Origin: Parabacteroides faecis
GTDB taxonomy: Bacteria; Bacteroidota; Bacteroidia; Bacteroidales; Tannerellaceae
NCBI RefSeq assembly: GCF_014647375.1
Contig: NZ_BMPB01000006.1
Span: forward strand, 310,001 to 374,000
DNA length: 64,000 nucleotides
Direction: 5' to 3'
The notes beneath the pieces are model-generated. The model ran no database searches. It had not been told where the DNA came from and worked only from the letters and a program-made list of their open reading frames with translations. Position numbers and translations under genes: made by a program. Below, piece after piece: positions 1 through 64,000 of the stretch; position 1 is the first letter of the stretch, and every line of letters starts with the position of its first letter.

Positions 1-2299
1 TTTCGGTTTTTTCAGTCTGACACTGCCGGGAGGGGATATTACGGTCCGTGCCTCTTATATCGGTTATACCAGTCGGCTGTATAATTTTACTGATCTTGAC
101 CGTGATACGGTATTGACAATAGAGTTGGATCCTTCAGCATTCTTGCAAGAGGTGGTTGTGACCGGGCAAAGTACCAGTAAACAATCTGTATTAAGTACCC
201 AGATGGGGGCGTTGGAAATTAATCAGCAGACAATTCGCTCTACGCCTGTAATGTTCGGAGAGGCGGATATTATCAAGACATTGCAGTTGACACCGGGTGT
301 GTCGTCCGGAACAGAAGGTACGGCAGGCATGTATGTTCGTGGCGGTAATGTGGATGAGAATTTATTCCTGATCGATGGTAATCCTGTGTATCAAATCAAT
401 CATATCGGCGGAATTTTTTCGGCTTTCAATCCGGAGGCTATCAGTGGAATGGATTTTTTCAAATCCGGTTTTCCTTCACGTTATGGAGGTCGGCTTTCCT
501 CGGTGGTAGATGTGCACATGAAAGAAGGGAATATGAAAGAGTATCATGGGAGCGCTACGCTAGGTCTGATATCCGGTAATTTGAATTTCGAAGGACCAAT
601 AGTAAAAGACCGTACCTCTTTTAATATATCTCTGCGTCGTACCTGGCTTGATGTACTGTCGGCTCCGGCTCTTGCCATAGCTAACAAGATTACGAAGAAA
701 GATGGAACCCGTACCCGTGCACGTTATGCCTTTCATGACCTAAATCTGAAATTGAATCATATATTTAACGATCGTAGTCGTCTGTATTTCAGTTTGTATA
801 ATGGAAATGACGTACTAAAAGGAGGATCAACCGATTTCCCTTCTAAACATGAAGCGGACAATGATTATAATTATGATACGGATGTTTCTTTACGTTGGGG
901 AAATATTATGGCAACTACTGGCTGGACCTATGTATTCAATAACCGTTTGTTTGGAAAATTTTCTGGTGTCTTTACCCGCTATCATTCCAAATTGAGGAGT
1001 ACAGAACATGATATCGAAGGTCAAGAAGGAGAGAGTGACTATTATGAAAGATTCAGTGAAAGCTCTACGAATACCGGTATTATGGATCTGGGGGTACGTA
1101 CTTCGTTCGACTATCTTCCGGTTTCTTCGCATCATATCCGTTTCGGTGGAGATTATTTGGTGCATCGTTTCCGGCCGGAATATAACCATTCTTCAGCTTT
1201 TGATAAAAGCCAGGATTTTATATCAGAAATCAATAAGGAATATGCCAACGATCTGTTGTGGGGACATGAGGCCGGTGTGTTTGCTGAAGATGACTGGAGT
1301 TTATCTCCTTCCGTTCGTGTCAATGCAGGGTTGCGTTTAAGTTTGTTCAATGTGCAGGGAAAGACTTATACCGGACTTGAACCTCGTGTATCTTTTCGCT
1401 GGTTACTGGATGAAAATTTAAGTTTCAAAGCCTCTTATTCACGCATGAATCAGTATGTACACCTGATTAGCAACAGTTTTATCAGTTTGCCTACCGATGC
1501 GTGGATGCCGGTGACACGTAAGTTGAAGCCGTTGCTCAGTGATCAGGTCTCTGCCGGTTTTTATTATGATCTTAATAAGACTTATAGTTTCTCTGTTGAA
1601 GGATATTATAAGACAATGGAAAACTTACTGGAATATCGTGATGGTCATACATTTACCCCATCTTATTTGAATTGGGAAAATAAACTGACTGCAGGAGAAG
1701 GGCGTTCTTATGGTGCCGAGTTTATGGTACGCAAAGAATCCGGGCGCACAACGGGATGGATCGGTTATGGCCTTTCCTGGGCCGACCGCCAGTTCGATGA
1801 GCTGAATCTGGGTAAACGTTTCCCGGCTCGTTTTGATAACCGACATAAACTGAATATTGTAGTAATGCATAAGATATCCCCGAAAGTAGAGATATCCGCT
1901 GCCTGGTCGTATGCTTCGGGTAATCATGTAACCTTGTCTCTTGAGAATTATTTGGAAAACGGTTCTCCGAATTATGTACATGGTGATGGGTATGAATTGC
2001 CTTATAGTGGTTCGTGGGGAATAGATTATTACGAAGGGCGTAATAATTACCAGTTACCGGCTTACCATCGCCTTGATCTGGGAATTAAGATCTATCGTCC
2101 CAAGAAAAAAGGGCGTATGGGTATTTGGACGGTCAGTATCTATAATGTGTATTCGCGTATGAATCCGTTTATGATCCATAAAACAGATAAAGAAGTGCGT
2201 GATCCGAACAGTGATTACGGATATAAATTTGTGCCTGTATTTAAGACTGTCGGTATTATGCCTATTATCCCATCAATTTCTTATACATATAAATTCTGA
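1..2299 (+). CDS. TonB-dependent outer-membrane receptor, 5' end outside the window
   Basis: The reading frame is open from base 2, so the true start lies upstream of the window. The first residues (FSLTLPGGDITVRASYIGY) are the end of a carboxypeptidase-regulatory-like domain. A TonB plug follows (AGMYVRGGNVDENLFLIDG, then SRYGGRLSSVVDVHMKEGN), then a long beta-strand-rich barrel ending in SISYTYKF, with the terminal Phe usual for outer-membrane proteins. The family takes up nutrients through the outer membrane using TonB energy. It is followed after 5 bp by a DUF4249 lipoprotein, a common Bacteroidetes pairing that may replace SusC/SusD. The substrate cannot be read from sequence. Confidence 0.93.
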   Translation, partial: FGFFSLTLPGGDITVRASYIGYTSRLYNFTDLDRDTVLTIELDPSAFLQEVVVTGQSTSKQSVLSTQMGALEINQQTIRSTPVMFGEADIIKTLQLTPGVSSGTEGTAGMYVRGGNVDENLFLIDGNPVYQINHIGGIFSAFNPEAISGMDFFKSGFPSRYGGRLSSVVDVHMKEGNMKEYHGSATLGLISGNLNFEGPIVKDRTSFNISLRRTWLDVLSAPALAIANKITKKDGTRTRARYAFHDLNLKLNHIFNDRSRLYFSLYNGNDVLKGGSTDFPSKHEADNDYNYDTDVSLRWGNIMATTGWTYVFNNRLFGKFSGVFTRYHSKLRSTEHDIEGQEGESDYYERFSESSTNTGIMDLGVRTSFDYLPVSSHHIRFGGDYLVHRFRPEYNHSSAFDKSQDFISEINKEYANDLLWGHEAGVFAEDDWSLSPSVRVNAGLRLSLFNVQGKTYTGLEPRVSFRWLLDENLSFKASYSRMNQYVHLISNSFISLPTDAWMPVTRKLKPLLSDQVSAGFYYDLNKTYSFSVEGYYKTMENLLEYRDGHTFTPSYLNWENKLTAGEGRSYGAEFMVRKESGRTTGWIGYGLSWADRQFDELNLGKRFPARFDNRHKLNIVVMHKISPKVEISAAWSYASGNHVTLSLENYLENGSPNYVHGDGYELPYSGSWGIDYYEGRNNYQLPAYHRLDLGIKIYRPKKKGRMGIWTVSIYNVYSRMNPFMIHKTDKEVRDPNSDYGYKFVPVFKTVGIMPIIPSISYTYKF

Positions 2300-2304
2300 T
2301 AGTT

Positions 2305-3333
2305 ATGAAAGCTGATATGAAATATATTCTTTTTTTTAGTATTCTTTTGCTGATAACTTCCTGTATGAAAGAAGTGGATCTGGAATATTTACGTCCTGAT
2401 TCTAAATTAGTATTGAATAGTGTTGCTTCCGTAGGGGAACCGTTGAAAGCTTCTTTATCGCGAACCTGGTTTTATACGGAGGATTACCCTAATGTTACTA
2501 TAGGAGATGCAAAAGTGGAACTGTATGTGAATGATCGTTTACTTGGCGAAATGAGCTGGAATGTAGAAGAGATCGACTATTATGCTATTGGTAATTATGT
2601 TTCATCTTACATTCCGGTGCCGGGTGATAAAGTGCGGATTGAAGCGAAAAGAGAGGGTTTTAAACAGGTCATGGGGGAGGATATAGTTCCGGATAAACCT
2701 GCTTTACTTAATCTGTATGCAGAAAGTCACGAGGAAAATTCTTATGGCTATTCGTATACTAAGCGGCGTTTTAAAGTAACGTTCCGGGATAAGCCGTCTG
2801 AACAAAACTGTTATCTTATTTCTTTTGCGTATGGCTCTCCCCATTATGAATATGATTATGACGATTGGGAAAAACCTCCTGTTTTTTCTGGTATTTATTC
2901 TTGGCGTCCCGAACCGATTGATTATACTTCTGATCCGGTATTTAGTAATAAAGTTTCTGCTTTGGATAAAGTGTTAGGGAATGACTGGCTTTCAGGATAT
3001 AATGGTCGCCCCTTTTCGGATGAGTTGTTCGATGGGAAGGAATATACAATGACTTTGGATGGTAATTTTTCTTATGGTTATAATCCTGGTTTCACTCAAC
3101 CGGAGAACAGGCTTCCCGACTCGGCACGGGTTTATCTATATGCCATATCCGAACCTTATTATAAATATTTGTTAGCTTTGGCTAATTTATCAGATGACTC
3201 TTTTAATAATAATCTGGCCGATATTGGACTGGCTGAGCCAGTCCGTGTATTTAATAATATCGAAGGCGGTCTCGGAATATTGGGGACAGCTTGTGTGGAC
3301 AGCCTTACGGTTGCCATTCAGGAATTAAACTGA
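2305..3333 (+). CDS. DUF4249-type outer-membrane lipoprotein
   Basis: This is a 342-residue protein with a lipoprotein signal (hydrophobic stretch, then LLITSC with the lipid cysteine near residue 20). The opening of the mature part (LRPDSKLVLNSVASVGEPLKASLSRT) is typical of DUF4249, a beta-sandwich family encoded next to TonB receptors. It starts 5 bp after the receptor stop, so the two are surely cotranscribed. A second ATG four codons in (MKYILFF) is an equally good start. Function beyond partnering the receptor is unknown. The gene ends facing the GH30 gene; a small 7-bp hairpin (3333-3350) lies just past its stop and is a weak terminator candidate. Confidence 0.85.
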   Translation: MKADMKYILFFSILLLITSCMKEVDLEYLRPDSKLVLNSVASVGEPLKASLSRTWFYTEDYPNVTIGDAKVELYVNDRLLGEMSWNVEEIDYYAIGNYVSSYIPVPGDKVRIEAKREGFKQVMGEDIVPDKPALLNLYAESHEENSYGYSYTKRRFKVTFRDKPSEQNCYLISFAYGSPHYEYDYDDWEKPPVFSGIYSWRPEPIDYTSDPVFSNKVSALDKVLGNDWLSGYNGRPFSDELFDGKEYTMTLDGNFSYGYNPGFTQPENRLPDSARVYLYAISEPYYKYLLALANLSDDSFNNNLADIGLAEPVRVFNNIEGGLGILGTACVDSLTVAIQELN

Positions 3334-3398
3334 TTCGATGATGATCGAATATCCCTAATCTCCTGATTTATTCCTTGAAAGAGAATCTAAAGAGTCTT

Positions 3399-4868
3399 TT
3401 ATTTTGTTGATCCGGTGAATGTCATAACGCATTTAGCCGGTATATTGACAATATACTGACCTTTTTTATCTATTGAATAGTTTTGTGGAGACCAACGATT
3501 GTTTTTATCGGTCAGATAACTGATCAGAGTACCTGAGTCTCCCGTCTCTGTTGGCTTTATCCCGGTACGAATGGACCGGGATGAATTGTTGACAGCTACG
3601 ATAGTATAATTTTTCTCGTTTTTATAAGCTGAAACCAGTAAGCTGTCTGTTGGATTACTGATTTGTGTGCCGATACGCAGACTCCCAGTTGCGATGTAAC
3701 GGGTGTAATTACCGAAGGTTTCATATCGTTTGGTAAGCGAATAGCCTACACGATCACTGTTCAAAACGATCAAACTTTCATTGTTGCTTGTCGGCATGGC
3801 TCCAGCCCACCAAACGAAAGCATTGGCATTAGCTTCTGTCAGAAAAGCGTGGTAGGTGCTTGCCCATTTCAAACCGTCATTGATCGTTGTATCCAAAGGA
3901 TTTATGTCGCTGATCTCTGTGACCCAGACAGGTATATTGTTTTTTTCAGCCAGTTCGAGCGGAACGATCGGCGTCAGCAAGCTGTCTTTCGGTGCAGGAT
4001 ATGAATCCGGCAGCGTATAGCCATGTCCGGCTGCGATCAGGTTGAAATCTTTGATCTCAGGATATTTTTCCAGTATTGTATTAGTAAAATAGAGGGAGGA
4101 AGCAAAATCAGCTTGTGGACTGACGGCAGACCACAACGGGTTTTCTCCGAAAATGATCCGTGCCGGTATTTGCATACGTCTGAAAGTCGGTCCCAGATAT
4201 CGGGTAATGAATTCTCCCATTTTCTCGGGTGTCCAGAGGCTGGAATTCCAGGGAGCAGCATAACCCGGTTCGTTGGAAGGAGAGAGAGCATAGGGCTCGA
4301 GTCCGACAGATGTGTATGCTTTGTAGAATGAAGCCAGGTAATCGGCGTATTCCTGATAGCATTCTGGTTTTAATTCCCCTTGCGACACTTTGCCGTTTGT
4401 TTTCATATAAGCCGGTGCACTCCAGGCGGAAAAGAAAAGTTTATCTACATGATATTTGTTTTTAGCCAGTAAGGTCAGCCATAGTTGTCCACGGCGCAGA
4501 CGGTCGTCAGACTTGCCTTCGAAGAACGGATCATCCAGATCTATCTCCAGATCATCTGTCAGATTAAAGTCTTTATCATTTTTGTTTTCCCAGTAATGAG
4601 GAAATATTTCTCCCCGGAGAATATTCAGGCGTAAACCGTTCGGACCAAACATCTCATCCATGACTTTTTCCCTGTTTTTGTGGGAGTATAATTCATCCGC
4701 CCATCCGGCCTGTGCTACACCGAAACCGTCGATCGGTTGTTTAATGTCGTTCCATAAAAGTTGTATGGAAATTTCCGGTTGTTTACTTGCTTCTTTATCC
4801 CCGATACAACCGGAGATTATGAGTGTGAGAAAAGAGAAGCTCAGGAACAGATATCTATGTATTTTCAT
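3399..4868 (-). CDS. Glycoside hydrolase family 30 lipoprotein
   Basis: This 489-residue protein has a lipoprotein signal (LIISGC, lipid Cys21), so it is exported and probably membrane-anchored. The GH30 TIM barrel begins at DGFGVAQAGWADE (residues 47-59). The expected acid/base Glu is in SPSNEPG (about Glu200) and the nucleophile Glu is in VWVTEISD (about Glu318). The C-terminal 100 residues form the side beta-domain usual in GH30. Family activities include beta-glucosidase, beta-1,6-glucanase, fucosidase and xylanase, and the subfamily cannot be fixed by eye. It is the second gene of an operon, 32 bp after the GH130 phosphorylase, suggesting that it releases sugars the phosphorylase then handles. 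Confidence 0.87.
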   Translation of the reverse strand: MKIHRYLFLSFSFLTLIISGCIGDKEASKQPEISIQLLWNDIKQPIDGFGVAQAGWADELYSHKNREKVMDEMFGPNGLRLNILRGEIFPHYWENKNDKDFNLTDDLEIDLDDPFFEGKSDDRLRRGQLWLTLLAKNKYHVDKLFFSAWSAPAYMKTNGKVSQGELKPECYQEYADYLASFYKAYTSVGLEPYALSPSNEPGYAAPWNSSLWTPEKMGEFITRYLGPTFRRMQIPARIIFGENPLWSAVSPQADFASSLYFTNTILEKYPEIKDFNLIAAGHGYTLPDSYPAPKDSLLTPIVPLELAEKNNIPVWVTEISDINPLDTTINDGLKWASTYHAFLTEANANAFVWWAGAMPTSNNESLIVLNSDRVGYSLTKRYETFGNYTRYIATGSLRIGTQISNPTDSLLVSAYKNEKNYTIVAVNNSSRSIRTGIKPTETGDSGTLISYLTDKNNRWSPQNYSIDKKGQYIVNIPAKCVMTFTGSTK

Positions 4869-4900
4869 ATTATAAACATGATTGTGTAAAACGAACGTTT

Positions 4901-6088
4901 TTATTCTCTTTTGTATTGTTTGTTCCTATCAATCAATTTATTGATTTTAGCAACGGATGCAGCAGACCTGAGTCCGTCTTCCGGGGTGTTCATACAGTAA
5001 TCTACCAGTATCTCTACGGTAGAAACTGCGACATGCATACGTGTGTCGCTGGATGCGTAGTAAATGAAAACCTTACCGTCCTCGTCTGCAATCCACCCGT
5101 TAGAAAACAACACGTTAGATACATCTCCGACTCGTTCGTCCCCTATAGGTGCCAGGAAATAGCCTCCGGGCTGTGCAATCACTTTTGTTGGGTCTTCCAG
5201 AGCCGTCATGTACAGATAAAGTACATAACGTAATCCTGCAGCACATGCCCTGACTCCGTGAGCCAAATGCAACCAGCCTTTCGGTGTCTTGATAGGATGC
5301 GGACCTTCCCCGTTCTTAACCTCTTTGATTGTATGGTAGTAGCGTTTATCTATAATTAGTTCGGAGGAAACTACGGCATTTGTCATATCTTCAATTAAAG
5401 TCCAACCTATACCTCCACCACTGCCGGTATCGATGAATCCGTCCTGAGGCCGGGTATATAATGCATATTTCCCGTTAACAAACTCTGGATGTAAAACAAC
5501 GTTGCGCTGCTGGCTTTTTGTTATCAGGTCCGGAAGTCTTTCCCACCTGATCAGGTCTTTTGTCCGAACAATACCTGCTTTAGCTACAGCAGAGGATAAA
5601 TCGCCGGGTTTAGCTTCGGGATCGTGCCGTTCACTACAAAAAATACCGTATACCCATCCGTCTTCATGGGTTGTCAGGCGCATATCATATACATTTGTTT
5701 CATCCGGATCGATATCCGGTAAATTGACCGGTCGTTCCCAGAAGCGAAAATTATCTATACCATTCGGACTTTCGGCAATGGCAAAAAATGATTTCCGATC
5801 ACAGCCTTCCACACGAACTATTAACAGGTATTTGCCGTTCCATTTAATCGCCCCTGAATTCATGGTTGCATTGACACCAATACGCTCCAGGCAATACGGA
5901 TTGGTGTCCGGATTCATATCGTATCTCCATTCTAATGGAATGTGATTGGCTGTTATGACCGGATAAATATAACGGGTTATTATTCCATTATCTTCAACTA
6001 TCGGTTGATTGGGGCGTTCCAGCAGATTCTTGTGTTTGTTACACAAAACATCAAGTCTATTTTGAAAGTTAATTTCCATGAATTGCAT
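4901..6088 (-). CDS. GH130 4-O-beta-D-mannosyl-D-glucose phosphorylase
   Basis: This 395-residue protein has no signal peptide and is predicted cytoplasmic. It resembles the GH130 subfamily 1 mannosylglucose phosphorylase of Bacteroides fragilis throughout, including [23 protein letters not shown] with the proton-donor Asp (about Asp135), [40 protein letters not shown] and [16 protein letters not shown]. The known reaction splits mannosyl-beta-1,4-glucose with phosphate into mannose 1-phosphate and glucose, in mannan or glucomannan catabolism. It is the first gene of an operon with the GH30 gene. The usual partners, a mannanase and a cellobiose 2-epimerase, are absent from the window. A second in-frame ATG at codon 4 may be the real start. 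Confidence 0.88.
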
Positions 6089-6116
6089 AATTTCGTTTGA
6101 CTGTTGCTATTTGATG

Positions 6117-6148
6117 CAAAGGTAGGGAGTTGATGAAGGAGAAAACAA
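6117..6148 (-). promoter_or_regulatory. Candidate promoter of the GH130-GH30 operon
   Basis: Read on the minus strand, 6124-6117 is TACCTTTG, a full match to the Bacteroidetes -7 box TAnnTTTG. A weaker TTG-rich -33 region lies near 6143-6148. The box is about 29 bp before the GH130 start, so the leader would be short. Confidence 0.6.
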
Positions 6149-6418
6149 GTAGTTTTTTTGCGACATATAATGAATCTATATCAATTTTACAGGAAGATAT
6201 GGCCTTTTTTAGAATCGTATGCAGAAATAAGACGGTAATATTTCATCAGAAAGATAAGCAGGGGTAAATGCGAAATCAAAATATTATTAGTTTGTGATAA
6301 ATTTGTATTGTATTTTATAACGCATGTCAGTGGTATTCTAATGAACGACAATGCCTCCCTACCCGATATATATTCCAGGTGAGGAGGCATTATTATGTTA
6401 ACTAATTTATGATTCTGA
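6149..6418. other. Intergenic stretch with no gene recognised
   Basis: This AT-rich stretch separates the GH130 promoter from the 3' end of the phosphatase-family gene. The one minus-strand reading frame of 67 codons here resembles nothing known and has no signal or motif, so I do not call it. The 3' untranslated region of the phosphatase-family gene probably ends here. Confidence 0.5.
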
Positions 6419-7453
6419 TTATTTGACTAGCTGAAACGTTGCCAATACGGCTTTATGGTCGGTAGGCCAGATCCCTGCCGGGGTAATGATCGGATCGGCA
6501 GTTTCTTCCGTGACACGTTCTCCGCGGAGGATATCCCCTTTAGGGCCAATGATGGTAACATCTGTCAGGCTTAGTCCGTTGAATGGAGAATACATGATGA
6601 AGTCGATGCGATCGCGATCGTCAGCTTCCGGTGACCAGACCAATTTTTTCAATGCAATATCCGGGCAGTCTGCCGGGCAGGTAAATCCGGGGTGAGTGAC
6701 CGGATCGGGGTATTTTTCGCGATAAGAATCTTTGTAACCTGCTTTTTCAAGTATAACGGATACATCCCAGGGTACAATGAGACCGTAGTGATCGCGCATA
6801 TCTTTTGTCGCTTCCGTCCAATCCAGATGTGAAGGCTCATTAAAGTCGCCTCCCAGAATAACAATACGTCCGGCTGCTTTATCTTTTTCGGCTTCATTAA
6901 CAAAGCGTATAATAGCGTCATCTCTTACGGATGCGCGGTTCAGGATCAGCAAAGAGTCGAGATTGTTAACTCGTTCTATTTTCTCCCAGTTATTACCGTC
7001 GTATCCACGGGCATCATAATAAGCACAATTGCGATAATCCAGATGTGCTGTGTAAATGGCAAATTCCTGCCCGCCCTTCTTTGTAACCAGACGATAAATG
7101 CTACCTCTATCATCATTCAAAGGATAAACAGTAGTGCTGTCGCTGATCGGATAGCGGCTTAATAAACCAGAGTCTTCCGTATAAAAGGAATAATAAGTCT
7201 GTCCTCGTTTTTTCAGAGCTTCGACGATTCTGTCACAAAAGCGGGTATCGTGATAGTTGCGTACTTCACTCAGTGTTACAAAATCCGCATCGCTGCGAAT
7301 AATTTCATCGGCTACTGCATCAAATCCATTCTTTACTACGGTTCCTTCCTGCCAGATGTTGAATTGCAGGACTTTGAATGTATCAGTTTTCTGACAGGCA
7401 GAGAAACTGATGATAATTAACAACAAGAGTGCTGTAAATAACCCTTTTTTCAT
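6419..7453 (-). CDS. Endonuclease/exonuclease/phosphatase-family lipoprotein
   Basis: The family core is clear: KVLQFNIWQEG at the N-terminus, FVTLSEVRN with the metal-binding Glu, YTAHLDYRN, ILGGDFNEPSH, and WPTDHKAV with the catalytic Asp-His. Members are Mg-dependent phosphodiesterases or phosphomonoesterases (DNase I, sphingomyelinase or inositol phosphatase type). I chose the start at 7453 because it begins a lipoprotein signal (MKKGLFTALLLLIIISFSAC); the frame stays open 16 codons further upstream. Export makes a secreted phosphodiesterase more likely than a DNA-repair enzyme. It lies 63 bp after the AraC gene and may share its transcript. Substrate unknown. Confidence 0.82.
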   Translation of the reverse strand: MKKGLFTALLLLIIISFSACQKTDTFKVLQFNIWQEGTVVKNGFDAVADEIIRSDADFVTLSEVRNYHDTRFCDRIVEALKKRGQTYYSFYTEDSGLLSRYPISDSTTVYPLNDDRGSIYRLVTKKGGQEFAIYTAHLDYRNCAYYDARGYDGNNWEKIERVNNLDSLLILNRASVRDDAIIRFVNEAEKDKAAGRIVILGGDFNEPSHLDWTEATKDMRDHYGLIVPWDVSVILEKAGYKDSYREKYPDPVTHPGFTCPADCPDIALKKLVWSPEADDRDRIDFIMYSPFNGLSLTDVTIIGPKGDILRGERVTEETADPIITPAGIWPTDHKAVLATFQLVK

Positions 7454-7516
7454 GATGGTTGTGTTTTTTATGAGATTTTTTAGTCCCGCGAAATTAGCCA
7501 ATTTTTCAAGGCGGAA

Positions 7517-8404
7517 CTAAACAATCACCTTCTTTTTTCTATAGTTTTCTCTGAATTCTGTCGGTGGCATTCCTTTTTTCTTCTTGAATATGCGGTTAAA
7601 ATTCGACAGGTTATTGAAACCGCATGCATATCCGATCTCTGCGACTGATTGGGTGGAATCGATGAGGGCGCGGATGGCAAATCCTAAACGTATATCCGTC
7701 AGGAAATCGACAAAACTTTTAGATGTACGTTGCTTGATATATCGGCAGAAGGAGGGTTCACTCATGTTGATCAGGTCGGCAACATCTGAGAGGCGTACCT
7801 GTTTATTGTAATTTGCATTCAGATAATCTATGACTTTCCTTATACGTAAATCTTCTTCATGGGTTCTTTCCTGACGGATGAAAGAGTGGCTGGCCAGTTC
7901 CCGGAAATCTTCGGAGAGAGACAGTTCATGTAAAATCATCATCAGTTTCATGACCGAATAGAAGCCATCTGTCTCGCAGGTGATCGTTTTTAGCAACGGA
8001 CGGACTTTCTCTATTGCCTGTACGCCGAAGGCAACCCCTTTCTGTGCACGTTTGAAAAGTGTTTTTATACTTTGAAACTGGTTTCTTTCCAGTAGTTCTT
8101 CAGGGAAGGATGAACGGTGAAATTGTATGGTTACCTCATGGATAGCCTGTGACTTGCATTCATGGTTAACCCAGGCATGTTCCAAAGTCGGATTCGTTAC
8201 TAAAACCAGTTCATCGTCTCCGATCGTTTCAACTGAATCACCGACTATACGTTGGGCTCCTTTTGCATGTTCAATGAAATTCAATTCATATTCAGGGTGT
8301 ACATGAATGGGAAAATTGAATGTTGATTTAAGGCGCTCTATTACGATGAAGCAGTCTTTTGAAGATAATGGCGATACTTCTTTAAACAATGCGGTTCCAA
8401 TCAT
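7517..8404 (-). CDS. AraC-family transcriptional regulator with cupin-like sensor
   Basis: The N-terminal half is a cupin-like ligand-binding domain (FPIHVHPEYELNFIEHAKGA, then VTNPTLEHAWVN). The C-terminal 100 residues are an AraC double helix-turn-helix (VRLSDVADLINMSEPSFCRYIKQR and SVAEIGYACGFNNLSNFNRIFKKK, ending PTEFRENYR). I set the start at 8404 (MIGTALFKEV) because the candidate -7 box at 8425-8432 would overlap or follow any earlier start. It is divergent from the dehydrogenase and upstream of the phosphatase-family lipoprotein on the same strand, its two likely targets. The cupin suggests a sugar or small-molecule effector. Confidence 0.88.
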   Translation of the reverse strand: MIGTALFKEVSPLSSKDCFIVIERLKSTFNFPIHVHPEYELNFIEHAKGAQRIVGDSVETIGDDELVLVTNPTLEHAWVNHECKSQAIHEVTIQFHRSSFPEELLERNQFQSIKTLFKRAQKGVAFGVQAIEKVRPLLKTITCETDGFYSVMKLMMILHELSLSEDFRELASHSFIRQERTHEEDLRIRKVIDYLNANYNKQVRLSDVADLINMSEPSFCRYIKQRTSKSFVDFLTDIRLGFAIRALIDSTQSVAEIGYACGFNNLSNFNRIFKKKKGMPPTEFRENYRKKKVIV

Positions 8405-8424
8405 ACTTTTTATATTTCTGTACG

Positions 8425-8432
8425 CAAATATA
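8425..8432 (-). promoter_or_regulatory. Candidate -7 box for the AraC regulator
   Basis: The minus-strand sequence is TATATTTG, an exact TAnnTTTG match, ending 20 bp before the chosen start codon. No clear -33 box was seen. It lies in the intergenic region shared with the divergent dehydrogenase gene. Confidence 0.5.
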
Positions 8433-8484
8433 GTCAAAGTTTTTATTTAGTTAATGTTACAGATGTTTTACAAGAGTCTTTTGT

Positions 8485-8492
8485 TATCTTTG
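8485..8492 (+). promoter_or_regulatory. Candidate -7 box for the short-chain dehydrogenase
   Basis: TATCTTTG matches TAnnTTTG. A T-rich -33-like stretch (TGTTTTA) starts at 8464. The box is 28 bp before the dehydrogenase ATG and about 53 bp from the oppositely directed AraC box, so one regulator could act on both. Confidence 0.55.
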
Positions 8493-8520
8493 CAACAGAT
8501 AATCAGACACAAAACAGAAT

Positions 8521-9264
8521 ATGGACGGTAAGAGAGTATTTGTTACCGGTGGTGCTAAGGGTATTGGTGCTGCCATTGTAACCGCATTTTGCAATGTGGG
8601 AGCGCGCGTCGCTTTTTGTGATACAGATGAGAAGGCAGCTTTGCGTCTTTGCGATTTATTGCCTACTTTTGTCCAGTTTTTTCAGACTGATGCCAGTGAT
8701 CCGGAAGCTCTTCAAAAAGTTTTCAACAAACTTATCAACATGTGGGGAGATGTGGATGTGATTGTTAATAATGTGGGTATCAGTGAATTTACGCCACTGG
8801 TTGATACAAGTATTGAACAGTTCGACAAGATCCTTTCAACAAACCTTCGTCCGGTGTTTATAACTTCAAGGGCATTGGCTATTCATCGGAACAATGAAGA
8901 AGGAAAACAACGTTACGGACGGATCATCAATATTGCTTCCAGCCGTTATCTGCAGAGTGAACCCGGGTCGGAGGGATATGCCGCTTCCAAAGGAGGTATT
9001 GTATCATTGACACATGCACTTGCACTTTCTTTCAGCGATTATAATATTACGGTAAACTGTATCAGCCCCGGCTGGATACAGAATGAGAACTATCAACTAT
9101 TGAAACGTTCAGATCATAAACAGCATCCTTCAGGACGCGTGGGGCAGCCTTCGGACATTGCCAATGCCTGTCTTTTCCTTGCTGCTCCCGAAAATGACTT
9201 CATCAACGGACAAAATATTGTTGTTGACGGCGGAATGACTAAAAAAATGATTTATAATGAATAA
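8521..9264 (+). CDS. Short-chain dehydrogenase/reductase
   Basis: This 247-residue protein has a classical SDR layout: a cofactor-binding TGGAKGIGAA glycine motif (residues 9-18), NNVG near 84, a catalytic Ser in INIASS (about 140), YAASK with Tyr153 and Lys157, then SPGW and the C-terminal GQNIVVDGGM. The acidic DTDEK after beta-strand 2 suggests NAD preference (inference). It is cytoplasmic. The substrate is unknown; sugar, polyol and 3-oxoacyl reductases share these motifs. It is divergent from the AraC gene, which is the likely regulator. Confidence 0.9.
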   Translation: MDGKRVFVTGGAKGIGAAIVTAFCNVGARVAFCDTDEKAALRLCDLLPTFVQFFQTDASDPEALQKVFNKLINMWGDVDVIVNNVGISEFTPLVDTSIEQFDKILSTNLRPVFITSRALAIHRNNEEGKQRYGRIINIASSRYLQSEPGSEGYAASKGGIVSLTHALALSFSDYNITVNCISPGWIQNENYQLLKRSDHKQHPSGRVGQPSDIANACLFLAAPENDFINGQNIVVDGGMTKKMIYNE

Positions 9265-9291
9265 CATGCCATCGGCATATTTGCCAGTTAT

Positions 9292-10116
9292 TTAGTTGAA
9301 ACCGATCCTTATATTCTTGTTGTTGAATGCCGGATAGACTAAGAACTGGCGATCCATCCGTCTGTTCCAGGGATTATACTCGTAGTTGATCCCTACACCA
9401 ACGCGGAACCCTTCTGCTACTTTAACTTCAAAGGCACCTCCTACACTGGTGTGATTATAATATGGGTTCAACAGCATATGCGGATTTGTACGTTCTCCTT
9501 TCTGATAAAACGCATATTGTCCCCAGCCTCTCAATGTCAACCAATCGGAGGCTTCAAAGCTGACAGAAGCATTGACCCCTCCCATGAAATCGGGGCTATA
9601 ATTGAATGGGGTAAAATACCGTCCTGCAAAAGCTCCTCCTGTAAGTGTCCATCGATCCTGCTGCCATACGAGGGATGAACTTACCCTTGTAAGTCCGCCT
9701 ACACCGGGCCAGGTGAACTGTTCTCCGACAGTCAGCAAACCGGTTGTTTCACTGATCGGAGTAAAATCGAATTCCTGAAAATCGAGTGCCATAGGAGATA
9801 TGCGACGTATCATTGGCGTAAATACATTAAAAAACGGACGATAAGCTTGTGACAGAACCTGCATATCCATCGGCCGTTCGTCATGGATTTGCGGAAAGTC
9901 TGGGGTAAACTCTCTGAGTTTCTTTTCAAACTCGGTTAGTTTGGATGGGGTATACGTTTTGTAAGATAACTCCGGTATATTGAAATCAAGCGCTTTGAAC
10001 TTGGGTACGGCCGTAAGTTTCCCTTCACGATTCAGAACAAAATCAAATACAGACTGCGCATGACTATATGATACACACGCCAATAGTGCTATTATTATAA
10101 AATATCCCCGCTTCAT
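9292..10116 (-). CDS. Predicted outer-membrane protein of unknown function
   Basis: A signal peptide (MKRGYFIIIALLACVSYSHAQ) is followed by about 100 residues without clear features, then alternating hydrophobic strands rich in aromatic residues (VGGLTRVSSSLVWQ, DWLTLRGWGQYAFYQ, GFRVGVGINYEYNPW). This is the pattern of a small outer-membrane beta-barrel. I chose 10116 over the ATGs at 10125 and 10128 because it directly begins the signal peptide. It is convergent with the dehydrogenase and divergent from the sigma operon. I do not recognise a named family. Confidence 0.7.
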   Translation of the reverse strand: MKRGYFIIIALLACVSYSHAQSVFDFVLNREGKLTAVPKFKALDFNIPELSYKTYTPSKLTEFEKKLREFTPDFPQIHDERPMDMQVLSQAYRPFFNVFTPMIRRISPMALDFQEFDFTPISETTGLLTVGEQFTWPGVGGLTRVSSSLVWQQDRWTLTGGAFAGRYFTPFNYSPDFMGGVNASVSFEASDWLTLRGWGQYAFYQKGERTNPHMLLNPYYNHTSVGGAFEVKVAEGFRVGVGINYEYNPWNRRMDRQFLVYPAFNNKNIRIGFN

Positions 10117-10199
10117 ACACAACATCATTTTATTGACGCTAAGATAGATTATTTGCTTAAAATAAGCTATTTATTCTTCTTGTTTTTACTTAAATAACA

Positions 10200-10207
10200 T
10201 ATATTTG
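10200..10207 (+). promoter_or_regulatory. Candidate -7 box for the ECF sigma operon
   Basis: TATATTTG matches TAnnTTTG, with a TTG-containing -33-like segment at 10180-10182. It would give a leader of about 120 nt before the sigma ATG. Confidence 0.4.
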
Positions 10208-10331
10208 TCTTATATCTACTATCAGGTGGACTGTTTCTTTTACAAATAAAAAAAATATTTTCAATTTTCTCTATCAGCCTGCAACATTGAAAGGACCTTT
10301 TTCATCATACAGATAGAGAGTAATATTACCT

Positions 10332-10880
10332 ATGGACGAACAGCTGTTAATTGCCGGATGCAAACGTGGGGAGTCATGGGCTCGTAAAGAGATATACGAG
10401 CTGTATGCTCCTGCCATGATGAGTGTGTGTATGCGGTATGTAAATAACAGGGAAACTGCTCGTGATTTGTTGCAGGATGGATTTATCAAGATATTCACGA
10501 AAATAGGAAGTTATACGGGGAGCGGTGCGTTTCCCGGTTGGGTTCGCAGGGTATTTGTTACTACAGCTCTTGAATATCTGAGAAAAAACGATGCGATCCG
10601 GTTAAGCGTTAATTTTGATGATTGCGGGGAATTGGCGGATGAAGTGGATGTATCGGCATTAGAACGTTTATCTGCCGATGATCTGCATGCCTGTATTGCC
10701 CGTTTGCCGAATGGCTACCGGACGGTATTCAACCTCTATGCGATAGAGGGATATTCTCATAGTGAGATAGCAGAAATGCTACATATCAGTGAAGTAACCT
10801 CGCGAACACAGTTTGTTCGGGCGCGGAAGGTGTTACAAAAAAGTGTTCAATCATTAATCAAGCATGAAAATGCGCAGTGA
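10332..10880 (+). CDS. ECF-type RNA polymerase sigma factor
   Basis: This is 182 residues with two conserved domains. Region 2 runs about 15-80 (EIYELYAPAMMSVCMRYV, TARDLLQDGFIKIF). Region 4 runs about 120-175 (IARLPNGYRTVFNLYAIEGYSHSEIAEML, then SEVTSRTQFVRARKVL). It directs RNA polymerase to a small regulon under control of a membrane anti-sigma factor. Its last 17 bases overlap the next gene, whose N-terminus looks like the anti-sigma partner, so the two are translationally coupled. Confidence 0.92.
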   Translation: MDEQLLIAGCKRGESWARKEIYELYAPAMMSVCMRYVNNRETARDLLQDGFIKIFTKIGSYTGSGAFPGWVRRVFVTTALEYLRKNDAIRLSVNFDDCGELADEVDVSALERLSADDLHACIARLPNGYRTVFNLYAIEGYSHSEIAEMLHISEVTSRTQFVRARKVLQKSVQSLIKHENAQ

Positions 10881-12111
10881 TACGGATCATAGAGAACAAT
10901 TGGATGATTTCAGCGAATTCATGAAACGGAAACTGGAGAACCACCGGTTACCCGTCGATGATCTTTGCTGGGAAGGGATCGAGCCTCGTATGAGACCCCG
11001 CGGACAGAAATGGCTGTGGTGGGCCGGAAGTTCTGTGGCTGCAGCTGTCATTGCATTATTATTTTTATTTGCACCTTTTCGGACAGAAGAGATACCCGAC
11101 GGAAGTCAAGAATTACCGGTGGCTGTTACTGATGATAATAGAGAGAATGTATATGAGGAGAGTCCGGAAGATGTTCGGGAGGAAACAACTTCATTTGTGG
11201 GACAACCTGTTCCAAAGGAAAAACTGATTGCTGCTGTTGTTTCTGACGAATCTTCCACTGTTCTGATTGCTGAAAAAGAAATACCGGAAATAGCCGATAG
11301 TGTAGAGATACAGGATGAAACTGTTCAGTTAGCCGATGAAGGGAAGAAGGTATCTTCACCTGACCTGTATAGTTATGAGTCAAAAAAACAGACGTATTCT
11401 TCAGCTGGCAAGAATAGAAAGGCAGAAGGAAAGTGGTCTGTAAATGCGGGATTCGGAACAGGTGGTCATGTGTCATTAGGGTTAGGATACGATTATGCCG
11501 TAGAGGCACCCAATGACCATTTTAATCCAAGTTATCCCGGGACGATTCCGCCTCCGGTTAAACCTCCCTTTTTCGGAAATTCAACTGTTTTGTCATCCGA
11601 TGAATATACGAGTGTAGATGCAGCCTTGCCTTTGTCTTTCGGCCTGACTGTGCGTAGAGATTTCAATCGTTATATCGGGTTGGAAACCGGATTGGTCTAT
11701 ACCTATCTGGCATCGAATCTGGATAAGTGGGATAACATTCACTACAAGTCGCGGTTAGAGCTTCATTATTTGGGTATTCCGGTAAATCTGGTAGTATCCC
11801 TTTGGCAAAATTCTCGGTGGAAAATCTATTTATCCGGTGGTTTTATGGTTGAAAAAGGATTAAGAGCCAAACAGACAGAAACCCGGTATTGGCAGACAGA
11901 TGTGAAGACTCTGGTAGACAAGGGGGGGATAAACGGCTTGCAATGGTCATTGAATGCGTCTGCCGGTGTTTCCTATCGTTTTTACAAGGATTGGAATATT
12001 TATTTCGAACCGCGTATTTCACATTATTTTGATAATAACCAACCGGTAAGCATCCGCACGGAACATTCTGTACTCGTCGGATTGGGGGCCGGTATCCGTT
12101 TTGATTTTTAA
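10864..12111 (+). CDS. Anti-sigma-like single-span protein fused to a beta-barrel domain
   Basis: This 415-residue protein overlaps the sigma gene by 17 bp. About 50 cytoplasmic residues (DDFSEFMKRKLENHRLPVDD) precede one transmembrane helix at about 52-72. An acidic, low-complexity linker of about 120 residues follows (many Glu and Val). The C-terminal 220 residues look like a PorT/OmpA-type beta-barrel (WSVNAGFGTGGHVSLGLGYDY, ending VLVGLGAGIRFDF). If both predictions hold, one chain crosses the inner membrane and reaches the outer membrane, linking barrel state to sigma activity. Similar architectures occur in Bacteroidetes, but I know of no worked-out mechanism. Confidence 0.75.
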   Translation: MKMRSDTDHREQLDDFSEFMKRKLENHRLPVDDLCWEGIEPRMRPRGQKWLWWAGSSVAAAVIALLFLFAPFRTEEIPDGSQELPVAVTDDNRENVYEESPEDVREETTSFVGQPVPKEKLIAAVVSDESSTVLIAEKEIPEIADSVEIQDETVQLADEGKKVSSPDLYSYESKKQTYSSAGKNRKAEGKWSVNAGFGTGGHVSLGLGYDYAVEAPNDHFNPSYPGTIPPPVKPPFFGNSTVLSSDEYTSVDAALPLSFGLTVRRDFNRYIGLETGLVYTYLASNLDKWDNIHYKSRLELHYLGIPVNLVVSLWQNSRWKIYLSGGFMVEKGLRAKQTETRYWQTDVKTLVDKGGINGLQWSLNASAGVSYRFYKDWNIYFEPRISHYFDNNQPVSIRTEHSVLVGLGAGIRFDF

Positions 12112-12151
12112 TTAAGAGAGTTAGCATATTAATCCACTAAATTTATTGAAG

Positions 12152-13417
12152 ATGAAAAAACTAATGAGTCTGTTCTGTCTGTCGTTGATCTGTTTGTTTT
12201 GCGGATGTAATGATGATATGAAGGTAAAAGAGACAGTTACCTATACGGTGAATAAACCTGTGTATATGTCAGCCAATGCGTTCCGTTCTTCTGTGAAGGT
12301 GAATGCGTTGCCGGAAGAAATTACGCAGCAGGGAAAGATTTGTTTCTATGAAGGTTATCTGTATATGTCAGAACCCGGAAAAGGAATCCATATTATCGAT
12401 AACAGAAATCCTTCGTCACCAGCTTTGGTCGGTTTTATAGAATTGATGGGAAATGCCGATTTGGCTATCCGTAACAATCTGTTATATGCGGATTCGTATG
12501 TCGACCTGGTGTGGTTCGATATCACTAATCCGGCTTTACCGGTGTTGAAGAGTCGGTTGGAAAATGTTTTTCCACAGAGTTTCCCACCGATTGAGGACGG
12601 TATAATAGATTCCGAAGTTTTTTCCGAAGCAGGAAAAGCCAAAGGTATCGTTATAGGCTGGACACAGGAAGAAGTAACGGAAACCTATGAGTATTATAAA
12701 GATGAAATCTACTATAATGATATGGCGACAAATTCCGGTAACAGTAGCGGTGGTTCTTCCACGGGAGTGAATGGTTCTATGTCCCGCTTTGGTCTTTATA
12801 AGGATTATCTGTATGTCGTTTTGAATAATCAGATGGATATTTTCGATCTTTCCGGTGAAGAACCGGTTGTTGCAACTGAAACTATTCCTGTCGGATGGAA
12901 TGTCGAAACGATTTTCAGTTATAAGGAATATATGTTCATGGGAACGCCCACTGGTATGCTGATCTATTCGGTAAAAGACCCGATAAAGCCGGAGTATCAG
13001 TCGGCAATGGTTCATGTGTACGGTTGTGATCCCGTAGTTGTGGAAGATGATATTGCTTATGTGACTGTCCATTCCGGTAATAATTGCGGGCAAAACTTTA
13101 ACGAACTGATCATTTTAGATGTCAGTGATGTAAAAAGTCCGCAACCGATCGTAGCTTATACCATGACAAAGCCTAAAGGACTGGGTATCGATAACGGGAC
13201 TCTTTTCCTTTGTGACGACGGCCTGAAGATTTATAACGCATCAGATCCGCAAACATTGATGGCCAACCGTCTAGCTCATTATTCCGGCATGGAAGGATAT
13301 GATGTGATTCCACATGGGAATGTCTTGATGATGATGGCTGAAGACGGTATTTATCAGTATGACTATTCTGATCTGAAAGAGATCAGGTTGTTGAGTAAGC
13401 TGGCGGTGAAGAAATGA
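12152..13417 (+). CDS. LVIVD-repeat lipoprotein
   Basis: A lipoprotein signal (MKKLMSLFCLSLICLFCGC) leads into repeated units of the LVIVD type: GKGIHIIDNRNPSSPALVG, LVWFDITNPALPVLKS, MLIYSVKDPIKPEYQS and LIILDVSDVKSPQPIVA. These repeats form a predicted beta-propeller at the cell surface or in the periplasm. I prefer the ATG at 12152 over the TTG two codons earlier. It sits 40 bp after the barrel protein and is probably the third gene of the sigma operon. No enzymatic role is indicated; binding is likely. Confidence 0.85.
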   Translation: MKKLMSLFCLSLICLFCGCNDDMKVKETVTYTVNKPVYMSANAFRSSVKVNALPEEITQQGKICFYEGYLYMSEPGKGIHIIDNRNPSSPALVGFIELMGNADLAIRNNLLYADSYVDLVWFDITNPALPVLKSRLENVFPQSFPPIEDGIIDSEVFSEAGKAKGIVIGWTQEEVTETYEYYKDEIYYNDMATNSGNSSGGSSTGVNGSMSRFGLYKDYLYVVLNNQMDIFDLSGEEPVVATETIPVGWNVETIFSYKEYMFMGTPTGMLIYSVKDPIKPEYQSAMVHVYGCDPVVVEDDIAYVTVHSGNNCGQNFNELIILDVSDVKSPQPIVAYTMTKPKGLGIDNGTLFLCDDGLKIYNASDPQTLMANRLAHYSGMEGYDVIPHGNVLMMMAEDGIYQYDYSDLKEIRLLSKLAVKK

Positions 13418-13437
13418 TATAGGAATATATAAATGGG

Positions 13438-13475
13438 AAGAGATGGCGATTATTTGAGTCATCTCTTTTTTTGTT
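13438..13475 (+). terminator. Intrinsic terminator after the LVIVD gene
   Basis: An 8-bp stem (AAGAGATG pairing with CATCTCTT) with a 14-nt loop is followed by a run of T with one G. It lies 20 bp after the LVIVD stop and separates that operon from the FecR-SusCD locus. Confidence 0.75.
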
Positions 13476-13625
13476 TTAAATAGATTGATTGTTTGTTTTC
13501 TAAATGCTTTATTTATAGGTTACTACTGGTCGTACAGATATTAGCTTTTAATTTTATTTTCAAAAAGTTTATTTTTACCCTACCCATTTTTATTCTTTTG
13601 ATTGTAATATGAAAAAAGAATAGAA

Positions 13626-14804
13626 ATGGAATCTGATAAGATATATAAAATCATATTGACAGTCCTGGCAGGCGAAGAAACTCAGGAAGAACACGAACAA
13701 CTTTCTGCATGGTTGAATGAGTCTGAAGAAAATAGGCGGGAATATAGTCAAATCGAGCGACTTTACCAGCTTTCTTCATCTTCGTCTTCAAAAAAAGTCT
13801 CTTCATATTATGATGTAGAGCAGGCGTGGAAGTTTGTTAAAGGCCAAACAATAGATAAAAGAAAATCTTTTATATTCAGAAAATGGATTTCGTATGCAGC
13901 TATGTTGACTCTTTTGTTAACGGCAGGAATGTTCTATCTATATAAACAGCAATTATATTCTCTTTCCAGCCAGGTGAATTTGGAACAACTGAAAGAACCA
14001 ATTCTTCTATTGGACAATGGAGAAACAATCTCTTTGGATAAGGATACTTTTTCAATAGAAAACGAACATACAATTATTCACAAAAAAGCGAAAGTTCTTT
14101 CTTATGTCCCTCAAGAGAAGGAAGAACAAAATATAAAGACAGATAGGAAGAATCGTTTAGTGATACCTAAAGGCAAAACTTACGAATTGAAACTCTCCGA
14201 TGGAACCCATGTGTGGTTAAATTCCGAATCGGAATTAATTTATCCGACCAATTTTACAGGTAATACTCGTGAAGTGATATTGAGGGGAGAGGCCTTTTTT
14301 GATGTTGCAAAAGATGCATCCAAACCTTTTATTGTAGAAAATAATCAAATGAAGATAAAAGTATTGGGTACATCGTTTAATGTATCTGGTTATGTGTCGG
14401 AAAGGTTACAAAATGTCACTTTGGTAAACGGTTCCGTACAAGTTCAGATAGATAACGATTCTGCCTTTCGGATTTCTCCATCGGAACAATTTTCATATGA
14501 TAAAGAAAAACAAACTACAAGTATACAAGTTGTTAATACAGATTTATATACAGCGTGGACTGAAGGAAAGTATATTTTTAAGGATACGAGACTTGAAGAT
14601 ATTTTATCCAAGTTGCAGCGATGGTATGATTTTGAGATAATTTACCTGCAGGAAGAGTTGAAGAATAGGCGTTTTTCAATAGTGATTAATCGTGAAGACA
14701 ACCTGAAAGATGTATTGGAGGTTATAAGCTTCACTTCGAATGTAAAACTTGTGCAAGAAAACAACATAATTAAAGTGAAATATTTAGAGAAAGGAGGAGA
14801 ATGA
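13626..14804 (+). CDS. FecR-family anti-sigma factor
   Basis: This is 392 residues. The cytoplasmic N-terminal region (residues 1-90) contains LTVLAGEETQEEHEQLSAWLNES, typical of sigma-binding FecR domains. One transmembrane helix follows at about 90-110 (WISYAAMLTLLLTAGMFYLY). Next come a periplasmic FecR domain (LVIPKGKTYELKLSDGTHVWLNSES to about residue 285) and a C-terminal DUF4974 domain (LEDILSKLQRWYDFEIIYL). In known systems the SusC STN domain contacts FecR and releases the ECF sigma factor. No sigma gene lies directly upstream; the only local candidate is at 26065-26592 on the other strand. Confidence 0.93.
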   Translation: MESDKIYKIILTVLAGEETQEEHEQLSAWLNESEENRREYSQIERLYQLSSSSSSKKVSSYYDVEQAWKFVKGQTIDKRKSFIFRKWISYAAMLTLLLTAGMFYLYKQQLYSLSSQVNLEQLKEPILLLDNGETISLDKDTFSIENEHTIIHKKAKVLSYVPQEKEEQNIKTDRKNRLVIPKGKTYELKLSDGTHVWLNSESELIYPTNFTGNTREVILRGEAFFDVAKDASKPFIVENNQMKIKVLGTSFNVSGYVSERLQNVTLVNGSVQVQIDNDSAFRISPSEQFSYDKEKQTTSIQVVNTDLYTAWTEGKYIFKDTRLEDILSKLQRWYDFEIIYLQEELKNRRFSIVINREDNLKDVLEVISFTSNVKLVQENNIIKVKYLEKGGE

Positions 14805-14831
14805 AATAAGATAATTATGAAAAACACGAAA

Positions 14832-14858
14832 GAGGTAGTATCTGATACATACTACCTC
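14832..14858 (+). other. Perfect hairpin between fecR and susC
   Basis: GAGGTAGTAT and ATACTACCTC form a 10-bp perfect stem with a 7-nt loop. No T-run follows, so it is not a standard terminator. It may pause transcription, stabilise the susC message or lower read-through from fecR. Confidence 0.55.
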
Positions 14859-14915
14859 CATACAACAAATTAAAAACAATAGTATAATAATTTCTAACTT
14901 GTAAATCACAAATTT

Positions 14916-17900
14916 ATGGAAAAAACAGGTATAGGTCTTTTATCTAATACCCAAAAACTCTTAAAAAGGTCGATTTTTATAGTTTCGTTATGTGGTACCC
15001 TTACTGGGGGAGCACTGGACTTATATGCTTCAGAGTCAGTATTTGAACAAAACTATAGTCTGACACTTTCTTATAACAATGCATCCCTGGAACAGGTTTT
15101 GGATGCAATTTCAAAGCAAACAGGCATTAAAATAGCTTATAGTAATGATGTCATTGTAGAGAAACAGCAGATAACCGTCAATATTAAAACGACGGATATA
15201 CGGGAAGCTTTGCGTGTAGTGCTTGGAGATGGATACACGTTTAAACAGATAGATGATTATATTGCAATTGCAAAAACGACTAAGGCGGAATCGACCGTTA
15301 CAAACAGTGTTGCTGACGATCGTGAATGGACTATCCAGGGGCAGGTTGTAGAAAATATAGAACCACCGGTTCCATTAGCAGGAGTGAATGTCATGATCAA
15401 AGGGACAACCATAGGTACGGTGACTGATGTCAATGGATATTTCAGTATCAAAGCCAAGCGAGGTGATATATTGGTATTCAAATATATTGGTTTTAAAGAT
15501 TTTGAACATGTTGTTTCTCGTGCCATAAGTAACTTAACGGTATCTATGAGTTCGGATTCTGAAGAAATTGATGAAATCATCGTAACTGGTTTCTCGTCGG
15601 AAAAGAGAATGAACTCTGTTTCTGCTGTATCTACATTGGATGTTACGAAGAATATGGCAACTAAACCTATCACTTCTTTGTCACAATCTTTACAGGGAGG
15701 TATCACCGGTTTGAATGTATCGCAAAGTTCCGGTCTACCGGGTGCCGATGCTGCTGTTATCAAGATTCGTGGTATCTCCTCTTTGTTGACCAACAACGAC
15801 CCGTTGGTATTGGTGGATGGTATTCCGATGGATATGAACCAGCTGGATCCGAATACGATTGAAAGCGTTACCATATTGAAAGATGCTGCCGCGTCTGCTA
15901 TTTATGGAGCTCGTGCTGCTAATGGTGTGATTGTTGTAAAAACCAAACGTGGTATGCCAGGGAAGGTAAGCGTATCTTATAATGGGTATGTTGGTGTTCA
16001 ACAAGCTACTTATCTTCCAGAAATGGTCGATGCTGCGACTTATATGGAAATGTCGAATGTAGCTAACCAAAATATTGGTGGAGATCCGACTTATTCGCAG
16101 GAAGCAATTAATGCAACCCGCAACCAAATAGATCCGATCAAGTATCCGAATACGGACTGGATGGACTTTATTTTTAACAATGGGTTAATCCATAGTCATT
16201 CAGTAGGTCTTTCTGGTGGTAGTAACCTAGCGCGTTTCGCTTTAACTGTAAATTATTTGAATAACGAAGGATTAGTTGAAAAATCCAAGTTTGACCGTTT
16301 GAATATCCGTGCCAATACGACTGTCAACCTGATGGATAATTTGTCTGTGGATATGGACTTCAATTCATATCGTACGAACAAATATGAGCCGATGTATAGG
16401 GATGGAGCTTATACGTCAGAAATTATTCGGTATTCTTATACAACTCCACCAACAACCATGGGTAGATATCCGATGAAAGAAGGTAACGATATCGTTTACT
16501 ATGGTAATCGTCCGGAACAACGTAACCCAGCTGCTATGTTGGATCGTGGTGGCGAATACAAAGCGTTGGAAGATAATATCAGTATTAACTTGGCTCCTCG
16601 TTGGGAAGTGCTTCCTAAGTTAATTTTACGAGGACAGTATTCTTATCGTATCAGTAGTACGGCAAATAATAGAAAAAGACGTGCTTACAATTTCTTTGAT
16701 TACGAAACGGATGGATTTTTGCAGACCTGGAGTGCTATTAATGAGGCAGGTAAAGATCGAACCAGTTATTATTACATTGGCGGTACGGCTGAATATACGT
16801 TAGAAAAGGACAAACACCGTTTGTTTGCGATTGGAGGTTACAACCAAGAGCTGACCAATAAAGGTGACTGGGATCAATGGTCAATGGTATCTATGTTTCT
16901 GAAAGCCAATTATACATTCAACGACCGTTATCTGATTGAAGGTACTGTACGTCGTGATGGTTCTTCACGTTTTGGTAAAGGCCACAAATTTGGAGTATTC
17001 CCTTCTGTCGGTTTGGGATGGAATTTGCATGAAGAAAACTTTATAAAGAATAATCTGAAGTTTGTGAATAATTTCAAGGTCAGAGGGTCATTTGGTACAT
17101 TGGGTAATGAAAATATTGATAAGCTATATAAATATCAAAACCTGATTGATGCGGGTAATGGTAATGAAACGGTATTCGGTAATCCGAACCTGACTTGGGA
17201 AACGATTCAGATGTTCAATGTGGGTGCGGACATCCGTTTGTTCAAAGATTTGGATATTACGATTGACTATTATAACAAACTGACCAAAGACTTGATTCTT
17301 GAACCTCCTATCTCTTTCATTGGTGGAACTCAAAAAGTTTTCTTGAACTCCGGCCAATTGAGAAATAGAGGTTGGGAAATTGACTTGAATTATGGTAAGC
17401 AGTTGACTAAAGATTTCGGATTTAATATTCATGGTGGTTTAAGCCACAACGAGAATGAAATCGAAGAATTGTTTGGCGGACCGTATTATAATGATAATAA
17501 TACTACTATTCATCAAGAAGGATATGCTTTGAATAGTTATCTGGTTTATCCAACTGCCGGTTTGTTACAAGAAAGCGATTTTACGAAAAATGCAGATGGT
17601 AAGTGGATTCCTAAAGAAGGAGTTGTTATTTGGGACGGTCAGCAGCCTGGTGATATCCATTACATAGACCAAAATAAGGATGGAGAGATTACAGCTGACG
17701 ACCGTGTGATTCGTGGAGACGAACAACCGTCGTTGAACTACTTTGCCAATATTTCATTAGATTGGAAAAAATGGAGTTTGGAAGTTCTGTTCCAAGGGGT
17801 AACTGGGGTAGATGCTTACTATTCGGCTCCTTATTCATTCGGTCTGGATATAACGGGAGATGGTTTGGTTCCATTGGCAGCACAAAAAGACTATTGGACA

Positions 17901-18206
17901 CCGACCAATACCGATGCACGTTATCCGCGTTTGGCTCCGAATGCAACGTATGGAAATAACGGACATCAGTCTGATTTCTGGTTCTTTGATGCCGGTTATT
18001 GCCGTGTAAAATATATCCAGCTAGGATATACATTCGATCAACTCGGATTGAAGAAATTGGGTATTTCCAGTGTTCGTTTGTATGTAAATGCGCAGAATCC
18101 GTTTACATTTACTAAGAGTGACCTGGTAGATCCGGAAAGTAGAGGTCAGTTGGCTTCTTATCCGTTGGTGAAGACCTACTCTTTTGGTGTTAATTTGAAT
18201 TTCTAA
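14916..18206 (+). CDS. SusC/RagA-family TonB-linked transporter with STN signalling domain
   Basis: This is 1096 residues. An export signal is followed by an STN domain at about 48-118 (YNNASLEQVLDAISKQTGIKIAYS). Next come a carboxypeptidase-like domain at about 142-215 (LAGVNVMIKGTTIGTVTDVNGYFSI), a TonB box and plug (DEIIVTGFSSEKR, LVLVDGIPMDMNQL), and a barrel ending SFGVNLNF. STN domains signal ligand binding to a FecR anti-sigma, so this is a transducing receptor paired with the FecR gene just upstream. With the SusD gene 13 bp downstream it forms the glycan-import pair of the locus. The glycan is unknown. Confidence 0.96.
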   Translation: MEKTGIGLLSNTQKLLKRSIFIVSLCGTLTGGALDLYASESVFEQNYSLTLSYNNASLEQVLDAISKQTGIKIAYSNDVIVEKQQITVNIKTTDIREALRVVLGDGYTFKQIDDYIAIAKTTKAESTVTNSVADDREWTIQGQVVENIEPPVPLAGVNVMIKGTTIGTVTDVNGYFSIKAKRGDILVFKYIGFKDFEHVVSRAISNLTVSMSSDSEEIDEIIVTGFSSEKRMNSVSAVSTLDVTKNMATKPITSLSQSLQGGITGLNVSQSSGLPGADAAVIKIRGISSLLTNNDPLVLVDGIPMDMNQLDPNTIESVTILKDAAASAIYGARAANGVIVVKTKRGMPGKVSVSYNGYVGVQQATYLPEMVDAATYMEMSNVANQNIGGDPTYSQEAINATRNQIDPIKYPNTDWMDFIFNNGLIHSHSVGLSGGSNLARFALTVNYLNNEGLVEKSKFDRLNIRANTTVNLMDNLSVDMDFNSYRTNKYEPMYRDGAYTSEIIRYSYTTPPTTMGRYPMKEGNDIVYYGNRPEQRNPAAMLDRGGEYKALEDNISINLAPRWEVLPKLILRGQYSYRISSTANNRKRRAYNFFDYETDGFLQTWSAINEAGKDRTSYYYIGGTAEYTLEKDKHRLFAIGGYNQELTNKGDWDQWSMVSMFLKANYTFNDRYLIEGTVRRDGSSRFGKGHKFGVFPSVGLGWNLHEENFIKNNLKFVNNFKVRGSFGTLGNENIDKLYKYQNLIDAGNGNETVFGNPNLTWETIQMFNVGADIRLFKDLDITIDYYNKLTKDLILEPPISFIGGTQKVFLNSGQLRNRGWEIDLNYGKQLTKDFGFNIHGGLSHNENEIEELFGGPYYNDNNTTIHQEGYALNSYLVYPTAGLLQESDFTKNADGKWIPKEGVVIWDGQQPGDIHYIDQNKDGEITADDRVIRGDEQPSLNYFANISLDWKKWSLEVLFQGVTGVDAYYSAPYSFGLDITGDGLVPLAAQKDYWTPTNTDARYPRLAPNATYGNNGHQSDFWFFDAGYCRVKYIQLGYTFDQLGLKKLGISSVRLYVNAQNPFTFTKSDLVDPESRGQLASYPLVKTYSFGVNLNF

Positions 18207-18219
18207 GCTAGATTGTATC

Positions 18220-19884
18220 ATGGAATTAAAAAATATTTTCAGTAAAAAGGTTTTGACCTTACTTTCTGCATCCATGTTGTTTTGCGGATGCGAAGATTTC
18301 TTGACACGCGACCATCCGACTGCAATTACCGATGACGATTTTTGGGGTACGGTTAATGAGTGTAATGCAGCATTTGGACAATGTAAATATTGGCCACGAG
18401 GTACCTATCATTACGATGCTCCCTACTTCTCATTGGTTCACTTGGAAGGGGCTACCGACAATATGTATTGGTCGGGTAACTTCAAGGGTGAAATTGCCAA
18501 CTTGGGAAATGGTTCGGCTACTACCACTACGGGTGGGTATATGAATGATTTGTGGACACAATACTATTTGCGTATTCGTCGTTGCAACCGTTTCTTGGAA
18601 CATGTGGACGCCGCCTATTTTGTAGATGAAAAAGAACGGGAGAGAATGATTGCCGATGTCCGTGTTTGGCGTGTTTGGTATCATATCCAGTTGTTGATGT
18701 ATTATGGAATGAATGATGGTATTCCAATTCAGGATAAAGTGTTGAATGGTGATGAAATTTATAAAGGCCGCAATACGATTGATGAATGTTTAGACTTTAT
18801 CAATAACGAATTGGATGCGGTGATTGCTATTCAGGATCCGGAGGGGAAAGTTTTCCCGTTTGTGTGGGATAGAGACCGTCGCGATCGTATGTGTAAAGCA
18901 TACGCATTGGTGTTGAAAATGGATGTGAATTTGCAGTTTAAACGCTATGATGTAGCCAAGGCGGCCGCTAAGGCGATTATTGATAATCCGGATAATAATT
19001 TTTCTTTGTATTACAGCGAAGAAACGGATGATGATCCGGGCAAGCACTATCGTGATATGTTTCGTTATAAAGGTCAGGATAATAAAGAACGTATCATGTA
19101 TATAAGCAGTGGTTGTTCGGAAGCTTGGTTCCGTAATGCTCCGCAGAGCTTGAGCGGACAGGGGGCTGCCAGTGTTTTGAGGTCGTTAGTAGATGAATAT
19201 GAAACAGCAGATGGTGTCGCTTTGAAAGACCTGCCTGCTGCTGAACGGGAAAAATTGGAAAAGAACCCATTAGAGGTAACACGCGATCCGCGTCTGAAAG
19301 CAACAGTAGTGGTACCAGGTGATAATACCTCTTTCCAAAATTACGTATATGAGCCGTTCAAAGATGGTGGTGCTGACCAAGTAGGTAAAGTGGGGGCTTC
19401 TCGTACCGGTTACTGGGTTAAGAAGTTCTTGGACGAACAAGACAGAGCCAGCGGTAGCGGTAGCTTGTATTTCCCGTTGTATCGTTATGCTGAAGTATTA
19501 TTGAGCTATGTAGAGTGTTTGGTAGAAACAGGTGATTGGCAGAATCCGGATGTTGAAAAATACATCAACATGATTCGTAACCGCGCTGGTATGCCGAATA
19601 TGAACAAAGCAGTTTATAATACTCAAGAAAAAGTACGTGAACTGTATCGTCGCGAACGTCGTGTAGAACTTGCATTTGAAGGAAAACGCTACTTCGATAT
19701 TCGTCGTTGGAGCATTGGTAATGAAACCATGAATGGACCGGCTTTGGGTGCTTGGAATCCGACAACCAATGCGTATGTTCAGGTAGAAAACCGTGCTTGC
19801 ACATTCCCGAAATACAATGCATGGCCTATCCCTCAAGCAGAGGAAACGGCTAATCCGAATATTGAACAGCCGACAGGGTGGTAA
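18220..19884 (+). CDS. SusD/RagB-family surface glycan-binding lipoprotein
   Basis: This is 554 residues with a lipoprotein signal (lipid Cys24, CGCEDFLTRDHP). The N-terminus has the usual SusD opening (AITDDDFWGTVNECNAAFGQC). The C-terminal half carries the family's conserved stretch (YFPLYRYAEVLLSYVECLVETGD, MIRNRAGMP, VRELYRRERRVELAFEGKRYFDIRRW). SusD binds glycan as the lid of the SusC channel. It follows susC after 13 bp and is certainly in the same transcript. Confidence 0.96.
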   Translation: MELKNIFSKKVLTLLSASMLFCGCEDFLTRDHPTAITDDDFWGTVNECNAAFGQCKYWPRGTYHYDAPYFSLVHLEGATDNMYWSGNFKGEIANLGNGSATTTTGGYMNDLWTQYYLRIRRCNRFLEHVDAAYFVDEKERERMIADVRVWRVWYHIQLLMYYGMNDGIPIQDKVLNGDEIYKGRNTIDECLDFINNELDAVIAIQDPEGKVFPFVWDRDRRDRMCKAYALVLKMDVNLQFKRYDVAKAAAKAIIDNPDNNFSLYYSEETDDDPGKHYRDMFRYKGQDNKERIMYISSGCSEAWFRNAPQSLSGQGAASVLRSLVDEYETADGVALKDLPAAEREKLEKNPLEVTRDPRLKATVVVPGDNTSFQNYVYEPFKDGGADQVGKVGASRTGYWVKKFLDEQDRASGSGSLYFPLYRYAEVLLSYVECLVETGDWQNPDVEKYINMIRNRAGMPNMNKAVYNTQEKVRELYRRERRVELAFEGKRYFDIRRWSIGNETMNGPALGAWNPTTNAYVQVENRACTFPKYNAWPIPQAEETANPNIEQPTGW

Positions 19885-19898
19885 ATAAATTTCAAGGT

Positions 19899-19936
19899 AG
19901 TGTATCAAAATTCCGTTTGTGGAGTTTTGATACACT
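19899..19936 (+). other. Long hairpin after susD
   Basis: AGTGTATCAAAA and TTTTGATACACT form a 12-bp perfect stem around a 14-nt loop. There is no T-run, so it may slow or partly stop transcription, or protect the susCD message, rather than end it fully. Confidence 0.55.
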
Positions 19937-19970
19937 CCTATCAATTCTAATAATTTAAACTTAAAAAAAC

Positions 19971-20840
19971 ATGAAAGCTATGAAATTAATACTCCCAGTC
20001 TTATCCTATTTCCTGCTCTTTATGGCGCAGACTGTCAATGCACAATATTATGGCTATGAAGACGATTTGGAAATCGTTTTAACTCATAATAATATTGAAT
20101 TCCCTTCACACATTAGTACATTGGATTATTGTGAGATAAAATTGCGAAATAAAAAAGGTCCAGGGTATTTTTTGCCTAAACCGGATCAATGGTATGGTGA
20201 TTTTCATACCATGCAAGAGGATCCTGTTCATTCTATAATCAAAGGTCACTTCCTGAAGGCAGGAACATGTACGATTAATGCCCGGATCGGTGGTTCAGTG
20301 GTGATCTCAAAAAGTTTTGAAATATCTGATCCGTATCTGACAAGTAATAGTACAATTTTACCTTATGGAAAGGAAGAAACGGTTGAAATAGTCAATTTCC
20401 CACGAGACAAAGTGTCTATAACTTGGCTTGTGTCTGATGGTTTGGAGATCGTGTCAGGGCAAGGAACCGAAAAATTAGTATTTACAACTAAAAAGAATAC
20501 TTCCTCCTATGAGTACATTGTTGCTAATGTACAATCGGAAGTTTGGATATTAAGTTTAAGAAATAATGTAAGTATAGTAGGAATACCTCAGGCTGACGAA
20601 ATTCAAGTATCCCGAACCTCTTCCAATATGTTTATTCTGGATGTCGATCAAGAAGTGATGCATTCTTCTCCACTGAAATATGAATTGTATGACCAAGCAA
20701 GAGGCTCTTTAATGCGAAAAGGCATGGTTGAATTAAAAGACGGAGTTTTAAACTTTAATAATCTCCCTAAAGGTATATATGTGTTGAAGTTATATTTGGA
20801 TGAGAAAAATATTAAAACTCGAAAAATACTTATCAATTGA
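19971..20840 (+). CDS. Secreted protein with a T9SS-like C-terminal sorting tail
   Basis: This is 289 residues with a signal peptide (LLFMAQTVNAQYYG). The middle (ILPYGKEETVEIVNFPRDKVSITWLVSDG) looks like immunoglobulin-type beta-sandwich segments. The last 70 residues (LYDQARGSLMRKGMVEL, FNNLPKGIYVLKLYLDE, TRKILIN) fit the pattern of type A Por-secretion sorting domains. It follows SusD in the same direction and may be a surface glycan-binding accessory protein in the place SusE usually holds. I recognise no named family for the body. Confidence 0.7.
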   Translation: MKAMKLILPVLSYFLLFMAQTVNAQYYGYEDDLEIVLTHNNIEFPSHISTLDYCEIKLRNKKGPGYFLPKPDQWYGDFHTMQEDPVHSIIKGHFLKAGTCTINARIGGSVVISKSFEISDPYLTSNSTILPYGKEETVEIVNFPRDKVSITWLVSDGLEIVSGQGTEKLVFTTKKNTSSYEYIVANVQSEVWILSLRNNVSIVGIPQADEIQVSRTSSNMFILDVDQEVMHSSPLKYELYDQARGSLMRKGMVELKDGVLNFNNLPKGIYVLKLYLDEKNIKTRKILIN

Positions 20841-20942
20841 AAAGATGGTTTGCTAGTAATTACTTAGTTAAAACCCGGCATAGCATTGTTACTGTGCCTT
20901 AGATTATAATACCATAAGTGCATTCACAAAATTCTGGAAGGT

Positions 20943-21366
20943 ATGGTTGAATTTGAACCTGCTAACCCAAGACATAGAGAACGATTATACGACAGAAGTA
21001 TCACCGTAGGGAAAACATCACGCAACGAAGACATCGCGAAACGGATTGTAGAGGAAGGATCGGAAATAAAGTATGATACTTTATTATCCATTATCAACCA
21101 GATGATCGTATAATCCGCGAAATGTTACAAAACGGCACTAGCGTATTGACCGGAGTTTGCTAGTATACTCCGAGCGTAACGGGGCTATGGAATAGTTCTA
21201 CAGAGAAGTTTAATTCCGAGAAACATGAGATTTCAGTCAGCATGAGCCCTTCAGCCGAGTTGCGAAAAGCTCTTTCACATTATTGAAAGCTCCGCGTGTG
21301 ATTGAATATGAGCATACTTTACGTATAGGCAATGGTGGAGGTAGCGATCGTCCGGAAATCGAATAA
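20943..21366 (+). pseudogene. Decayed HU/DUF4469-type DNA-binding protein gene
   Basis: Three frames join into one familiar protein. 20943-21113 encodes EPANPRHRERLYDRSITVGK, then IAKRIVEEGSEIKYDTLLS. A frame change near 21110 leads to IIREMLQNGTSVLTGVC, an in-frame TAG at 21161, then YTPSVTGLWNSS and HEISVSMSPSAELRKALSH. Another frame change near 21280 leads to APRVIEYEHTLRIGNGG and a stop at 21364. The order matches Bacteroidetes HU-like proteins with a DUF4469 end. At least two frameshifts and one stop make it non-functional. The rest of 20841-21451 shows no other gene. Confidence 0.7.
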
Positions 21367-21451
21367 AACGGTTACGGGAAAAATTTGACTTGGTGGCTGA
21401 AGAGGGGAATCCTTTTTGTTGATTCATTATTTAAATTGAAATAAGAAGTTT

Positions 21452-22654
21452 ATGAATAAAGGTGTTTATCAATGCGTTTTGTTAGTTCTGTTTTTTAGTG
21501 GTATGGTGGCTTGCTCAGATCGCTCGAAACAAACAGTGCCTTTTGAGTGTATGCTGGAAGGAGAAGTGAAAGGGTGGTCGGAGTGTAGTAGCTTGGCATT
21601 GATAGAAGCGGAGAAAAGGGAGGAGGCTGTTCCGGTGGTGTCGATACCGGTTGTCGGAGGAAAATTCGAATATACATTTCGCGACAGTGTCAATCGTCTG
21701 TATCAATTGTACGGTAAGTTTGATGAGGGTAACCGCCGCCGACGTGTTGAGTTTATTTCAGAGAAAGGGAAACTATTTGTAGAATTGTCGCGGGATGAGG
21801 AAGAACTGATTTCACAAATCCGTACGGATTTACCTTTTAACAAGGAGCTGCAATTGGTTGCTGATAGTTCCATAGCGGTAAAATTGTTTACCAAACGCAA
21901 ACAAATGAAAGCAGATGGATTGTACTACCTCTCGGAAGAATATAAGGAGTTGTCGGAAGCTGCCAAGCAGTTGGAAGGGGAGATTTTTTTCAGCCAGAAT
22001 CCGGAGAGGGAACGATTGTTTGAGTATGTCCGTACGCATCCGACATTTACCGGATTCTGCCTTTATAAATGGTTGTTGTTGAAGAATGTCGGACCGTTTT
22101 TATCTTTCCCGTCTGATCCGAACATACCGGTTTTAAAAGAAATCTATGAAACGGTGTATAAGGAGAAATATACCGATCATCCTTATCAGAAAGAGATAAA
22201 AGATATGTTGGGTAGTTTGGATGTGAAGGAAGGAGCTTCTTTTGTTGATTTTGTCGCTCCTGATTTAAATGGGAATCAGTATCGCTTGTCGGATTTGATA
22301 AAAGGAAAGTATGCACTGTTAGACTTGTGGGCTTCCTGGTGCGGACCCTGCCGTTCCTATTCCAAAGATATGAAACCCGTATATGAAAGGTATAAAAATC
22401 GGGGATTCACGGTTGTAGGCGTGGCTCGGGAGGTGAATGATACGGAGGCCATGCGAAGGGCGATTGAGAAAGATGGATACCCTTGGATCAATCTGTTTGA
22501 TTTGAATGATCAGGTCGGAGTTTGGACAAAATATGGTGTGTTGAGTGCCGGCAGGCGTTTGTTGATCAATCCGACGGGTAAAATCCTGGCTTTGGACCCG
22601 CAATCCGAAGAGGTAGAAAAGTTGTTGGAAAAATATTTAAACAAAACATTATAA
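21452..22654 (+). CDS. TlpA-like thioredoxin lipoprotein with DUF4369-type N-terminus
   Basis: This is 400 residues. A lipoprotein signal (SGMVAC, lipid Cys21) is followed by a DUF4369-like beta domain (about 30-130), a helical linker, and a thioredoxin fold from about 265 with WCGPC at 296-300. It probably acts in the periplasm on disulfides. One oddity: where thioredoxins carry the cis-proline opposite the active site, this protein reads VLSAGRRLLIN, with Gly in place of Pro. That may weaken or change redox activity. It lies inside the SusCD locus, 10 bp before the DUF4838 gene. Confidence 0.86.
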   Translation: MNKGVYQCVLLVLFFSGMVACSDRSKQTVPFECMLEGEVKGWSECSSLALIEAEKREEAVPVVSIPVVGGKFEYTFRDSVNRLYQLYGKFDEGNRRRRVEFISEKGKLFVELSRDEEELISQIRTDLPFNKELQLVADSSIAVKLFTKRKQMKADGLYYLSEEYKELSEAAKQLEGEIFFSQNPERERLFEYVRTHPTFTGFCLYKWLLLKNVGPFLSFPSDPNIPVLKEIYETVYKEKYTDHPYQKEIKDMLGSLDVKEGASFVDFVAPDLNGNQYRLSDLIKGKYALLDLWASWCGPCRSYSKDMKPVYERYKNRGFTVVGVAREVNDTEAMRRAIEKDGYPWINLFDLNDQVGVWTKYGVLSAGRRLLINPTGKILALDPQSEEVEKLLEKYLNKTL

Positions 22655-22663
22655 AGGATTTGT

Positions 22664-24562
22664 ATGAAGAAGAAAGTTTTAAGCTGTTTGATTTTGTGTT
22701 GTGGACTTCTTTGTTCTGGTTTTTTACAAGCAAAAAAGTCGTTTTTACTTGAAGGTGCATATATTGTTACAAGCGATTCATCGACAAACACAGTTCGTTT
22801 GGCAGCTGTGGAATTGCAGTATTTTATTTGGAAGACGACTGGTTTTAAGCCGGAGATTACTTCGCGGATTCCTGTCGGTTCAAAAGGAATCTTTGTTGGT
22901 CGTAGCCGGTATACCGAGGCTATGCAATTGGCGGACAAGCCGTTTGGCGAACAGGAATATCTGATTGATGTGACTCCGGAACGTATTGTGTTGATGGGAC
23001 AAGATGAGGATTTTCAGTCGGAAGCAGAACGGAATAAAGGACGCGACAATAATGGTATTAGTCCGGAAAAGGATAGGCCAGTGTTGGATTATGGTCTTGT
23101 GACAGGTGATGATTCAGTAAATGGATTGATGGTTCCCCTACCTTCTATTTATGATGCACAGGGTACTTGTTATGCTGTATATGATTTTATTGAACGCTTT
23201 TTAGGTGTTCGTTTTTTCGGACCAAGTCCGGAAAATGTTTTTATACCAGAGGCTCGAAAGATTAAAGTCGCTTGTCAACAGATACGACGTGCTCCGGCTA
23301 TCAAGTATCGTCATGGGACCTACACATTTGAATGGCCGATCGTTAAAGAGCAGTATATGGGAGCCACCGGTGATATGCAGCAGCTGTTTATCCGCCGCCT
23401 ACGTATGGGAGGACGTAAATGGGCTGCCAATCATGCCTTTACCGGCTATCAAGATCGTTTTCTGCGAAAGAATCCGAAAAGACCGGAATTGTTTGAATCT
23501 TATCATCCGGAATATTTTGCCAAGGGAAGGAACGGAGGAGCTTCGGAACGGCAGTTTTGCTATACCAATCCGGGGTTTATCCGGCAGGTAGCCGAAGATG
23601 CTGTTCGGTATTTTAGAGAGGGTAAGACCTTTGCCGAACAGATTGCCTTAGGTGACTATTTTGCTATTGTCCCGCTGGATAATGCGAATTGGTGTACTTG
23701 CGAGGAATGTCAGATGCAGCTTGCTCTAGACAAAGCGAATATCATTGGTTCGCATTTCAATTGTGGCACGGCCACCCATTATATATGGAATTTCATAAAC
23801 AACGTGGCCAAGGAAGTGAAGAAAGAGAAGATTATGGGCGACAAAAAGCTCACTGCGTTGGCCTATCATGTGTATGCCTATTTGCCGAAAGATATTCAAC
23901 TGGAAGATAATATTGCAGTAGTTCCTTGCCTACATCCTAGAAACTATTGGGTCCCGGGGATGGAAAGAAATGAAATGAAATTTTATAAGGCTTGGATTGA
24001 AGAGAGTAAGAAATCTGGACGTGATGTATTTTTATGGAATTATCTCTGCTTCCCGACAGAAAGAGGGATCATCAGTAATTTTAATGTGTTCCCTGGTTTC
24101 AATATTCATAAATCAGGTGAACAGATCCGGATGTATGCAGCCGATCGGGTGAAAGGGGTTTTCTTCTGCGGAACAGGCGAACAGTTGGATTTTTACATTA
24201 CCATGCGCTTGATGGATGATCCGGCATTGGATATTGATCTGTTAATGGACGAGTTCTTTGACAACTATTTTGGCCAAGCTTCCAAATCCATGAAGGCGTT
24301 TTATACGAAGATCGAATCGGTCTATAGTGATCCGAAGAACTATCCGGAAAACATTCAAACGGAAGAGGCCCAATTTCATCAAACGGAAGAGATTGCCTGG
24401 AGATATTTGGGAACACCAGACGTGATGGACGATTTGCGCCTAACAATCGAGAAGGCTCAAAAGTCGGCTAAAAGTGACCTTGAAAAACGTCGTGTCGAAA
24501 GCTGGGTGAATGGTGTCTGGAAGTATATGTTGAAAGGATATAGCAGTTTTAATCAAAAATAA
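22664..24562 (+). CDS. DUF4838 protein, putative glycan-active
   Basis: This is 632 residues with a signal peptide (LLCSGFLQAKKS). The N-terminal 120 residues (TVRLAAVELQYFIWKTTGFKPEI, GIFVGRS) resemble the alpha-glucuronidase-like domain that precedes catalytic barrels in carbohydrate enzymes. The central part holds CYAVYDFIERFLGVRFFGP, then DNANWCTCEECQ with the paired cysteines typical of DUF4838, then a predicted TIM barrel. The family is common in Bacteroidetes glycan loci, but I know of no confirmed reaction. It is followed after 9 bp by the putative hydrolase gene. Confidence 0.82.
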   Translation: MKKKVLSCLILCCGLLCSGFLQAKKSFLLEGAYIVTSDSSTNTVRLAAVELQYFIWKTTGFKPEITSRIPVGSKGIFVGRSRYTEAMQLADKPFGEQEYLIDVTPERIVLMGQDEDFQSEAERNKGRDNNGISPEKDRPVLDYGLVTGDDSVNGLMVPLPSIYDAQGTCYAVYDFIERFLGVRFFGPSPENVFIPEARKIKVACQQIRRAPAIKYRHGTYTFEWPIVKEQYMGATGDMQQLFIRRLRMGGRKWAANHAFTGYQDRFLRKNPKRPELFESYHPEYFAKGRNGGASERQFCYTNPGFIRQVAEDAVRYFREGKTFAEQIALGDYFAIVPLDNANWCTCEECQMQLALDKANIIGSHFNCGTATHYIWNFINNVAKEVKKEKIMGDKKLTALAYHVYAYLPKDIQLEDNIAVVPCLHPRNYWVPGMERNEMKFYKAWIEESKKSGRDVFLWNYLCFPTERGIISNFNVFPGFNIHKSGEQIRMYAADRVKGVFFCGTGEQLDFYITMRLMDDPALDIDLLMDEFFDNYFGQASKSMKAFYTKIESVYSDPKNYPENIQTEEAQFHQTEEIAWRYLGTPDVMDDLRLTIEKAQKSAKSDLEKRRVESWVNGVWKYMLKGYSSFNQK

Positions 24563-24571
24563 TAATTTGTC

Positions 24572-26062
24572 ATGAAGACACATTGGATGTTATTAGCTGT
24601 ATTGTTTTTACTCTCTTGTTCGGACGATAATGGTCTGGACAAAAAGGAGCCGGGAACGGATGAGCCGGAAATAGATGTGGTAGAACCTGAATTATACCGG
24701 GCAAACCGTATGTTGATCAAACATGGATTGCAGTTGCAGTGTTGGGTGGCTACCGATAATTATGAATTGGGAGGGAAGGCCGGACAGCCAGCCTATAACC
24801 TGTCGATCCCGGATTGGAAGTTGACGGGATTCACCGGGCCTACTTTTTATGGACCACCTTTGATCAATACATCTTATTTTGAAGAGTTTCCTGATAGCCA
24901 ATGGGCGATGGCGAAAGCTCCTCATGCCGACCAACTGAAAAAAGAGCCGACAGATTATGAAAAGAAAAATGGATTTTTGTCGGAAGATCAATTGAAATAC
25001 CTGGATAATTTGACTACGATCTGCTTTGGGGATGAAGAAGCGTATAAGTTTGAAAATGTGAAAATCCTGAAAGCTTGGTATGATGTTGCCCGAAGACTGT
25101 ATCCGGATGCATTACTTCATAATAATCAATATGCTGGTCAATGGAGTAGAGCGGATATGTGTACGTATATTCAGGTAGCTAAACCGGACTTGATCACGTA
25201 TGATTGGTATTATTTCCATACGTGGGATTCGGATAATTATATTGGGGCAAGAGATATGGCTGCCCATCTGTATGAGTACCGCGATTTGGCTTTGGGAGGA
25301 TGGAATGGTGATAAAAAGGATTATCTGGCATTCGGACAGTATACACAAGGTTTTGTTAATGAAGGAACTTATAAGTTAACAGAGTCGCAATTGCGTTTAT
25401 ATTATTACATGACATGGACTTTTGGTGGAAAATGGTTGAATTGGTTCCGTTTTTTACAAGGAGATGGCTATGGAGGACAAACAGCGCCGACCGATTGGTC
25501 TTTATTGTTGGAAAACGGTATGCCCGGACAACCGACCAGGTACATGGATTGGGTGAATCAATGTAATCGGGAAAGTCTGTATATTGGTGATTATCTGGTT
25601 CGTTTGAAAACGACTGATATCCGTTATGTGGCAGGTACAGACAAATATACAGAAGGAGCTCCGGCTTATGTGTCGGCATTAAATCCTTCTTCTTATTTAA
25701 AAAAGGTATCTGGAAGGATTGTTGTTGAACCGGAAGCTGGTGGCGATGTATATGTGGGTTTTTTCGATGTTATTCCTGAAGAGGAACAAGGAGATCCGAA
25801 CTTCTTTGCAAATAAAGGAAATGCATTCTTTATGTTAACTAATGGGTATGCATCTAAAGTGAAGGAAAATGCAGATGCTTTAACTCAAAAAATTAATTTT
25901 GGCATCGATCTTCCAGAGGCCAATGCAACACAGTGCTTTTGGATTAACCCTCAAACAGGAAAAAGGGAAAAGCTGAAGGCTATCGGTAAAGAGGATAATA
26001 TTACTTATTTCGAGGTTGAATTATGGGGTGGTAGTGGCGCTTTGTTTATGCTTGCTCCCTGA
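24572..26062 (+). CDS. Lipoprotein with putative glycoside-hydrolase-like TIM barrel
   Basis: This is 496 residues with a lipoprotein signal (LFLLSCSDD) and an acidic linker. The body reads like a clan-A-type barrel: ICFGDEEAYKF (possible acid/base Glu pair), ARRLYPDALLHNNQYAG, LITYDWYYFHTWDSD, YYYMTWTFGGKWLNWF and MDWVNQCNRE. A beta-sandwich C-terminus follows (GDVYVGFFDVIPEEE). Fold and catalysis are inferences from these patterns; I cannot assign a GH family. It ends 2 bp before the stop of the convergent sigma gene, so the two transcripts must overlap at their 3' ends. Confidence 0.65.
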   Translation: MKTHWMLLAVLFLLSCSDDNGLDKKEPGTDEPEIDVVEPELYRANRMLIKHGLQLQCWVATDNYELGGKAGQPAYNLSIPDWKLTGFTGPTFYGPPLINTSYFEEFPDSQWAMAKAPHADQLKKEPTDYEKKNGFLSEDQLKYLDNLTTICFGDEEAYKFENVKILKAWYDVARRLYPDALLHNNQYAGQWSRADMCTYIQVAKPDLITYDWYYFHTWDSDNYIGARDMAAHLYEYRDLALGGWNGDKKDYLAFGQYTQGFVNEGTYKLTESQLRLYYYMTWTFGGKWLNWFRFLQGDGYGGQTAPTDWSLLLENGMPGQPTRYMDWVNQCNRESLYIGDYLVRLKTTDIRYVAGTDKYTEGAPAYVSALNPSSYLKKVSGRIVVEPEAGGDVYVGFFDVIPEEEQGDPNFFANKGNAFFMLTNGYASKVKENADALTQKINFGIDLPEANATQCFWINPQTGKREKLKAIGKEDNITYFEVELWGGSGALFMLAP

Positions 26063-26064
26063 TT

Positions 26065-26592
26065 TTATAATTGTAAATGGATGAGGAATAGAATCCACTT
26101 CAAGTCTTTCAACTCTTCCCGCATGATCCGGAATGCTTCTCCAAGGTGGTATTTGACAGTGTTTACTGATATATTAGATATTTCTGATATTTCTTTATAC
26201 CTTAATCCTGTCACACATTTGAGCAAGAATACTTTACGGCACTTTTCGGGTAACTTTTGTAAGGCTTGTTGTACTTCTTTTTGATAGATAAAATCCTCTT
26301 CTTCATTGAGTTGGTCTTTCCATTCTTCAGAGAGAGTTGTTATGAAATCATCTTTAATGATTTCCGATTTGTAGTAATTGATACAACTGTTTTTTATTGA
26401 ACGGTAAGCATATGGTAAAAAAGTTTCTTGGGTTACGTTCAGGTGTTTTTTCTCCCAAATAGAGATGAAAAACACCTGAACGATATCTTCCCTCACTTGG
26501 CTATCTATAATGTATTTACCTGCGTAATTGCATAATAGCAAGTAATGTTCCCGGAATAATTTTTCGAATGCTTGTCCGTCTGTTATTAACAT
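26065..26592 (-). CDS. ECF sigma factor, probable partner of the distant FecR
   Basis: This is 175 residues of the Bacteroides-type ECF family. Region 2 is FEKLFREHYLLLCNYAGKYI and REDIVQVFFISIWEK; region 4 is LQKLPEKCRKVFLLKCVTGLRYKEIS with SVNTVKYHLGEAFRIM. It is the only sigma gene near the FecR/SusCD locus, at its far 3' end on the opposite strand, 2 bp from the last locus gene. I infer that it drives the locus from the fecR promoter. Upstream, at 26703-26921, is an invertible-promoter candidate; between that and the start codon I found no promoter box. Confidence 0.93.
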   Translation of the reverse strand: MLITDGQAFEKLFREHYLLLCNYAGKYIIDSQVREDIVQVFFISIWEKKHLNVTQETFLPYAYRSIKNSCINYYKSEIIKDDFITTLSEEWKDQLNEEEDFIYQKEVQQALQKLPEKCRKVFLLKCVTGLRYKEISEISNISVNTVKYHLGEAFRIMREELKDLKWILFLIHLQL

Positions 26593-26702
26593 AACCAGTT
26601 CTTAATATCTAGTAAGCAAGTATTAATTATAGTATTATCGATCATCTCTATTTTGTAGTATTAATTCTCAGTGGAAATATCAATACTTCTTGGTTTGCAT
26701 AA

Positions 26703-26724
26703 TAGTCCTATAAGAACTAGTGCA
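26703..26724. repeat. Left inverted repeat of a Tsr0667-type invertible element
   Basis: The 22-bp arm matches the right arm at 26900-26921 in inverted orientation with one mismatch (G at 26720 against T). Its core AGTCCTATAAGAACT fits AGTYYYN4GDACT, the consensus reported for sites cut by the B. fragilis tyrosine recombinase Tsr0667 at SusC/SusD loci. Confidence 0.8.
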
Positions 26725-26881
26725 ATTTTTTATTTGTATATTTCTGATTATTAACCAACTCGTGAGATAGTCAATTTTGTAGGAAATAAAGAATGCCTTA
26801 TACTTTATAGAATAATTAACAGAGCGGTAAAAATGTTATAGAATAATTCCCTGAATTTAACTTATTGTTTCAAAAATAGAT

Positions 26882-26889
26882 TATATTTG
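26882..26889 (+). promoter_or_regulatory. -7 box inside the invertible segment
   Basis: TATATTTG matches TAnnTTTG and runs into GCA, as at other boxes in this window. Transcription would start about at the right repeat. No well-spaced -33 box was found; the nearest TTG (26865-26867) is only 14 bp away. Confidence 0.5.
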
Positions 26890-26899
26890 CATTTGCAGG

Positions 26900-26921
26900 T
26901 GCAATAGTTCTTATAGGACTA
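26900..26921. repeat. Right inverted repeat of the invertible element
   Basis: This arm is the inverted partner of 26703-26724. Its core AGTTCTTATAGGACT fits AGTYYYN4GDACT exactly, and each arm is itself an imperfect palindrome, as expected for a tyrosine-recombinase crossover site. Confidence 0.8.
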
Positions 26922-27139
26922 AGATATTTTGTTTTTTAATCTTTCTCTTTTTTTTATCCATAAGTTTCTGTATTTTAAATAGATTACTAATTATATTGTG
27001 GGTTTACGTTACTGTACTGTATACTTCTTAAGCGTTGCTTGTTTTTAACATTCACAAATGTCGTGAATAACTTACCTGAAAATAAACTATCTGTAGGTGA
27101 ATATGTTATTTTAATAGAGACATTAAAATACATAAAACA
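26922..27139 (+). other. Transaldolase leader region
   Basis: This AT-rich gap holds no reading frame of note. A 9-bp A/T-only inverted repeat (TATTTTAAT at 27107-27115 with ATTAAAATA at 27122-27130) lies 9 bp before the transaldolase ATG and could fold in the leader. I found no clear TAnnTTTG box here, so the transaldolase promoter is not located. Confidence 0.4.
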
Positions 27140-27796
27140 ATGAAATTTTTTATCGACACGGCGAACCTGGATCAGATTCGGGAAGCGAATGATTTAGGTG
27201 TATTGGATGGTGTTACGACCAATCCGTCCCTGATGGCTAAAGAGGGGATAAAAGGAGTAGAAAATCAGCGGGCACATTATTTGAAGATCTGCGAGATCGT
27301 GGATGGAGATGTAAGTGCTGAGGTGATATCGACCAATTATGAGGGAATGATAAAAGAAGGGGAGGAACTGGCTGCCCTGAATCCGCATATCGTGGTGAAA
27401 GTCCCTTGTATAGAAGCGGGGATCAAAGCGATCAAACATTTTTCCGATGAGGGAATCCGTACTAATTGTACGCTGGTCTTTTCGCGTGGTCAGGCTCTTT
27501 TGGCTGCAAAAGCAGGAGCCACCTACGTTTCACCATTTGTAGGACGTTTGGATGATATTTCGAGCGACGGGATTGAATTGGTAAGAAAAATCGTAGAGAT
27601 GTATACTTATTATGGGTATGAGACCGAAGTACTTGCCGCTTCCATTCGCAGTACACAGCATATTATCCAGTGCATTGAAGCCGGAGCCGATGTAGCGACT
27701 TGTCCGCTGTCTGCAATAAAAGGTTTGTTGAAACACCCGCTTACCGATAGCGGACTGGCAACCTTCCTGGCCGATTATAAAAAGGTGAACGGATAG
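27140..27796 (+). CDS. fsa: Fructose-6-phosphate aldolase/transaldolase-like enzyme
   Basis: This is 218 residues, the length of the small transaldolase family. It opens [16 protein letters not shown] with [13 protein letters not shown]. The Schiff-base Lys is in IVVKVPC (about residue 86), and [20 protein letters not shown] and [11 protein letters not shown] follow. Members either move dihydroxyacetone units between sugar phosphates or cleave fructose 6-phosphate, and sequence alone does not decide which. It is cytoplasmic and part of central sugar-phosphate metabolism. It stands alone and has no evident link to the neighbouring locus except sharing the intergenic region with the invertible element. 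Confidence 0.92.
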
Positions 27797-27894
27797 GCCG
27801 CTAATGACAAATAATATTTTCTTTATTTTATAGGGGGCAGAAAAAAGTTTGTCACTGTTAACATTTGAAAACATATAGGGCCTGTCTGGTATAT

Positions 27895-27945
27895 CACCGG
27901 GATGATATTGGAATGCGCCCCCGGTGGTAATGAAATGTCACCGGG
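27895..27945. repeat. Three-part CACCGGG/CCCGGTG repeat that can form two exclusive hairpins
   Basis: CACCGGG occurs at 27895-27901 and 27939-27945, each inside a longer similar block (ATCACCGGGATG and GTCACCGGGATG). Between them CCCGGTG (27920-27926) can pair with either copy. The two hairpins would compete. It lies in the transaldolase 3' region, just before the terminator. Confidence 0.55.
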
Positions 27946-27957
27946 ATGGCATAATAC

Positions 27958-27995
27958 AAAGGCTATAGCTTTCGGGTTTAGAAGCTATAGCTTTT
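27958..27995. terminator. Bidirectional terminator between transaldolase and permeases
   Basis: AAAGGCTATAGCTT pairs with AAGCTATAGCTTTT over 14 positions with one G-T wobble and a 10-nt loop. T-rich sequence follows on the plus strand (TTTTGTCTTT). The transaldolase and the leftward permease operon converge here. Confidence 0.75.
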
Positions 27996-28028
27996 GTCTT
28001 TAAAGTAAGTAGCTTTGGGGCTTAGTTG

Positions 28029-30437
28029 TTATTCACTTCTTAATACTTCAACCGGGTTGCCGGATGCAGCTTTGTAACTGTGCCAGCTGATAGTCAACAA
28101 GGTGATGAACAGCACGAAAATACCACTCAATAGAAAATGAAAGACCGATATGTCGGTATGATATACAAAATTTTCCAGCCATTGGTTGAGAAAAAGCCAG
28201 GTAATGGGAACAGCTATAACGAAAGCTATTCCGATCCAGCCGACGAATTGTTTGTTTAACAACAACATGATCTTTAGAGTGCTGGCTCCATTTACTTTTC
28301 GTATACCTATTTCTTTCGTACGTTGTTCCGTTGCGTATAGAGCCATTCCGAACAGGCCGAAACAAGTCAGGAAGATACTGATCAGCGAGTACATGATCAT
28401 TAATTCGGCCAGCTCGGTGGTCCTGCTATTACGCTGCATAAACTCCTTATAGACATCCTGGTAAGTGAAATATTTACCCGGATTCATCCTTTCCCATACT
28501 TCTTTAACGGCAGCGATTGTTTGCTGACGTTCTTTGCCCACTTTGATTTCTGCAAAAGCATATCGTTTATCATCATCCTGGCCAATGTAAATGATACTGG
28601 GGAAAACATCTTCTTCAAGTGAATTGGCAAACATGTTCTCGGCAATACCTGAAACGACCACTTTTGGATTGTTGCTGTCCTTTTCATATTCTTTGCTGTC
28701 TTTGTCGTATTTACTTAGTTGCTGACCGACCGGGTTTTCTCCCGGTGGAATCAGTAGATCTGCATATTTTCGGGTGATATAGGCCGGATTTTGGAATTGT
28801 TCGAGTGCCTTATCCGGTTCAACTCCCTGTATGATGTCGATTTTTAATGTTCTCAGGAAATCACGTCCTCCCATGTATTGCGCTTTCATATAATGGCTTT
28901 CACTTCCATCCTGGTTTTTGATATCCACGGGAGTTATCCCCATGTTTAGTAAAGGACCACCTGTAAGTGTAACATTTTCTACGCCGGGTATTTTTCTTAT
29001 TTCACGTGCGAAAGCCGGTAAGTAGGAATTGTCTGCTCCCCAATTGCCCACCTCGATTAATCCGTGATATCCTTCCGCTCTGTTTTGTATAAAATGAAGT
29101 TGGCTGTTTACTGTAAGTGTTGCGATGATCAGTCCGATAGAGACTGTATATTGGGCGATCGAAAGAGCCGTTACGATCCTTCTTTTCTTGTTCCCTGTGA
29201 AAAATTCGCGGTAGCCGGAGGCCGATAGTTTGGATATTTTCCGGCTGATATAAACAGAAGGAATGATCGATAACAGGAGTATGAACAGTGTGATAATCGG
29301 TAATGCCTGTCTGTTAAAGAAAAAAGAAGTCTCTATCTTTCCGGAAGTGATCGAATTGAATATCGGGATCAGATCGTGTGTTATCAGCAAAGATAACAGG
29401 AAGGCTACAATGACGGTCAGGAATGTATCGATAAATAGCTGGTGGTTTATATCGGTTTTTGTTGCCCCCATCAGTTTTTCTGTATGGATCATCCGCACTT
29501 GTTGCAACAGGCGGGAGAAGTTGAGGTTGATATAATTGAAACAGGCGATCAGCAGGATAAGAATGGCGGAGATCAGCCCGACGTAAAGTAATGTCTTTTG
29601 ACGACTGTTCATGAAGAAGTAACTTTCCTGTGTGTATTTCTTGAAATAACTCTCTTGTAGAGTGTACATACGGTATTTTCCGTCGGGAACAAAAGTTTGT
29701 ATGCCGTCTTTATGGATTTGTTCGGCAAACTTTTTCGTATCGATCGGGTGGTTGGTCATAAACAAACATAATCCTCCGGGGATTGGCCCGTCATTTCCGA
29801 TTACGGCATCGAAGTCGATATAAGATTGTTCACGCGATCTCAGCACAGCGGCAATCTGATAGGTGGTTTCATTCTTTCCCTCTTCAATCGTACCATCCTC
29901 CAGTACACGGGTCGTTACATTGTTTTCACCGGTTATGATCGTTTGGCCGATCGGATTCTCTTTGCCGAAATACTTTTGGGCGCATTTTTCCGATAAGGCG
30001 ATCTTATTCGGTTGTGTCAGCACTTCGTTCAAATCTCCATACAATACTTTATAAGGGAAGAAATGGGGAAACGAGGCTTCTGTTGTCATTATTATGATGG
30101 GGTCGAAACGGGTATTGTTTACTTTTATGTAATCCATTCCGATATTATTGAGGCATACATGATCTATAATCTCCGGGTATTTCTCTTTAATTTCGGCCGC
30201 AATGCCACCGGCAGTGAAACAAACCCTTTCACCCGGTTGGATCGGCGAATCCTGGTCCATCATATAAATGGTCTCCCGGTGAGGATTGTCCGCCTCCAGG
30301 TTATACTCATGGATAACAAAAATAGCCAGCAAGTTCGTGCAGGCAATGCCGATTGCCAGGCTGATGATCGATATGATTGAAAATGTCTTGTTCCGCCACC
30401 AGCTTCGCAGGACGAGTTTGAATGCGATTGCTTTCAT
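28029..30437 (-). CDS. FtsX/MacB-type ABC transporter permease
   Basis: This is about 802 residues. It starts MKAIAFKLVLRSWWRNKTFS with a first transmembrane helix (IISIISLAIGIACTNLLAIFVI) and a MacB-like periplasmic domain. Three helices follow near the middle (LLYVGLISAILILLIACFNYINL), then a second periplasmic domain and three C-terminal helices (SLISIFLTCFGLFGMALYATEQRTKEIGIRKVNGA, ending NPVEVLRSE). There is no Walker motif, so an ATPase must be supplied by another gene. I set the start at 30437, 20 bp after the upstream stop, because it matches the paralogue's N-terminus. Such transporters act on envelope substrates (efflux, lipoproteins or peptides). Confidence 0.9.
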   Translation of the reverse strand: MKAIAFKLVLRSWWRNKTFSIISIISLAIGIACTNLLAIFVIHEYNLEADNPHRETIYMMDQDSPIQPGERVCFTAGGIAAEIKEKYPEIIDHVCLNNIGMDYIKVNNTRFDPIIIMTTEASFPHFFPYKVLYGDLNEVLTQPNKIALSEKCAQKYFGKENPIGQTIITGENNVTTRVLEDGTIEEGKNETTYQIAAVLRSREQSYIDFDAVIGNDGPIPGGLCLFMTNHPIDTKKFAEQIHKDGIQTFVPDGKYRMYTLQESYFKKYTQESYFFMNSRQKTLLYVGLISAILILLIACFNYINLNFSRLLQQVRMIHTEKLMGATKTDINHQLFIDTFLTVIVAFLLSLLITHDLIPIFNSITSGKIETSFFFNRQALPIITLFILLLSIIPSVYISRKISKLSASGYREFFTGNKKRRIVTALSIAQYTVSIGLIIATLTVNSQLHFIQNRAEGYHGLIEVGNWGADNSYLPAFAREIRKIPGVENVTLTGGPLLNMGITPVDIKNQDGSESHYMKAQYMGGRDFLRTLKIDIIQGVEPDKALEQFQNPAYITRKYADLLIPPGENPVGQQLSKYDKDSKEYEKDSNNPKVVVSGIAENMFANSLEEDVFPSIIYIGQDDDKRYAFAEIKVGKERQQTIAAVKEVWERMNPGKYFTYQDVYKEFMQRNSRTTELAELMIMYSLISIFLTCFGLFGMALYATEQRTKEIGIRKVNGASTLKIMLLLNKQFVGWIGIAFVIAVPITWLFLNQWLENFVYHTDISVFHFLLSGIFVLFITLLTISWHSYKAASGNPVEVLRSE

Positions 30438-30456
30438 TTTGTAATTCATAATAGGG

Positions 30457-32862
30457 TTATTCACTTCTTAATACTTTTACCGGATTGGCAGAGGCTGCTT
30501 TGTAACTGTGCCAGCTGACGGTGAGTAGGGTGATGAGCAGGACAAAAAGCCCGCTTATCAGATAGATGCCGATGTTCATATCTGTGTGGTAGACGAAATT
30601 TTCCAACCAGCGGTTGAGTAGCAGCCAGGTAATAGGGATAGCAATGATAAAGGAAATGCCTATCCAGGTAATGAACTGGCGGTTAAGTAGTAACATAATT
30701 TGTGGGCTGGTTGCTCCGTTCACTTTTCGGATGCCTATTTCTTTGGTGCGTTGTTCGGTTGCATAGAGCGCCATACCGAACAGGCCGCAGCAAGTCAGAA
30801 AGATGCTGATCAGTGAATACATGAACAGTAGCTGGGAGAGTTCGGTTGTTTTCTTATTCCGTTGCAGGAATTTTTGGTAAACATCCTGATATGTGAAATA
30901 TTTGCCCGGATTTACTTTATTCCATGCTTCCCGTACGGCGGAGATACTCTTTTCTTTGTTATCGCTGAGGCGTATATAGATGTAATTGAACGAATTTTGG
31001 GGACTGTTGTTGATCCGGATGGTAAAAGGATAAACTTCGTCTTCCAGTGTGTGCGTGTATAGGTTATCGACGATACCGGCAACTGTCGTGACGGGTGCAT
31101 TTGCCGGATCATTACCTGTATTCCCTTCGTCGAACTCTCTGTCAAGGGTATTGATCGGTTTACCAATCGGATTCTCTCCTTTTCCGACCAGTATTTCTGA
31201 ATATTTCTCATTGATATATATCGGACGGGCATATTTTTCGACGGCTTGTTCGGGAGGAAGGCCCTTCAGAAGTTTCAGTTGTAAGGCGTCCAGAAAGTCG
31301 GGTTCACCAAAATAGTCGATTTGTGCCGTATATTTTTCACTGCCGTCTTCATTTTTCAGAACGATTTGCGTTATCCAGCTGTCCAGGATGGAACTTCCGG
31401 CAAGAGATACGTGTTTTATCTCCGGGTGTTTTTTAAGTTCACGGGCAAAAGGACGGATATAAGAACCGTTTTCCTGCCAGTCGCCCATTTCAATCAGGTT
31501 TTTATAATTATCTCCTCCTTTGCGGATGAAATGAAGTTGGTCGTTTACTGTCAGCGTGGCAATGATCAGGCCGATAGAAATAACATATTGAGCGATGGAT
31601 AGTGATGTAACTATCTTCCTTTTTTTATTTCCTGTGAAAAACTCGCGGTAACCGGAGCCGGAAAGTCCGGATATCTTTCGGCCCATATATGCTGCCGGGA
31701 TGATCGATAACAGCAGGATAAAACAACAGATGACGGGCAATGATTGTCCGTTGAAAAAGAAAGAGGTATGTAATTGTCCGTTTACGATTGAGTTAAACAG
31801 GGGAAGCAGGTCATGGGTGATTAGCAACGAACAGAGAAAGGCTATGATTACCGTTAGGAAGGTGTCCAGAAACAGTTGTTGGTTGATTTCTTTTCTGCTG
31901 GCTCCCATCAGTTTCTGTGTATGAATCATTCGTACCTGTTGAAGGAGACGTGAGAAGTTGAGGTTTATGTAGTTGAAACAGGCTATTAACAGAATCAGGA
32001 TAGCGGAGATTAATCCCACATAAAGTAATGTCGGCTGACGGAAATTCAGATAATTCGATTTCTGTTGTTCGGTAGTGTAGAAGTAGCTATCTTGTAAAGT
32101 ATCCAGATAATAGTTTCCGAGGTCTCCTTGTAAAGTTGGAATTTTGTCTTTCTTTAATTGTGCTTCAAATACTTTCCGGTCGATCGGCCTGTTCATCAGT
32201 AACAGGCTGGTACCTCCATAGAAGGAGTCTGAAATTGCCGTTACTGCCTCCAGGTTTAAAAAGGATTGTTCCCTGTCGGCTATAATGGCGGCAACCTGGT
32301 AAGCGTGTTCGTTGTTGGTACTGCCTTTTGTACTCAGCTCTTCATCAGGAAGGCTGAAATGTATTATTTTGCCGATCGGATTGATTTTTCCGAAAAGTTT
32401 TCGGGCAGTTTGTTCGGTAAGGGCCAGTTTGCCAGGTTGGGTTAAAGCCTCTTTCAGATCTCCCTGAAGTACTTTATAAGGGAAAAATTCAGGTAAAGAC
32501 GGGTCTGCAGAGACAAGGCGGATTGGTGCATGTTTCACATTATCGATGGAAATATATTTGACAGAATTTCCACTTATTCGGAGATAGCTTTCGACTTCAC
32601 TGTATTTTTCTTTCAACGTTACCGGGATATCAGCTCCTGCATATATTGTCTTTTCTCCGGTCTTCATCGGCCAGTCCTGGCTAAGTATCCAGATACGTTC
32701 TTTGTTCGGATTTCCGTTTTCTATTCCGTATTCATGAATTGTAAAGATGGCCAGCAGGTTGGTGCAGGCAATACCGATCGCCAGGCTGACGATGGAGATT
32801 ATAGAGAATGTCTTGTTTCGCCACCAGCTACGGAATACAAGTTTTAATGCGACTGTTTTCAT
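30457..32862 (-). CDS. FtsX/MacB-type ABC transporter permease, paralogue of the next gene
   Basis: It starts MKTVALKLVFRSWWRNKTFS and has the same layout as the downstream permease, with near-identical blocks (LLYVGLISAILILLIACFNYINLNFSRLL, YREFFTGNKKRKIVTSLS, ATEQRTKEIGIRKVNGA). The two are clearly a tandem duplication and probably form a heterodimer. I place the start at 32862; the frame extends 26 codons further but those residues have no similarity to the paralogue. It is divergent from the NtrC-type response regulator gene, the likely regulator or relic of one. Confidence 0.9.
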   Translation of the reverse strand: MKTVALKLVFRSWWRNKTFSIISIVSLAIGIACTNLLAIFTIHEYGIENGNPNKERIWILSQDWPMKTGEKTIYAGADIPVTLKEKYSEVESYLRISGNSVKYISIDNVKHAPIRLVSADPSLPEFFPYKVLQGDLKEALTQPGKLALTEQTARKLFGKINPIGKIIHFSLPDEELSTKGSTNNEHAYQVAAIIADREQSFLNLEAVTAISDSFYGGTSLLLMNRPIDRKVFEAQLKKDKIPTLQGDLGNYYLDTLQDSYFYTTEQQKSNYLNFRQPTLLYVGLISAILILLIACFNYINLNFSRLLQQVRMIHTQKLMGASRKEINQQLFLDTFLTVIIAFLCSLLITHDLLPLFNSIVNGQLHTSFFFNGQSLPVICCFILLLSIIPAAYMGRKISGLSGSGYREFFTGNKKRKIVTSLSIAQYVISIGLIIATLTVNDQLHFIRKGGDNYKNLIEMGDWQENGSYIRPFARELKKHPEIKHVSLAGSSILDSWITQIVLKNEDGSEKYTAQIDYFGEPDFLDALQLKLLKGLPPEQAVEKYARPIYINEKYSEILVGKGENPIGKPINTLDREFDEGNTGNDPANAPVTTVAGIVDNLYTHTLEDEVYPFTIRINNSPQNSFNYIYIRLSDNKEKSISAVREAWNKVNPGKYFTYQDVYQKFLQRNKKTTELSQLLFMYSLISIFLTCCGLFGMALYATEQRTKEIGIRKVNGATSPQIMLLLNRQFITWIGISFIIAIPITWLLLNRWLENFVYHTDMNIGIYLISGLFVLLITLLTVSWHSYKAASANPVKVLRSE

Positions 32863-33011
32863 GTGGTAAAATATTTCCCGTAAAACTATTCCCTTTTCGC
32901 TTGCAAGACAAAAAATAGATGGAAATAATCCCGAAGCCACGGAGAAACGTCTAATAATTGGACAGTAATATATTTCGCGTGGAGTCGGTATAAAGTTTGA
33001 GATTATCCTTT

Positions 33012-33019
33012 TATCTTTG
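33012..33019 (+). promoter_or_regulatory. -7 box of the response-regulator gene
   Basis: TATCTTTG matches TAnnTTTG and ends only 8 bp before the ATG at 33028. Transcription would start at or next to the start codon, so the mRNA is probably leaderless. Confidence 0.5.
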
Positions 33020-33027
33020 CTTCTGTT

Positions 33028-33846
33028 ATGAGAAACGGGAAGATTATAGTTGTCGACGATAATGAGGCAGTGCTTAAAACATTGCGGACGATCCTTTCGC
33101 GTGAGTTTAAGACGGTGGTCTGTGCTTCGGTGCCGACTTTGCTACCCGCCTTGCTCCGGGAAGACGATGTGGATGTCGTTCTGTTGGATATGAATTTCGG
33201 GACCGGAAAGCAGAGTGGAGGAGAAGGACTTTTCTGGCTGGACCGTATCCGTGAACGTCCGAATCCGCCGGAAGTGGTGCTCATCACGGCTTTTGGGGAT
33301 ATCGAACTGGCTGTGGCTTCACTGAAAAGAGGGGCGGCGGACTTTATTGTGAAGCCCTGGGATAATGATAAATTATTGTCTACTGTTATAACTGCCTGGA
33401 ATGCTCGTTCCGGGAGAAAACAAAATTCCTTTCGGAAGGAATCCGAATTTCTTTCGGAAGAAACAGATTCTGTCGTTACTTTGCTGGTCAACTCCCTTCT
33501 CCGGAAATATGCGACGGCATATGGAAAACCTTTTCCCGGTATTACCCCTGATGCATTGCGTAAATTATCGGATATAATACTTAGCGGCGATCTAACCCTC
33601 TTACAGCAAACGATAGAACGTGCCGTGCTTCTTTCAAATTCACCGTCGCTGGACAGCAGTGATTTTTATCTGGAAGATCCCTCTGCCCCGGCATCCCATC
33701 CGGTGACTTTGGAGGAGATGGAGAAGCAGTTTATCAGTGAAGTGCTTGCCGATAAAAAAGGAAATCTGACTCTTTGCGCACAGCAACTGAATATAAGCAG
33801 GCAGACGCTTTATAATAAAATGAAGAAATATGATCTTTCCTATTGA
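33028..33846 (+). CDS. NtrC-family response regulator lacking the AAA+ sigma-54 core
   Basis: The receiver domain (1-125) is intact: acidic pair Asp10-Asp11, phospho-acceptor Asp54 (VLLDMNFG), Thr87, Lys109. The C-terminus (about 226-272) is a Fis-type HTH (LTLCAQQLNISRQTLYNKMKKY). Between them, where about 235 residues of AAA+ domain are expected, only about 75 remain, matching the domain's end (LLVNSLLRKYATAYGKPFPG, ALRKLSDII, LLQQTIERAVLLSNS). Walker A, Walker B and GAFTGA are absent, and the usual WPGNVREL reads LSGDLTLL. The frame is open throughout. It should be unable to activate sigma-54 promoters but could still bind DNA. No histidine kinase is adjacent. Confidence 0.85.
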   Translation: MRNGKIIVVDDNEAVLKTLRTILSREFKTVVCASVPTLLPALLREDDVDVVLLDMNFGTGKQSGGEGLFWLDRIRERPNPPEVVLITAFGDIELAVASLKRGAADFIVKPWDNDKLLSTVITAWNARSGRKQNSFRKESEFLSEETDSVVTLLVNSLLRKYATAYGKPFPGITPDALRKLSDIILSGDLTLLQQTIERAVLLSNSPSLDSSDFYLEDPSAPASHPVTLEEMEKQFISEVLADKKGNLTLCAQQLNISRQTLYNKMKKYDLSY

Positions 33847-33862
33847 TCAGATAGTTCTTTTA

Positions 33863-35179
33863 TTACTTGACTACGATCATCACATATTGATTTTCCTTTA
33901 TCCGGGTATTATCGAGTAACTCCAGCAGTTTCTGTTGTGCCGGAGAGCCCGTTCGTTTTACATTCATGCGCATTTCCGTCAGGGTACGGATCATATAAAG
34001 ATAATTATCCGTTTGTCCGTCCGGCCAAAAGGTAAGTCCGCCGTCCAGGTCGTTGATGAAGCCTTGCTCTCGGCGTGGAAGTACAAATGTTTTACCTTCC
34101 TCTTTCAGGTAAACGGCCTGGTAACTCAGTGTCGGTTTATATTCATATTCGTATCCCAGCCAGCTTACAAGTTTTGGCCCCTTTTTCTGGTATATGCCCA
34201 TAAATAATCCTTTGGGATTTTCATATAATGTACGTAACCACATTTTCCCGTCTTTCACTTCCTGTCCTTCTTCATAATCGGAAAGAACTCCGGATTTCCC
34301 GAAATGGATATTGTAGAGCGGAACGACCGTTTGCGGATCGCGTAACTGATATACCGTATCGCAGAAGGGGATCATAAATGTCATTTGATCCTGTGCTTCA
34401 TTCCACCAGGAGGTCTGGAAGAACGGGATATTGTCCGTCTCTTTCCTGGAGAGTGCCGATTGTTCTTTCAGCATGAACTTGCAGAGAGTTTCTCCTTCCA
34501 GATTAAAGGTCAGCAAACTATTCGGAATACCTGTTGAGTCTTCATAATGACTTAGCATATATCCGGAAGAAGAGAATCCCAGAAGTTTATCGTTTTGCAG
34601 GTTGATCGGGTATTTTTTTTCTACTATTTCCGGAAAAACATATCTGTTGATTGTCAGCATAGTATCCAACGGTGGGAGTTCGGCGATCTGCGGATAATAA
34701 GGATCGTCGGTTCCCCTGTTATTTTGATCTTTACCACTCAAGGCACAATACATGCGGGTAGTCTTTTTGTCATAGAACAGGTTGTGCCCGTTCATTTCAT
34801 TGTTCCATTTGTAGGCCAGTGCTTTGAATCCGTAACGTTTACTCGGTTTCCCTATTTTCCGGTAATAGAGCCGCGGATTGTTGAATGTCAGAAAAGCGTT
34901 ACTATCCGGTATGGATATGGCCTGTGTAATTGTATAATTTGCGTCTCCGACAATATGATACTCTATTTCTGATGCGATCTGGCTGAGTTTCAATGGCTCT
35001 TTGTCACCCTCGATCGTCTTTTCCAGGTCGATGGAGATTGGAGTTGCCGTATAATCCACCTTCCCTTCGTATTTGGGCGGAGTGACCGGACGGATATTCT
35101 TTTCTTCTTTTCCTTTACAGCTGCCCAGGATACTGAGACATACGGTACAGATAGCGATCAGAGCAGAAAGCGTTTTCAT
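33863..35179 (-). CDS. Beta-propeller-like lipoprotein, module copy A (DUF4933-like)
   Basis: A lipoprotein signal (MKTLSALIAICTVCLSILGSC) precedes about 420 residues of beta-rich sequence. The region ISIDLEKTIEGDKEPLKLSQI resembles the first blade of six-bladed beta-propellers in Bacteroidetes. It is a clear paralogue of 36645-37952: both share FDKKTTRMY-like segments, TVVPLYNIHFGK, NPKGLFM, DLDGGLTFWPDGQTDNYLYMIR and a C-terminal VMIVVK. The frame stays open ten codons further upstream, but the signal peptide supports this start. It is convergent with the response regulator and divergent from its module partner. Function unknown; the DUF name is a tentative match. Confidence 0.75.
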   Translation of the reverse strand: MKTLSALIAICTVCLSILGSCKGKEEKNIRPVTPPKYEGKVDYTATPISIDLEKTIEGDKEPLKLSQIASEIEYHIVGDANYTITQAISIPDSNAFLTFNNPRLYYRKIGKPSKRYGFKALAYKWNNEMNGHNLFYDKKTTRMYCALSGKDQNNRGTDDPYYPQIAELPPLDTMLTINRYVFPEIVEKKYPINLQNDKLLGFSSSGYMLSHYEDSTGIPNSLLTFNLEGETLCKFMLKEQSALSRKETDNIPFFQTSWWNEAQDQMTFMIPFCDTVYQLRDPQTVVPLYNIHFGKSGVLSDYEEGQEVKDGKMWLRTLYENPKGLFMGIYQKKGPKLVSWLGYEYEYKPTLSYQAVYLKEEGKTFVLPRREQGFINDLDGGLTFWPDGQTDNYLYMIRTLTEMRMNVKRTGSPAQQKLLELLDNTRIKENQYVMIVVK

Positions 35180-35207
35180 GATATGCGTTGTTTTAATAGA
35201 TTGCATC

Positions 35208-35215
35208 AAAAATAA
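35208..35215 (-). promoter_or_regulatory. Candidate -7 box for module copy A, left gene
   Basis: The minus strand reads TATTTTTG, matching TAnnTTTG, about 28 bp before the chosen start. No clear -33 box. Confidence 0.4.
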
Positions 35216-35343
35216 GGATAATTTGTTTAATTGTACTTATTCGGTACGGTTTTATCGTTTATTTACGAAAAAATAGTAATATTATTGCTTTTCAGCAATT
35301 TAATTGCTTTATTTGTATATACTAATCTAAATACCAAATCAAT

Positions 35344-36573
35344 ATGAATGCAAGTTCGAAACTTTTGGGTGGGTTGTTGATCGTTTTGACAACCGTTTCT
35401 TGTATTACAGGAAATAAACGTGACAGCGGGCGTAAAAACCTTTTGAAAGATTGTCCGGTTGTGGCCGAATATGTTCAAGTGGGTGACGATAAGGTTTTAT
35501 CATGCGACCAAAAACTTCTGGCAGATACGATCCGGCTCCCTCTCAGTTTCTTTGCTGAAGATCTGGAAATTATCAAACTGGATGGGCGGGATACGGCATT
35601 GGTTACCCAGTGCGGAGTCAGTCTTTCTGATAATTATATTTTGATACATAGCGGATATCCGCCTACGGCATTTAAACTTTTCGATCGGGAAGGTAATTAT
35701 TTGACGGATATAGGATCTGTAGGACAGGGGCCCGGTGAGTATAAATCTGTGTACGATGCCCAGATCGATGAAAAAAACAATCGTGTTTATCTGATGCCCT
35801 GGCAGACAAACCAACTTTTAGTCTACGATCTGCAGGGAAATGTATTGGATCCGGTGCCGTTGGGCATTCGTTGTCCTAAAGCAAATTTCAAAGTAGATCC
35901 GGATAGGGGGACAGTTACTGTAGCTGTATTGCCGTTCCCGAATACGCCGGCTGTTGTCTGGACACAGGACCTGTCGGGCAAGCATCTGGCGGAGGTTGCT
36001 CCCGGACATCTGGAAGTTCCGTGGACATTCAATAATGAGGTGATGTGTAATTTTAATATTCCCGGTGTATTTGATTTCGGTATTTTGTGCATCGAACCGA
36101 CCCGTCCTGATTCATTATATCGGTATGACATTGAAAATAACCGGATATATCCTACCTTCACATTCAAGCATGTTGCCACCGATCCTATTCCCTGGCACGG
36201 TTATAATGAGTGGCCGGATCATTTTACCGGACAATATTCAGGTCCCCCTGTCGTTCAACAGTTTGAATCCGGAACAGTTGCGACGCCAGGAGAAATGGTT
36301 CACTATATAGTCGACAAGAGCACTTGCAAAGGTGCTTATTTTAAGATGTATAACGATTATTTCGGTGATCAGGAGATCGATTGGCCTAGTTCGACTTTTT
36401 TTAACGGACATTTTGTTCGTAACCTTGAACCCGGGAATTTATTAAGCGATATCGAAAATTTGTTGAAAAAAGAGACTCTTTCCGGTGAGATGAAGAAAAA
36501 ACTGACGGACCTGCAACATTCGATAAGCGAGAATGATAATAATTATTTGATGATAGCACGGCTTAAAAAATAA
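35344..36573 (+). CDS. Six-bladed beta-propeller lipoprotein, module copy A (DUF4934-like)
   Basis: This is 409 residues with a lipoprotein signal (IVLTTVSC). The blades are visible as KLFDREGNYLTDIGSVGQGPGEY, NRVYLMPWQTNQLLVYDLQGN and DSLYRYDIENNRIYPTF, the NHL/TolB-like pattern of this group. It is a paralogue of 37958-39163, sharing EYVQVGDDKVLSCDQKLL-type openings, IRLPLSF, DPIPWHGY and a C-terminal ENDNNYLM. These proteins are exported, probably as binding or scaffold proteins. It is divergent from its partner and convergent with copy B. Confidence 0.8.
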   Translation: MNASSKLLGGLLIVLTTVSCITGNKRDSGRKNLLKDCPVVAEYVQVGDDKVLSCDQKLLADTIRLPLSFFAEDLEIIKLDGRDTALVTQCGVSLSDNYILIHSGYPPTAFKLFDREGNYLTDIGSVGQGPGEYKSVYDAQIDEKNNRVYLMPWQTNQLLVYDLQGNVLDPVPLGIRCPKANFKVDPDRGTVTVAVLPFPNTPAVVWTQDLSGKHLAEVAPGHLEVPWTFNNEVMCNFNIPGVFDFGILCIEPTRPDSLYRYDIENNRIYPTFTFKHVATDPIPWHGYNEWPDHFTGQYSGPPVVQQFESGTVATPGEMVHYIVDKSTCKGAYFKMYNDYFGDQEIDWPSSTFFNGHFVRNLEPGNLLSDIENLLKKETLSGEMKKKLTDLQHSISENDNNYLMIARLKK

Positions 36574-36582
36574 GATATAAGT

Positions 36583-36638
36583 AAAAGCTGTATTAGGGAA
36601 CGCATTCTGTGTCGTTTGCGTTCCCTAATACAGCTTTT
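36583..36638. terminator. Bidirectional terminator with a 22-bp perfect stem
   Basis: AAAAGCTGTATTAGGGAACGCA and its exact complement flank a 12-nt loop. The stem's own A- and T-ends give both strands a short U-tract. Convergent genes end 10 bp to the left and 7 bp to the right. Confidence 0.88.
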
Positions 36639-36644
36639 GTGAAA

Positions 36645-37952
36645 TTATTTAATTACGATCATGACGTTCTGATTGTCCGGCAGATCACTGAGGAACTTCT
36701 TTAATGATTCCTGTTTAGGGGAACCAGTCAGCTTGATTCGTTGTTTCAGGTCTTTTGCCGGGCGGATCATATACATATATTCGTCTGTTTGCCCATCAGG
36801 CCAGAAAGGCAAGCCACCATCCAGATCGTTTGTCATTCCTGTGGCTTTCAGAGGCAATGCTCTGGTCTGACGTTTGTTCTTCAGATAAACCATCAGATAG
36901 TCTTCAGAAGGGAAATCCCGGTTTTCTTTGTTTTTATTATCCAACCAGCCGGATTTGCTACTTTTTCCTTCCCGATGGACTTTCAGGAATACACCTTTCG
37001 GATTTTCTTTCAGATCATCCACCCATGCTTTGTTTCGTTTATCTCCTTTATTGAATACATAGGTGGCTGACGCTTTGTATTTTCCTAAATGGATATTATA
37101 GACAGGAACAATTGTCTGATGATCTGACAGGCGATAGACTGTGTCGCAATAAGTAGCGGAAAACGTTGGTTTATTATCATATAAATAGGATGTATTGTAA
37201 AGTGTAAAATTATAAAAGTTATCATCCTTTATTATTCCGAAAGAATCGATTCCAGCATAAAAGTTACAAATGGTATCATTTTTCAGATTGAATGTGGTTA
37301 CCCCGTGATCGAATCCGGTTCCCGGGTAATTGAACCGTCGGAGATACATCTCCGATGTGAATATTTCCGCCCAGTTTTTCAGGACATAACGGTTAGGTAA
37401 TGAATCTGCATATAGATAATGTGTTCTGGCTAACACGCTGTCCAGAGGTGGTAATTCAACAATGAACTTGTCTGAATATCCGGTTTCAGGATCTAGTTTC
37501 TTTAATAACACGTACAGTTTCGTTGTTGCTTTGTCATAAAACAGGTTATTTCCTGAGATATAATCTTTCCAATCGCCGTATTTTGTTTTCAGTCCTACAC
37601 GTTTCCGCTTTTGTCCTTGCCTGTAAAGATACAGTTTCGGTTGGTTCAGGGCAATGAAACCTCCGTCAACGGCAACCACATCGGTGACCGGATATTTATC
37701 ATCTCCCACCTGAAAGTACTCGATAGTTGAAGCGACTTCGCTTAATCGCACATCAGAGGATGTCGAGATGGCTGATTCGACATCTATCATCTCTACTGGT
37801 TTTGTCCGGTCATACCTGGCTGTATATTGAGGCCCGGTCGGCTGACGCGAAATCTCTTCTGTAGGTGAATAGTTTTTATCTTCACCCTTTTGCTTACAAC
37901 CGGATAGAAGGATCAGGAAAGCAAAAAACAGACTGTATGATATATCTTTCAT
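36645..37952 (-). CDS. Beta-propeller-like lipoprotein, module copy B (DUF4933-like)
   Basis: This is 435 residues with a lipoprotein signal (FLILLSGCKQKGED). It is a paralogue of the gene at 33863-35179, with the same block order: STIEYFQVGDDKYPVTDV, TTKLYVLLKKLDP, IVPVYNIHLGKY, ENPKGVFL, DLDGGLPFWPDGQTDEYMYMIR and C-terminal NVMIVIK. In this copy it lies 5 bp after its beta-propeller partner and is cotranscribed. The two families always seem to travel together here, so their products may work as a pair at the envelope (inference). Confidence 0.75.
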   Translation of the reverse strand: MKDISYSLFFAFLILLSGCKQKGEDKNYSPTEEISRQPTGPQYTARYDRTKPVEMIDVESAISTSSDVRLSEVASTIEYFQVGDDKYPVTDVVAVDGGFIALNQPKLYLYRQGQKRKRVGLKTKYGDWKDYISGNNLFYDKATTKLYVLLKKLDPETGYSDKFIVELPPLDSVLARTHYLYADSLPNRYVLKNWAEIFTSEMYLRRFNYPGTGFDHGVTTFNLKNDTICNFYAGIDSFGIIKDDNFYNFTLYNTSYLYDNKPTFSATYCDTVYRLSDHQTIVPVYNIHLGKYKASATYVFNKGDKRNKAWVDDLKENPKGVFLKVHREGKSSKSGWLDNKNKENRDFPSEDYLMVYLKNKRQTRALPLKATGMTNDLDGGLPFWPDGQTDEYMYMIRPAKDLKQRIKLTGSPKQESLKKFLSDLPDNQNVMIVIK

Positions 37953-37957
37953 TTATA

Positions 37958-39163
37958 TCAATGTTTTAATTTCGCTAATATGACGATATTATTATCGTTC
38001 TCATGGAGCGATTGTGCCAATGTTGTCAGTTCCTGTCTTTTTTCTTCTGATAATCCGTCGGATTTTAGTGTTTCTTCCAACATGTTTTTCAGATTTGCCG
38101 GTTCCATGTTTTTGTAAAAATAGCCATTACAGAAAGAATAGAGTGCTCCTCCGATTTCAGATCCTCCTAGAAAGTCGTTATACAAACGGAAGAATGCTCC
38201 TTTTCCGGTTTTTTTATCCACAATATAATAGGCAGGAGGCGAAGAAGTGAAAGTATTGGCCGATTCTCTCACCGGGTAAGATGCATCACCCATGAAATGA
38301 TTGGGAAGTTCGACGTAGCCGTGCCAGGGTATAGGATCTTCATAGAAGTTCAATGTGAAGCAGGGACGTAGACGGTTGTTCCGGAAATCATAATGGTAAA
38401 GACTGTCCACACGTGTAGGCATAATACAAAGGATATTTACATCAAAAGTACCTGCTATATTATTATTAGTGATTACTTCATTGCTGAAATCCTGTGGAGT
38501 CTGGAGATGTCCGGATTCTATAAAGTTAATTCTATTCCCCTGGAAATCCTGTGTCCAGGCTATAGCCGGTATTCCTTGAAAGGGTAGTAAGACTACAGCG
38601 ACAGTAGAATCCTGAGGATTCACCTGAAATGTCCCTTTGGGTACTCTCAGGCAAAGGGGAATAGGAGGTAACGGGTTACCTTCCAGGTCATAGACCAATA
38701 TTTGGGCGCTTTGCCAGGGTAAGATATAAATGCGGTTGTTCTTTTCATCCAGACTGGCATCATATACATTCAGGTATTCATTGGGACCTTGGCCATAGGC
38801 TCCGATCGTAGTAAGGAATTTACCTTTCCGGTCGAAGAGTTTGAATGGGTTTTGTTTGTTATTCCAGATAAGTATATAATTATCGGAAGCAAGTAAACGG
38901 CTGTCGCTTACCAATGCTTCATCCCGATTGTCCAGATGAATGATCTCTGCTTCTTCTGTTAGGAAACTGAGCGGCAAACGTATGGAATCTGTTAATAGCT
39001 TCTGATCGCATGCAAGGACCTGATCGTCCCCGACTTGTACAAAGGTTCCGACAACTGGTGAATTTTCCAGTCCGTTACTGAATGACATGTTATTGCTGTT
39101 TTGACAGGATCCGGCCAATAACAGGCAGAGTGAACCGATAATAAGATTTCCAAACTTCTCCAT
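37958..39163 (-). CDS. Six-bladed beta-propeller lipoprotein, module copy B (DUF4934-like)
   Basis: This is 401 residues with a lipoprotein signal (SLCLLLAGSCQNSN). Blades are visible as FKLFDRKGKFLTTIGAYGQGPNEY, NRIYILPWQSAQILVYDLEGN and DSLYHYDFRNNRLRPCF. It is the paralogue of 35344-36573 with long shared stretches. First gene of a two-gene operon with 36645-37952. A -7-like box lies just upstream at 39193-39200. Confidence 0.8.
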   Translation of the reverse strand: MEKFGNLIIGSLCLLLAGSCQNSNNMSFSNGLENSPVVGTFVQVGDDQVLACDQKLLTDSIRLPLSFLTEEAEIIHLDNRDEALVSDSRLLASDNYILIWNNKQNPFKLFDRKGKFLTTIGAYGQGPNEYLNVYDASLDEKNNRIYILPWQSAQILVYDLEGNPLPPIPLCLRVPKGTFQVNPQDSTVAVVLLPFQGIPAIAWTQDFQGNRINFIESGHLQTPQDFSNEVITNNNIAGTFDVNILCIMPTRVDSLYHYDFRNNRLRPCFTLNFYEDPIPWHGYVELPNHFMGDASYPVRESANTFTSSPPAYYIVDKKTGKGAFFRLYNDFLGGSEIGGALYSFCNGYFYKNMEPANLKNMLEETLKSDGLSEEKRQELTTLAQSLHENDNNIVILAKLKH

Positions 39164-39192
39164 AATAATATTGCTTTGAATAATGTTGGAAG

Positions 39193-39200
39193 CAAATATA
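39193..39200 (-). promoter_or_regulatory. Candidate -7 box for module copy B operon
   Basis: The minus strand reads TATATTTG, a TAnnTTTG match, about 30 bp before the start codon at 39163. Confidence 0.5.
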
Positions 39201-39333
39201 TCCTTTAATATTGATAAAAGAGGAGAAAGTGAATTGACATTTTTAAAACAAACATTCGTTGTATGTGGCTGAAGTGTAATTGTTTACTATTTTATCGTAG
39301 ATAAAAAGCGTTGACATTTTCTGTTTCATGTCA

Positions 39334-40950
39334 TTAAAATGTATTCAAAATCTCATCCAGTGTCAGGTTCTCGTCTTCCATTCCGAATTTTTCCCGTTTC
39401 ATTCGTGCTTTTTTCTGGCTGATGGCGGAGGGAGTGATATAATAGATGGAGGCCAGGTCTTTTGTACTGATACCGCTTTTCAGTAAGCAACAGAAAGCAA
39501 TATCCTTCGTTCTGAGTAGCGGATAAGTTTCTTTCAGACGTTCGGCAAATCCCGACCATATTTCATTGACGGTTTGGATCAGTTCTTCTATTTCTTCTGT
39601 TGTCAATTTCGATTTACTCTCTTCCGTACTCTCTTTGGTTCTACCGGTCAGAGAAGGGATTTTCTGGGAAGCGGAGAGACGGCGGAACAGTTGTTCGCGT
39701 AAAGCCGTGGCCCTTTCTCGCAGAGATATCAATTCCCGTTCTTTTTCAAGCTGGGCTACCTGGTTTTTCAATTCCTGTTCCTTGAGTTGTTGTTCACTGA
39801 TTATTTTCTTTTTGCGTAAACGGCTGTAAATAATATACCAGATGGTGCAAGCCGTGATCAGTGCCAGACATAAGGACAGGAGGTAAATGTCCTGTTGTTT
39901 CTTTTTGAGTTTCAGTTCATTGTTCTCGTTTTTCAATAATTCCTCCTGGTACCTTTGTTTCATTATTTCAGAATGAACTTCACCGGAGATATTATTGAAG
40001 CTTTGCCTGTAATTTCTCCAGGCATAGTATATCTGTTCGGCTTTATTTCCCTGCTCATATAAATGGGCTTGCAACTGATAGGCCCGGGTGGCTATGTAAG
40101 GGTTGGTGCTCTGTATCGCATTTTTCAGATATATTCCGGCTGAGTCAATTTCTCCGGCAGCTATATATATTTGTGCTTGTGCGAGCATATGGTACGGATA
40201 GCTTGTACGTCTGTAACCAAAATCTATGGCGGACTTCAGGGCGGTAGTGGCACTTTCTATATCTCCTTTTTCTTTTTCTATATCACTTATTTTTTCGTAG
40301 AAAAAGGCTGTCTGTTCTGTCGAACCGGCCTCTACGGATTTTAGGATCGCTTTCTGGTAATAAATGATTGCGCTGTCCGGTTGTCCGGTATACCGGTAAG
40401 CCTGTCCTATGTCTGCTAAGACAGCTGCTTTCCCTGGTATTGAAATGAAAGCCGTGTCTTGCAAGGATTGTAAATGCTGCTGCAATGCCTGCTCCGGTTT
40501 CCCATTACTCAGAAGAGAAATGCCGCTATATTCGTATAGTCTGGTGCGCAGTGTTGCATCGGGAGCAAATGGGATGCCGCGGACAAAGAAAAAATCGGCG
40601 CGCACATAATTATCCGCATTCATATTGATGAGTCCAGCCCAAAAACATGCTTTAGAGGTATTGACAGAATCATTGTTGGCGATGAATATATCGATCGCCT
40701 CCGATATCAGAGAATCTGTCCGGATCCTGGTTCCTTTCTGTATTTCAGCGACTGTGTGATACAGATTATATTTTGCCTTAGGATAGTTCGCGAGTTTGTC
40801 GGGATTGTTGATTTTGCGCAATAATATCAATGTGCTGTCCGGTTTATTGTTCAGATGACTTTCTGCTTGCTCTAACCAATAGTTTGTTTCTCTGCCTGTA
40901 CAGGCAGAGAAGGATAGTATAATAATGAACAGCAAAAAGTCATTTTTCAT
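39334..40950 (-). CDS. TPR lipoprotein/membrane regulator with C-terminal HTH
   Basis: This is 538 residues. A lipoprotein-type signal (ILSFSAC) is followed by about 320 residues of TPR repeats (such as AAVLADIGQAYRYTGQPDSAIIYYQKA). One transmembrane helix (LLSLCLALITACTIWYIIY) lies near 355-372. A cytoplasmic coiled coil follows (EQQLKEQELKNQVAQLEKERE). The C-terminus has a LuxR-like HTH (LLRTKDIAFCCLLKSGISTKDLASIYYITPSAISQ). This common Bacteroides layout suggests a membrane-bound transcription regulator sensing periplasmic protein partners. It lies 36 bp after the S9 peptidase and may share its transcript. Confidence 0.85.
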   Translation of the reverse strand: MKNDFLLFIIILSFSACTGRETNYWLEQAESHLNNKPDSTLILLRKINNPDKLANYPKAKYNLYHTVAEIQKGTRIRTDSLISEAIDIFIANNDSVNTSKACFWAGLINMNADNYVRADFFFVRGIPFAPDATLRTRLYEYSGISLLSNGKPEQALQQHLQSLQDTAFISIPGKAAVLADIGQAYRYTGQPDSAIIYYQKAILKSVEAGSTEQTAFFYEKISDIEKEKGDIESATTALKSAIDFGYRRTSYPYHMLAQAQIYIAAGEIDSAGIYLKNAIQSTNPYIATRAYQLQAHLYEQGNKAEQIYYAWRNYRQSFNNISGEVHSEIMKQRYQEELLKNENNELKLKKKQQDIYLLSLCLALITACTIWYIIYSRLRKKKIISEQQLKEQELKNQVAQLEKERELISLRERATALREQLFRRLSASQKIPSLTGRTKESTEESKSKLTTEEIEELIQTVNEIWSGFAERLKETYPLLRTKDIAFCCLLKSGISTKDLASIYYITPSAISQKKARMKREKFGMEDENLTLDEILNTF

Positions 40951-40986
40951 GATATGTATCGGGTTATATACAAAAACTTGTATTAT

Positions 40987-43674
40987 TTAGTATCCTAATT
41001 TGAACTCCTGATCGACAGCCGGAATACCTTCGCTCATCCATTGAGGCATCGGCTGGTTATTCAGGTAATGCTGGAAGAACTGGAACATACGTTTTTGAAA
41101 ATCGATACGGTTTGCCAATCGCATCGGCCAATGGATTTCACCGGTGTAATTAAGTAACCAAACCGGCTTCTGCAGGCGTTTAAGAGCTACAAAATATTCG
41201 ATTCCCTGATACCAGGGCACATGACCGTCGTTATCGTTGTGCATGATCAGGATAGGCGTCTCCACTTTATCCATGGTGAATAATGGTGAGTTCTCCATAT
41301 ATTGCAGCGGAGAATCCCATAAAGTGCCGCCGATACGGCTCTGTCCGTGCTCATATTGGAAAGAACGGTTCAATCCGGATCCCCAACGTATTCCTCCGTA
41401 TGCACTGAACATATTCACTACCGGCGCACCGGATTCGATGGCTGCAAATAAATTGGTGCGGGTGGCCAGATAGGCAACCTGGTATCCTCCCCAGCTATGT
41501 CCCTGTGCACCGATTCCTTTCTCATTTACATACCCTTTGGCGATCAATGATGTGATTCCCGGCATTACACAGTTGAAGCAACTTTCTCCGGGATAACCGT
41601 CAACGTAGCGTACATCCGGATTAAAGATAATATATCCGTTGCTGGTATAGAAATGATAATCGATGGTGGAACGATGAGGTTCCGGCATATGGTAAGCGTA
41701 GAGTGTTTCCGAATTACGTTCGTAGAAATTAACGATGACCGGATATTTCTTTGCCGGGTCGAAATCTGCCGGTTTATAGACTACCCCTTCCAGAGGAACA
41801 CCATCCAGAGAAATCCAGGACACAAGTTCTGCCGTACCCCAGTTCAATTTATCTTGCTGGTCTCCTCCATGTGTCAGTTGGATGGATTTTTTGAAGCTCA
41901 GATCGGATAGCCGTATGTCCGGATATTGTTCAAATGTTTCTGATGTATAGATTACAGCATCTGCATTTTTAGCTTTGACCGGAGTTTTCAGCATAAAGTT
42001 TCCGGCCAGTAATGTCTTGGGTACGGCAGGAGTAGAAAGAGATGCATTGTAATATCCCGAACCTTTTGTTTTCTCGTTGAAAGCCAGTAATAACTGCGAC
42101 TTTTTGGTATCAATGAATTTATCTTCTTTATCCAATTGTATCAGACGGTAAGAAAGTTGCTCCTTCCGTCCGTTGATTGTGAGGTTGACAGGAGTGACCT
42201 CAGCCATAGGATCGAATTTCCATATATCATAACGGTCATATAGTAAGATATTACGATCGTCTGCCGTCCATCCGGCAAGGCCGTGCGGAGACGGAAAATC
42301 CGGAACATCGTTATCCTCGTCCCATGCCGCAAATGTCGCAGGAGTGGTCAGGCGGTATTCTTTTCCGTTTCCTATGGAATAGGTATACCAGGAACTGTCT
42401 TGAACGCAGTACCAGTAGGCGTAAGAACCTTTCGGGGAAAGGCGCATATTGGTGTTTGCTGCTTCCTTTATCTGTTTGCGGTCTCCTGTTTCCATATTTA
42501 TTGTATAGATGTCGTAACGGCTTCTGCCTTCCCACATTTGTTCCGTAGCGTATGGTAAATTGGTTGATAGCAAGGCGATCGGGGCATTTCCTTCATCGGC
42601 TGTCAGCAGATTCGGGATATTTTTGTCTGCGAGCTGGAATGACTTATTACTGTTGATATTATATACAGCAGTATACGTCTTTTTCAAGTCTTTTTGTTTG
42701 TTATATACCTGCTGGGTGTATTGAATATCTTCGTCCCATTTCCATATCTGTACGTCCGGACGGTTTTCGTCCAGTTTTGTAGTGTCTTTTTGTAGTGGGG
42801 CAGGAGCTGTTCCGAAGAAAATACGTTCGGAGTTTTCTGAAAAACGCAGGTCGCCGTTTCCGCTGATTACCCAACCGGCAGGGAGAAAGTTGTCTTTTTT
42901 TTCTGCGATCGGGCGTGCAGGTGCGTTGTTTTCAGCCAGATAAAGTGAGTATAATGTATTTGTGGAATCTTTGTCCGGGCAATGAAGAAAAGCTATTTTA
43001 TTTCCTGTATCATTGAATGTTACTTTTGAGATAACACCTTTCCCCTCGAAAATCAGAGAACTACCCTTGTCAGGATTGTAGGTACATAATGTCGAATCGG
43101 TCGAATAATATAGAATATTACTTTTCCTGGCGAAACCGAATTCTTTTACATCTGAAAACGACATCTCTTTACTTCCGTCCAGTGCACGGACATGTAATAC
43201 CGTATCCGATTTACTGTTTCGTCTATAAGCGATCCAGTCTGCACTTTCGGATAGTTTGTATGATTTCAGCGAGTCGATCGTCTCCTTTTTTTCCCGGAGA
43301 TTGAAAATGACCAGTTCGTCCGAAGGCATATCTTCTTCTTTCGTCTTTTTTAGTTTCAGTGCTTCTACTTTTTCGAGTTCCGGCTTTTTGGTAACCAGCA
43401 GATAGCCGGAAGAGGCAGAAAACTCGGCATGGCCCGCAGGAAGAAAAGAGGCTGTCATCTCTCCTTTGGCATTATAAACGAAGAGGCTGGCATCTCCCCG
43501 CCAGGGTTCCATTTTACAGGCAACCCATTTCCCGTCGCGGGATATTGTCTGTTCCGTGATGCGTTTCCAGTTAACCATTTCGTCGAAGGTCATTGCTCTT
43601 TTCGCTTCTTGTGCGGAAACACTGCAATAAGCGCTCAGACAAATTAAAAGAACCAGTTGTTTAAGATATCCCAT
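40987..43674 (-). CDS. S9-family (prolyl oligopeptidase-like) serine peptidase
   Basis: This is 895 residues with a signal peptide (LICLSAYCSVSAQ), so it is periplasmic or secreted. The N-terminal two thirds form a propeller-like domain with WD/TolB-type repeats. The C-terminal alpha/beta-hydrolase domain carries the catalytic Ser in GAQGHSWGGYQ (about Ser727), Asp in NDNDGHVPW (about 814-816) and His in GEIHWPM (about His848). S9 enzymes cleave short peptides, often after proline or with dipeptidyl release. It probably serves peptide nutrition. A terminator after the neighbouring thioredoxin gene separates it from that operon. Confidence 0.92.
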   Translation of the reverse strand: MGYLKQLVLLICLSAYCSVSAQEAKRAMTFDEMVNWKRITEQTISRDGKWVACKMEPWRGDASLFVYNAKGEMTASFLPAGHAEFSASSGYLLVTKKPELEKVEALKLKKTKEEDMPSDELVIFNLREKKETIDSLKSYKLSESADWIAYRRNSKSDTVLHVRALDGSKEMSFSDVKEFGFARKSNILYYSTDSTLCTYNPDKGSSLIFEGKGVISKVTFNDTGNKIAFLHCPDKDSTNTLYSLYLAENNAPARPIAEKKDNFLPAGWVISGNGDLRFSENSERIFFGTAPAPLQKDTTKLDENRPDVQIWKWDEDIQYTQQVYNKQKDLKKTYTAVYNINSNKSFQLADKNIPNLLTADEGNAPIALLSTNLPYATEQMWEGRSRYDIYTINMETGDRKQIKEAANTNMRLSPKGSYAYWYCVQDSSWYTYSIGNGKEYRLTTPATFAAWDEDNDVPDFPSPHGLAGWTADDRNILLYDRYDIWKFDPMAEVTPVNLTINGRKEQLSYRLIQLDKEDKFIDTKKSQLLLAFNEKTKGSGYYNASLSTPAVPKTLLAGNFMLKTPVKAKNADAVIYTSETFEQYPDIRLSDLSFKKSIQLTHGGDQQDKLNWGTAELVSWISLDGVPLEGVVYKPADFDPAKKYPVIVNFYERNSETLYAYHMPEPHRSTIDYHFYTSNGYIIFNPDVRYVDGYPGESCFNCVMPGITSLIAKGYVNEKGIGAQGHSWGGYQVAYLATRTNLFAAIESGAPVVNMFSAYGGIRWGSGLNRSFQYEHGQSRIGGTLWDSPLQYMENSPLFTMDKVETPILIMHNDNDGHVPWYQGIEYFVALKRLQKPVWLLNYTGEIHWPMRLANRIDFQKRMFQFFQHYLNNQPMPQWMSEGIPAVDQEFKLGY

Positions 43675-43732
43675 ATTATCAATAAGTGTGTAATGTTTAT
43701 GAATGCAATATTACGATTTTTTGATTTTATCA

Positions 43733-43766
43733 CAAAAAAAAGCGAAGACCTTTGCTGTGTCTTCGC
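43733..43766 (-). terminator. Intrinsic terminator after the thioredoxin gene
   Basis: GCGAAGAC and GTCTTCGC form an 8-bp stem with a 9-nt loop. Read on the minus strand it is followed by eight T's. It lies 29 bp after the stop at 43795. Confidence 0.85.
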
Positions 43767-43794
43767 CTTTATAAAGTGCTATATCCTGAAAATT

Positions 43795-45735
43795 TTACTT
43801 ATCCAGTTCTTTGTCGATCATTTCTTTCATCTTGTCCACTCCCATAAAACCGACCTGGAAATGGACCGGTGTACCGTCTTTTGCCACTACCATATAAGAT
43901 GGGACACCCTGGATACCGAATTTCTTTCCCCAATATTCCCATTGTTCCCCGGTAACACGGTAATGTTCGCCTTTGATATCCGGGATCATTTGCTCCCAGG
44001 CTCCCTTCGGTGAATTTTCGGCGGCAAGATAGAGGAATACGACATCTTTTCCTTCATAATCCTTTTTCACCGGTTCCGTTTGCTTCATTGCCATCCGGCA
44101 AGGGCCGCACCAGGTTGCCCAGAAATCGACAAAGACAACTTTTCCACGGTAAGGAGTCGTGATCGCATTGAATAATTCCTCAGCCGGAATATCAGCCGTA
44201 TTCACACGATCCACTACATAGCCCGATTTTTTCTTGTTTTCTTCGATCGTCAGCTTGAGCCTATTGTTCATATCGGTCAGGATATTTTTGATTACCGGTG
44301 ATATCTTATCGGCTTCGGCCAACTGGTCGTCGGTAAGAGGTTGGAACTCCTGGATCGGGAGAGCCAGCTTTTGTGCTGCTATAAGGTCGAACAGGAATCC
44401 TTCGTTCGTTCCCATCAGTTTGGCTATGTCAGCTGTATTGTCAGGAAGTTCTTTGATATCTTTCGGCAGTGGTTTACCTGATAAATTGGCATATTGGAGA
44501 CTACGAATAATATAAGTTAAATCCGAACAATAGAGTGCGACCGGTGAATTGGGGATAAATTCAGGAATGAAATCGTAATAAGCAGCGGTGATCTCCGGTT
44601 GTACAAATCCGGTAGCAGCCGAATCCCGTGGGATATTGTTAATCTGCCGATAGGCATATTCAAGGATATAAGTACCCATTAACTGTTGGGCTGTTTCCAT
44701 ATCGGCATTCATTAACAGGATTTTACGGTAAGCGTCGCTGATTTCCGGATATTTATCCAGTTCCTTTATTCCCTTTTCCCTGCGGTTCAGCCAATATTGT
44801 TTATACTGATCGATATTCATCGCAGCCACATCTTTAAACATTTGTTCATAATCAGCCTGCGAATTAATGCCTACCGGCAGTGCGCGGAGCGGTCCGTTGC
44901 ATATCTCATTATTCAATGCGGCCAAACCGCCGCTAAAGTAATATTTTTCACCGAGTGACGGTTTATCTTTTTGCAGTTTCGATTGTGCCCGGCATATTTC
45001 CGGAAAATTGATTTCGACAGTGGTCGTTTCTCCCGGTTTCAGATAAACCTGTGCCTGCATGAAATTAGCTGATATACCGACAATAGAGATGTGATTGAGA
45101 GGAAGTTCCAGTTTGAAATTCCCTTGCGCGTCCACTTTGATCGAATTTTCATCTGTATTGCCGGTGATCGGATTGAAAGTCCAGGTAGAACCTGCCAGTT
45201 TCATTTCCGGACGGTATCCGGCAATATGTCCTTTCAGAGTGGCAATACCGGCTTTTAATTCAGGTGTTTCCAATACCGGTGTTTCTTTCGGATTCTTTTT
45301 CCCGGCCAGTGAGGAAGAGGCCGGTTTGCCATCCAGATGGATTCCCCAGATGCTGAAACCACCTTCTACATCTCCTTCAGAGAAATCGACTGTCTTTGTA
45401 TTTTCCGGTAGCGGCGGGAAAATCATCTGGAAAGAGTAAGTACCCGATTCAGGCATCCATATTTCTTTATCCAGTTCCATTCCGACTCCCGACAGTATTT
45501 CATATTTTTTACCGTCTGCCTGCAGATAACTACCCGTAGCAATTTTGATCCAATTGTGAGGACGATAGAAAGCGTCGATGTATACGATAGTTGCCGTATC
45601 GTTCAATACCACTTTCTGCACTTCAAGGGATGTGGAACTCCATGCGTCGAAAGCGGGCAGTTCTATTACGCGTTCTTTTGCCTGTACGATCGTACAGCAA
45701 AAAAGAACAATGAAAGATAAGAATAACTGTTTCAT
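43795..45735 (-). CDS. Exported thioredoxin-domain protein
   Basis: This is 646 residues with a signal peptide (LFCCTIVQAKE). The N-terminal part is a beta-rich domain of about 250 residues (ELPAFDAWSSTSLEVQKVVL), then a helical middle region. The C-terminal TlpA-like thioredoxin domain starts near 525 with WCGPC at 542-546 and a cis-proline segment intact (GIQGVPSYMVV). It probably reduces or oxidises periplasmic disulfides. It starts 19 bp after the ABC ATPase gene and is cotranscribed with it, so it may assist assembly of that transporter or its client (inference). Confidence 0.87.
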   Translation of the reverse strand: MKQLFLSFIVLFCCTIVQAKERVIELPAFDAWSSTSLEVQKVVLNDTATIVYIDAFYRPHNWIKIATGSYLQADGKKYEILSGVGMELDKEIWMPESGTYSFQMIFPPLPENTKTVDFSEGDVEGGFSIWGIHLDGKPASSSLAGKKNPKETPVLETPELKAGIATLKGHIAGYRPEMKLAGSTWTFNPITGNTDENSIKVDAQGNFKLELPLNHISIVGISANFMQAQVYLKPGETTTVEINFPEICRAQSKLQKDKPSLGEKYYFSGGLAALNNEICNGPLRALPVGINSQADYEQMFKDVAAMNIDQYKQYWLNRREKGIKELDKYPEISDAYRKILLMNADMETAQQLMGTYILEYAYRQINNIPRDSAATGFVQPEITAAYYDFIPEFIPNSPVALYCSDLTYIIRSLQYANLSGKPLPKDIKELPDNTADIAKLMGTNEGFLFDLIAAQKLALPIQEFQPLTDDQLAEADKISPVIKNILTDMNNRLKLTIEENKKKSGYVVDRVNTADIPAEELFNAITTPYRGKVVFVDFWATWCGPCRMAMKQTEPVKKDYEGKDVVFLYLAAENSPKGAWEQMIPDIKGEHYRVTGEQWEYWGKKFGIQGVPSYMVVAKDGTPVHFQVGFMGVDKMKEMIDKELDK

Positions 45736-45754
45736 GGATGATTGGTTTAGAGTA

Positions 45755-46429
45755 TCAGATTACAGTTTCCGTCACAACCTGTCCGTCGAACAGATTGATG
45801 ATGCGTGAGGCATATCCGGCATCATGCTGGCTATGGGTTACCATAACGATGGTCGTGCCCTCTTTATTTAATTCGTTGAGCAGGTTCATCACTTCCTGTC
45901 CGTTCTTACTATCCAGATTACCTGTCGGCTCATCGGCAAGTATCAGTTTCGGATTGGCAACGACGGCACGGGCGATGGCGACACGTTGTTGCTGACCTCC
46001 GGATAATTGCTGCGGAAAATGCTTTTCGCGGTGGACGATCGCCATACGTTCCATTGCCTCTTTCACTTTCTGCTTGCGTTCTGCGGCTGAAACTCCCATG
46101 TAAAGCAGGGGCAGTTCTATATTTTCATATACATTCAGTTCGTCTATCAGGTTAAAACTCTGGAATACGAAACCGATGATCCCTTTACGCAGTTTGGTAC
46201 GTTGAGCTTCCGTGAATTTAGACACTTCCGTTCCATTGAGGTAATACTCACCGGCGCTTGGATTGTCCAGTAATCCCAGGATGTTCAGTAGTGTAGACTT
46301 ACCGCAACCGGAAGGTCCCATAATTGCTACAAACTCTCCTTCTTTCACTTCTATATTCACCTTGTTCAAGGCCCATGTTTCCACTTCTTCTGTGCGGAAG
46401 ATTTTTTCTAATGCTACTGTCTTAATCAT
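45755..46429 (-). CDS. ABC transporter ATP-binding protein (MacB/LolD type)
   Basis: This is 224 residues, all one nucleotide-binding domain. It has Walker A GPSGCGKST (38-46), Q-loop FVFQ (87-90), signature LSGGQ (142-146), Walker B LILADEP (162-168) and an H-loop in VMVTHSQHD. It is of the subclass that serves FtsX/MacB-type permeases. It is the only ATPase in the window, while seven permease genes lack one, so it may power several of them (inference). First gene of an operon with the thioredoxin-domain protein, behind a possible sigma-54 promoter. Confidence 0.94.
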   Translation of the reverse strand: MIKTVALEKIFRTEEVETWALNKVNIEVKEGEFVAIMGPSGCGKSTLLNILGLLDNPSAGEYYLNGTEVSKFTEAQRTKLRKGIIGFVFQSFNLIDELNVYENIELPLLYMGVSAAERKQKVKEAMERMAIVHREKHFPQQLSGGQQQRVAIARAVVANPKLILADEPTGNLDSKNGQEVMNLLNELNKEGTTIVMVTHSQHDAGYASRIINLFDGQVVTETVI

Positions 46430-46460
46430 GAGTATAAGAATTTTAATTTGCTATATAGAG

Positions 46461-46477
46461 AACAAAAGCTATGCCAA
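46461..46477 (-). promoter_or_regulatory. Possible sigma-54 (-24/-12) promoter of the ABC ATPase operon
   Basis: The minus strand reads TTGGCATAGCTTTTGTT. Compared with TTGGCACG-N4-TTGCW it keeps TTGGCA, the exact spacing and TTG, but differs at three positions (CG to TA, C to T). Start of transcription would fall about 20 nt before the ATG at 46429. Confidence 0.4.
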
Positions 46478-46585
46478 TTTTGTAAATAGCTGATATGTAT
46501 GGGTATATGGTCTTTGGGGCGCTCGTTGCTTGTGCATATCCGCACGAATCTGGTTCGAAAACGCACGGAAAAGGAATTGGATAAG

Positions 46586-46609
46586 TTTTGATAGCTGGAA
46601 ATATCAAAA
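46586..46609. repeat. Perfect dyad TTTTGATA-N8-TATCAAAA
   Basis: The 8-bp arms (46586-46593 and 46602-46609) are perfect inverted repeats. The TTTTGATA half-site recurs at 46724-46731. The dyad lies about 110 bp upstream of the sigma-54-like box, where enhancer sites of NtrC-type activators usually sit. There is no gene between 46430 and 46808. Confidence 0.5.
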
Positions 46610-46678
46610 TGTAAATATAAATGAATGTTTTGTGTAATTTCTGATACGTTAAAAAATATTAGTCGCGGGGGTATTTTC

Positions 46679-46717
46679 ATTTACCCACTATACTAATCCG
46701 ATTTACCCGCTATATTA
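46679..46717. repeat. Two 17-bp direct repeats with 22-bp period
   Basis: ATTTACCCACTATACTA (46679-46695) and ATTTACCCGCTATATTA (46701-46717) differ at two positions. The 22-bp spacing equals about two helical turns, so a dimer could bind both on one DNA face. They lie between the ECF sigma gene and the ABC ATPase gene. Confidence 0.5.
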
Positions 46718-46808
46718 TTATCATTTTGATAGTTTGAAAAGGATAGATCCGTATAGCTCTTACCCGTTGTTTGAATGGGGGGAACGATTACTCTTTGAGA
46801 CGGGGGGG

Positions 46809-47390
46809 TTATAAAATATCCTCATATAAACTATATAACCTTTTCCGGAGGAACAATATCGCATATCGTTTTCTGGAAATTAGCGTATTGACCGGTATTC
46901 CGGTCGATTCCGCTATTTCTTTGAACGGGATACCTTCCAGTTCTGTCAGTTCAAAGACAGTCCTTTGCTCACCCGGTAATTCGAGCAGGGCATTTTCCAG
47001 TTCCTCCCAGACGGTGGAACGGATGAAATCCATTTCCGGCGATTGGTCTTCATCGGGCATTAACTCGGAAAGTTCTTTCAGGAAAGTACCGTCATCCTCG
47101 TTATTGGAAAGATACGGCATTTCTTCCTCCCGATGCTTCCGGCTTCGGTCGATGATCTGGTTGCGGGCAACCGAATATAACCAGGCGGCGATCTGTTCAA
47201 TCGGGTTATCCTCCTGGTCACTTTTCATGAACTGGTAAAATACGTTTTGCAGGATATCTTCACTATCTTCTTTGGATGAAACACGTTTGGCTATGAATCC
47301 TTTCAGTTGTGCCTGATATTTCCGGAAGATATCCGCAATCCGTATGTCCCGTTCTGAATTGGCTGATGTATTTGTAGATATCTCTTTCAT
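46809..47390 (-). CDS. ECF-type RNA polymerase sigma factor
   Basis: This is 193 residues. Region 2 is about 20-95 (IFRKYQAQLKGFIAKRV, SEDILQNVFYQFM, AWLYSVARNQIIDRSRK). An acidic linker follows (LSNNEDDGTFLKEL), then region 4 at about 135-190 (LLELPGEQRTVFELTELEGIPFKEIA, VNTLISRKRYAILFLRKRL). Its start overlaps the stop of the small membrane-protein gene by 4 bp, so the two are translationally coupled. That membrane protein has no obvious anti-sigma domain but is the best regulator candidate here. Confidence 0.92.
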   Translation of the reverse strand: MKEISTNTSANSERDIRIADIFRKYQAQLKGFIAKRVSSKEDSEDILQNVFYQFMKSDQEDNPIEQIAAWLYSVARNQIIDRSRKHREEEMPYLSNNEDDGTFLKELSELMPDEDQSPEMDFIRSTVWEELENALLELPGEQRTVFELTELEGIPFKEIAESTGIPVNTLISRKRYAILFLRKRLYSLYEDIL

Positions 47391-47770
47391 TCGGGTGTAT
47401 TACCGGAGGCCGGTTCCTGCATATCAAATCTACCGTTACGAAAATCAGCCATGTGCTTGCGTATATGTTCCCGACGTTCTTCCCATGACATATTCTTCAT
47501 TCGTTCTTTAAACCGGGCATCCCTTTCCTGATTACCGAAAAAAAAGCCTTCCGGTTGGCGTCCGAATTGACCGAATTTTCCGATACCACCGAATAGAAGG
47601 CGGGTAAGTACCATAAAACCGGCAGCCTGCCAGTAAGTGATGGCCGCCCAACCGATAACGGAAGGAACCAGCAGATTCCATAAAAACATGACAGCCAGTG
47701 TCGCTAAAGCAAATATACCTACAAAGAACAGGAAAGCGAATCCTCCTTTGAATATTCTTGAATTTCTCAT
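47387..47770 (-). CDS. Small two-span membrane protein of unknown function
   Basis: This is 127 residues from the ATG at 47770 (MRNSRIFKGG). Two hydrophobic helices lie at about 10-33 and 36-58. A charged C-terminal tail contains RFKERMKNMSWEERREHIRKHM, an amphipathic helix with alternating basic and acidic residues. A longer frame runs upstream to 47893 but overlaps the ferredoxin gene and lacks plausible sequence. It sits between ferredoxin and sigma genes and overlaps the sigma start. It may control that sigma factor. Confidence 0.75.
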   Translation of the reverse strand: MRNSRIFKGGFAFLFFVGIFALATLAVMFLWNLLVPSVIGWAAITYWQAAGFMVLTRLLFGGIGKFGQFGRQPEGFFFGNQERDARFKERMKNMSWEERREHIRKHMADFRNGRFDMQEPASGNTPE

Positions 47771-47793
47771 TGTGATATAAATTATATTGTTTA

Positions 47794-48015
47794 TTACTCT
47801 GTTATTAATTCGATGGCGTGCGTTTGGCATACTTTTACACAGTTCCCGCAACCAACGCAATTTTCCGGATTGCTCACTGTGGCATAACTGCAACTACCGT
47901 TATTCACCATCTTCAAAACATCTCTACGGCATCTTTTTGCACAATATCCGCATCCACTACACTCATACGCAAAGACTTGTAAAGATATGACTTCTTTTCT
48001 TTTTCTTCCGAACAT
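47794..48015 (-). CDS. Two-cluster 4Fe-4S ferredoxin
   Basis: This is 73 residues with two motifs of the form CxxCxxCxxxC. Cys19, 22, 25 and 29 are in ECSGCGYCAKRC; Cys53, 56, 59 and 63 are in CVGCGNCVKVC. It should carry two [4Fe-4S] clusters and transfer electrons in the cytoplasm. The basic N-terminus and Arg-rich first motif (AKRCRRDV) are unusual for an acidic ferredoxin. First gene of a probable operon with the membrane protein (23 bp) and ECF sigma factor. Confidence 0.92.
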   Translation of the reverse strand: MFGRKRKEVISLQVFAYECSGCGYCAKRCRRDVLKMVNNGSCSYATVSNPENCVGCGNCVKVCQTHAIELITE

Positions 48016-48116
48016 TTTCTGTTTCCATTTTAATAATTAAAAATCTGTTTAGTAAGACATGCCTTCTGTTCTTGTAGACGATTGACACGAAGGAATATTT
48101 TAAATAGAACTATTTT

Positions 48117-48150
48117 TTTGAATTATATCTTGCATTAGTCTGTATATTTG
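48117..48150 (+). promoter_or_regulatory. Promoter of nudC
   Basis: A TTTG -33 box (48117-48120) and a TATATTTG -7 box (48143-48150) are separated by 22 bp. The box ends 21 bp before the ATG at 48172. This is the best-formed promoter in the window. Confidence 0.65.
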
Positions 48151-48171
48151 TGCGTTCAAAAGTAAAAAGTG

Positions 48172-48951
48172 ATGAGCAATGTAAATAATGCACCTGTGTA
48201 CTGGTTTATTTTTTTCAACGACCAGTTACTGTTGAAGAAAGAAGGTGAAACCTATACAATCCCTTGTAGTATCGATCCTCCTGTCCCGGTAGAGAATGTA
48301 TTGGAAGTCTGTTCGTTCCGGGATGTACCCTGTCGGACAGCTGCTGTCGGAATACCGTTGGAAGAAACCGCTGGTTTCGTACCGATGGGATTACGGGCAT
48401 CGTACGATTATCTCGATGGAACGTTGCATACTATAGCCGGTAAGGCTTACGAATTGATTTATTGGGACTTGCACAGCCGTTTCTGTCCTGCCTGCGGGAC
48501 ACGAACAGTTCTGCAGACTGCTATATCCAAACAATGCCCTGCCTGTAAATATGAGATATATCCGGTTGTTTCTCCGGCTATATTGGTCCTGATCCGTAAA
48601 GAAGATTCGATATTGCTGGTTCATGCCCGGAATTTTAAGGGATCTTTTCATGGGCTGGTTGCCGGTTTCCTGGAAACGGGAGAGACCTTGGAAGAATGTG
48701 TAAAACGGGAAGTAATGGAAGAAACAGGGTTGGAGATCGCCAATATCTCTTATTTTGGAAATCAACCGTGGCCATATCCCAGTAACCTGATGGTCGGGTT
48801 TATTGCCGATTATGTCAGTGGAACGATCCGTTTGCAGGATGAAGAACTGAGCGAAGGCGCTTTCTTCACAAAAGAAAATCTGCCGGAACTTCCCCGGAAG
48901 CTCAGTTTGGCGCGTAAGATGATCGACTGGTGGCTGGAACAGAATAAATAA
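48172..48951 (+). CDS. nudC: NAD(+) diphosphatase / NADH pyrophosphatase NudC
   Basis: This is 259 residues. The N-terminal domain leads to a zinc ribbon (FCPACGTRT and QCPACKYEIYP, four Cys), then a Nudix domain with the full box (GFLETGETLEECVKREVMEETGLEI) and the NudC signature after it (NQPWPYPSNLM). It hydrolyses NAD(H) to NMN(H) and AMP, and in known members removes NAD caps from RNA. It is cytoplasmic. I start at ATG 48172 rather than the GTG one codon earlier. It is monocistronic and convergent with the next lipoprotein gene. Confidence 0.94.
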   Translation: MSNVNNAPVYWFIFFNDQLLLKKEGETYTIPCSIDPPVPVENVLEVCSFRDVPCRTAAVGIPLEETAGFVPMGLRASYDYLDGTLHTIAGKAYELIYWDLHSRFCPACGTRTVLQTAISKQCPACKYEIYPVVSPAILVLIRKEDSILLVHARNFKGSFHGLVAGFLETGETLEECVKREVMEETGLEIANISYFGNQPWPYPSNLMVGFIADYVSGTIRLQDEELSEGAFFTKENLPELPRKLSLARKMIDWWLEQNK

Positions 48952-48962
48952 TGTTACATAAT

Positions 48963-49012
48963 GGCACAATATGAATAGTGAAATTGAGCGTTATTCATAT
49001 TCATATTGTGCC
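48963..49012. terminator. Bidirectional terminator whose stem overlaps a coding end
   Basis: GGCACAATATGAATA (48963-48977) and its exact complement (48998-49012) make a 15-bp stem with a 20-nt loop. The right arm lies within the last codons of the minus-strand lipoprotein gene that ends at 48991. The convergent nudC gene ends at 48951. Confidence 0.6.
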
Positions 49013-49809
49013 GTGAAATCAGCCAGGGAACTGTATGAGACAAGTTCTTTCGACTCTGAACGGATAAGGTTATAATTGCTATCGTATGTGTTGATAACTT
49101 TTCTGATTGCTTCTCCTGTTGAGGAAAAGGTGACCGACCGGGTATTCAGTCCGTCGATAAAAGAATATTGTATATAATTGATCAATTGATTATTGGCCGC
49201 ATAATAGCGTTCCAGAATCAATTTGCCGACCTTGTCATAGGTATATGTCGTATAACTTTCCAAAGCTCCGGAAGTACCGTAATGTTCTTTCCGGTCCAGC
49301 ATATTATTCTTGTATTTATAGACATCGTATTCAGATTGCGAAATAACCGGATAATAAGTGATACTCTTTTCCATTTTTCCCTCTTTTGAATAGATGTAGA
49401 CTTGTGTCTGCAGGTTGATAAATCCTGCCGGTACATTTTTATTTGCTGTAAAATTGGAAGTAAGTATCAACCGGTCTTCCTGGTCGTATTGATAAATATT
49501 ATATTCAGTTGTATCGGTCACTGTCGTCCCGTTATACATACAGCCGGAAATCCGGGATAATTGTCCTTCGTTGTTGTACTCATAAATTTTGCCGGAATAA
49601 ACGGAATCGAACGAACCGGGTACGATCCGCTTCAGACGTGCGTTATTAAGAGATAACCTTTGAGGAACTTCATCATTGACAAATGTTACTTCCGGGTTAT
49701 CGTTTACCGGCAACTTATCCAGATCTGAAGAATCACAACTGACCATCCCGTTCGTAAATAACAGGATGCAGACGAATATTGTCCATATATGTTCAGTTCT
49801 TTTCTTCAT
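48991..49809 (-). CDS. Lipoprotein with RHS/YD-like repeats
   Basis: This is 272 residues with a lipoprotein signal (FTNGMVSC). The body holds a string of short repeats of the form YxYNxxGxL: KIYEYNNEGQLSRISG, YQYDQEDRLIL, YIYSKEGKMEKS, YTYDKVGKLILERYY and NTYDSNYNLIRSE. These resemble the beta-hairpin repeats of RHS/YD proteins and of DUF4595-like lipoproteins. It is likely surface-exposed. No catalytic motif is visible. It is 21 bp downstream of the next small lipoprotein and probably cotranscribed with it. Confidence 0.75.
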   Translation of the reverse strand: MKKRTEHIWTIFVCILLFTNGMVSCDSSDLDKLPVNDNPEVTFVNDEVPQRLSLNNARLKRIVPGSFDSVYSGKIYEYNNEGQLSRISGCMYNGTTVTDTTEYNIYQYDQEDRLILTSNFTANKNVPAGFINLQTQVYIYSKEGKMEKSITYYPVISQSEYDVYKYKNNMLDRKEHYGTSGALESYTTYTYDKVGKLILERYYAANNQLINYIQYSFIDGLNTRSVTFSSTGEAIRKVINTYDSNYNLIRSESKELVSYSSLADFTAQYEYE

Positions 49810-49830
49810 GAGGGACGCTACGATATTATT

Positions 49831-50337
49831 TTATTGATTATCCAGTGTATCTACCCATATATTCAGACATAGCTGTGGATATAGGTAAAAACTTTCTTCC
49901 AGTGTTCCTACAGATTTCATTTGCTCTGAGATCTGATCCATGATCGCAGGCTGTGAAGCCATAAGAATATCATGGATGATATAAGAGAAAAAATCTATTT
50001 CTTTTTTCAGGAATTTATCCATCAACAAATAAGATACGTTGGGAGAGGAAGAAAGCATGAATTCTTTAAAATCCTGATATTCCGGTGTCTCCATACAAGT
50101 ATATGGATTACTTGCATAAGATAACTCATCACATTTCTCTATGAACCGGTCGAATTTCTCATTAAATATTTTTCTGTCGGATTTAGTGGTCGATTTCATA
50201 CCCTGGTTGATCCTGAGACGCAAATCAGGTGTTATCTTATATACATCCGGCTCCTGGAAGCTCTCACTTTCGCAGGAGGTGAAGAATATTAAGGCGATCG
50301 AGGCAAGCAAAAGTGCCAATATCTGTAATTTAGTCAT
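49831..50337 (-). CDS. Small lipoprotein of unknown function
   Basis: This is 168 residues with a lipoprotein signal (LIFFTSCESES, lipid Cys near 22). The mature part is mostly alpha-helical (RKIFNEKFDRFIEKCDEL, ISYLLMDKFLKKEIDFFSY-like segments). I recognise no family. First gene of a probable pair with the YD-repeat lipoprotein downstream. Confidence 0.65.
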   Translation of the reverse strand: MTKLQILALLLASIALIFFTSCESESFQEPDVYKITPDLRLRINQGMKSTTKSDRKIFNEKFDRFIEKCDELSYASNPYTCMETPEYQDFKEFMLSSSPNVSYLLMDKFLKKEIDFFSYIIHDILMASQPAIMDQISEQMKSVGTLEESFYLYPQLCLNIWVDTLDNQ

Positions 50338-50481
50338 AAATGTCCGCTATTTTTTTATTTTATTTCTTAATCGAAAGACGCAATATTTCAATGAAATGCT
50401 GCATCTGATCCGATTAATTATTAATGGTCTTTATAATAAAACGGACGAGATCTTAAAATACTGCATAGCAGATGAAAAAAA

Positions 50482-51216
50482 TTATAATTTAATACTGCCG
50501 ATAACAGTTTGTTCGGTTTCGGCAAAAAGTTCGGCAAAGGGTTTGGCTTTCACAGGAATAGGATCGTGGATGATAAGTTCGATATGATTACCGAGTCCTA
50601 AAGGGAAAGATCCCCATTTGGTCATCTTCCATGCGTTGTTGATGGTGACCGGTACCACGTAGGCAGACGGTGCATACTTACAGAGAATTTTCAATCCGTT
50701 TTCGGCAAAAGGGCGCGGCCTTCCTGTTTTGCTTCGTGTCCCTTCCGGGAAAATTACTGCCGAGCGTTTGTTGGTTTCAATATATTCAGCCATGACGCGG
50801 ATAGCTGTCAATGCTTGTTTCGGATCTTTCCGGTCGATAAGTACAGAACCGCCATGATTAAGGTTGTATGAAATACTGGGGATACCTTTACCCAGCTCGA
50901 TTTTGCTGATAAACTTGGGATGTACTTTGCGCATAAACCAGCAGATGGAGGTAATATCGTACAAGCTCTGATGGTTCGAGGCAATTATCAGCGGGGTGTC
51001 GATTGGGAGCTTCTCCAATCCGCTCACTTTGTATCTTGTTCCCAGTACGTACGTATTGGCAACCAGGAAAAAACTCAAAACATCTACACTTTTTTTATGT
51101 GCTTTGTAACCGAACAGATTGAAGCATATCCACTGCACTACATGAAAGAATGCCAGTGTAGTCCCAAACAACAAATAGTAGATGGCTGAAAGCGGATACG
51201 AAATGATTTTCTCCAT
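50482..51216 (-). CDS. plsC: 1-acyl-sn-glycerol-3-phosphate acyltransferase
   Basis: This is 244 residues. Two N-terminal membrane segments (YPLSAIYYLLFGTTLAFFHVV and DVLSFFLVANTYV) precede the acyltransferase core. It carries the H(x4)D motif NHQSLYD (His82, Asp87), KIELGKGIPSI, the FPEGTRS motif (156-162) and a VPVTI block. It transfers the second acyl chain in phosphatidic acid synthesis at the inner membrane. Other acyltransferases for ornithine lipids share these motifs, so the acceptor is likely but not certain. A -7-like box precedes it at 51273-51280. Confidence 0.9.
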   Translation of the reverse strand: MEKIISYPLSAIYYLLFGTTLAFFHVVQWICFNLFGYKAHKKSVDVLSFFLVANTYVLGTRYKVSGLEKLPIDTPLIIASNHQSLYDITSICWFMRKVHPKFISKIELGKGIPSISYNLNHGGSVLIDRKDPKQALTAIRVMAEYIETNKRSAVIFPEGTRSKTGRPRPFAENGLKILCKYAPSAYVVPVTINNAWKMTKWGSFPLGLGNHIELIIHDPIPVKAKPFAELFAETEQTVIGSIKL

Positions 51217-51272
51217 TTTATCCTTTAAATTGTGTATTTATAAATTCGACCTTATGTTTATTAATAAGGAAA

Positions 51273-51280
51273 CAAAAGTA
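51273..51280 (-). promoter_or_regulatory. Candidate -7 box for plsC
   Basis: The minus strand reads TACTTTTG, a TAnnTTTG match, 56 bp before the start codon and downstream of the DUF4858-like gene's stop. Confidence 0.4.
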
Positions 51281-51304
51281 TAAAAAATTATTCTACTACT
51301 GTAG

Positions 51305-51841
51305 TTACGGATAATTATTGTAATATTTCTGAGTCTGCCAGCGTTGTGCATTTTTTCTTTTGTGGCGTGCACTAGGCATGAATACCTGTTGTAACAGATT
51401 ATCGAAAGAGATGCCGGATGGCTTTTGGGCTTCGGCACGGATATTCGATGAAACCTGGAAAGAACCTAGCATTCTAACTCTGGGTAATGGCTTATTCATC
51501 CCGTATAACCTGAATACAGAAGGAGGAAGGTCTTTCAATGCTACTTTACGGTTGGGATTATGGTCTTCGCTATCTTTGGGACGGACGAACTCGGTAAAAT
51601 CTTTTTGGATGGATTGTGCGGGAGACTGTTCCGGCGCCATGATCATCTTGGAAGCCGGTTCTTCCGTATTGATCAGTGTGCCTGATTGGATCGCTTTCAA
51701 TGCTTCGGGATTAAGTTCCAGTTTCTCTTTGCCTGAGAGAATCTTCTGAAGCCATACCGAATCCTTTTCTGTCCATTGGGCATATAGATAATCCGTATTG
51801 CTCAGGCAGATCAAAAATAATATAATTACTTGTTTACTCAT
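51305..51841 (-). CDS. Secreted DUF4858-like protein
   Basis: This is 178 residues with a signal peptide (LICLSNTDYLYAQ). The mature start WTEKDSVWLQKILSGKEKLELNPEALKAIQSGTLIN resembles the Bacteroides family I know as DUF4858, though that match is from memory. The tail is basic (ARHKRKNAQRWQTQKYYNNYP). There are no catalytic motifs. It follows a strong hairpin that ends the thioredoxin lipoprotein gene, so it is probably separate. Confidence 0.65.
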   Translation of the reverse strand: MSKQVIILFLICLSNTDYLYAQWTEKDSVWLQKILSGKEKLELNPEALKAIQSGTLINTEEPASKMIMAPEQSPAQSIQKDFTEFVRPKDSEDHNPNRKVALKDLPPSVFRLYGMNKPLPRVRMLGSFQVSSNIRAEAQKPSGISFDNLLQQVFMPSARHKRKNAQRWQTQKYYNNYP

Positions 51842-51852
51842 CTAAAATATCA

Positions 51853-51893
51853 ACTTCCCGTACATAATCTATATATTGAAATGTACGGGAAGT
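51853..51893. terminator. Hairpin terminator between thioredoxin and DUF4858-like genes
   Basis: ACTTCCCGTACAT and ATGTACGGGAAGT form a 13-bp perfect stem with a 15-nt loop, 25 bp after the stop at 51918. The minus-strand side is followed by a T-rich stretch. Confidence 0.75.
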
Positions 51894-51917
51894 CGAAATA
51901 CTGCACCGTGTTTAGGT

Positions 51918-53012
51918 TTATTTTGTTTCGATCACTTCTTTTACCTTTGCTTTCAGTCCGTCGCCACGCAGGTCGCGTGCTATGATCGTGCCATCGGGAC
52001 CGAACAGGATGATATGAGGTATGCCGTTGATTCCGTATAGTTTAGTCGGCTTTTCACCTGCATTCAGTATCTGTGGCCAGGTTATTTTTAACTCTTCTAT
52101 AGCTTTCTTCGTGTTTTCAGGGCTATCCCATACGGCAACGCCTAAAACTTCCAGTCCTTTATTTTTGTATTGGTTATACACTTCTGCCAAAACGGGTGTT
52201 TCTGCCCGACATGGACCGCACCAGCTTGCCCAGAAATCGACCAGCGTGTATTTCCCTTTGCCGACATAGTCGGATAAAGATACTTTGTTACCGTCTTCCG
52301 TCTCGATCGTGAAGTCAGTAAAAGGTTTGCCCTCAGCGGTCTTTTCCAATGCGTCGAAGCGTTGTAACCTTTCCTGCATGCTGGGGGTGTTACGAACCGG
52401 TTCGCTCAATAAGGATAGTTTTGCTTTTATCTGATCGGTCGAAAGGTAGCCATCCATATAGTTCAGTGCCATTCCTCCGATCGGGTTATTCAGGTTTCTG
52501 TCGAAGAATCCGTCGAGCATGGCCAGATAAGCCGGTTTCCATTCATTCTGGAAAAAGTCTTTCTGCAGTTTCATACGTTCTTCTTTATCTTCTGTTTGTT
52601 TCATGAATTCCTGCCGTTTGGAATCGATCAGGTCCGACATGCTGTCCTGTGCTGCGAAAAAACGTGCTATCTCATCGTTCAAAGGACTTCCTGACGGGGA
52701 CACCGGCTTACTCAGATCGAGATTGATCGTTCCGTTCTCAAGAATGAAATTGACATAATATTCACGGCTGGCATCGATACGGCAGTAAGCGGCTGTATCC
52801 ATCTTGCCGGTAAAAGTGAAAGTGGTTCCTGTAACAACCGTACTGTCTATGTTGAGATTGTTATTGTCACGGTTATAGATATAGATCATTTTCCCGTCCA
52901 GCGAATTATCGGGAATAGTACCGTTTATGGTATAAGTCGTGGCTGGCTTTTCCGAACAGGCCGTGAAAAGCAATAGTCCGGTTAACATTGTGAATAAAAA
53001 GTTTGTCTTCAT
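51918..53012 (-). CDS. TlpA-family thioredoxin lipoprotein with DUF4369 domain
   Basis: This is 364 residues with a lipoprotein signal (LLLFTACSEKP, lipid Cys19). The DUF4369 domain runs about 27-120 (YTINGTIPDNSLDGKMIYIYN), a helical linker follows, and the thioredoxin domain starts near 230. WCGPC lies at 264-268, and the cis-proline loop is intact (GINGIPHIILFGPDG). A periplasmic thiol-disulfide role is likely. It is downstream of the permease operon but separated by 141 bp with a hairpin, so it is probably its own unit. Confidence 0.9.
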   Translation of the reverse strand: MKTNFLFTMLTGLLLFTACSEKPATTYTINGTIPDNSLDGKMIYIYNRDNNNLNIDSTVVTGTTFTFTGKMDTAAYCRIDASREYYVNFILENGTINLDLSKPVSPSGSPLNDEIARFFAAQDSMSDLIDSKRQEFMKQTEDKEERMKLQKDFFQNEWKPAYLAMLDGFFDRNLNNPIGGMALNYMDGYLSTDQIKAKLSLLSEPVRNTPSMQERLQRFDALEKTAEGKPFTDFTIETEDGNKVSLSDYVGKGKYTLVDFWASWCGPCRAETPVLAEVYNQYKNKGLEVLGVAVWDSPENTKKAIEELKITWPQILNAGEKPTKLYGINGIPHIILFGPDGTIIARDLRGDGLKAKVKEVIETK

Positions 53013-53105
53013 ATATGTTGATAATTATAATATATACATATTTCCGGTTAAATGAATATACGAAAGTATGAAAGTTTCTTTCATTTCCGGCATAATTCCT
53101 TCACT

Positions 53106-53125
53106 AGAATTAAAATATTAATTCT
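53106..53125. other. Small hairpin after the permease operon
   Basis: AGAATTAA and TTAATTCT form an 8-bp stem with a 4-nt loop. T's follow on the plus strand only, so its value as a terminator for the leftward operon is uncertain. Confidence 0.4.
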
Positions 53126-53153
53126 TTTTGGGAAGTGCCGGTGTCTGCGTAAC

Positions 53154-55556
53154 TTACTCTGCTTTTACTGACTCTGCCGGATTTGCTTGTGCTGCTTCTT
53201 TTACCTGGCGGAAGATGGATAACAGGACAATCATACAGGTGATGAAAAATACGGCAATGAAAGGCCATATAGTCAGAGTGATATGATTGGCATAGGTTTC
53301 CAGCCAGCGTTTCATCAGGATATATCCTAATGGGAGGGCAAAGAAGTTGCTGATAATAACTAATATCAGATATCCCTTGAAGAACAGTTGCAGGATATGA
53401 GAGAAGGTGGCACCGTTTACTTTACGGATGGCGATCTCTTTTTTACGCTGCTGGGCTGATAAGCTGACCAGCGAATAGATTCCGAAGGTGGAAATCAGGA
53501 TACAGACGACTGCGATGATACTGAATACGCTGAAGATCACTTTTTCGGGGCGATTGAATTTGTCTACCAGATCGGATAGTTTTATACACATATTCTGGCT
53601 GGTTACTCCATGAGTATTTAGTTTTTGTGTTACTTTTGAGATATGCTCCAATACTTCTTTTTTATGTTCCGGGATGTAGCGGATATAGAAATACTGAGCA
53701 GGAATATAGTCCGTTACATCTTTGTCCGTATGTAATCGGAAGAAGGTTCTCCCGACCGGATATTGCATAGGGGAATAAATATAATCTTCAATGATTCCGC
53801 ATACCTTCCGGTTAGTAACGCCTTCTCTATTGTACATTGACCGTTGCAATAAATCGTTATAACCTAAATCTTTGAAACCTGTTTCATTGACAATGTAATC
53901 GTTCGGATTACTGTCATCGATCCAGCTCCCTTGTTTTAAAGTCAGTTCAAAGAATGAAAAGAACTCTTTGCTGACAAGCATTACGCGATCTTCCCTTTTG
54001 GGATCCGGATCGGCAGGGTCGAATGCAAAATGGGTAACGTAGGCACCGTACCAATCCCCTTGTTCTGTAAATATATTGGCATTCGTAGCGGTATAGCAAA
54101 CATCGGTTATATACGGATGATTTTGCAATTCAGGCATTAATACTCTAATATCTTGTTCATAAGCATTTTCACCTCCCATATCGACCTGGATTACGTTTTC
54201 ATAATTTAATCCCTTGCTCTTGGTCAATATAAAATTCAACTGTTGGAAAAGGATAAGTGAGGTAATGAAAAATAACGAGCCGATGAATATCTGACCGACA
54301 ATTAATCCTCGCTTAAAGAATATAGGATTTGTTTTCATATTGCATAAGATATTCCGTATGGGAAGAAGGGTCAATAACCAGAAAACAAACATGCTTGCTA
54401 TGAGTGATATGATAGCATTGAAGAATAAAGCAGACTTGTCGATGTGCCGCGATACACCTTCATAAATTCCGTAATGATTCCATGCCGTATAACTTTCATA
54501 ATAAGGAAAGATAACCTCTATCAGGCAAAAAGCTAACAGGTAAGCAATAGCCATCGGGAGGAATAGCTCGGTCCAACCTTTTAATAGCATATCTTTAGGA
54601 GATGCACCGATACATAGATAAGTTTTGTTTTTCGTTTGTTTGCGTTGTTGTTGACCGATAAATAGAACTAACAGGTTCATTAATGCACTCAGGAAAGCCA
54701 TGAAGCCTGCTAAAGCCAGAATATGGATATTGCGTATTCTGTTTTCCAGTTCCGGATGGCAATATAAATGAACTTCCGGAAGTGTTCGTAAGTTGATCTT
54801 CCATTGGTCGATATTTTCTGTTCCCCATGGGTCTTCCGCATGACTTTTGTATGTAGCGAGTTTTTCTTTGATCTTACTGACATTTGCGCCTTTCAATAAA
54901 CGGACATATGTAGTGTTCCGCTTAACATGACGTAAGGGTTGTACTTCGTCGATCAGCAAAAACTGGAATAGCAGGTCTGAATTATCCGGATAGTTTTTGA
55001 TGACTCCCGCAACGACCGGGCGGGTTTGCTCACTCAGTTCGAACACTTTACCGACACAGTCGGTTGTTCCGAAAAACTTCTGTGCCATACTCTCGGTGAG
55101 GATAACAGCCGTACCGTCCGGATAAGTTCCTTTATAGGTTCCGGCGATGAAATCGGCTCTGAAAAAGTCGAAGAAGGAGTGATCGCAGACCAGACCATAT
55201 ACCCTCAGAGTACTGTTGTTATTCTTTATGCTATAATGGAGATTGCTGAAAGTACATACTTTTTCGATCTCCGGCACTAACTTCTTTATCTCTGCCAGGT
55301 CGTTGACATGTAACTGGTCCAGGTCGGCATCGGCACCCGTTGCTTTTTTCACCAGTCCGGTAGTAGTCAGGCAATAAATCCGGTCTCCGTCCGGATGGAA
55401 GTTATCGAAATGGGTCTCCCACCACAGCCAGTATCCGCCCAGGACGAAGGCGGTGAAGCCTATTGCCAGTCCGATGATGCTGACAATCGATTGGGTTTTA
55501 TATTTGACTAATTCCCGAAAAGTAACTTTAAAGTAGTGCCGTGTTTTGTTTTGCAT
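53154..55556 (-). CDS. FtsX/MacB-type ABC permease, last gene of the operon
   Basis: This is 800 residues. The first helix is in VSIIGLAIGFTAFVLGGYWLWW, with a periplasmic MacB-like domain, middle helices (ILALAGFMAFLSALMNLLVLF), a second domain and C-terminal helices (VFSIIAVVCILISTFGIYSLVSL, QRKKEIAIRKVNGA, ending NPAESVKAE). The middle helical block differs from the other four permeases here (LFIGQQQRKQTKNKTYLCIG), so it is the most divergent member. It has no ATPase motif. It follows the next permease after 4 bp. Confidence 0.9.
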   Translation of the reverse strand: MQNKTRHYFKVTFRELVKYKTQSIVSIIGLAIGFTAFVLGGYWLWWETHFDNFHPDGDRIYCLTTTGLVKKATGADADLDQLHVNDLAEIKKLVPEIEKVCTFSNLHYSIKNNNSTLRVYGLVCDHSFFDFFRADFIAGTYKGTYPDGTAVILTESMAQKFFGTTDCVGKVFELSEQTRPVVAGVIKNYPDNSDLLFQFLLIDEVQPLRHVKRNTTYVRLLKGANVSKIKEKLATYKSHAEDPWGTENIDQWKINLRTLPEVHLYCHPELENRIRNIHILALAGFMAFLSALMNLLVLFIGQQQRKQTKNKTYLCIGASPKDMLLKGWTELFLPMAIAYLLAFCLIEVIFPYYESYTAWNHYGIYEGVSRHIDKSALFFNAIISLIASMFVFWLLTLLPIRNILCNMKTNPIFFKRGLIVGQIFIGSLFFITSLILFQQLNFILTKSKGLNYENVIQVDMGGENAYEQDIRVLMPELQNHPYITDVCYTATNANIFTEQGDWYGAYVTHFAFDPADPDPKREDRVMLVSKEFFSFFELTLKQGSWIDDSNPNDYIVNETGFKDLGYNDLLQRSMYNREGVTNRKVCGIIEDYIYSPMQYPVGRTFFRLHTDKDVTDYIPAQYFYIRYIPEHKKEVLEHISKVTQKLNTHGVTSQNMCIKLSDLVDKFNRPEKVIFSVFSIIAVVCILISTFGIYSLVSLSAQQRKKEIAIRKVNGATFSHILQLFFKGYLILVIISNFFALPLGYILMKRWLETYANHITLTIWPFIAVFFITCMIVLLSIFRQVKEAAQANPAESVKAE

Positions 55557-55560
55557 GATT

Positions 55561-57933
55561 TTATTCGCTTTTTATGACTTCTGCCGGGTTCGTTTCAGAC
55601 GCTTTGAGAGTCTGGTAAAGTACGGTAGATATGATCAGGATAATTGTTAATAACAGAATGGTGATGTACATCCATAAATGGATGCTGATCCGGTAAGGAT
55701 ATTGTTCCAGCCAGCCGTGCATGAACAACCATGCCAAAGGAAGAGCTACCAGCTTGGCAATGAGTGCGATCGACAGGTATTCCCGGACGAACATGCTAAT
55801 AATAGCTCGTGAGGTAGCTCCCATTACTTTGCGGACGGCCACCTCTTTCCGTCGTTGGGCTATATTACCCGAGGATATGGAATAAAGTCCAAAGATGGAT
55901 ATGAGCGTGCAGAGTATTGCCAGTAAAGAGAATAGTTGCAGGCTTGCATCTTCCGACCGGCTTAATTCTTTCAGTACTTCGTTAACTGTTGTAATTTCCG
56001 GTTGCTGGTCGTGGGGGAATGCATGTTTTTTATAAGCATTCCGGATCGCTTTGATGGCATTTTCTTCATTCCCCGGATTTACTTTAGCATAGTAAAAGTA
56101 GCTCTTCCATTGGGAAGGATTTAATATAATGATAACGGGAAGAATCGGATTTCTCAGGCTGGTAGACTGGAAATCTTTTACTAAACCGACAATTTCTACG
56201 TCTTGCTGTTGATTGTTCCAAAAGCTGAGTTTTTTACCGATCGGATCTGTATATCCCATGATACGTGCTGCTTCTTCGTTAATAAGTGCTTTAGAACTCA
56301 TAAGACGTCTTGTTCCTTTTACAAGATCAGTATCTTCCAGCTCCCGACCTTTTAATAAAGGTATTTGGAAAGTGGACAGAAAGTTTTTACTGACTTCCAG
56401 TATATGGAAATTAACTTTAGTATTCGGGCCTTTCCCTTCCCACTCTACTTCCGTTAATGAAAAAGGCTCATGCATGATAGAGAAAAACGATGCTATCACC
56501 AGTTCTTTAACAATAGGAAGGGAGACAATTTCATGTGCAGTACCATCCCTGTCATCATTCAGCATGGTAATCTGTATCAAGCCTTCTTTTTCGAACCCGA
56601 GATTCTTGTTTTTCATCAAAGAGGTTTGTTTGAGCAGGATGAAAGCGCACATCAGAAAAAATACGCAGATACCCAGTTGGGTTGTCATTGCTATTTTGCG
56701 GAACCAACTTTTCCGATGAGGCGCAACCCCTCCGGATACTAACAGTTGGGAGGTTCGGATAAACCGCAGAGACAGCGGGAGGGAGATCAAAATAGTTATT
56801 ATCCAACTGAACAGTGAGATTTTTATCATATCCGCATATAAATCCTTATTTCCGATTGCTGTATGAAAAACATGTCTGAACAAAGGTGATGTGACCTCCA
56901 TTAAACTCCATGCCAGTAAAGTCGCAATGAATATCATCAATGAATATTCCAATAATAAGAGGCAGATCAAATCTTTTTTTCCTGCTCCGATTGCACTGCG
57001 CAGCTTCATTTCCCGAATTCGTATATAAGTCCGGTTGATCTGTAGATTGATAAAGTTGAAAAATACACAGAGTAGCAATAGAAATCCGGTTATTGCAAAA
57101 GTCCGTATATAAGTAAGGTTAAAAGATAGTTCGGTACCGAACGTATGCCGTACGTCTGTGATAGGAATCAACTTCAAAAAGATAGTTTCATTGTATTTAT
57201 GGGTAGAGGTGTAGTCTGTTATCTTTTTTTCGAATGCGTCGATATGCGTGTTTTTATCTAGTAACAGATATATTTTAGTATTTAGATACATCCATTGATT
57301 TGCTTCCGGTATTTCTTGTTCTGCCTTTCGTGCATGCCGGTCCAGTTCGAAAGCTTCTCCGGCAAACATGGAGTTGTCGGGTGTATCTTCCAGTACAGAA
57401 ACAATTCTGAGACTTTTCTCATAACCGCTACTTAATACTTTATTGAATGCTTCTTCCGGAGTACCAAACAGCTTAACTGCAAAAGAACGGGTTATCGCAA
57501 TATCGTTTAATGATTGCAGGATATTATCTTGCCTTCCGCAAATTACTTTTTGCGGGAAGAAAGAGAAGAAATTTTCGTCGATAAAGACTTCGTCGGGATT
57601 AGGCACACGCTTTTCATTGTAGGAAAAATCAGATGCGTACTTCCCGTATATTTGAGTAGTCTCTATTACTTCCGGGAAATCCTGTTTTAACCTTCTTGCC
57701 AGTATAAGAGGTAACTGCTCTGTTTTCTTTCCGGTCTGTTTGTCTACCCCATAGAGCATGTATATCTGTTTGGATCGGGGATAAAAACCGTCGTATGAAG
57801 TTTCATATTTCAGCCAGTTGATCCCATATGCAAAACATACCAATCCGATTGCCAATCCGGTAATACTGATGACGGTCTGCAATTTGTATTTGAAAAAATT
57901 ACGTATGGCTATAATGATATAGTGTTTCAACAT
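55561..57933 (-). CDS. FtsX/MacB-type ABC permease
   Basis: This is 790 residues. It opens MLKHYIIIAIRNFFKYKLQT with a first helix (VISITGLAIGLVCFAYGINW) and has the usual two periplasmic domains. The middle helices follow TFAITGFLLLLCVFFNFINLQINRTYIRIREMKLRSAIGAGKKDL, and the C-terminus is AQRRKEVAVRKVMGATSRAIISMF, ending NPAEVIKSE. It is a close paralogue of 57965-60361, over the whole length. A heteromeric transporter of two such subunits is the likely product. No Walker motif. Confidence 0.92.
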   Translation of the reverse strand: MLKHYIIIAIRNFFKYKLQTVISITGLAIGLVCFAYGINWLKYETSYDGFYPRSKQIYMLYGVDKQTGKKTEQLPLILARRLKQDFPEVIETTQIYGKYASDFSYNEKRVPNPDEVFIDENFFSFFPQKVICGRQDNILQSLNDIAITRSFAVKLFGTPEEAFNKVLSSGYEKSLRIVSVLEDTPDNSMFAGEAFELDRHARKAEQEIPEANQWMYLNTKIYLLLDKNTHIDAFEKKITDYTSTHKYNETIFLKLIPITDVRHTFGTELSFNLTYIRTFAITGFLLLLCVFFNFINLQINRTYIRIREMKLRSAIGAGKKDLICLLLLEYSLMIFIATLLAWSLMEVTSPLFRHVFHTAIGNKDLYADMIKISLFSWIITILISLPLSLRFIRTSQLLVSGGVAPHRKSWFRKIAMTTQLGICVFFLMCAFILLKQTSLMKNKNLGFEKEGLIQITMLNDDRDGTAHEIVSLPIVKELVIASFFSIMHEPFSLTEVEWEGKGPNTKVNFHILEVSKNFLSTFQIPLLKGRELEDTDLVKGTRRLMSSKALINEEAARIMGYTDPIGKKLSFWNNQQQDVEIVGLVKDFQSTSLRNPILPVIIILNPSQWKSYFYYAKVNPGNEENAIKAIRNAYKKHAFPHDQQPEITTVNEVLKELSRSEDASLQLFSLLAILCTLISIFGLYSISSGNIAQRRKEVAVRKVMGATSRAIISMFVREYLSIALIAKLVALPLAWLFMHGWLEQYPYRISIHLWMYITILLLTIILIISTVLYQTLKASETNPAEVIKSE

Positions 57934-57964
57934 GGCTGATGACTGTTTTTAGTAGTTTATTTTG

Positions 57965-60361
57965 TTATTCGCTTTTTATGACTTCTGCCGGATTTGTTTC
58001 TGATGCTTTTAATGTCTGATAGAGAACGGTACAGATAATCAAAGCACTTGTTACTAATAATACGATACCATACATCCAGAAACCGATATTGATGCGATAA
58101 GGATATTGCTCCAGCCATCCGTGCATAAACAGCCAGGCTAGTGGGAGGGCAATGACGTTGGCAATGACTACGATTGTCAGATACTCTTTGAAGAACATGC
58201 TGATAATTGTTTTTGACGAGGCACCCATCACTTTGCGCACGGCTACTTCTTTTCTGCGTTGTGCAATATTACTGGATGAAACGGAATAGATTCCGAAGAT
58301 AGAGATCAAAGTACAGAGTATCGCCAATAAAGAGAATAGCTGTAGGCTGGCATCTTCCGACTGATTCAACTGGTTGAAAACATCTGTCATTGTCTGTATT
58401 TGGGGAACTGTATCTCCTTCTTTTTTGTATTTTTCGAAAACTGTCCGTATGGCTTTAATGGCAGCTTGTTCATTTTGGGGTTTTACACGGGCGTAATAGT
58501 AGTAACTATTCCATTTACTTCCGTCGAGTGTGATAATCATCGGGAGTACCGGGTTACGCAGACTGGCCGCCTGGAAGTTTTTGACGACGCCTACTATTTC
58601 CATCTCTTTTTGTCCCCTTTTTCCGTCGTGGTAAATGACGCCGTTCCAGATACTGATCTTTTTTCCGATCGGGTTGTCCATTCCCATGATCCGGGCTGCT
58701 TCTTCATTGATGACGGCAGTGTTGCCCGGCGTGGTCCAGTCTTCCGGATCCGAATTACCTTCGTCTATAAAATTACCTTTTAATAAGGTGATTTTGAATG
58801 CATCCAAAAATTTGCTTCCTACTTTGATTACCTGGAAATTCGGATTGAAATCGTCCGGCTTTCCTTCCCAATGCACTTCATTCTGTGTATAAGGTTCGTG
58901 GGTGATAGAAAAGATGCTGCATTCAACAAATTCATCGATTATCGAAAGAGTAGCCAGTTCGTGGGTGATTCCGGAACGGTCACGATAATTCATTGTGATA
59001 TGAATCAGCCCCTCTTTCTGGAATCCCAGATCCTTATGCTTCATTAATGAGATTTGCCGAAGCATGATGAAGGTACTCATCAGGAAGAATACACAGATTC
59101 CGAGCTGAATGGTCATGCTGACTTTTCGGAACGAACCTTTCCGGTTGGCAGAAATACCTCCGGACAACATAAGTGAAGATGTTCGTATGAAACGCAGTAA
59201 TAGTGGAAATGAGACAAAGAGTAATACCCCCCAGCTGACTAAAGTTGTAACAATAAGGCTTATATAGAAATCATGGTTGGCAATCTTCGTATCGAAGGTT
59301 TTACAGAACAGTGAAGAACTGAGTTCCAGCAGACAAAAGGCCAGAACAAAGGCTATACCTGTCTGTAATGTGAGTTCGGTCAATAGTTGTATAATCAGTT
59401 CCCGTTTACCGGCACCTATCGAATTTCGGAGTCTTATTTCTTTCATACGCTGATAGATACGGTTCAGGAGAAGATTGACGAAATTGAAGAATACGCACAA
59501 CAACAACAGGATGGTCGTTATGGCAAAAGTGCGGATGTAGGACAGGTTAAACGATAACTCGCTTCCGAACGTGTGTCGCATATCTGTTAACGGAATCATC
59601 TTTATCGCAAGTGTATTCAGATAGTTGTTTTTCTCCAGATAAGTTTGTAGCTTCTTTCTGAATACATCCGCACTGGCTTGATCTTCCAACAGCAGATAAA
59701 TTTCATTTTCAAATAGACTCCATTGTCTGTCTTCCGATATTCTGTCTGTCATTTCAGTGGTAAACTTATCCAATTCGAAGACATTCTGTTTAAATGCGGA
59801 ATTAGCAGGTGCATCTTCTACTACCGCCACGATGGTAAGTGTTTCCCGGTATCCGTTTTTCATCACTTTTCCGATCGCATCTTCCGGACTTTTGAAATAT
59901 TTGAGGGCGAAAGAGCGGGTTATGACTATTTCATCCAGCGAATGCAACAGATTCGTTTGCCGACCGCTAAGAACTTTCCTGGGGAAAAGGGTAAAGAAAT
60001 TGTTGTCGATAAATATTTCTTTCGGATCTTCCAATGTCTGGTCGTTATATTTGAAGGTGGAACCGAAATTCCCGTATACCAGTGCAGTCTCTTTTATCTC
60101 CGGAAAATCTTGTTTGAGTTTACGGGCCAGAACGAGTGGCAATTTTCTCTCTTTTTTCCCGGTTTGTTTGTTGATGCCGTAGAGCGTGTACATTTGTTTG
60201 GACTTCGGATAAAAACCGTCGTAGGAAGTTTCGTATTCCAACCATTTCATTCCGTAGGTGAAACAGACGAGTCCAACTGCCAGTCCGATAACGCTGATAA
60301 GGGTCTGTAATTTGTATTTGACAAAATTACGTGAAGCGATAGTGATATAATGTCGTATCAT
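57965..60361 (-). CDS. FtsX/MacB-type ABC permease, paralogue of the previous entry
   Basis: This is 798 residues. It opens MIRHYITIASRNFVKYKLQT. Near-identical blocks to the gene at 55561-57933 include SYDGFYPKSKQMYTLYGINKQTGKK, LSYIRTFAITTILLLLCVFFNFVNL, DASLQLFSLLAILCTLISIFG and the C-terminal YQTLKASETNPAEVIKSE. Tandem duplication with later divergence is clear. It lies 31 bp upstream of its copy and 9 bp after the beta-propeller gene. Confidence 0.92.
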   Translation of the reverse strand: MIRHYITIASRNFVKYKLQTLISVIGLAVGLVCFTYGMKWLEYETSYDGFYPKSKQMYTLYGINKQTGKKERKLPLVLARKLKQDFPEIKETALVYGNFGSTFKYNDQTLEDPKEIFIDNNFFTLFPRKVLSGRQTNLLHSLDEIVITRSFALKYFKSPEDAIGKVMKNGYRETLTIVAVVEDAPANSAFKQNVFELDKFTTEMTDRISEDRQWSLFENEIYLLLEDQASADVFRKKLQTYLEKNNYLNTLAIKMIPLTDMRHTFGSELSFNLSYIRTFAITTILLLLCVFFNFVNLLLNRIYQRMKEIRLRNSIGAGKRELIIQLLTELTLQTGIAFVLAFCLLELSSSLFCKTFDTKIANHDFYISLIVTTLVSWGVLLFVSFPLLLRFIRTSSLMLSGGISANRKGSFRKVSMTIQLGICVFFLMSTFIMLRQISLMKHKDLGFQKEGLIHITMNYRDRSGITHELATLSIIDEFVECSIFSITHEPYTQNEVHWEGKPDDFNPNFQVIKVGSKFLDAFKITLLKGNFIDEGNSDPEDWTTPGNTAVINEEAARIMGMDNPIGKKISIWNGVIYHDGKRGQKEMEIVGVVKNFQAASLRNPVLPMIITLDGSKWNSYYYYARVKPQNEQAAIKAIRTVFEKYKKEGDTVPQIQTMTDVFNQLNQSEDASLQLFSLLAILCTLISIFGIYSVSSSNIAQRRKEVAVRKVMGASSKTIISMFFKEYLTIVVIANVIALPLAWLFMHGWLEQYPYRINIGFWMYGIVLLVTSALIICTVLYQTLKASETNPAEVIKSE

Positions 60362-60370
60362 GGTTTAGAA

Positions 60371-61423
60371 TTAAATTTTGTTCTTTAAATTATATTTGAT
60401 AACATCCCGACCTCCTTCTCCGTTGGGAGATAAAGCTAACAAGTATTCGCCGGACTTCTCTGTGGCAATCTTTCGCAAATTACGGTCTGCCTGCAAGACC
60501 GCTTTTTGTTTCCCTTCCCAGTCGAATACATAGATGACCGAATTGCCGGTAAAGTTTGTCGATCCGTCGAACAGACAGAATACATATTTGTCTGAACTAC
60601 AGATATCGATAAAGCATTTTTTACTCTGTTCGGCATCCAGATATTTATTGGTTATGTCAGGAACCGGTATTGTATAATAATCGGCAAAAGAGACCGAAGC
60701 TGTCATATCACAATTCAGATCATAGAAATTGATACCGTCGATAAAACGTAAGGCTGCGACGATTACTCCTTTTTCTTCGTTGATAACCAGGTCGCTGGCG
60801 TATGCTTTTCTCAGGACATCGTCAGGCATCGGAACCGTGATCCGGGGATAACCCGGAACAGCATATTGCCCTGTTATTTTATTGGAAGAGAAGAAAACCT
60901 GCGGTTTACCCGGATTGAATGAAACGGCATATAGTTCTTTGGACGTGATGCAACAGTTTGTACAGATATTCCCGGAAATGAAGTTTGTCATAGATATAAG
61001 CTCTGCAGAGACAGTAGGAGAAGTCTGTGTCTGGTCCAGATCTATGCGTTTCAATTGATGTGAATCATTGTCCCAGATGGAGATCCTGTTCTTGTTGTTG
61101 GCATAGTCATATTTGGTAAAAGACGGATAAGCAATAGAGAACGTATCTTTCTCTCTCGGTTCGATCTGATAAAGTGAGAAATCATTTTTATTTCTCACTT
61201 GCAGGAGTGTGTCGCTGTAATAGTCCAGAAATGCATAGTAATCGTTGGTAATCGCTATATCGTAGTAGTTATGTATCCCATTTCCGGCAAAAACAACCTC
61301 GCCGGACAGTTCGCCAGTGATCTCCGTACCGGCTTTATATGTTTTTATGCCTCCTTGGCTTTTCTGTTTGTTACAGGATACCAATAGGGAAAGACAGGCG
61401 AGTAAATATAAGAACTGTTTCAT
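60371..61423 (-). CDS. Six-bladed beta-propeller lipoprotein within the permease operon
   Basis: This is 350 residues with a lipoprotein signal (LACLSLLVSCNKQK). It contains propeller-like repeats: YYDIAITNDYYAFLDYYSDTLLQV, RISIWDNDSHQLKRIDLD, INFYDLNCDMTAS and SVIYVFDWEGKQKAVLQADRNL. This matches the TolB-like BF-type propeller family of Bacteroidetes. Its place between permease genes, 9 bp and 18 bp from its neighbours, suggests that it works with the transporter as a periplasmic partner or as a surface substrate binder. Confidence 0.82.
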   Translation of the reverse strand: MKQFLYLLACLSLLVSCNKQKSQGGIKTYKAGTEITGELSGEVVFAGNGIHNYYDIAITNDYYAFLDYYSDTLLQVRNKNDFSLYQIEPREKDTFSIAYPSFTKYDYANNKNRISIWDNDSHQLKRIDLDQTQTSPTVSAELISMTNFISGNICTNCCITSKELYAVSFNPGKPQVFFSSNKITGQYAVPGYPRITVPMPDDVLRKAYASDLVINEEKGVIVAALRFIDGINFYDLNCDMTASVSFADYYTIPVPDITNKYLDAEQSKKCFIDICSSDKYVFCLFDGSTNFTGNSVIYVFDWEGKQKAVLQADRNLRKIATEKSGEYLLALSPNGEGGRDVIKYNLKNKI

Positions 61424-61441
61424 ATCTGTATTATTTTATTG

Positions 61442-63829
61442 TTATTCGGAACGGATAATGTCTGCCGGATTTGTGCGGGATGCTTTCTGTATTTGCCAGA
61501 TCAGAGTGAGGAATGAAATACCTCCGGTCAAAAGGATCGCAATGGCAAAAATCCACCAGGCGATATTGGCTTTGTAGGCAAAATCGACCATGTACAAAGT
61601 GATGGCCAGCCAGGATAAAGGCAAACCGACCAGACAGGCTATTCCATATAATTGACTGTATTTGATAAATAACATTTGCCATATAGCTTTAGTCGTCGCT
61701 CCGTTTATTTTCCGAATCGATATCTCATGAAACCGTTGTTGTATATCGAACAGGGATAGACTGAACAAGCCCATAGCAGAAATCAATATGGCTATAATCG
61801 CGAAAAGAGAGGCGACACTGACCAATTGCTTATCCTCCTTGTAAATTGACAACACTTCATCTTTCAAAAATGTATAAGGGAGTTCATTACCACATGACTC
61901 GTTGTATATTTTTCGAAGAAAGTCGATTGCTTCCTGTTTTTTATCAGGAACGATACTGACTAATAGACCGGATGAAAAACCTTCTTTATAATAAAAGAAA
62001 ATCATCGGTTCATAGCCTTTGGACAAATGTTGTGTACAAATGTCTTTAATAACTCCGATAACCTGATACCTGGGAGCCGGTTGCTCTTTCGTTTGCGGAC
62101 TGTAAACAAGCAGGCGGTCCAGAATGACTGGTGTTTCATCGATATCTGTAATACCCAGTTCTCTTTTTGCCGATTCATTGATAACAATCGAAAGATCCAT
62201 ATTATTATCGATGGAGTCATTCCATAGCCGTCCTTCAATTGCTTCTATCCCCAGAATACGGAAGGAATTTTGATTGCTTACCTGGGTTCCTATACTTGTC
62301 CATTCTTTTCCCGGAATATGTGCCCAGCAATTTTGTCCTAAACGACTGAGTGGCCCGGGAGAATAACTATGCAGCTTGATGAGCGATGGGGTATTTTTCA
62401 GGTTTCTGTCCAGTTGCCGAACGATCAGATTGTATTTATTCCACATGCTCATATCGCTTCCCCGTGGTCCTTCTATGGGTGAAATTTTGATAATGTTATC
62501 TGTTTCATATCCAAGATCGGTATTCAGCATAAAGTTTAACTGACGGATAGAATAGATAGATACGATGGTTAAAGCCAGTGTGATAATATATTGTAAACAA
62601 AGGAATACTTTTCTGGATATAGTAGATTCTCCGCCTCTCCCGATCTTTTTCAAAGAAGTGACCGGCGAAGAATAATTATATTGGAAGAAGGGATATAGGG
62701 CTGTGATAAAAGGCAACAGGAACAGAATCCCGACAGAAAGGCTGGCGTCAAATAAGAAATGCGAAGGAATCCGGATCATTAGAAAAGTATTGACCAGCAA
62801 CGTCCCTGTCTCTATGAATGCCCATGCCAGAAATAAAGCAACGAGAGTCATACATAAGTTTTCAGCATACAATTGAACGGCTACTTGCCGGGTATTTGCT
62901 CCGAATACTTTTTTCATACCGAATTCACGTGCCCGTTTCTGGATCAACACCGTGTAGACATTGATAAAATTGAATAATCCTACCAGCATGATCAATACGG
63001 CAATAGCTATCAGGATAAGTACGTGTGTATAATTCCCTACCAACCGTTTATCCAGGTATGTGACTACCTGTTGATCGAAATATAGCTTCTGTAAAGGGTA
63101 AAAGCAGATGCGCAGGCGGTTGGTGAAATTGGACATTTTACGGAATGCTTCGTATTCCTTGTTGACGGAGGCTGCAGAATGCCCCTTATGTAATTTGACA
63201 AGGGAATGGGGCATTGAATATTTTCTGTAGTTGGCCGATTCATTCGATATCAGCAGGTCGAAAGGCATGGAAAATCGGGTGTCCGGTTTACCCATAACGG
63301 CAACGACGGTTACCATCTCTCCCATTGAGGTGGTGATTTGTTGACCGATCGGATCTTCTTTCCCGAAAATTAATCGGGATAGGTCTTCCGAGATTATTGC
63401 GTCTTGCGGATTCTCTAATAATTTATTCCGGGACGTTTTTAGTATGGGAATCGGTACTATTTTCAGATAATTCGTGTCTGCGGCTAAAGAGGCAACATTG
63501 TACAGTTTATTATCGACTGTAATCTGATCTTCGTCACTTTGGAATAGTGTAGATACAATTTCCACAGCCGGATCTTCCAATGGGTTTGGGGTATATCCAT
63601 ATTCAGGTAACAGACCGTAGAGTCTTTTCTGGTGAGATACTTCATCTTCCATCACTGTATAGCAAACCCTGTCTATTTCGGGAATAAAATGATCGGTCGT
63701 CATTTCTCCGTAGACATACCGGAATATCAATATACAACAGGCCAGGCTGAGTGCCAGTCCCAGTATATTGATTGCCGTATAAAGCCGGAATCGGAGGAGG
63801 GTTCGTATTGCTAACAGGATGATTTTCAT
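61442..63829 (-). CDS. FtsX/MacB-type ABC permease
   Basis: This is 795 residues. It starts MKIILLAIRTLLRFRLYTAI with the first helix in NILGLALSLACCILIFRYVYG. The C-terminal helix block is IAILISAMGLFSLSLFDIQQRFHEISIRKINGATTKAIWQM, ending NPADIIRSE. It belongs to a different branch from the 55-60 kb pair (RFHEISIRKINGA against RRKEVAVRKVMGA). No ATPase motif. It lies 6 bp after the stop of the gene cut by the right edge. Confidence 0.92.
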   Translation of the reverse strand: MKIILLAIRTLLRFRLYTAINILGLALSLACCILIFRYVYGEMTTDHFIPEIDRVCYTVMEDEVSHQKRLYGLLPEYGYTPNPLEDPAVEIVSTLFQSDEDQITVDNKLYNVASLAADTNYLKIVPIPILKTSRNKLLENPQDAIISEDLSRLIFGKEDPIGQQITTSMGEMVTVVAVMGKPDTRFSMPFDLLISNESANYRKYSMPHSLVKLHKGHSAASVNKEYEAFRKMSNFTNRLRICFYPLQKLYFDQQVVTYLDKRLVGNYTHVLILIAIAVLIMLVGLFNFINVYTVLIQKRAREFGMKKVFGANTRQVAVQLYAENLCMTLVALFLAWAFIETGTLLVNTFLMIRIPSHFLFDASLSVGILFLLPFITALYPFFQYNYSSPVTSLKKIGRGGESTISRKVFLCLQYIITLALTIVSIYSIRQLNFMLNTDLGYETDNIIKISPIEGPRGSDMSMWNKYNLIVRQLDRNLKNTPSLIKLHSYSPGPLSRLGQNCWAHIPGKEWTSIGTQVSNQNSFRILGIEAIEGRLWNDSIDNNMDLSIVINESAKRELGITDIDETPVILDRLLVYSPQTKEQPAPRYQVIGVIKDICTQHLSKGYEPMIFFYYKEGFSSGLLVSIVPDKKQEAIDFLRKIYNESCGNELPYTFLKDEVLSIYKEDKQLVSVASLFAIIAILISAMGLFSLSLFDIQQRFHEISIRKINGATTKAIWQMLFIKYSQLYGIACLVGLPLSWLAITLYMVDFAYKANIAWWIFAIAILLTGGISFLTLIWQIQKASRTNPADIIRSE

Positions 63830-63835
63830 TTTTAT

Positions 63836-64000
63836 TTATTCTGATTTAACAACTTCTGCCGGATTTTGATTGGCTGCTTTCCAGATTCGCAAACCGGTAC
63901 ATGTGATAATGAGTAAGGCTAGTGCCAGCCATATGGTCGGATAAATCCAGAAATCGATACTTGTCTGGAGTACATAGCCTTCTATCCAGGGTTTCATGAT
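63836..64000 (-). CDS. FtsX-type ABC permease, only the C-terminus in the window
   Basis: The last 54 codons of a minus-strand gene are present. They read PWIEGYVLQTSIDFWIYPTI, then a helix WLALALLIITCTGL, ending RIWKAANQNPAEVVKSE. That is the same end as the other permeases here (NPAEVIKSE). The gene starts beyond 64000 and shows that the operon extends to the right. Confidence 0.85.
   Translation of the reverse strand: MMKPWIEGYVLQTSIDFWIYPTIWLALALLIITCTGLRIWKAANQNPAEVVKSE

Follow-up and report, generated by a model that had tools for sequence, protein, structure and literature searches.

Gene order and an inverted repeat beside an ECF sigma gene

The window (the whole 64-kb stretch of DNA analysed) belongs to a 6.66-Mb genome of the genus Parabacteroides. 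The region of interest comprises an ECF sigma gene, whose product scores above the TIGR02985 family cut-off, an intergenic region, and the gene fsa on its other side. A block of genes that begins with mutually adjacent FecR, SusC and SusD genes leads up to the sigma gene from the opposite direction (Table 1).

Table 1. Features of the locus, in window coordinates
Feature	Position	Strand	Remarks
CTACCCATTTT element before FecR	13580..13590	+	common to the sigma-FecR gap of three relatives
FecR-type anti-sigma factor (probable partner of the ECF sigma factor)	13626..14804	+	
SusC (TonB-dependent receptor)	14916..18206	+	
SusD	18220..19884	+	
Four further genes	19971..26062	+	
First of the four	19971..20840	+	weak T9SS tail match, below cut-off
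Second of the four	21452..22654	+	thiol-disulfide oxidoreductase-like, below cut-offs
Third of the four	22664..24562	+	DUF4838
Fourth of the four	24572..26062	+	no family found
ECF sigma factor, predicted target	26065..26592	-	TIGR02985, 139.4 bits (cut-off 126.4)
Whole invertible segment (inverton), candidate	26703..26921	.	inverted repeat, shuffle control, kept in four species
Left arm	26703..26724	+	core 26704-26718, AGTCCTATAAGAACT
Promoter block	26855..26892	+	TTTAAC 26856-26861, 20-nt spacer, TATATTTG 26882-26889
Overlapping TATTTTTG	26871..26878	-	faces the sigma gene in the present orientation
Right arm	26900..26921	-	core 26906-26920, AGTTCTTATAGGACT
fsa leader	27081..27139	+	outside the segment; 36/59 columns identical in four species; possible own fsa promoter
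fsa, fructose-6-phosphate aldolase	27140..27796	+	neighbour now faced by the promoter; absent from the sequence-only reading

The intergenic region contains the two 22-bp arms that had been described from the sequence alone, with one mismatch (95% complementary) and 175 nt enclosed. Arms of this quality arose in none of 300 dinucleotide shuffles of positions 26593-27139, in which the best inverted repeat with at most one mismatch reached 17 nt, against the 22 nt observed. The arms enclose a promoter within an intergenic region, the arrangement expected of an inverton. The cores had been said to fit the pattern AGTYYYN4GDACT, and each of them does so on both strands, because it is nearly palindromic. 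This pattern was reportedly defined by Nakayama-Imaohji in 2009 as the consensus of Tsr0667 recombination in B. fragilis. It has six strand matches in the window, four of which are the two cores, compared with a mean of 0.50 and a maximum of 3 in the shuffled window. Genome-wide, the pattern is loose (96+93 strand matches versus 54+57 for the reversed pattern), and the stricter pattern AGTTCTNNNAGAACT occurs at 31 sites versus 0 for its control.

The TATATTTG box lies where it had been placed, just inside the right arm and pointing away from the sigma gene. A TTTAAC element 20 nt before it can be read directly from the sequence, and the same element occurs at the same spacing in two other segments that precede sigma genes, C1:417294 (TTTAAC) and C1:514982 (TTAAC; loci outside the window are given as contig and position). 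Across the full set of 30 aligned boxes, no strict consensus could be derived for the upstream element. As assembled, the promoter block reads toward fsa; inverted, it would read toward the sigma gene, with the box at 26735-26742. This is 143 bp before the start codon at 26592, in agreement with the distance of about 143 bp given earlier. We consider it probable that 26703-26921 acts as an invertible promoter and that the ECF sigma gene is transcribed when the segment is flipped. Some transcription of this gene could also occur in the present state, from the overlapping minus-strand TATTTTTG, for which no upstream element was recognised by eye.

Conservation of the segment and of its neighbours

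Among 39 genomes of the genus, 16, including our own, match some part of 25900-27300, and the stretches of 14 of these were examined. The order of sigma gene, segment and fsa was found in four of the 14, namely our own genome, G038, G009 (P. gordonii) and G013. Between these species the core bases differ at 0-2 positions, and within each species the left and right cores show 0, 0, 0 and 1 mismatch. The columns identical in all four species amount to 34/38 in the promoter block, 13/15 in the right core and 15/22 in the left arm, compared with 30/150 in the remainder of the segment and 26/143 in the left flank. Identity is highest in the cores and the promoter, suggesting that these elements have been kept by selection or recombination. 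No consensus core was found in the approximately 650 bases upstream of five more distant sigma relatives (G008, G014, G015, G021 and G026; about 58-65% identical).

In the assemblies of all four species the promoter points away from the sigma gene, a result with a two-sided chance of 0.125 if orientation were random, and no inverted state of 26703-26921 was found among them. This is weak evidence that the segment is biased toward the OFF state. The lack of any orientation difference among four species would also be expected of a relic, that is, a segment that once inverted and is now locked OFF, with the sigma factor expressed from elsewhere or not at all. We regard such a relic as quite unlikely: the arms are matched within species even though the cores vary between them, and the promoter block is conserved while the remainder of the segment has drifted.

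The same uniform orientation means that the promoter faces fsa in all four species, with the fsa start 218 bp past the right arm. The promoter may thus serve fsa now, and the segment could either switch between fsa and sigma or act chiefly as the promoter of fsa. In line with this, the gap between arm and fsa is free of TAnnTTTG boxes in our own genome, G038 and G013, and holds one in G009. Against it, the fsa leader is conserved outside the segment, and G022, which has no segment, carries a similar leader directly before fsa (by eye). Both points suggest that fsa probably does not need the segment promoter. Nine further sigma genes also have such a segment upstream, as described below, which argues against a role tied to fsa. 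We therefore consider this explanation unlikely, although transcription into fsa from the segment promoter is possible in the present state. The leader itself has no TAnnTTTG box; it may be a promoter of another type.

The gene block beyond the sigma gene has a more complex history. In G038, G009 and G013, FecR, SusC and SusD come directly after the sigma gene and share its strand. In our genome, the block 13626-26062 is reversed relative to these three relatives and carries four extra genes, leaving the sigma gene at its far end and FecR no longer directly behind it. The four extra genes (19971-26062) had no tblastn match in the examined stretches of the relatives. Identity to the three relatives is 94-98% for fsa and 81-85% for the sigma factor, compared with 68-70% for SusC, 61-62% for SusD and 48-50% for FecR. 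The block has thus diverged further than the sigma gene and was possibly acquired by exchange. It is variable among the relatives too, with 57, 76 and 75% identity between G009 and G038 for FecR, SusC and SusD, respectively. A flip of the 12.6-kb block by long arms was rejected, since exact inverted matches between 13301-13700 and 25901-26200 reach no more than 10 nt.

It had been proposed from the sequence that one inversion governs a 13-kb locus at a distance. This part of the proposal is plausible, because sigma, FecR, SusC and SusD are contiguous in three relatives and the element before FecR is conserved; the split across which control would have to act is peculiar to our own genome. The CTACCCATTTT element, shared with the sigma-FecR gap of the three relatives, supports a descent of the block from the same operon, with the sigma factor presumably acting on it in trans. 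As a general sigma-FecR motif, CTACCC was rejected, as it occurred in 2/62 gaps versus 3/62 control stretches inside FecR.

Alternatively, the switch may be real while the adjoining FecR-SusC-SusD genes answer to another sigma factor, leaving the present one without a partner. The reversal of the block and its greater divergence fit this scenario, as does a second sigma gene (10332-10880) upstream of the block. However, the latter gene is still followed by the same two genes of its own in G009 and G013, both of which also possess the standard operon, and the shared CTACCCATTTT element, which is not a general motif, speaks for a link between the block and the present sigma gene. We take this loss of partnership to be a possibility of some weight, albeit doubtful, and favor control of the rearranged block by the sigma factor next to the segment.

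A family of similar segments and a candidate recombinase

We searched the genome for sigma genes of this kind with TIGR02985, which yielded 108 matches; seven partial ones were dropped, leaving 101, of which 68 score above the family cut-off. A pair of consensus cores lies within 1.3 kb upstream of 10 of the 101 genes and downstream of none (0/101), compared with about 0.7 expected upstream by chance from the segment density. Seven of the ten genes exceed the TIGR02985 cut-off. Six of their core pairs match at 15/15 bases and four at 14/15, with one arm off by one; the weakest is C7:203635, with one deviating arm and no box. A FecR gene is directly behind eight of the ten, the exceptions being the present sigma gene and C22:25495. 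The earlier suggestion that the sigma factor, rather than susC, is the likely target was strengthened by the gene order kept in four species, whereas the exceptional status given to such a target was not, since ten sigma genes share this arrangement.

Among the ten segments before sigma genes, six boxes point away from the gene, two point toward it (C11:150856 and C1:417294), and no recognisable TAnnTTTG box was found in the other two, C7:203635 and C4:184187. Because boxes in both directions are present, both states of like switches occur within a single assembly.

Pairing of the listed sites genome-wide gave 35 rows and at least 33 loci, five of which were already among the ten before sigma genes. 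With one further pair left out (C1:730166/732069, 1.9 kb, before sigma C1:732339), at least 27 remain, which together with the ten makes at least 37 segments among the sites listed, a total whose shortfall lies mainly in later contigs. Two sites 35 kb apart (C1:100518/135688) were also left out of the pair counts. SusC-like receptor genes are faced by 18 of the 27 listed segments that are not of the sigma type, and all 19 SusC-like proteins behind those 18 carry Plug and CarbopepD domains. In 29 of the 37 listed segments, an outward TAnnTTTG box lies 29-49 bp from a segment end; 200 single-base shuffles gave 2.0 such segments on average and at most 6.

Several arrangements in this family differ from a promoter before a single gene. 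At C8:279095-279395, a consensus pair precedes by 200 bp a 655-aa frame with response-regulator and HTH_18 domains, and a further regulator may be switched there. The segment C3:209683-210121 has three consensus sites and is flanked by two divergent SusC genes; either of the receptors could be served by its promoter. The 1.9-kb pair C1:730166-732083 has a 439-codon frame inside and ends about 255 bp before the sigma match at C1:732339. Finally, C1:100518 and C1:135688 are identical consensus sites in inverted orientation, the former upstream of the sigma match C1:99932-100408 and the latter downstream of the sigma match C1:135812-136288, and a large inversion between them is possible.

The segment C10:57039-57610 has the same kind of flanking sites and a FecR-SusC pair on either side, the two pairs being divergent. 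In the assembled orientation, its open frame continues into the right FecR, giving 317 codons. When the segment is inverted in silico, the N-terminal part joins the left FecR instead (317 codons), and the other FecR keeps a 260-codon frame without it. Both FecR proteins have the expected domains, as do both SusC proteins, which additionally carry an STN signalling domain. P. gordonii has a collinear counterpart of this segment. The N-terminal part that it carries is presumably the sigma-binding end of FecR. Inversion could thus swap this end between two sensors, an arrangement that would amount to an anti-sigma shufflon. Together with the segments before sigma and SusC genes, this suggests that the same site family acts at three levels, namely sigma factor, anti-sigma factor and receptor.

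We also compared orientations with P. gordonii. The four orthologous segments whose interiors align clearly are all collinear (26703-26921, C10:57039, C4:173390 and C14:173430), and the box of the sigma-type segment C1:652212 lies on the same, far side in both genomes. The box of C13:133496-133725, a segment before a SusC gene, lies near the right end and that of the P. gordonii counterpart near the left, in each case at a distance of 32 bp. Judged by box position, this segment seems to be in opposite states in the two assemblies; the interiors do not align clearly. The left flank of the P. gordonii segment aligns with C13:133496 over 4.8 kb at 71% identity, and a right flank at 85% starts only 2.9 kb past the P. 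gordonii segment. The 0.5 kb adjoining the P. gordonii segment is nearer (81%) to the neighbouring C13:125356, the box of which is likewise at the right end. Interior comparison with the P. gordonii segment gave 25 for the collinear and 31 for the inverted alignment of C13:133496 (shuffled maximum 31), and 35 and 24, respectively, for C13:125356 (shuffled maximum 32). Either of these two neighbours may be the orthologue, which limits the C13 comparison.

Each core being a near palindrome, the sites might instead be operators of a regulator and not recombination sites. In 29 of the 37 listed segments, however, the sites are paired and inverted around a promoter that points outward, the box of the C13 segment changes ends between two species, and the consensus is, reportedly, that of Tsr0667 recombination, all of which makes this reading highly improbable.

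Our genome contains 23 tyrosine-recombinase matches. The candidate, C3:454683-455840, encodes 386 aa with arm-binding, SAM-like and catalytic domains. Full-length matches to it occur in 19 of 39 genomes of the genus, our own included, as a single copy except for two in G006. Of the 14 genomes that contain four or more strict sites, 13 have such a match (the exception is G022), as do 6 of the 25 others (Fisher p = 4e-5, with a threshold picked after the counts were seen and kinship ignored). Among the 19 genomes, 17 were examined around the matching gene, and consensus sites lie near it in 15 of these, within stretches of up to 19.5 kb, and nine of these have two or more, compared with about 5 of 17 expected from the site density of our contigs C1-C8. 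Within the stretches examined, no site was found near the recombinase gene in our own genome or in G024; in our genome, about 4.7 kb separates the gene from the contig end on the side that in P. gordonii carries a site at 5.4 kb. Relatives in G091 and G259, which belong to another family, are not accompanied by strict sites, and in an order-wide comparison the link between recombinase and sites found no support outside the genus. That C3:454683-455840 is the orthologue of Tsr0667 is a guess. A second recombinase, C1:630510-631475, was rejected: its close relatives (74-75%) are confined to G009, G013 and G038, the rest being 43-54% identical, and the sites are more widespread. The remaining integrase matches were inspected for nearby sites only.

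Proposed switch and comparison with known systems

From the above, we infer the following sequence of events. A site-specific tyrosine recombinase, possibly the candidate on C3, would act at sites of the AGTTCT-N3-AGAACT type and invert 26703-26921. In the present state, predicted to be OFF, the sigma70-type promoter (TTTAAC, 20 nt, TATATTTG) would read away from the ECF sigma gene; in the flipped, ON state it would be placed before the start codon and drive sigma transcription. The FecR partner, encoded across the rearranged block, would then hold the sigma factor until a ligand is sensed, whereupon the FecR-SusC-SusD locus would be expressed. Each cell would thus be either able or unable to respond.

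In a broader sense, one site family may make the whole ECF tier phase-variable in Parabacteroides, through up to ten sigma promoters, a swap of the anti-sigma end and the susC promoters, a generalisation to which we give an even chance. Discussions of phase variation in gut Bacteroidota mostly concern surface products such as capsules and SusC/SusD. If the generalisation is true, cells vary in which nutrients are sensed, and not only in which receptors are displayed. A sigma switch would constitute a layer above signal sensing, as a sigma-OFF cell could not respond to the substrate at all. This opens the question of why some loci flip the promoter of the receptor and others that of a regulator.

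We found no report of invertons that target ECF sigma genes as a class, or of an anti-sigma shufflon, in the portions of the Bacteroidota literature available to us; Nakayama-Imaohji 2009, Jiang 2019, Kuwahara 2004 and Cerdeno-Tarraga 2005 may list such targets. The word 'sigma' is absent from the main text of the inverton surveys PMC10939037 and PMC11892184.

A close parallel is provided by the Tsr0667 regions of B. fragilis (cited in PMC4747536 and PMC11852207), which are reportedly alike in their consensus, their small promoter segments, their SusC/SusD setting and their several dispersed targets. They differ in genus, and here the predicted target is an ECF sigma gene and the recombinase is a candidate. 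In the same species, the genes raised in the ON/ON mutant of IVp-I and IVp-II include the ECF sigma gene BF3407 (PMC4747536). These are invertible promoters too; their invertase is BF2766, of the Tsr19 type, and it is BF3397, not BF3407, that lies directly behind the promoter (same source).

Outside Bacteroidota, the flg switch of C. difficile is an invertible element that lies before the flgB operon (PMC5386303). The likeness to our proposal is that inversion works through a regulator on a larger regulon. In C. difficile that regulator is the sigma factor SigD, and the phylum, the sites and the regulon are unrelated to those considered here. Within Bacteroidota, ECF sigma factor, FecR and SusC-SusD form the canonical trans-envelope signalling system. 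The present locus is made of the same components, but the sigma gene and FecR are separated here by the turning of a block, and the predicted sigma promoter is carried on a probable invertible segment.
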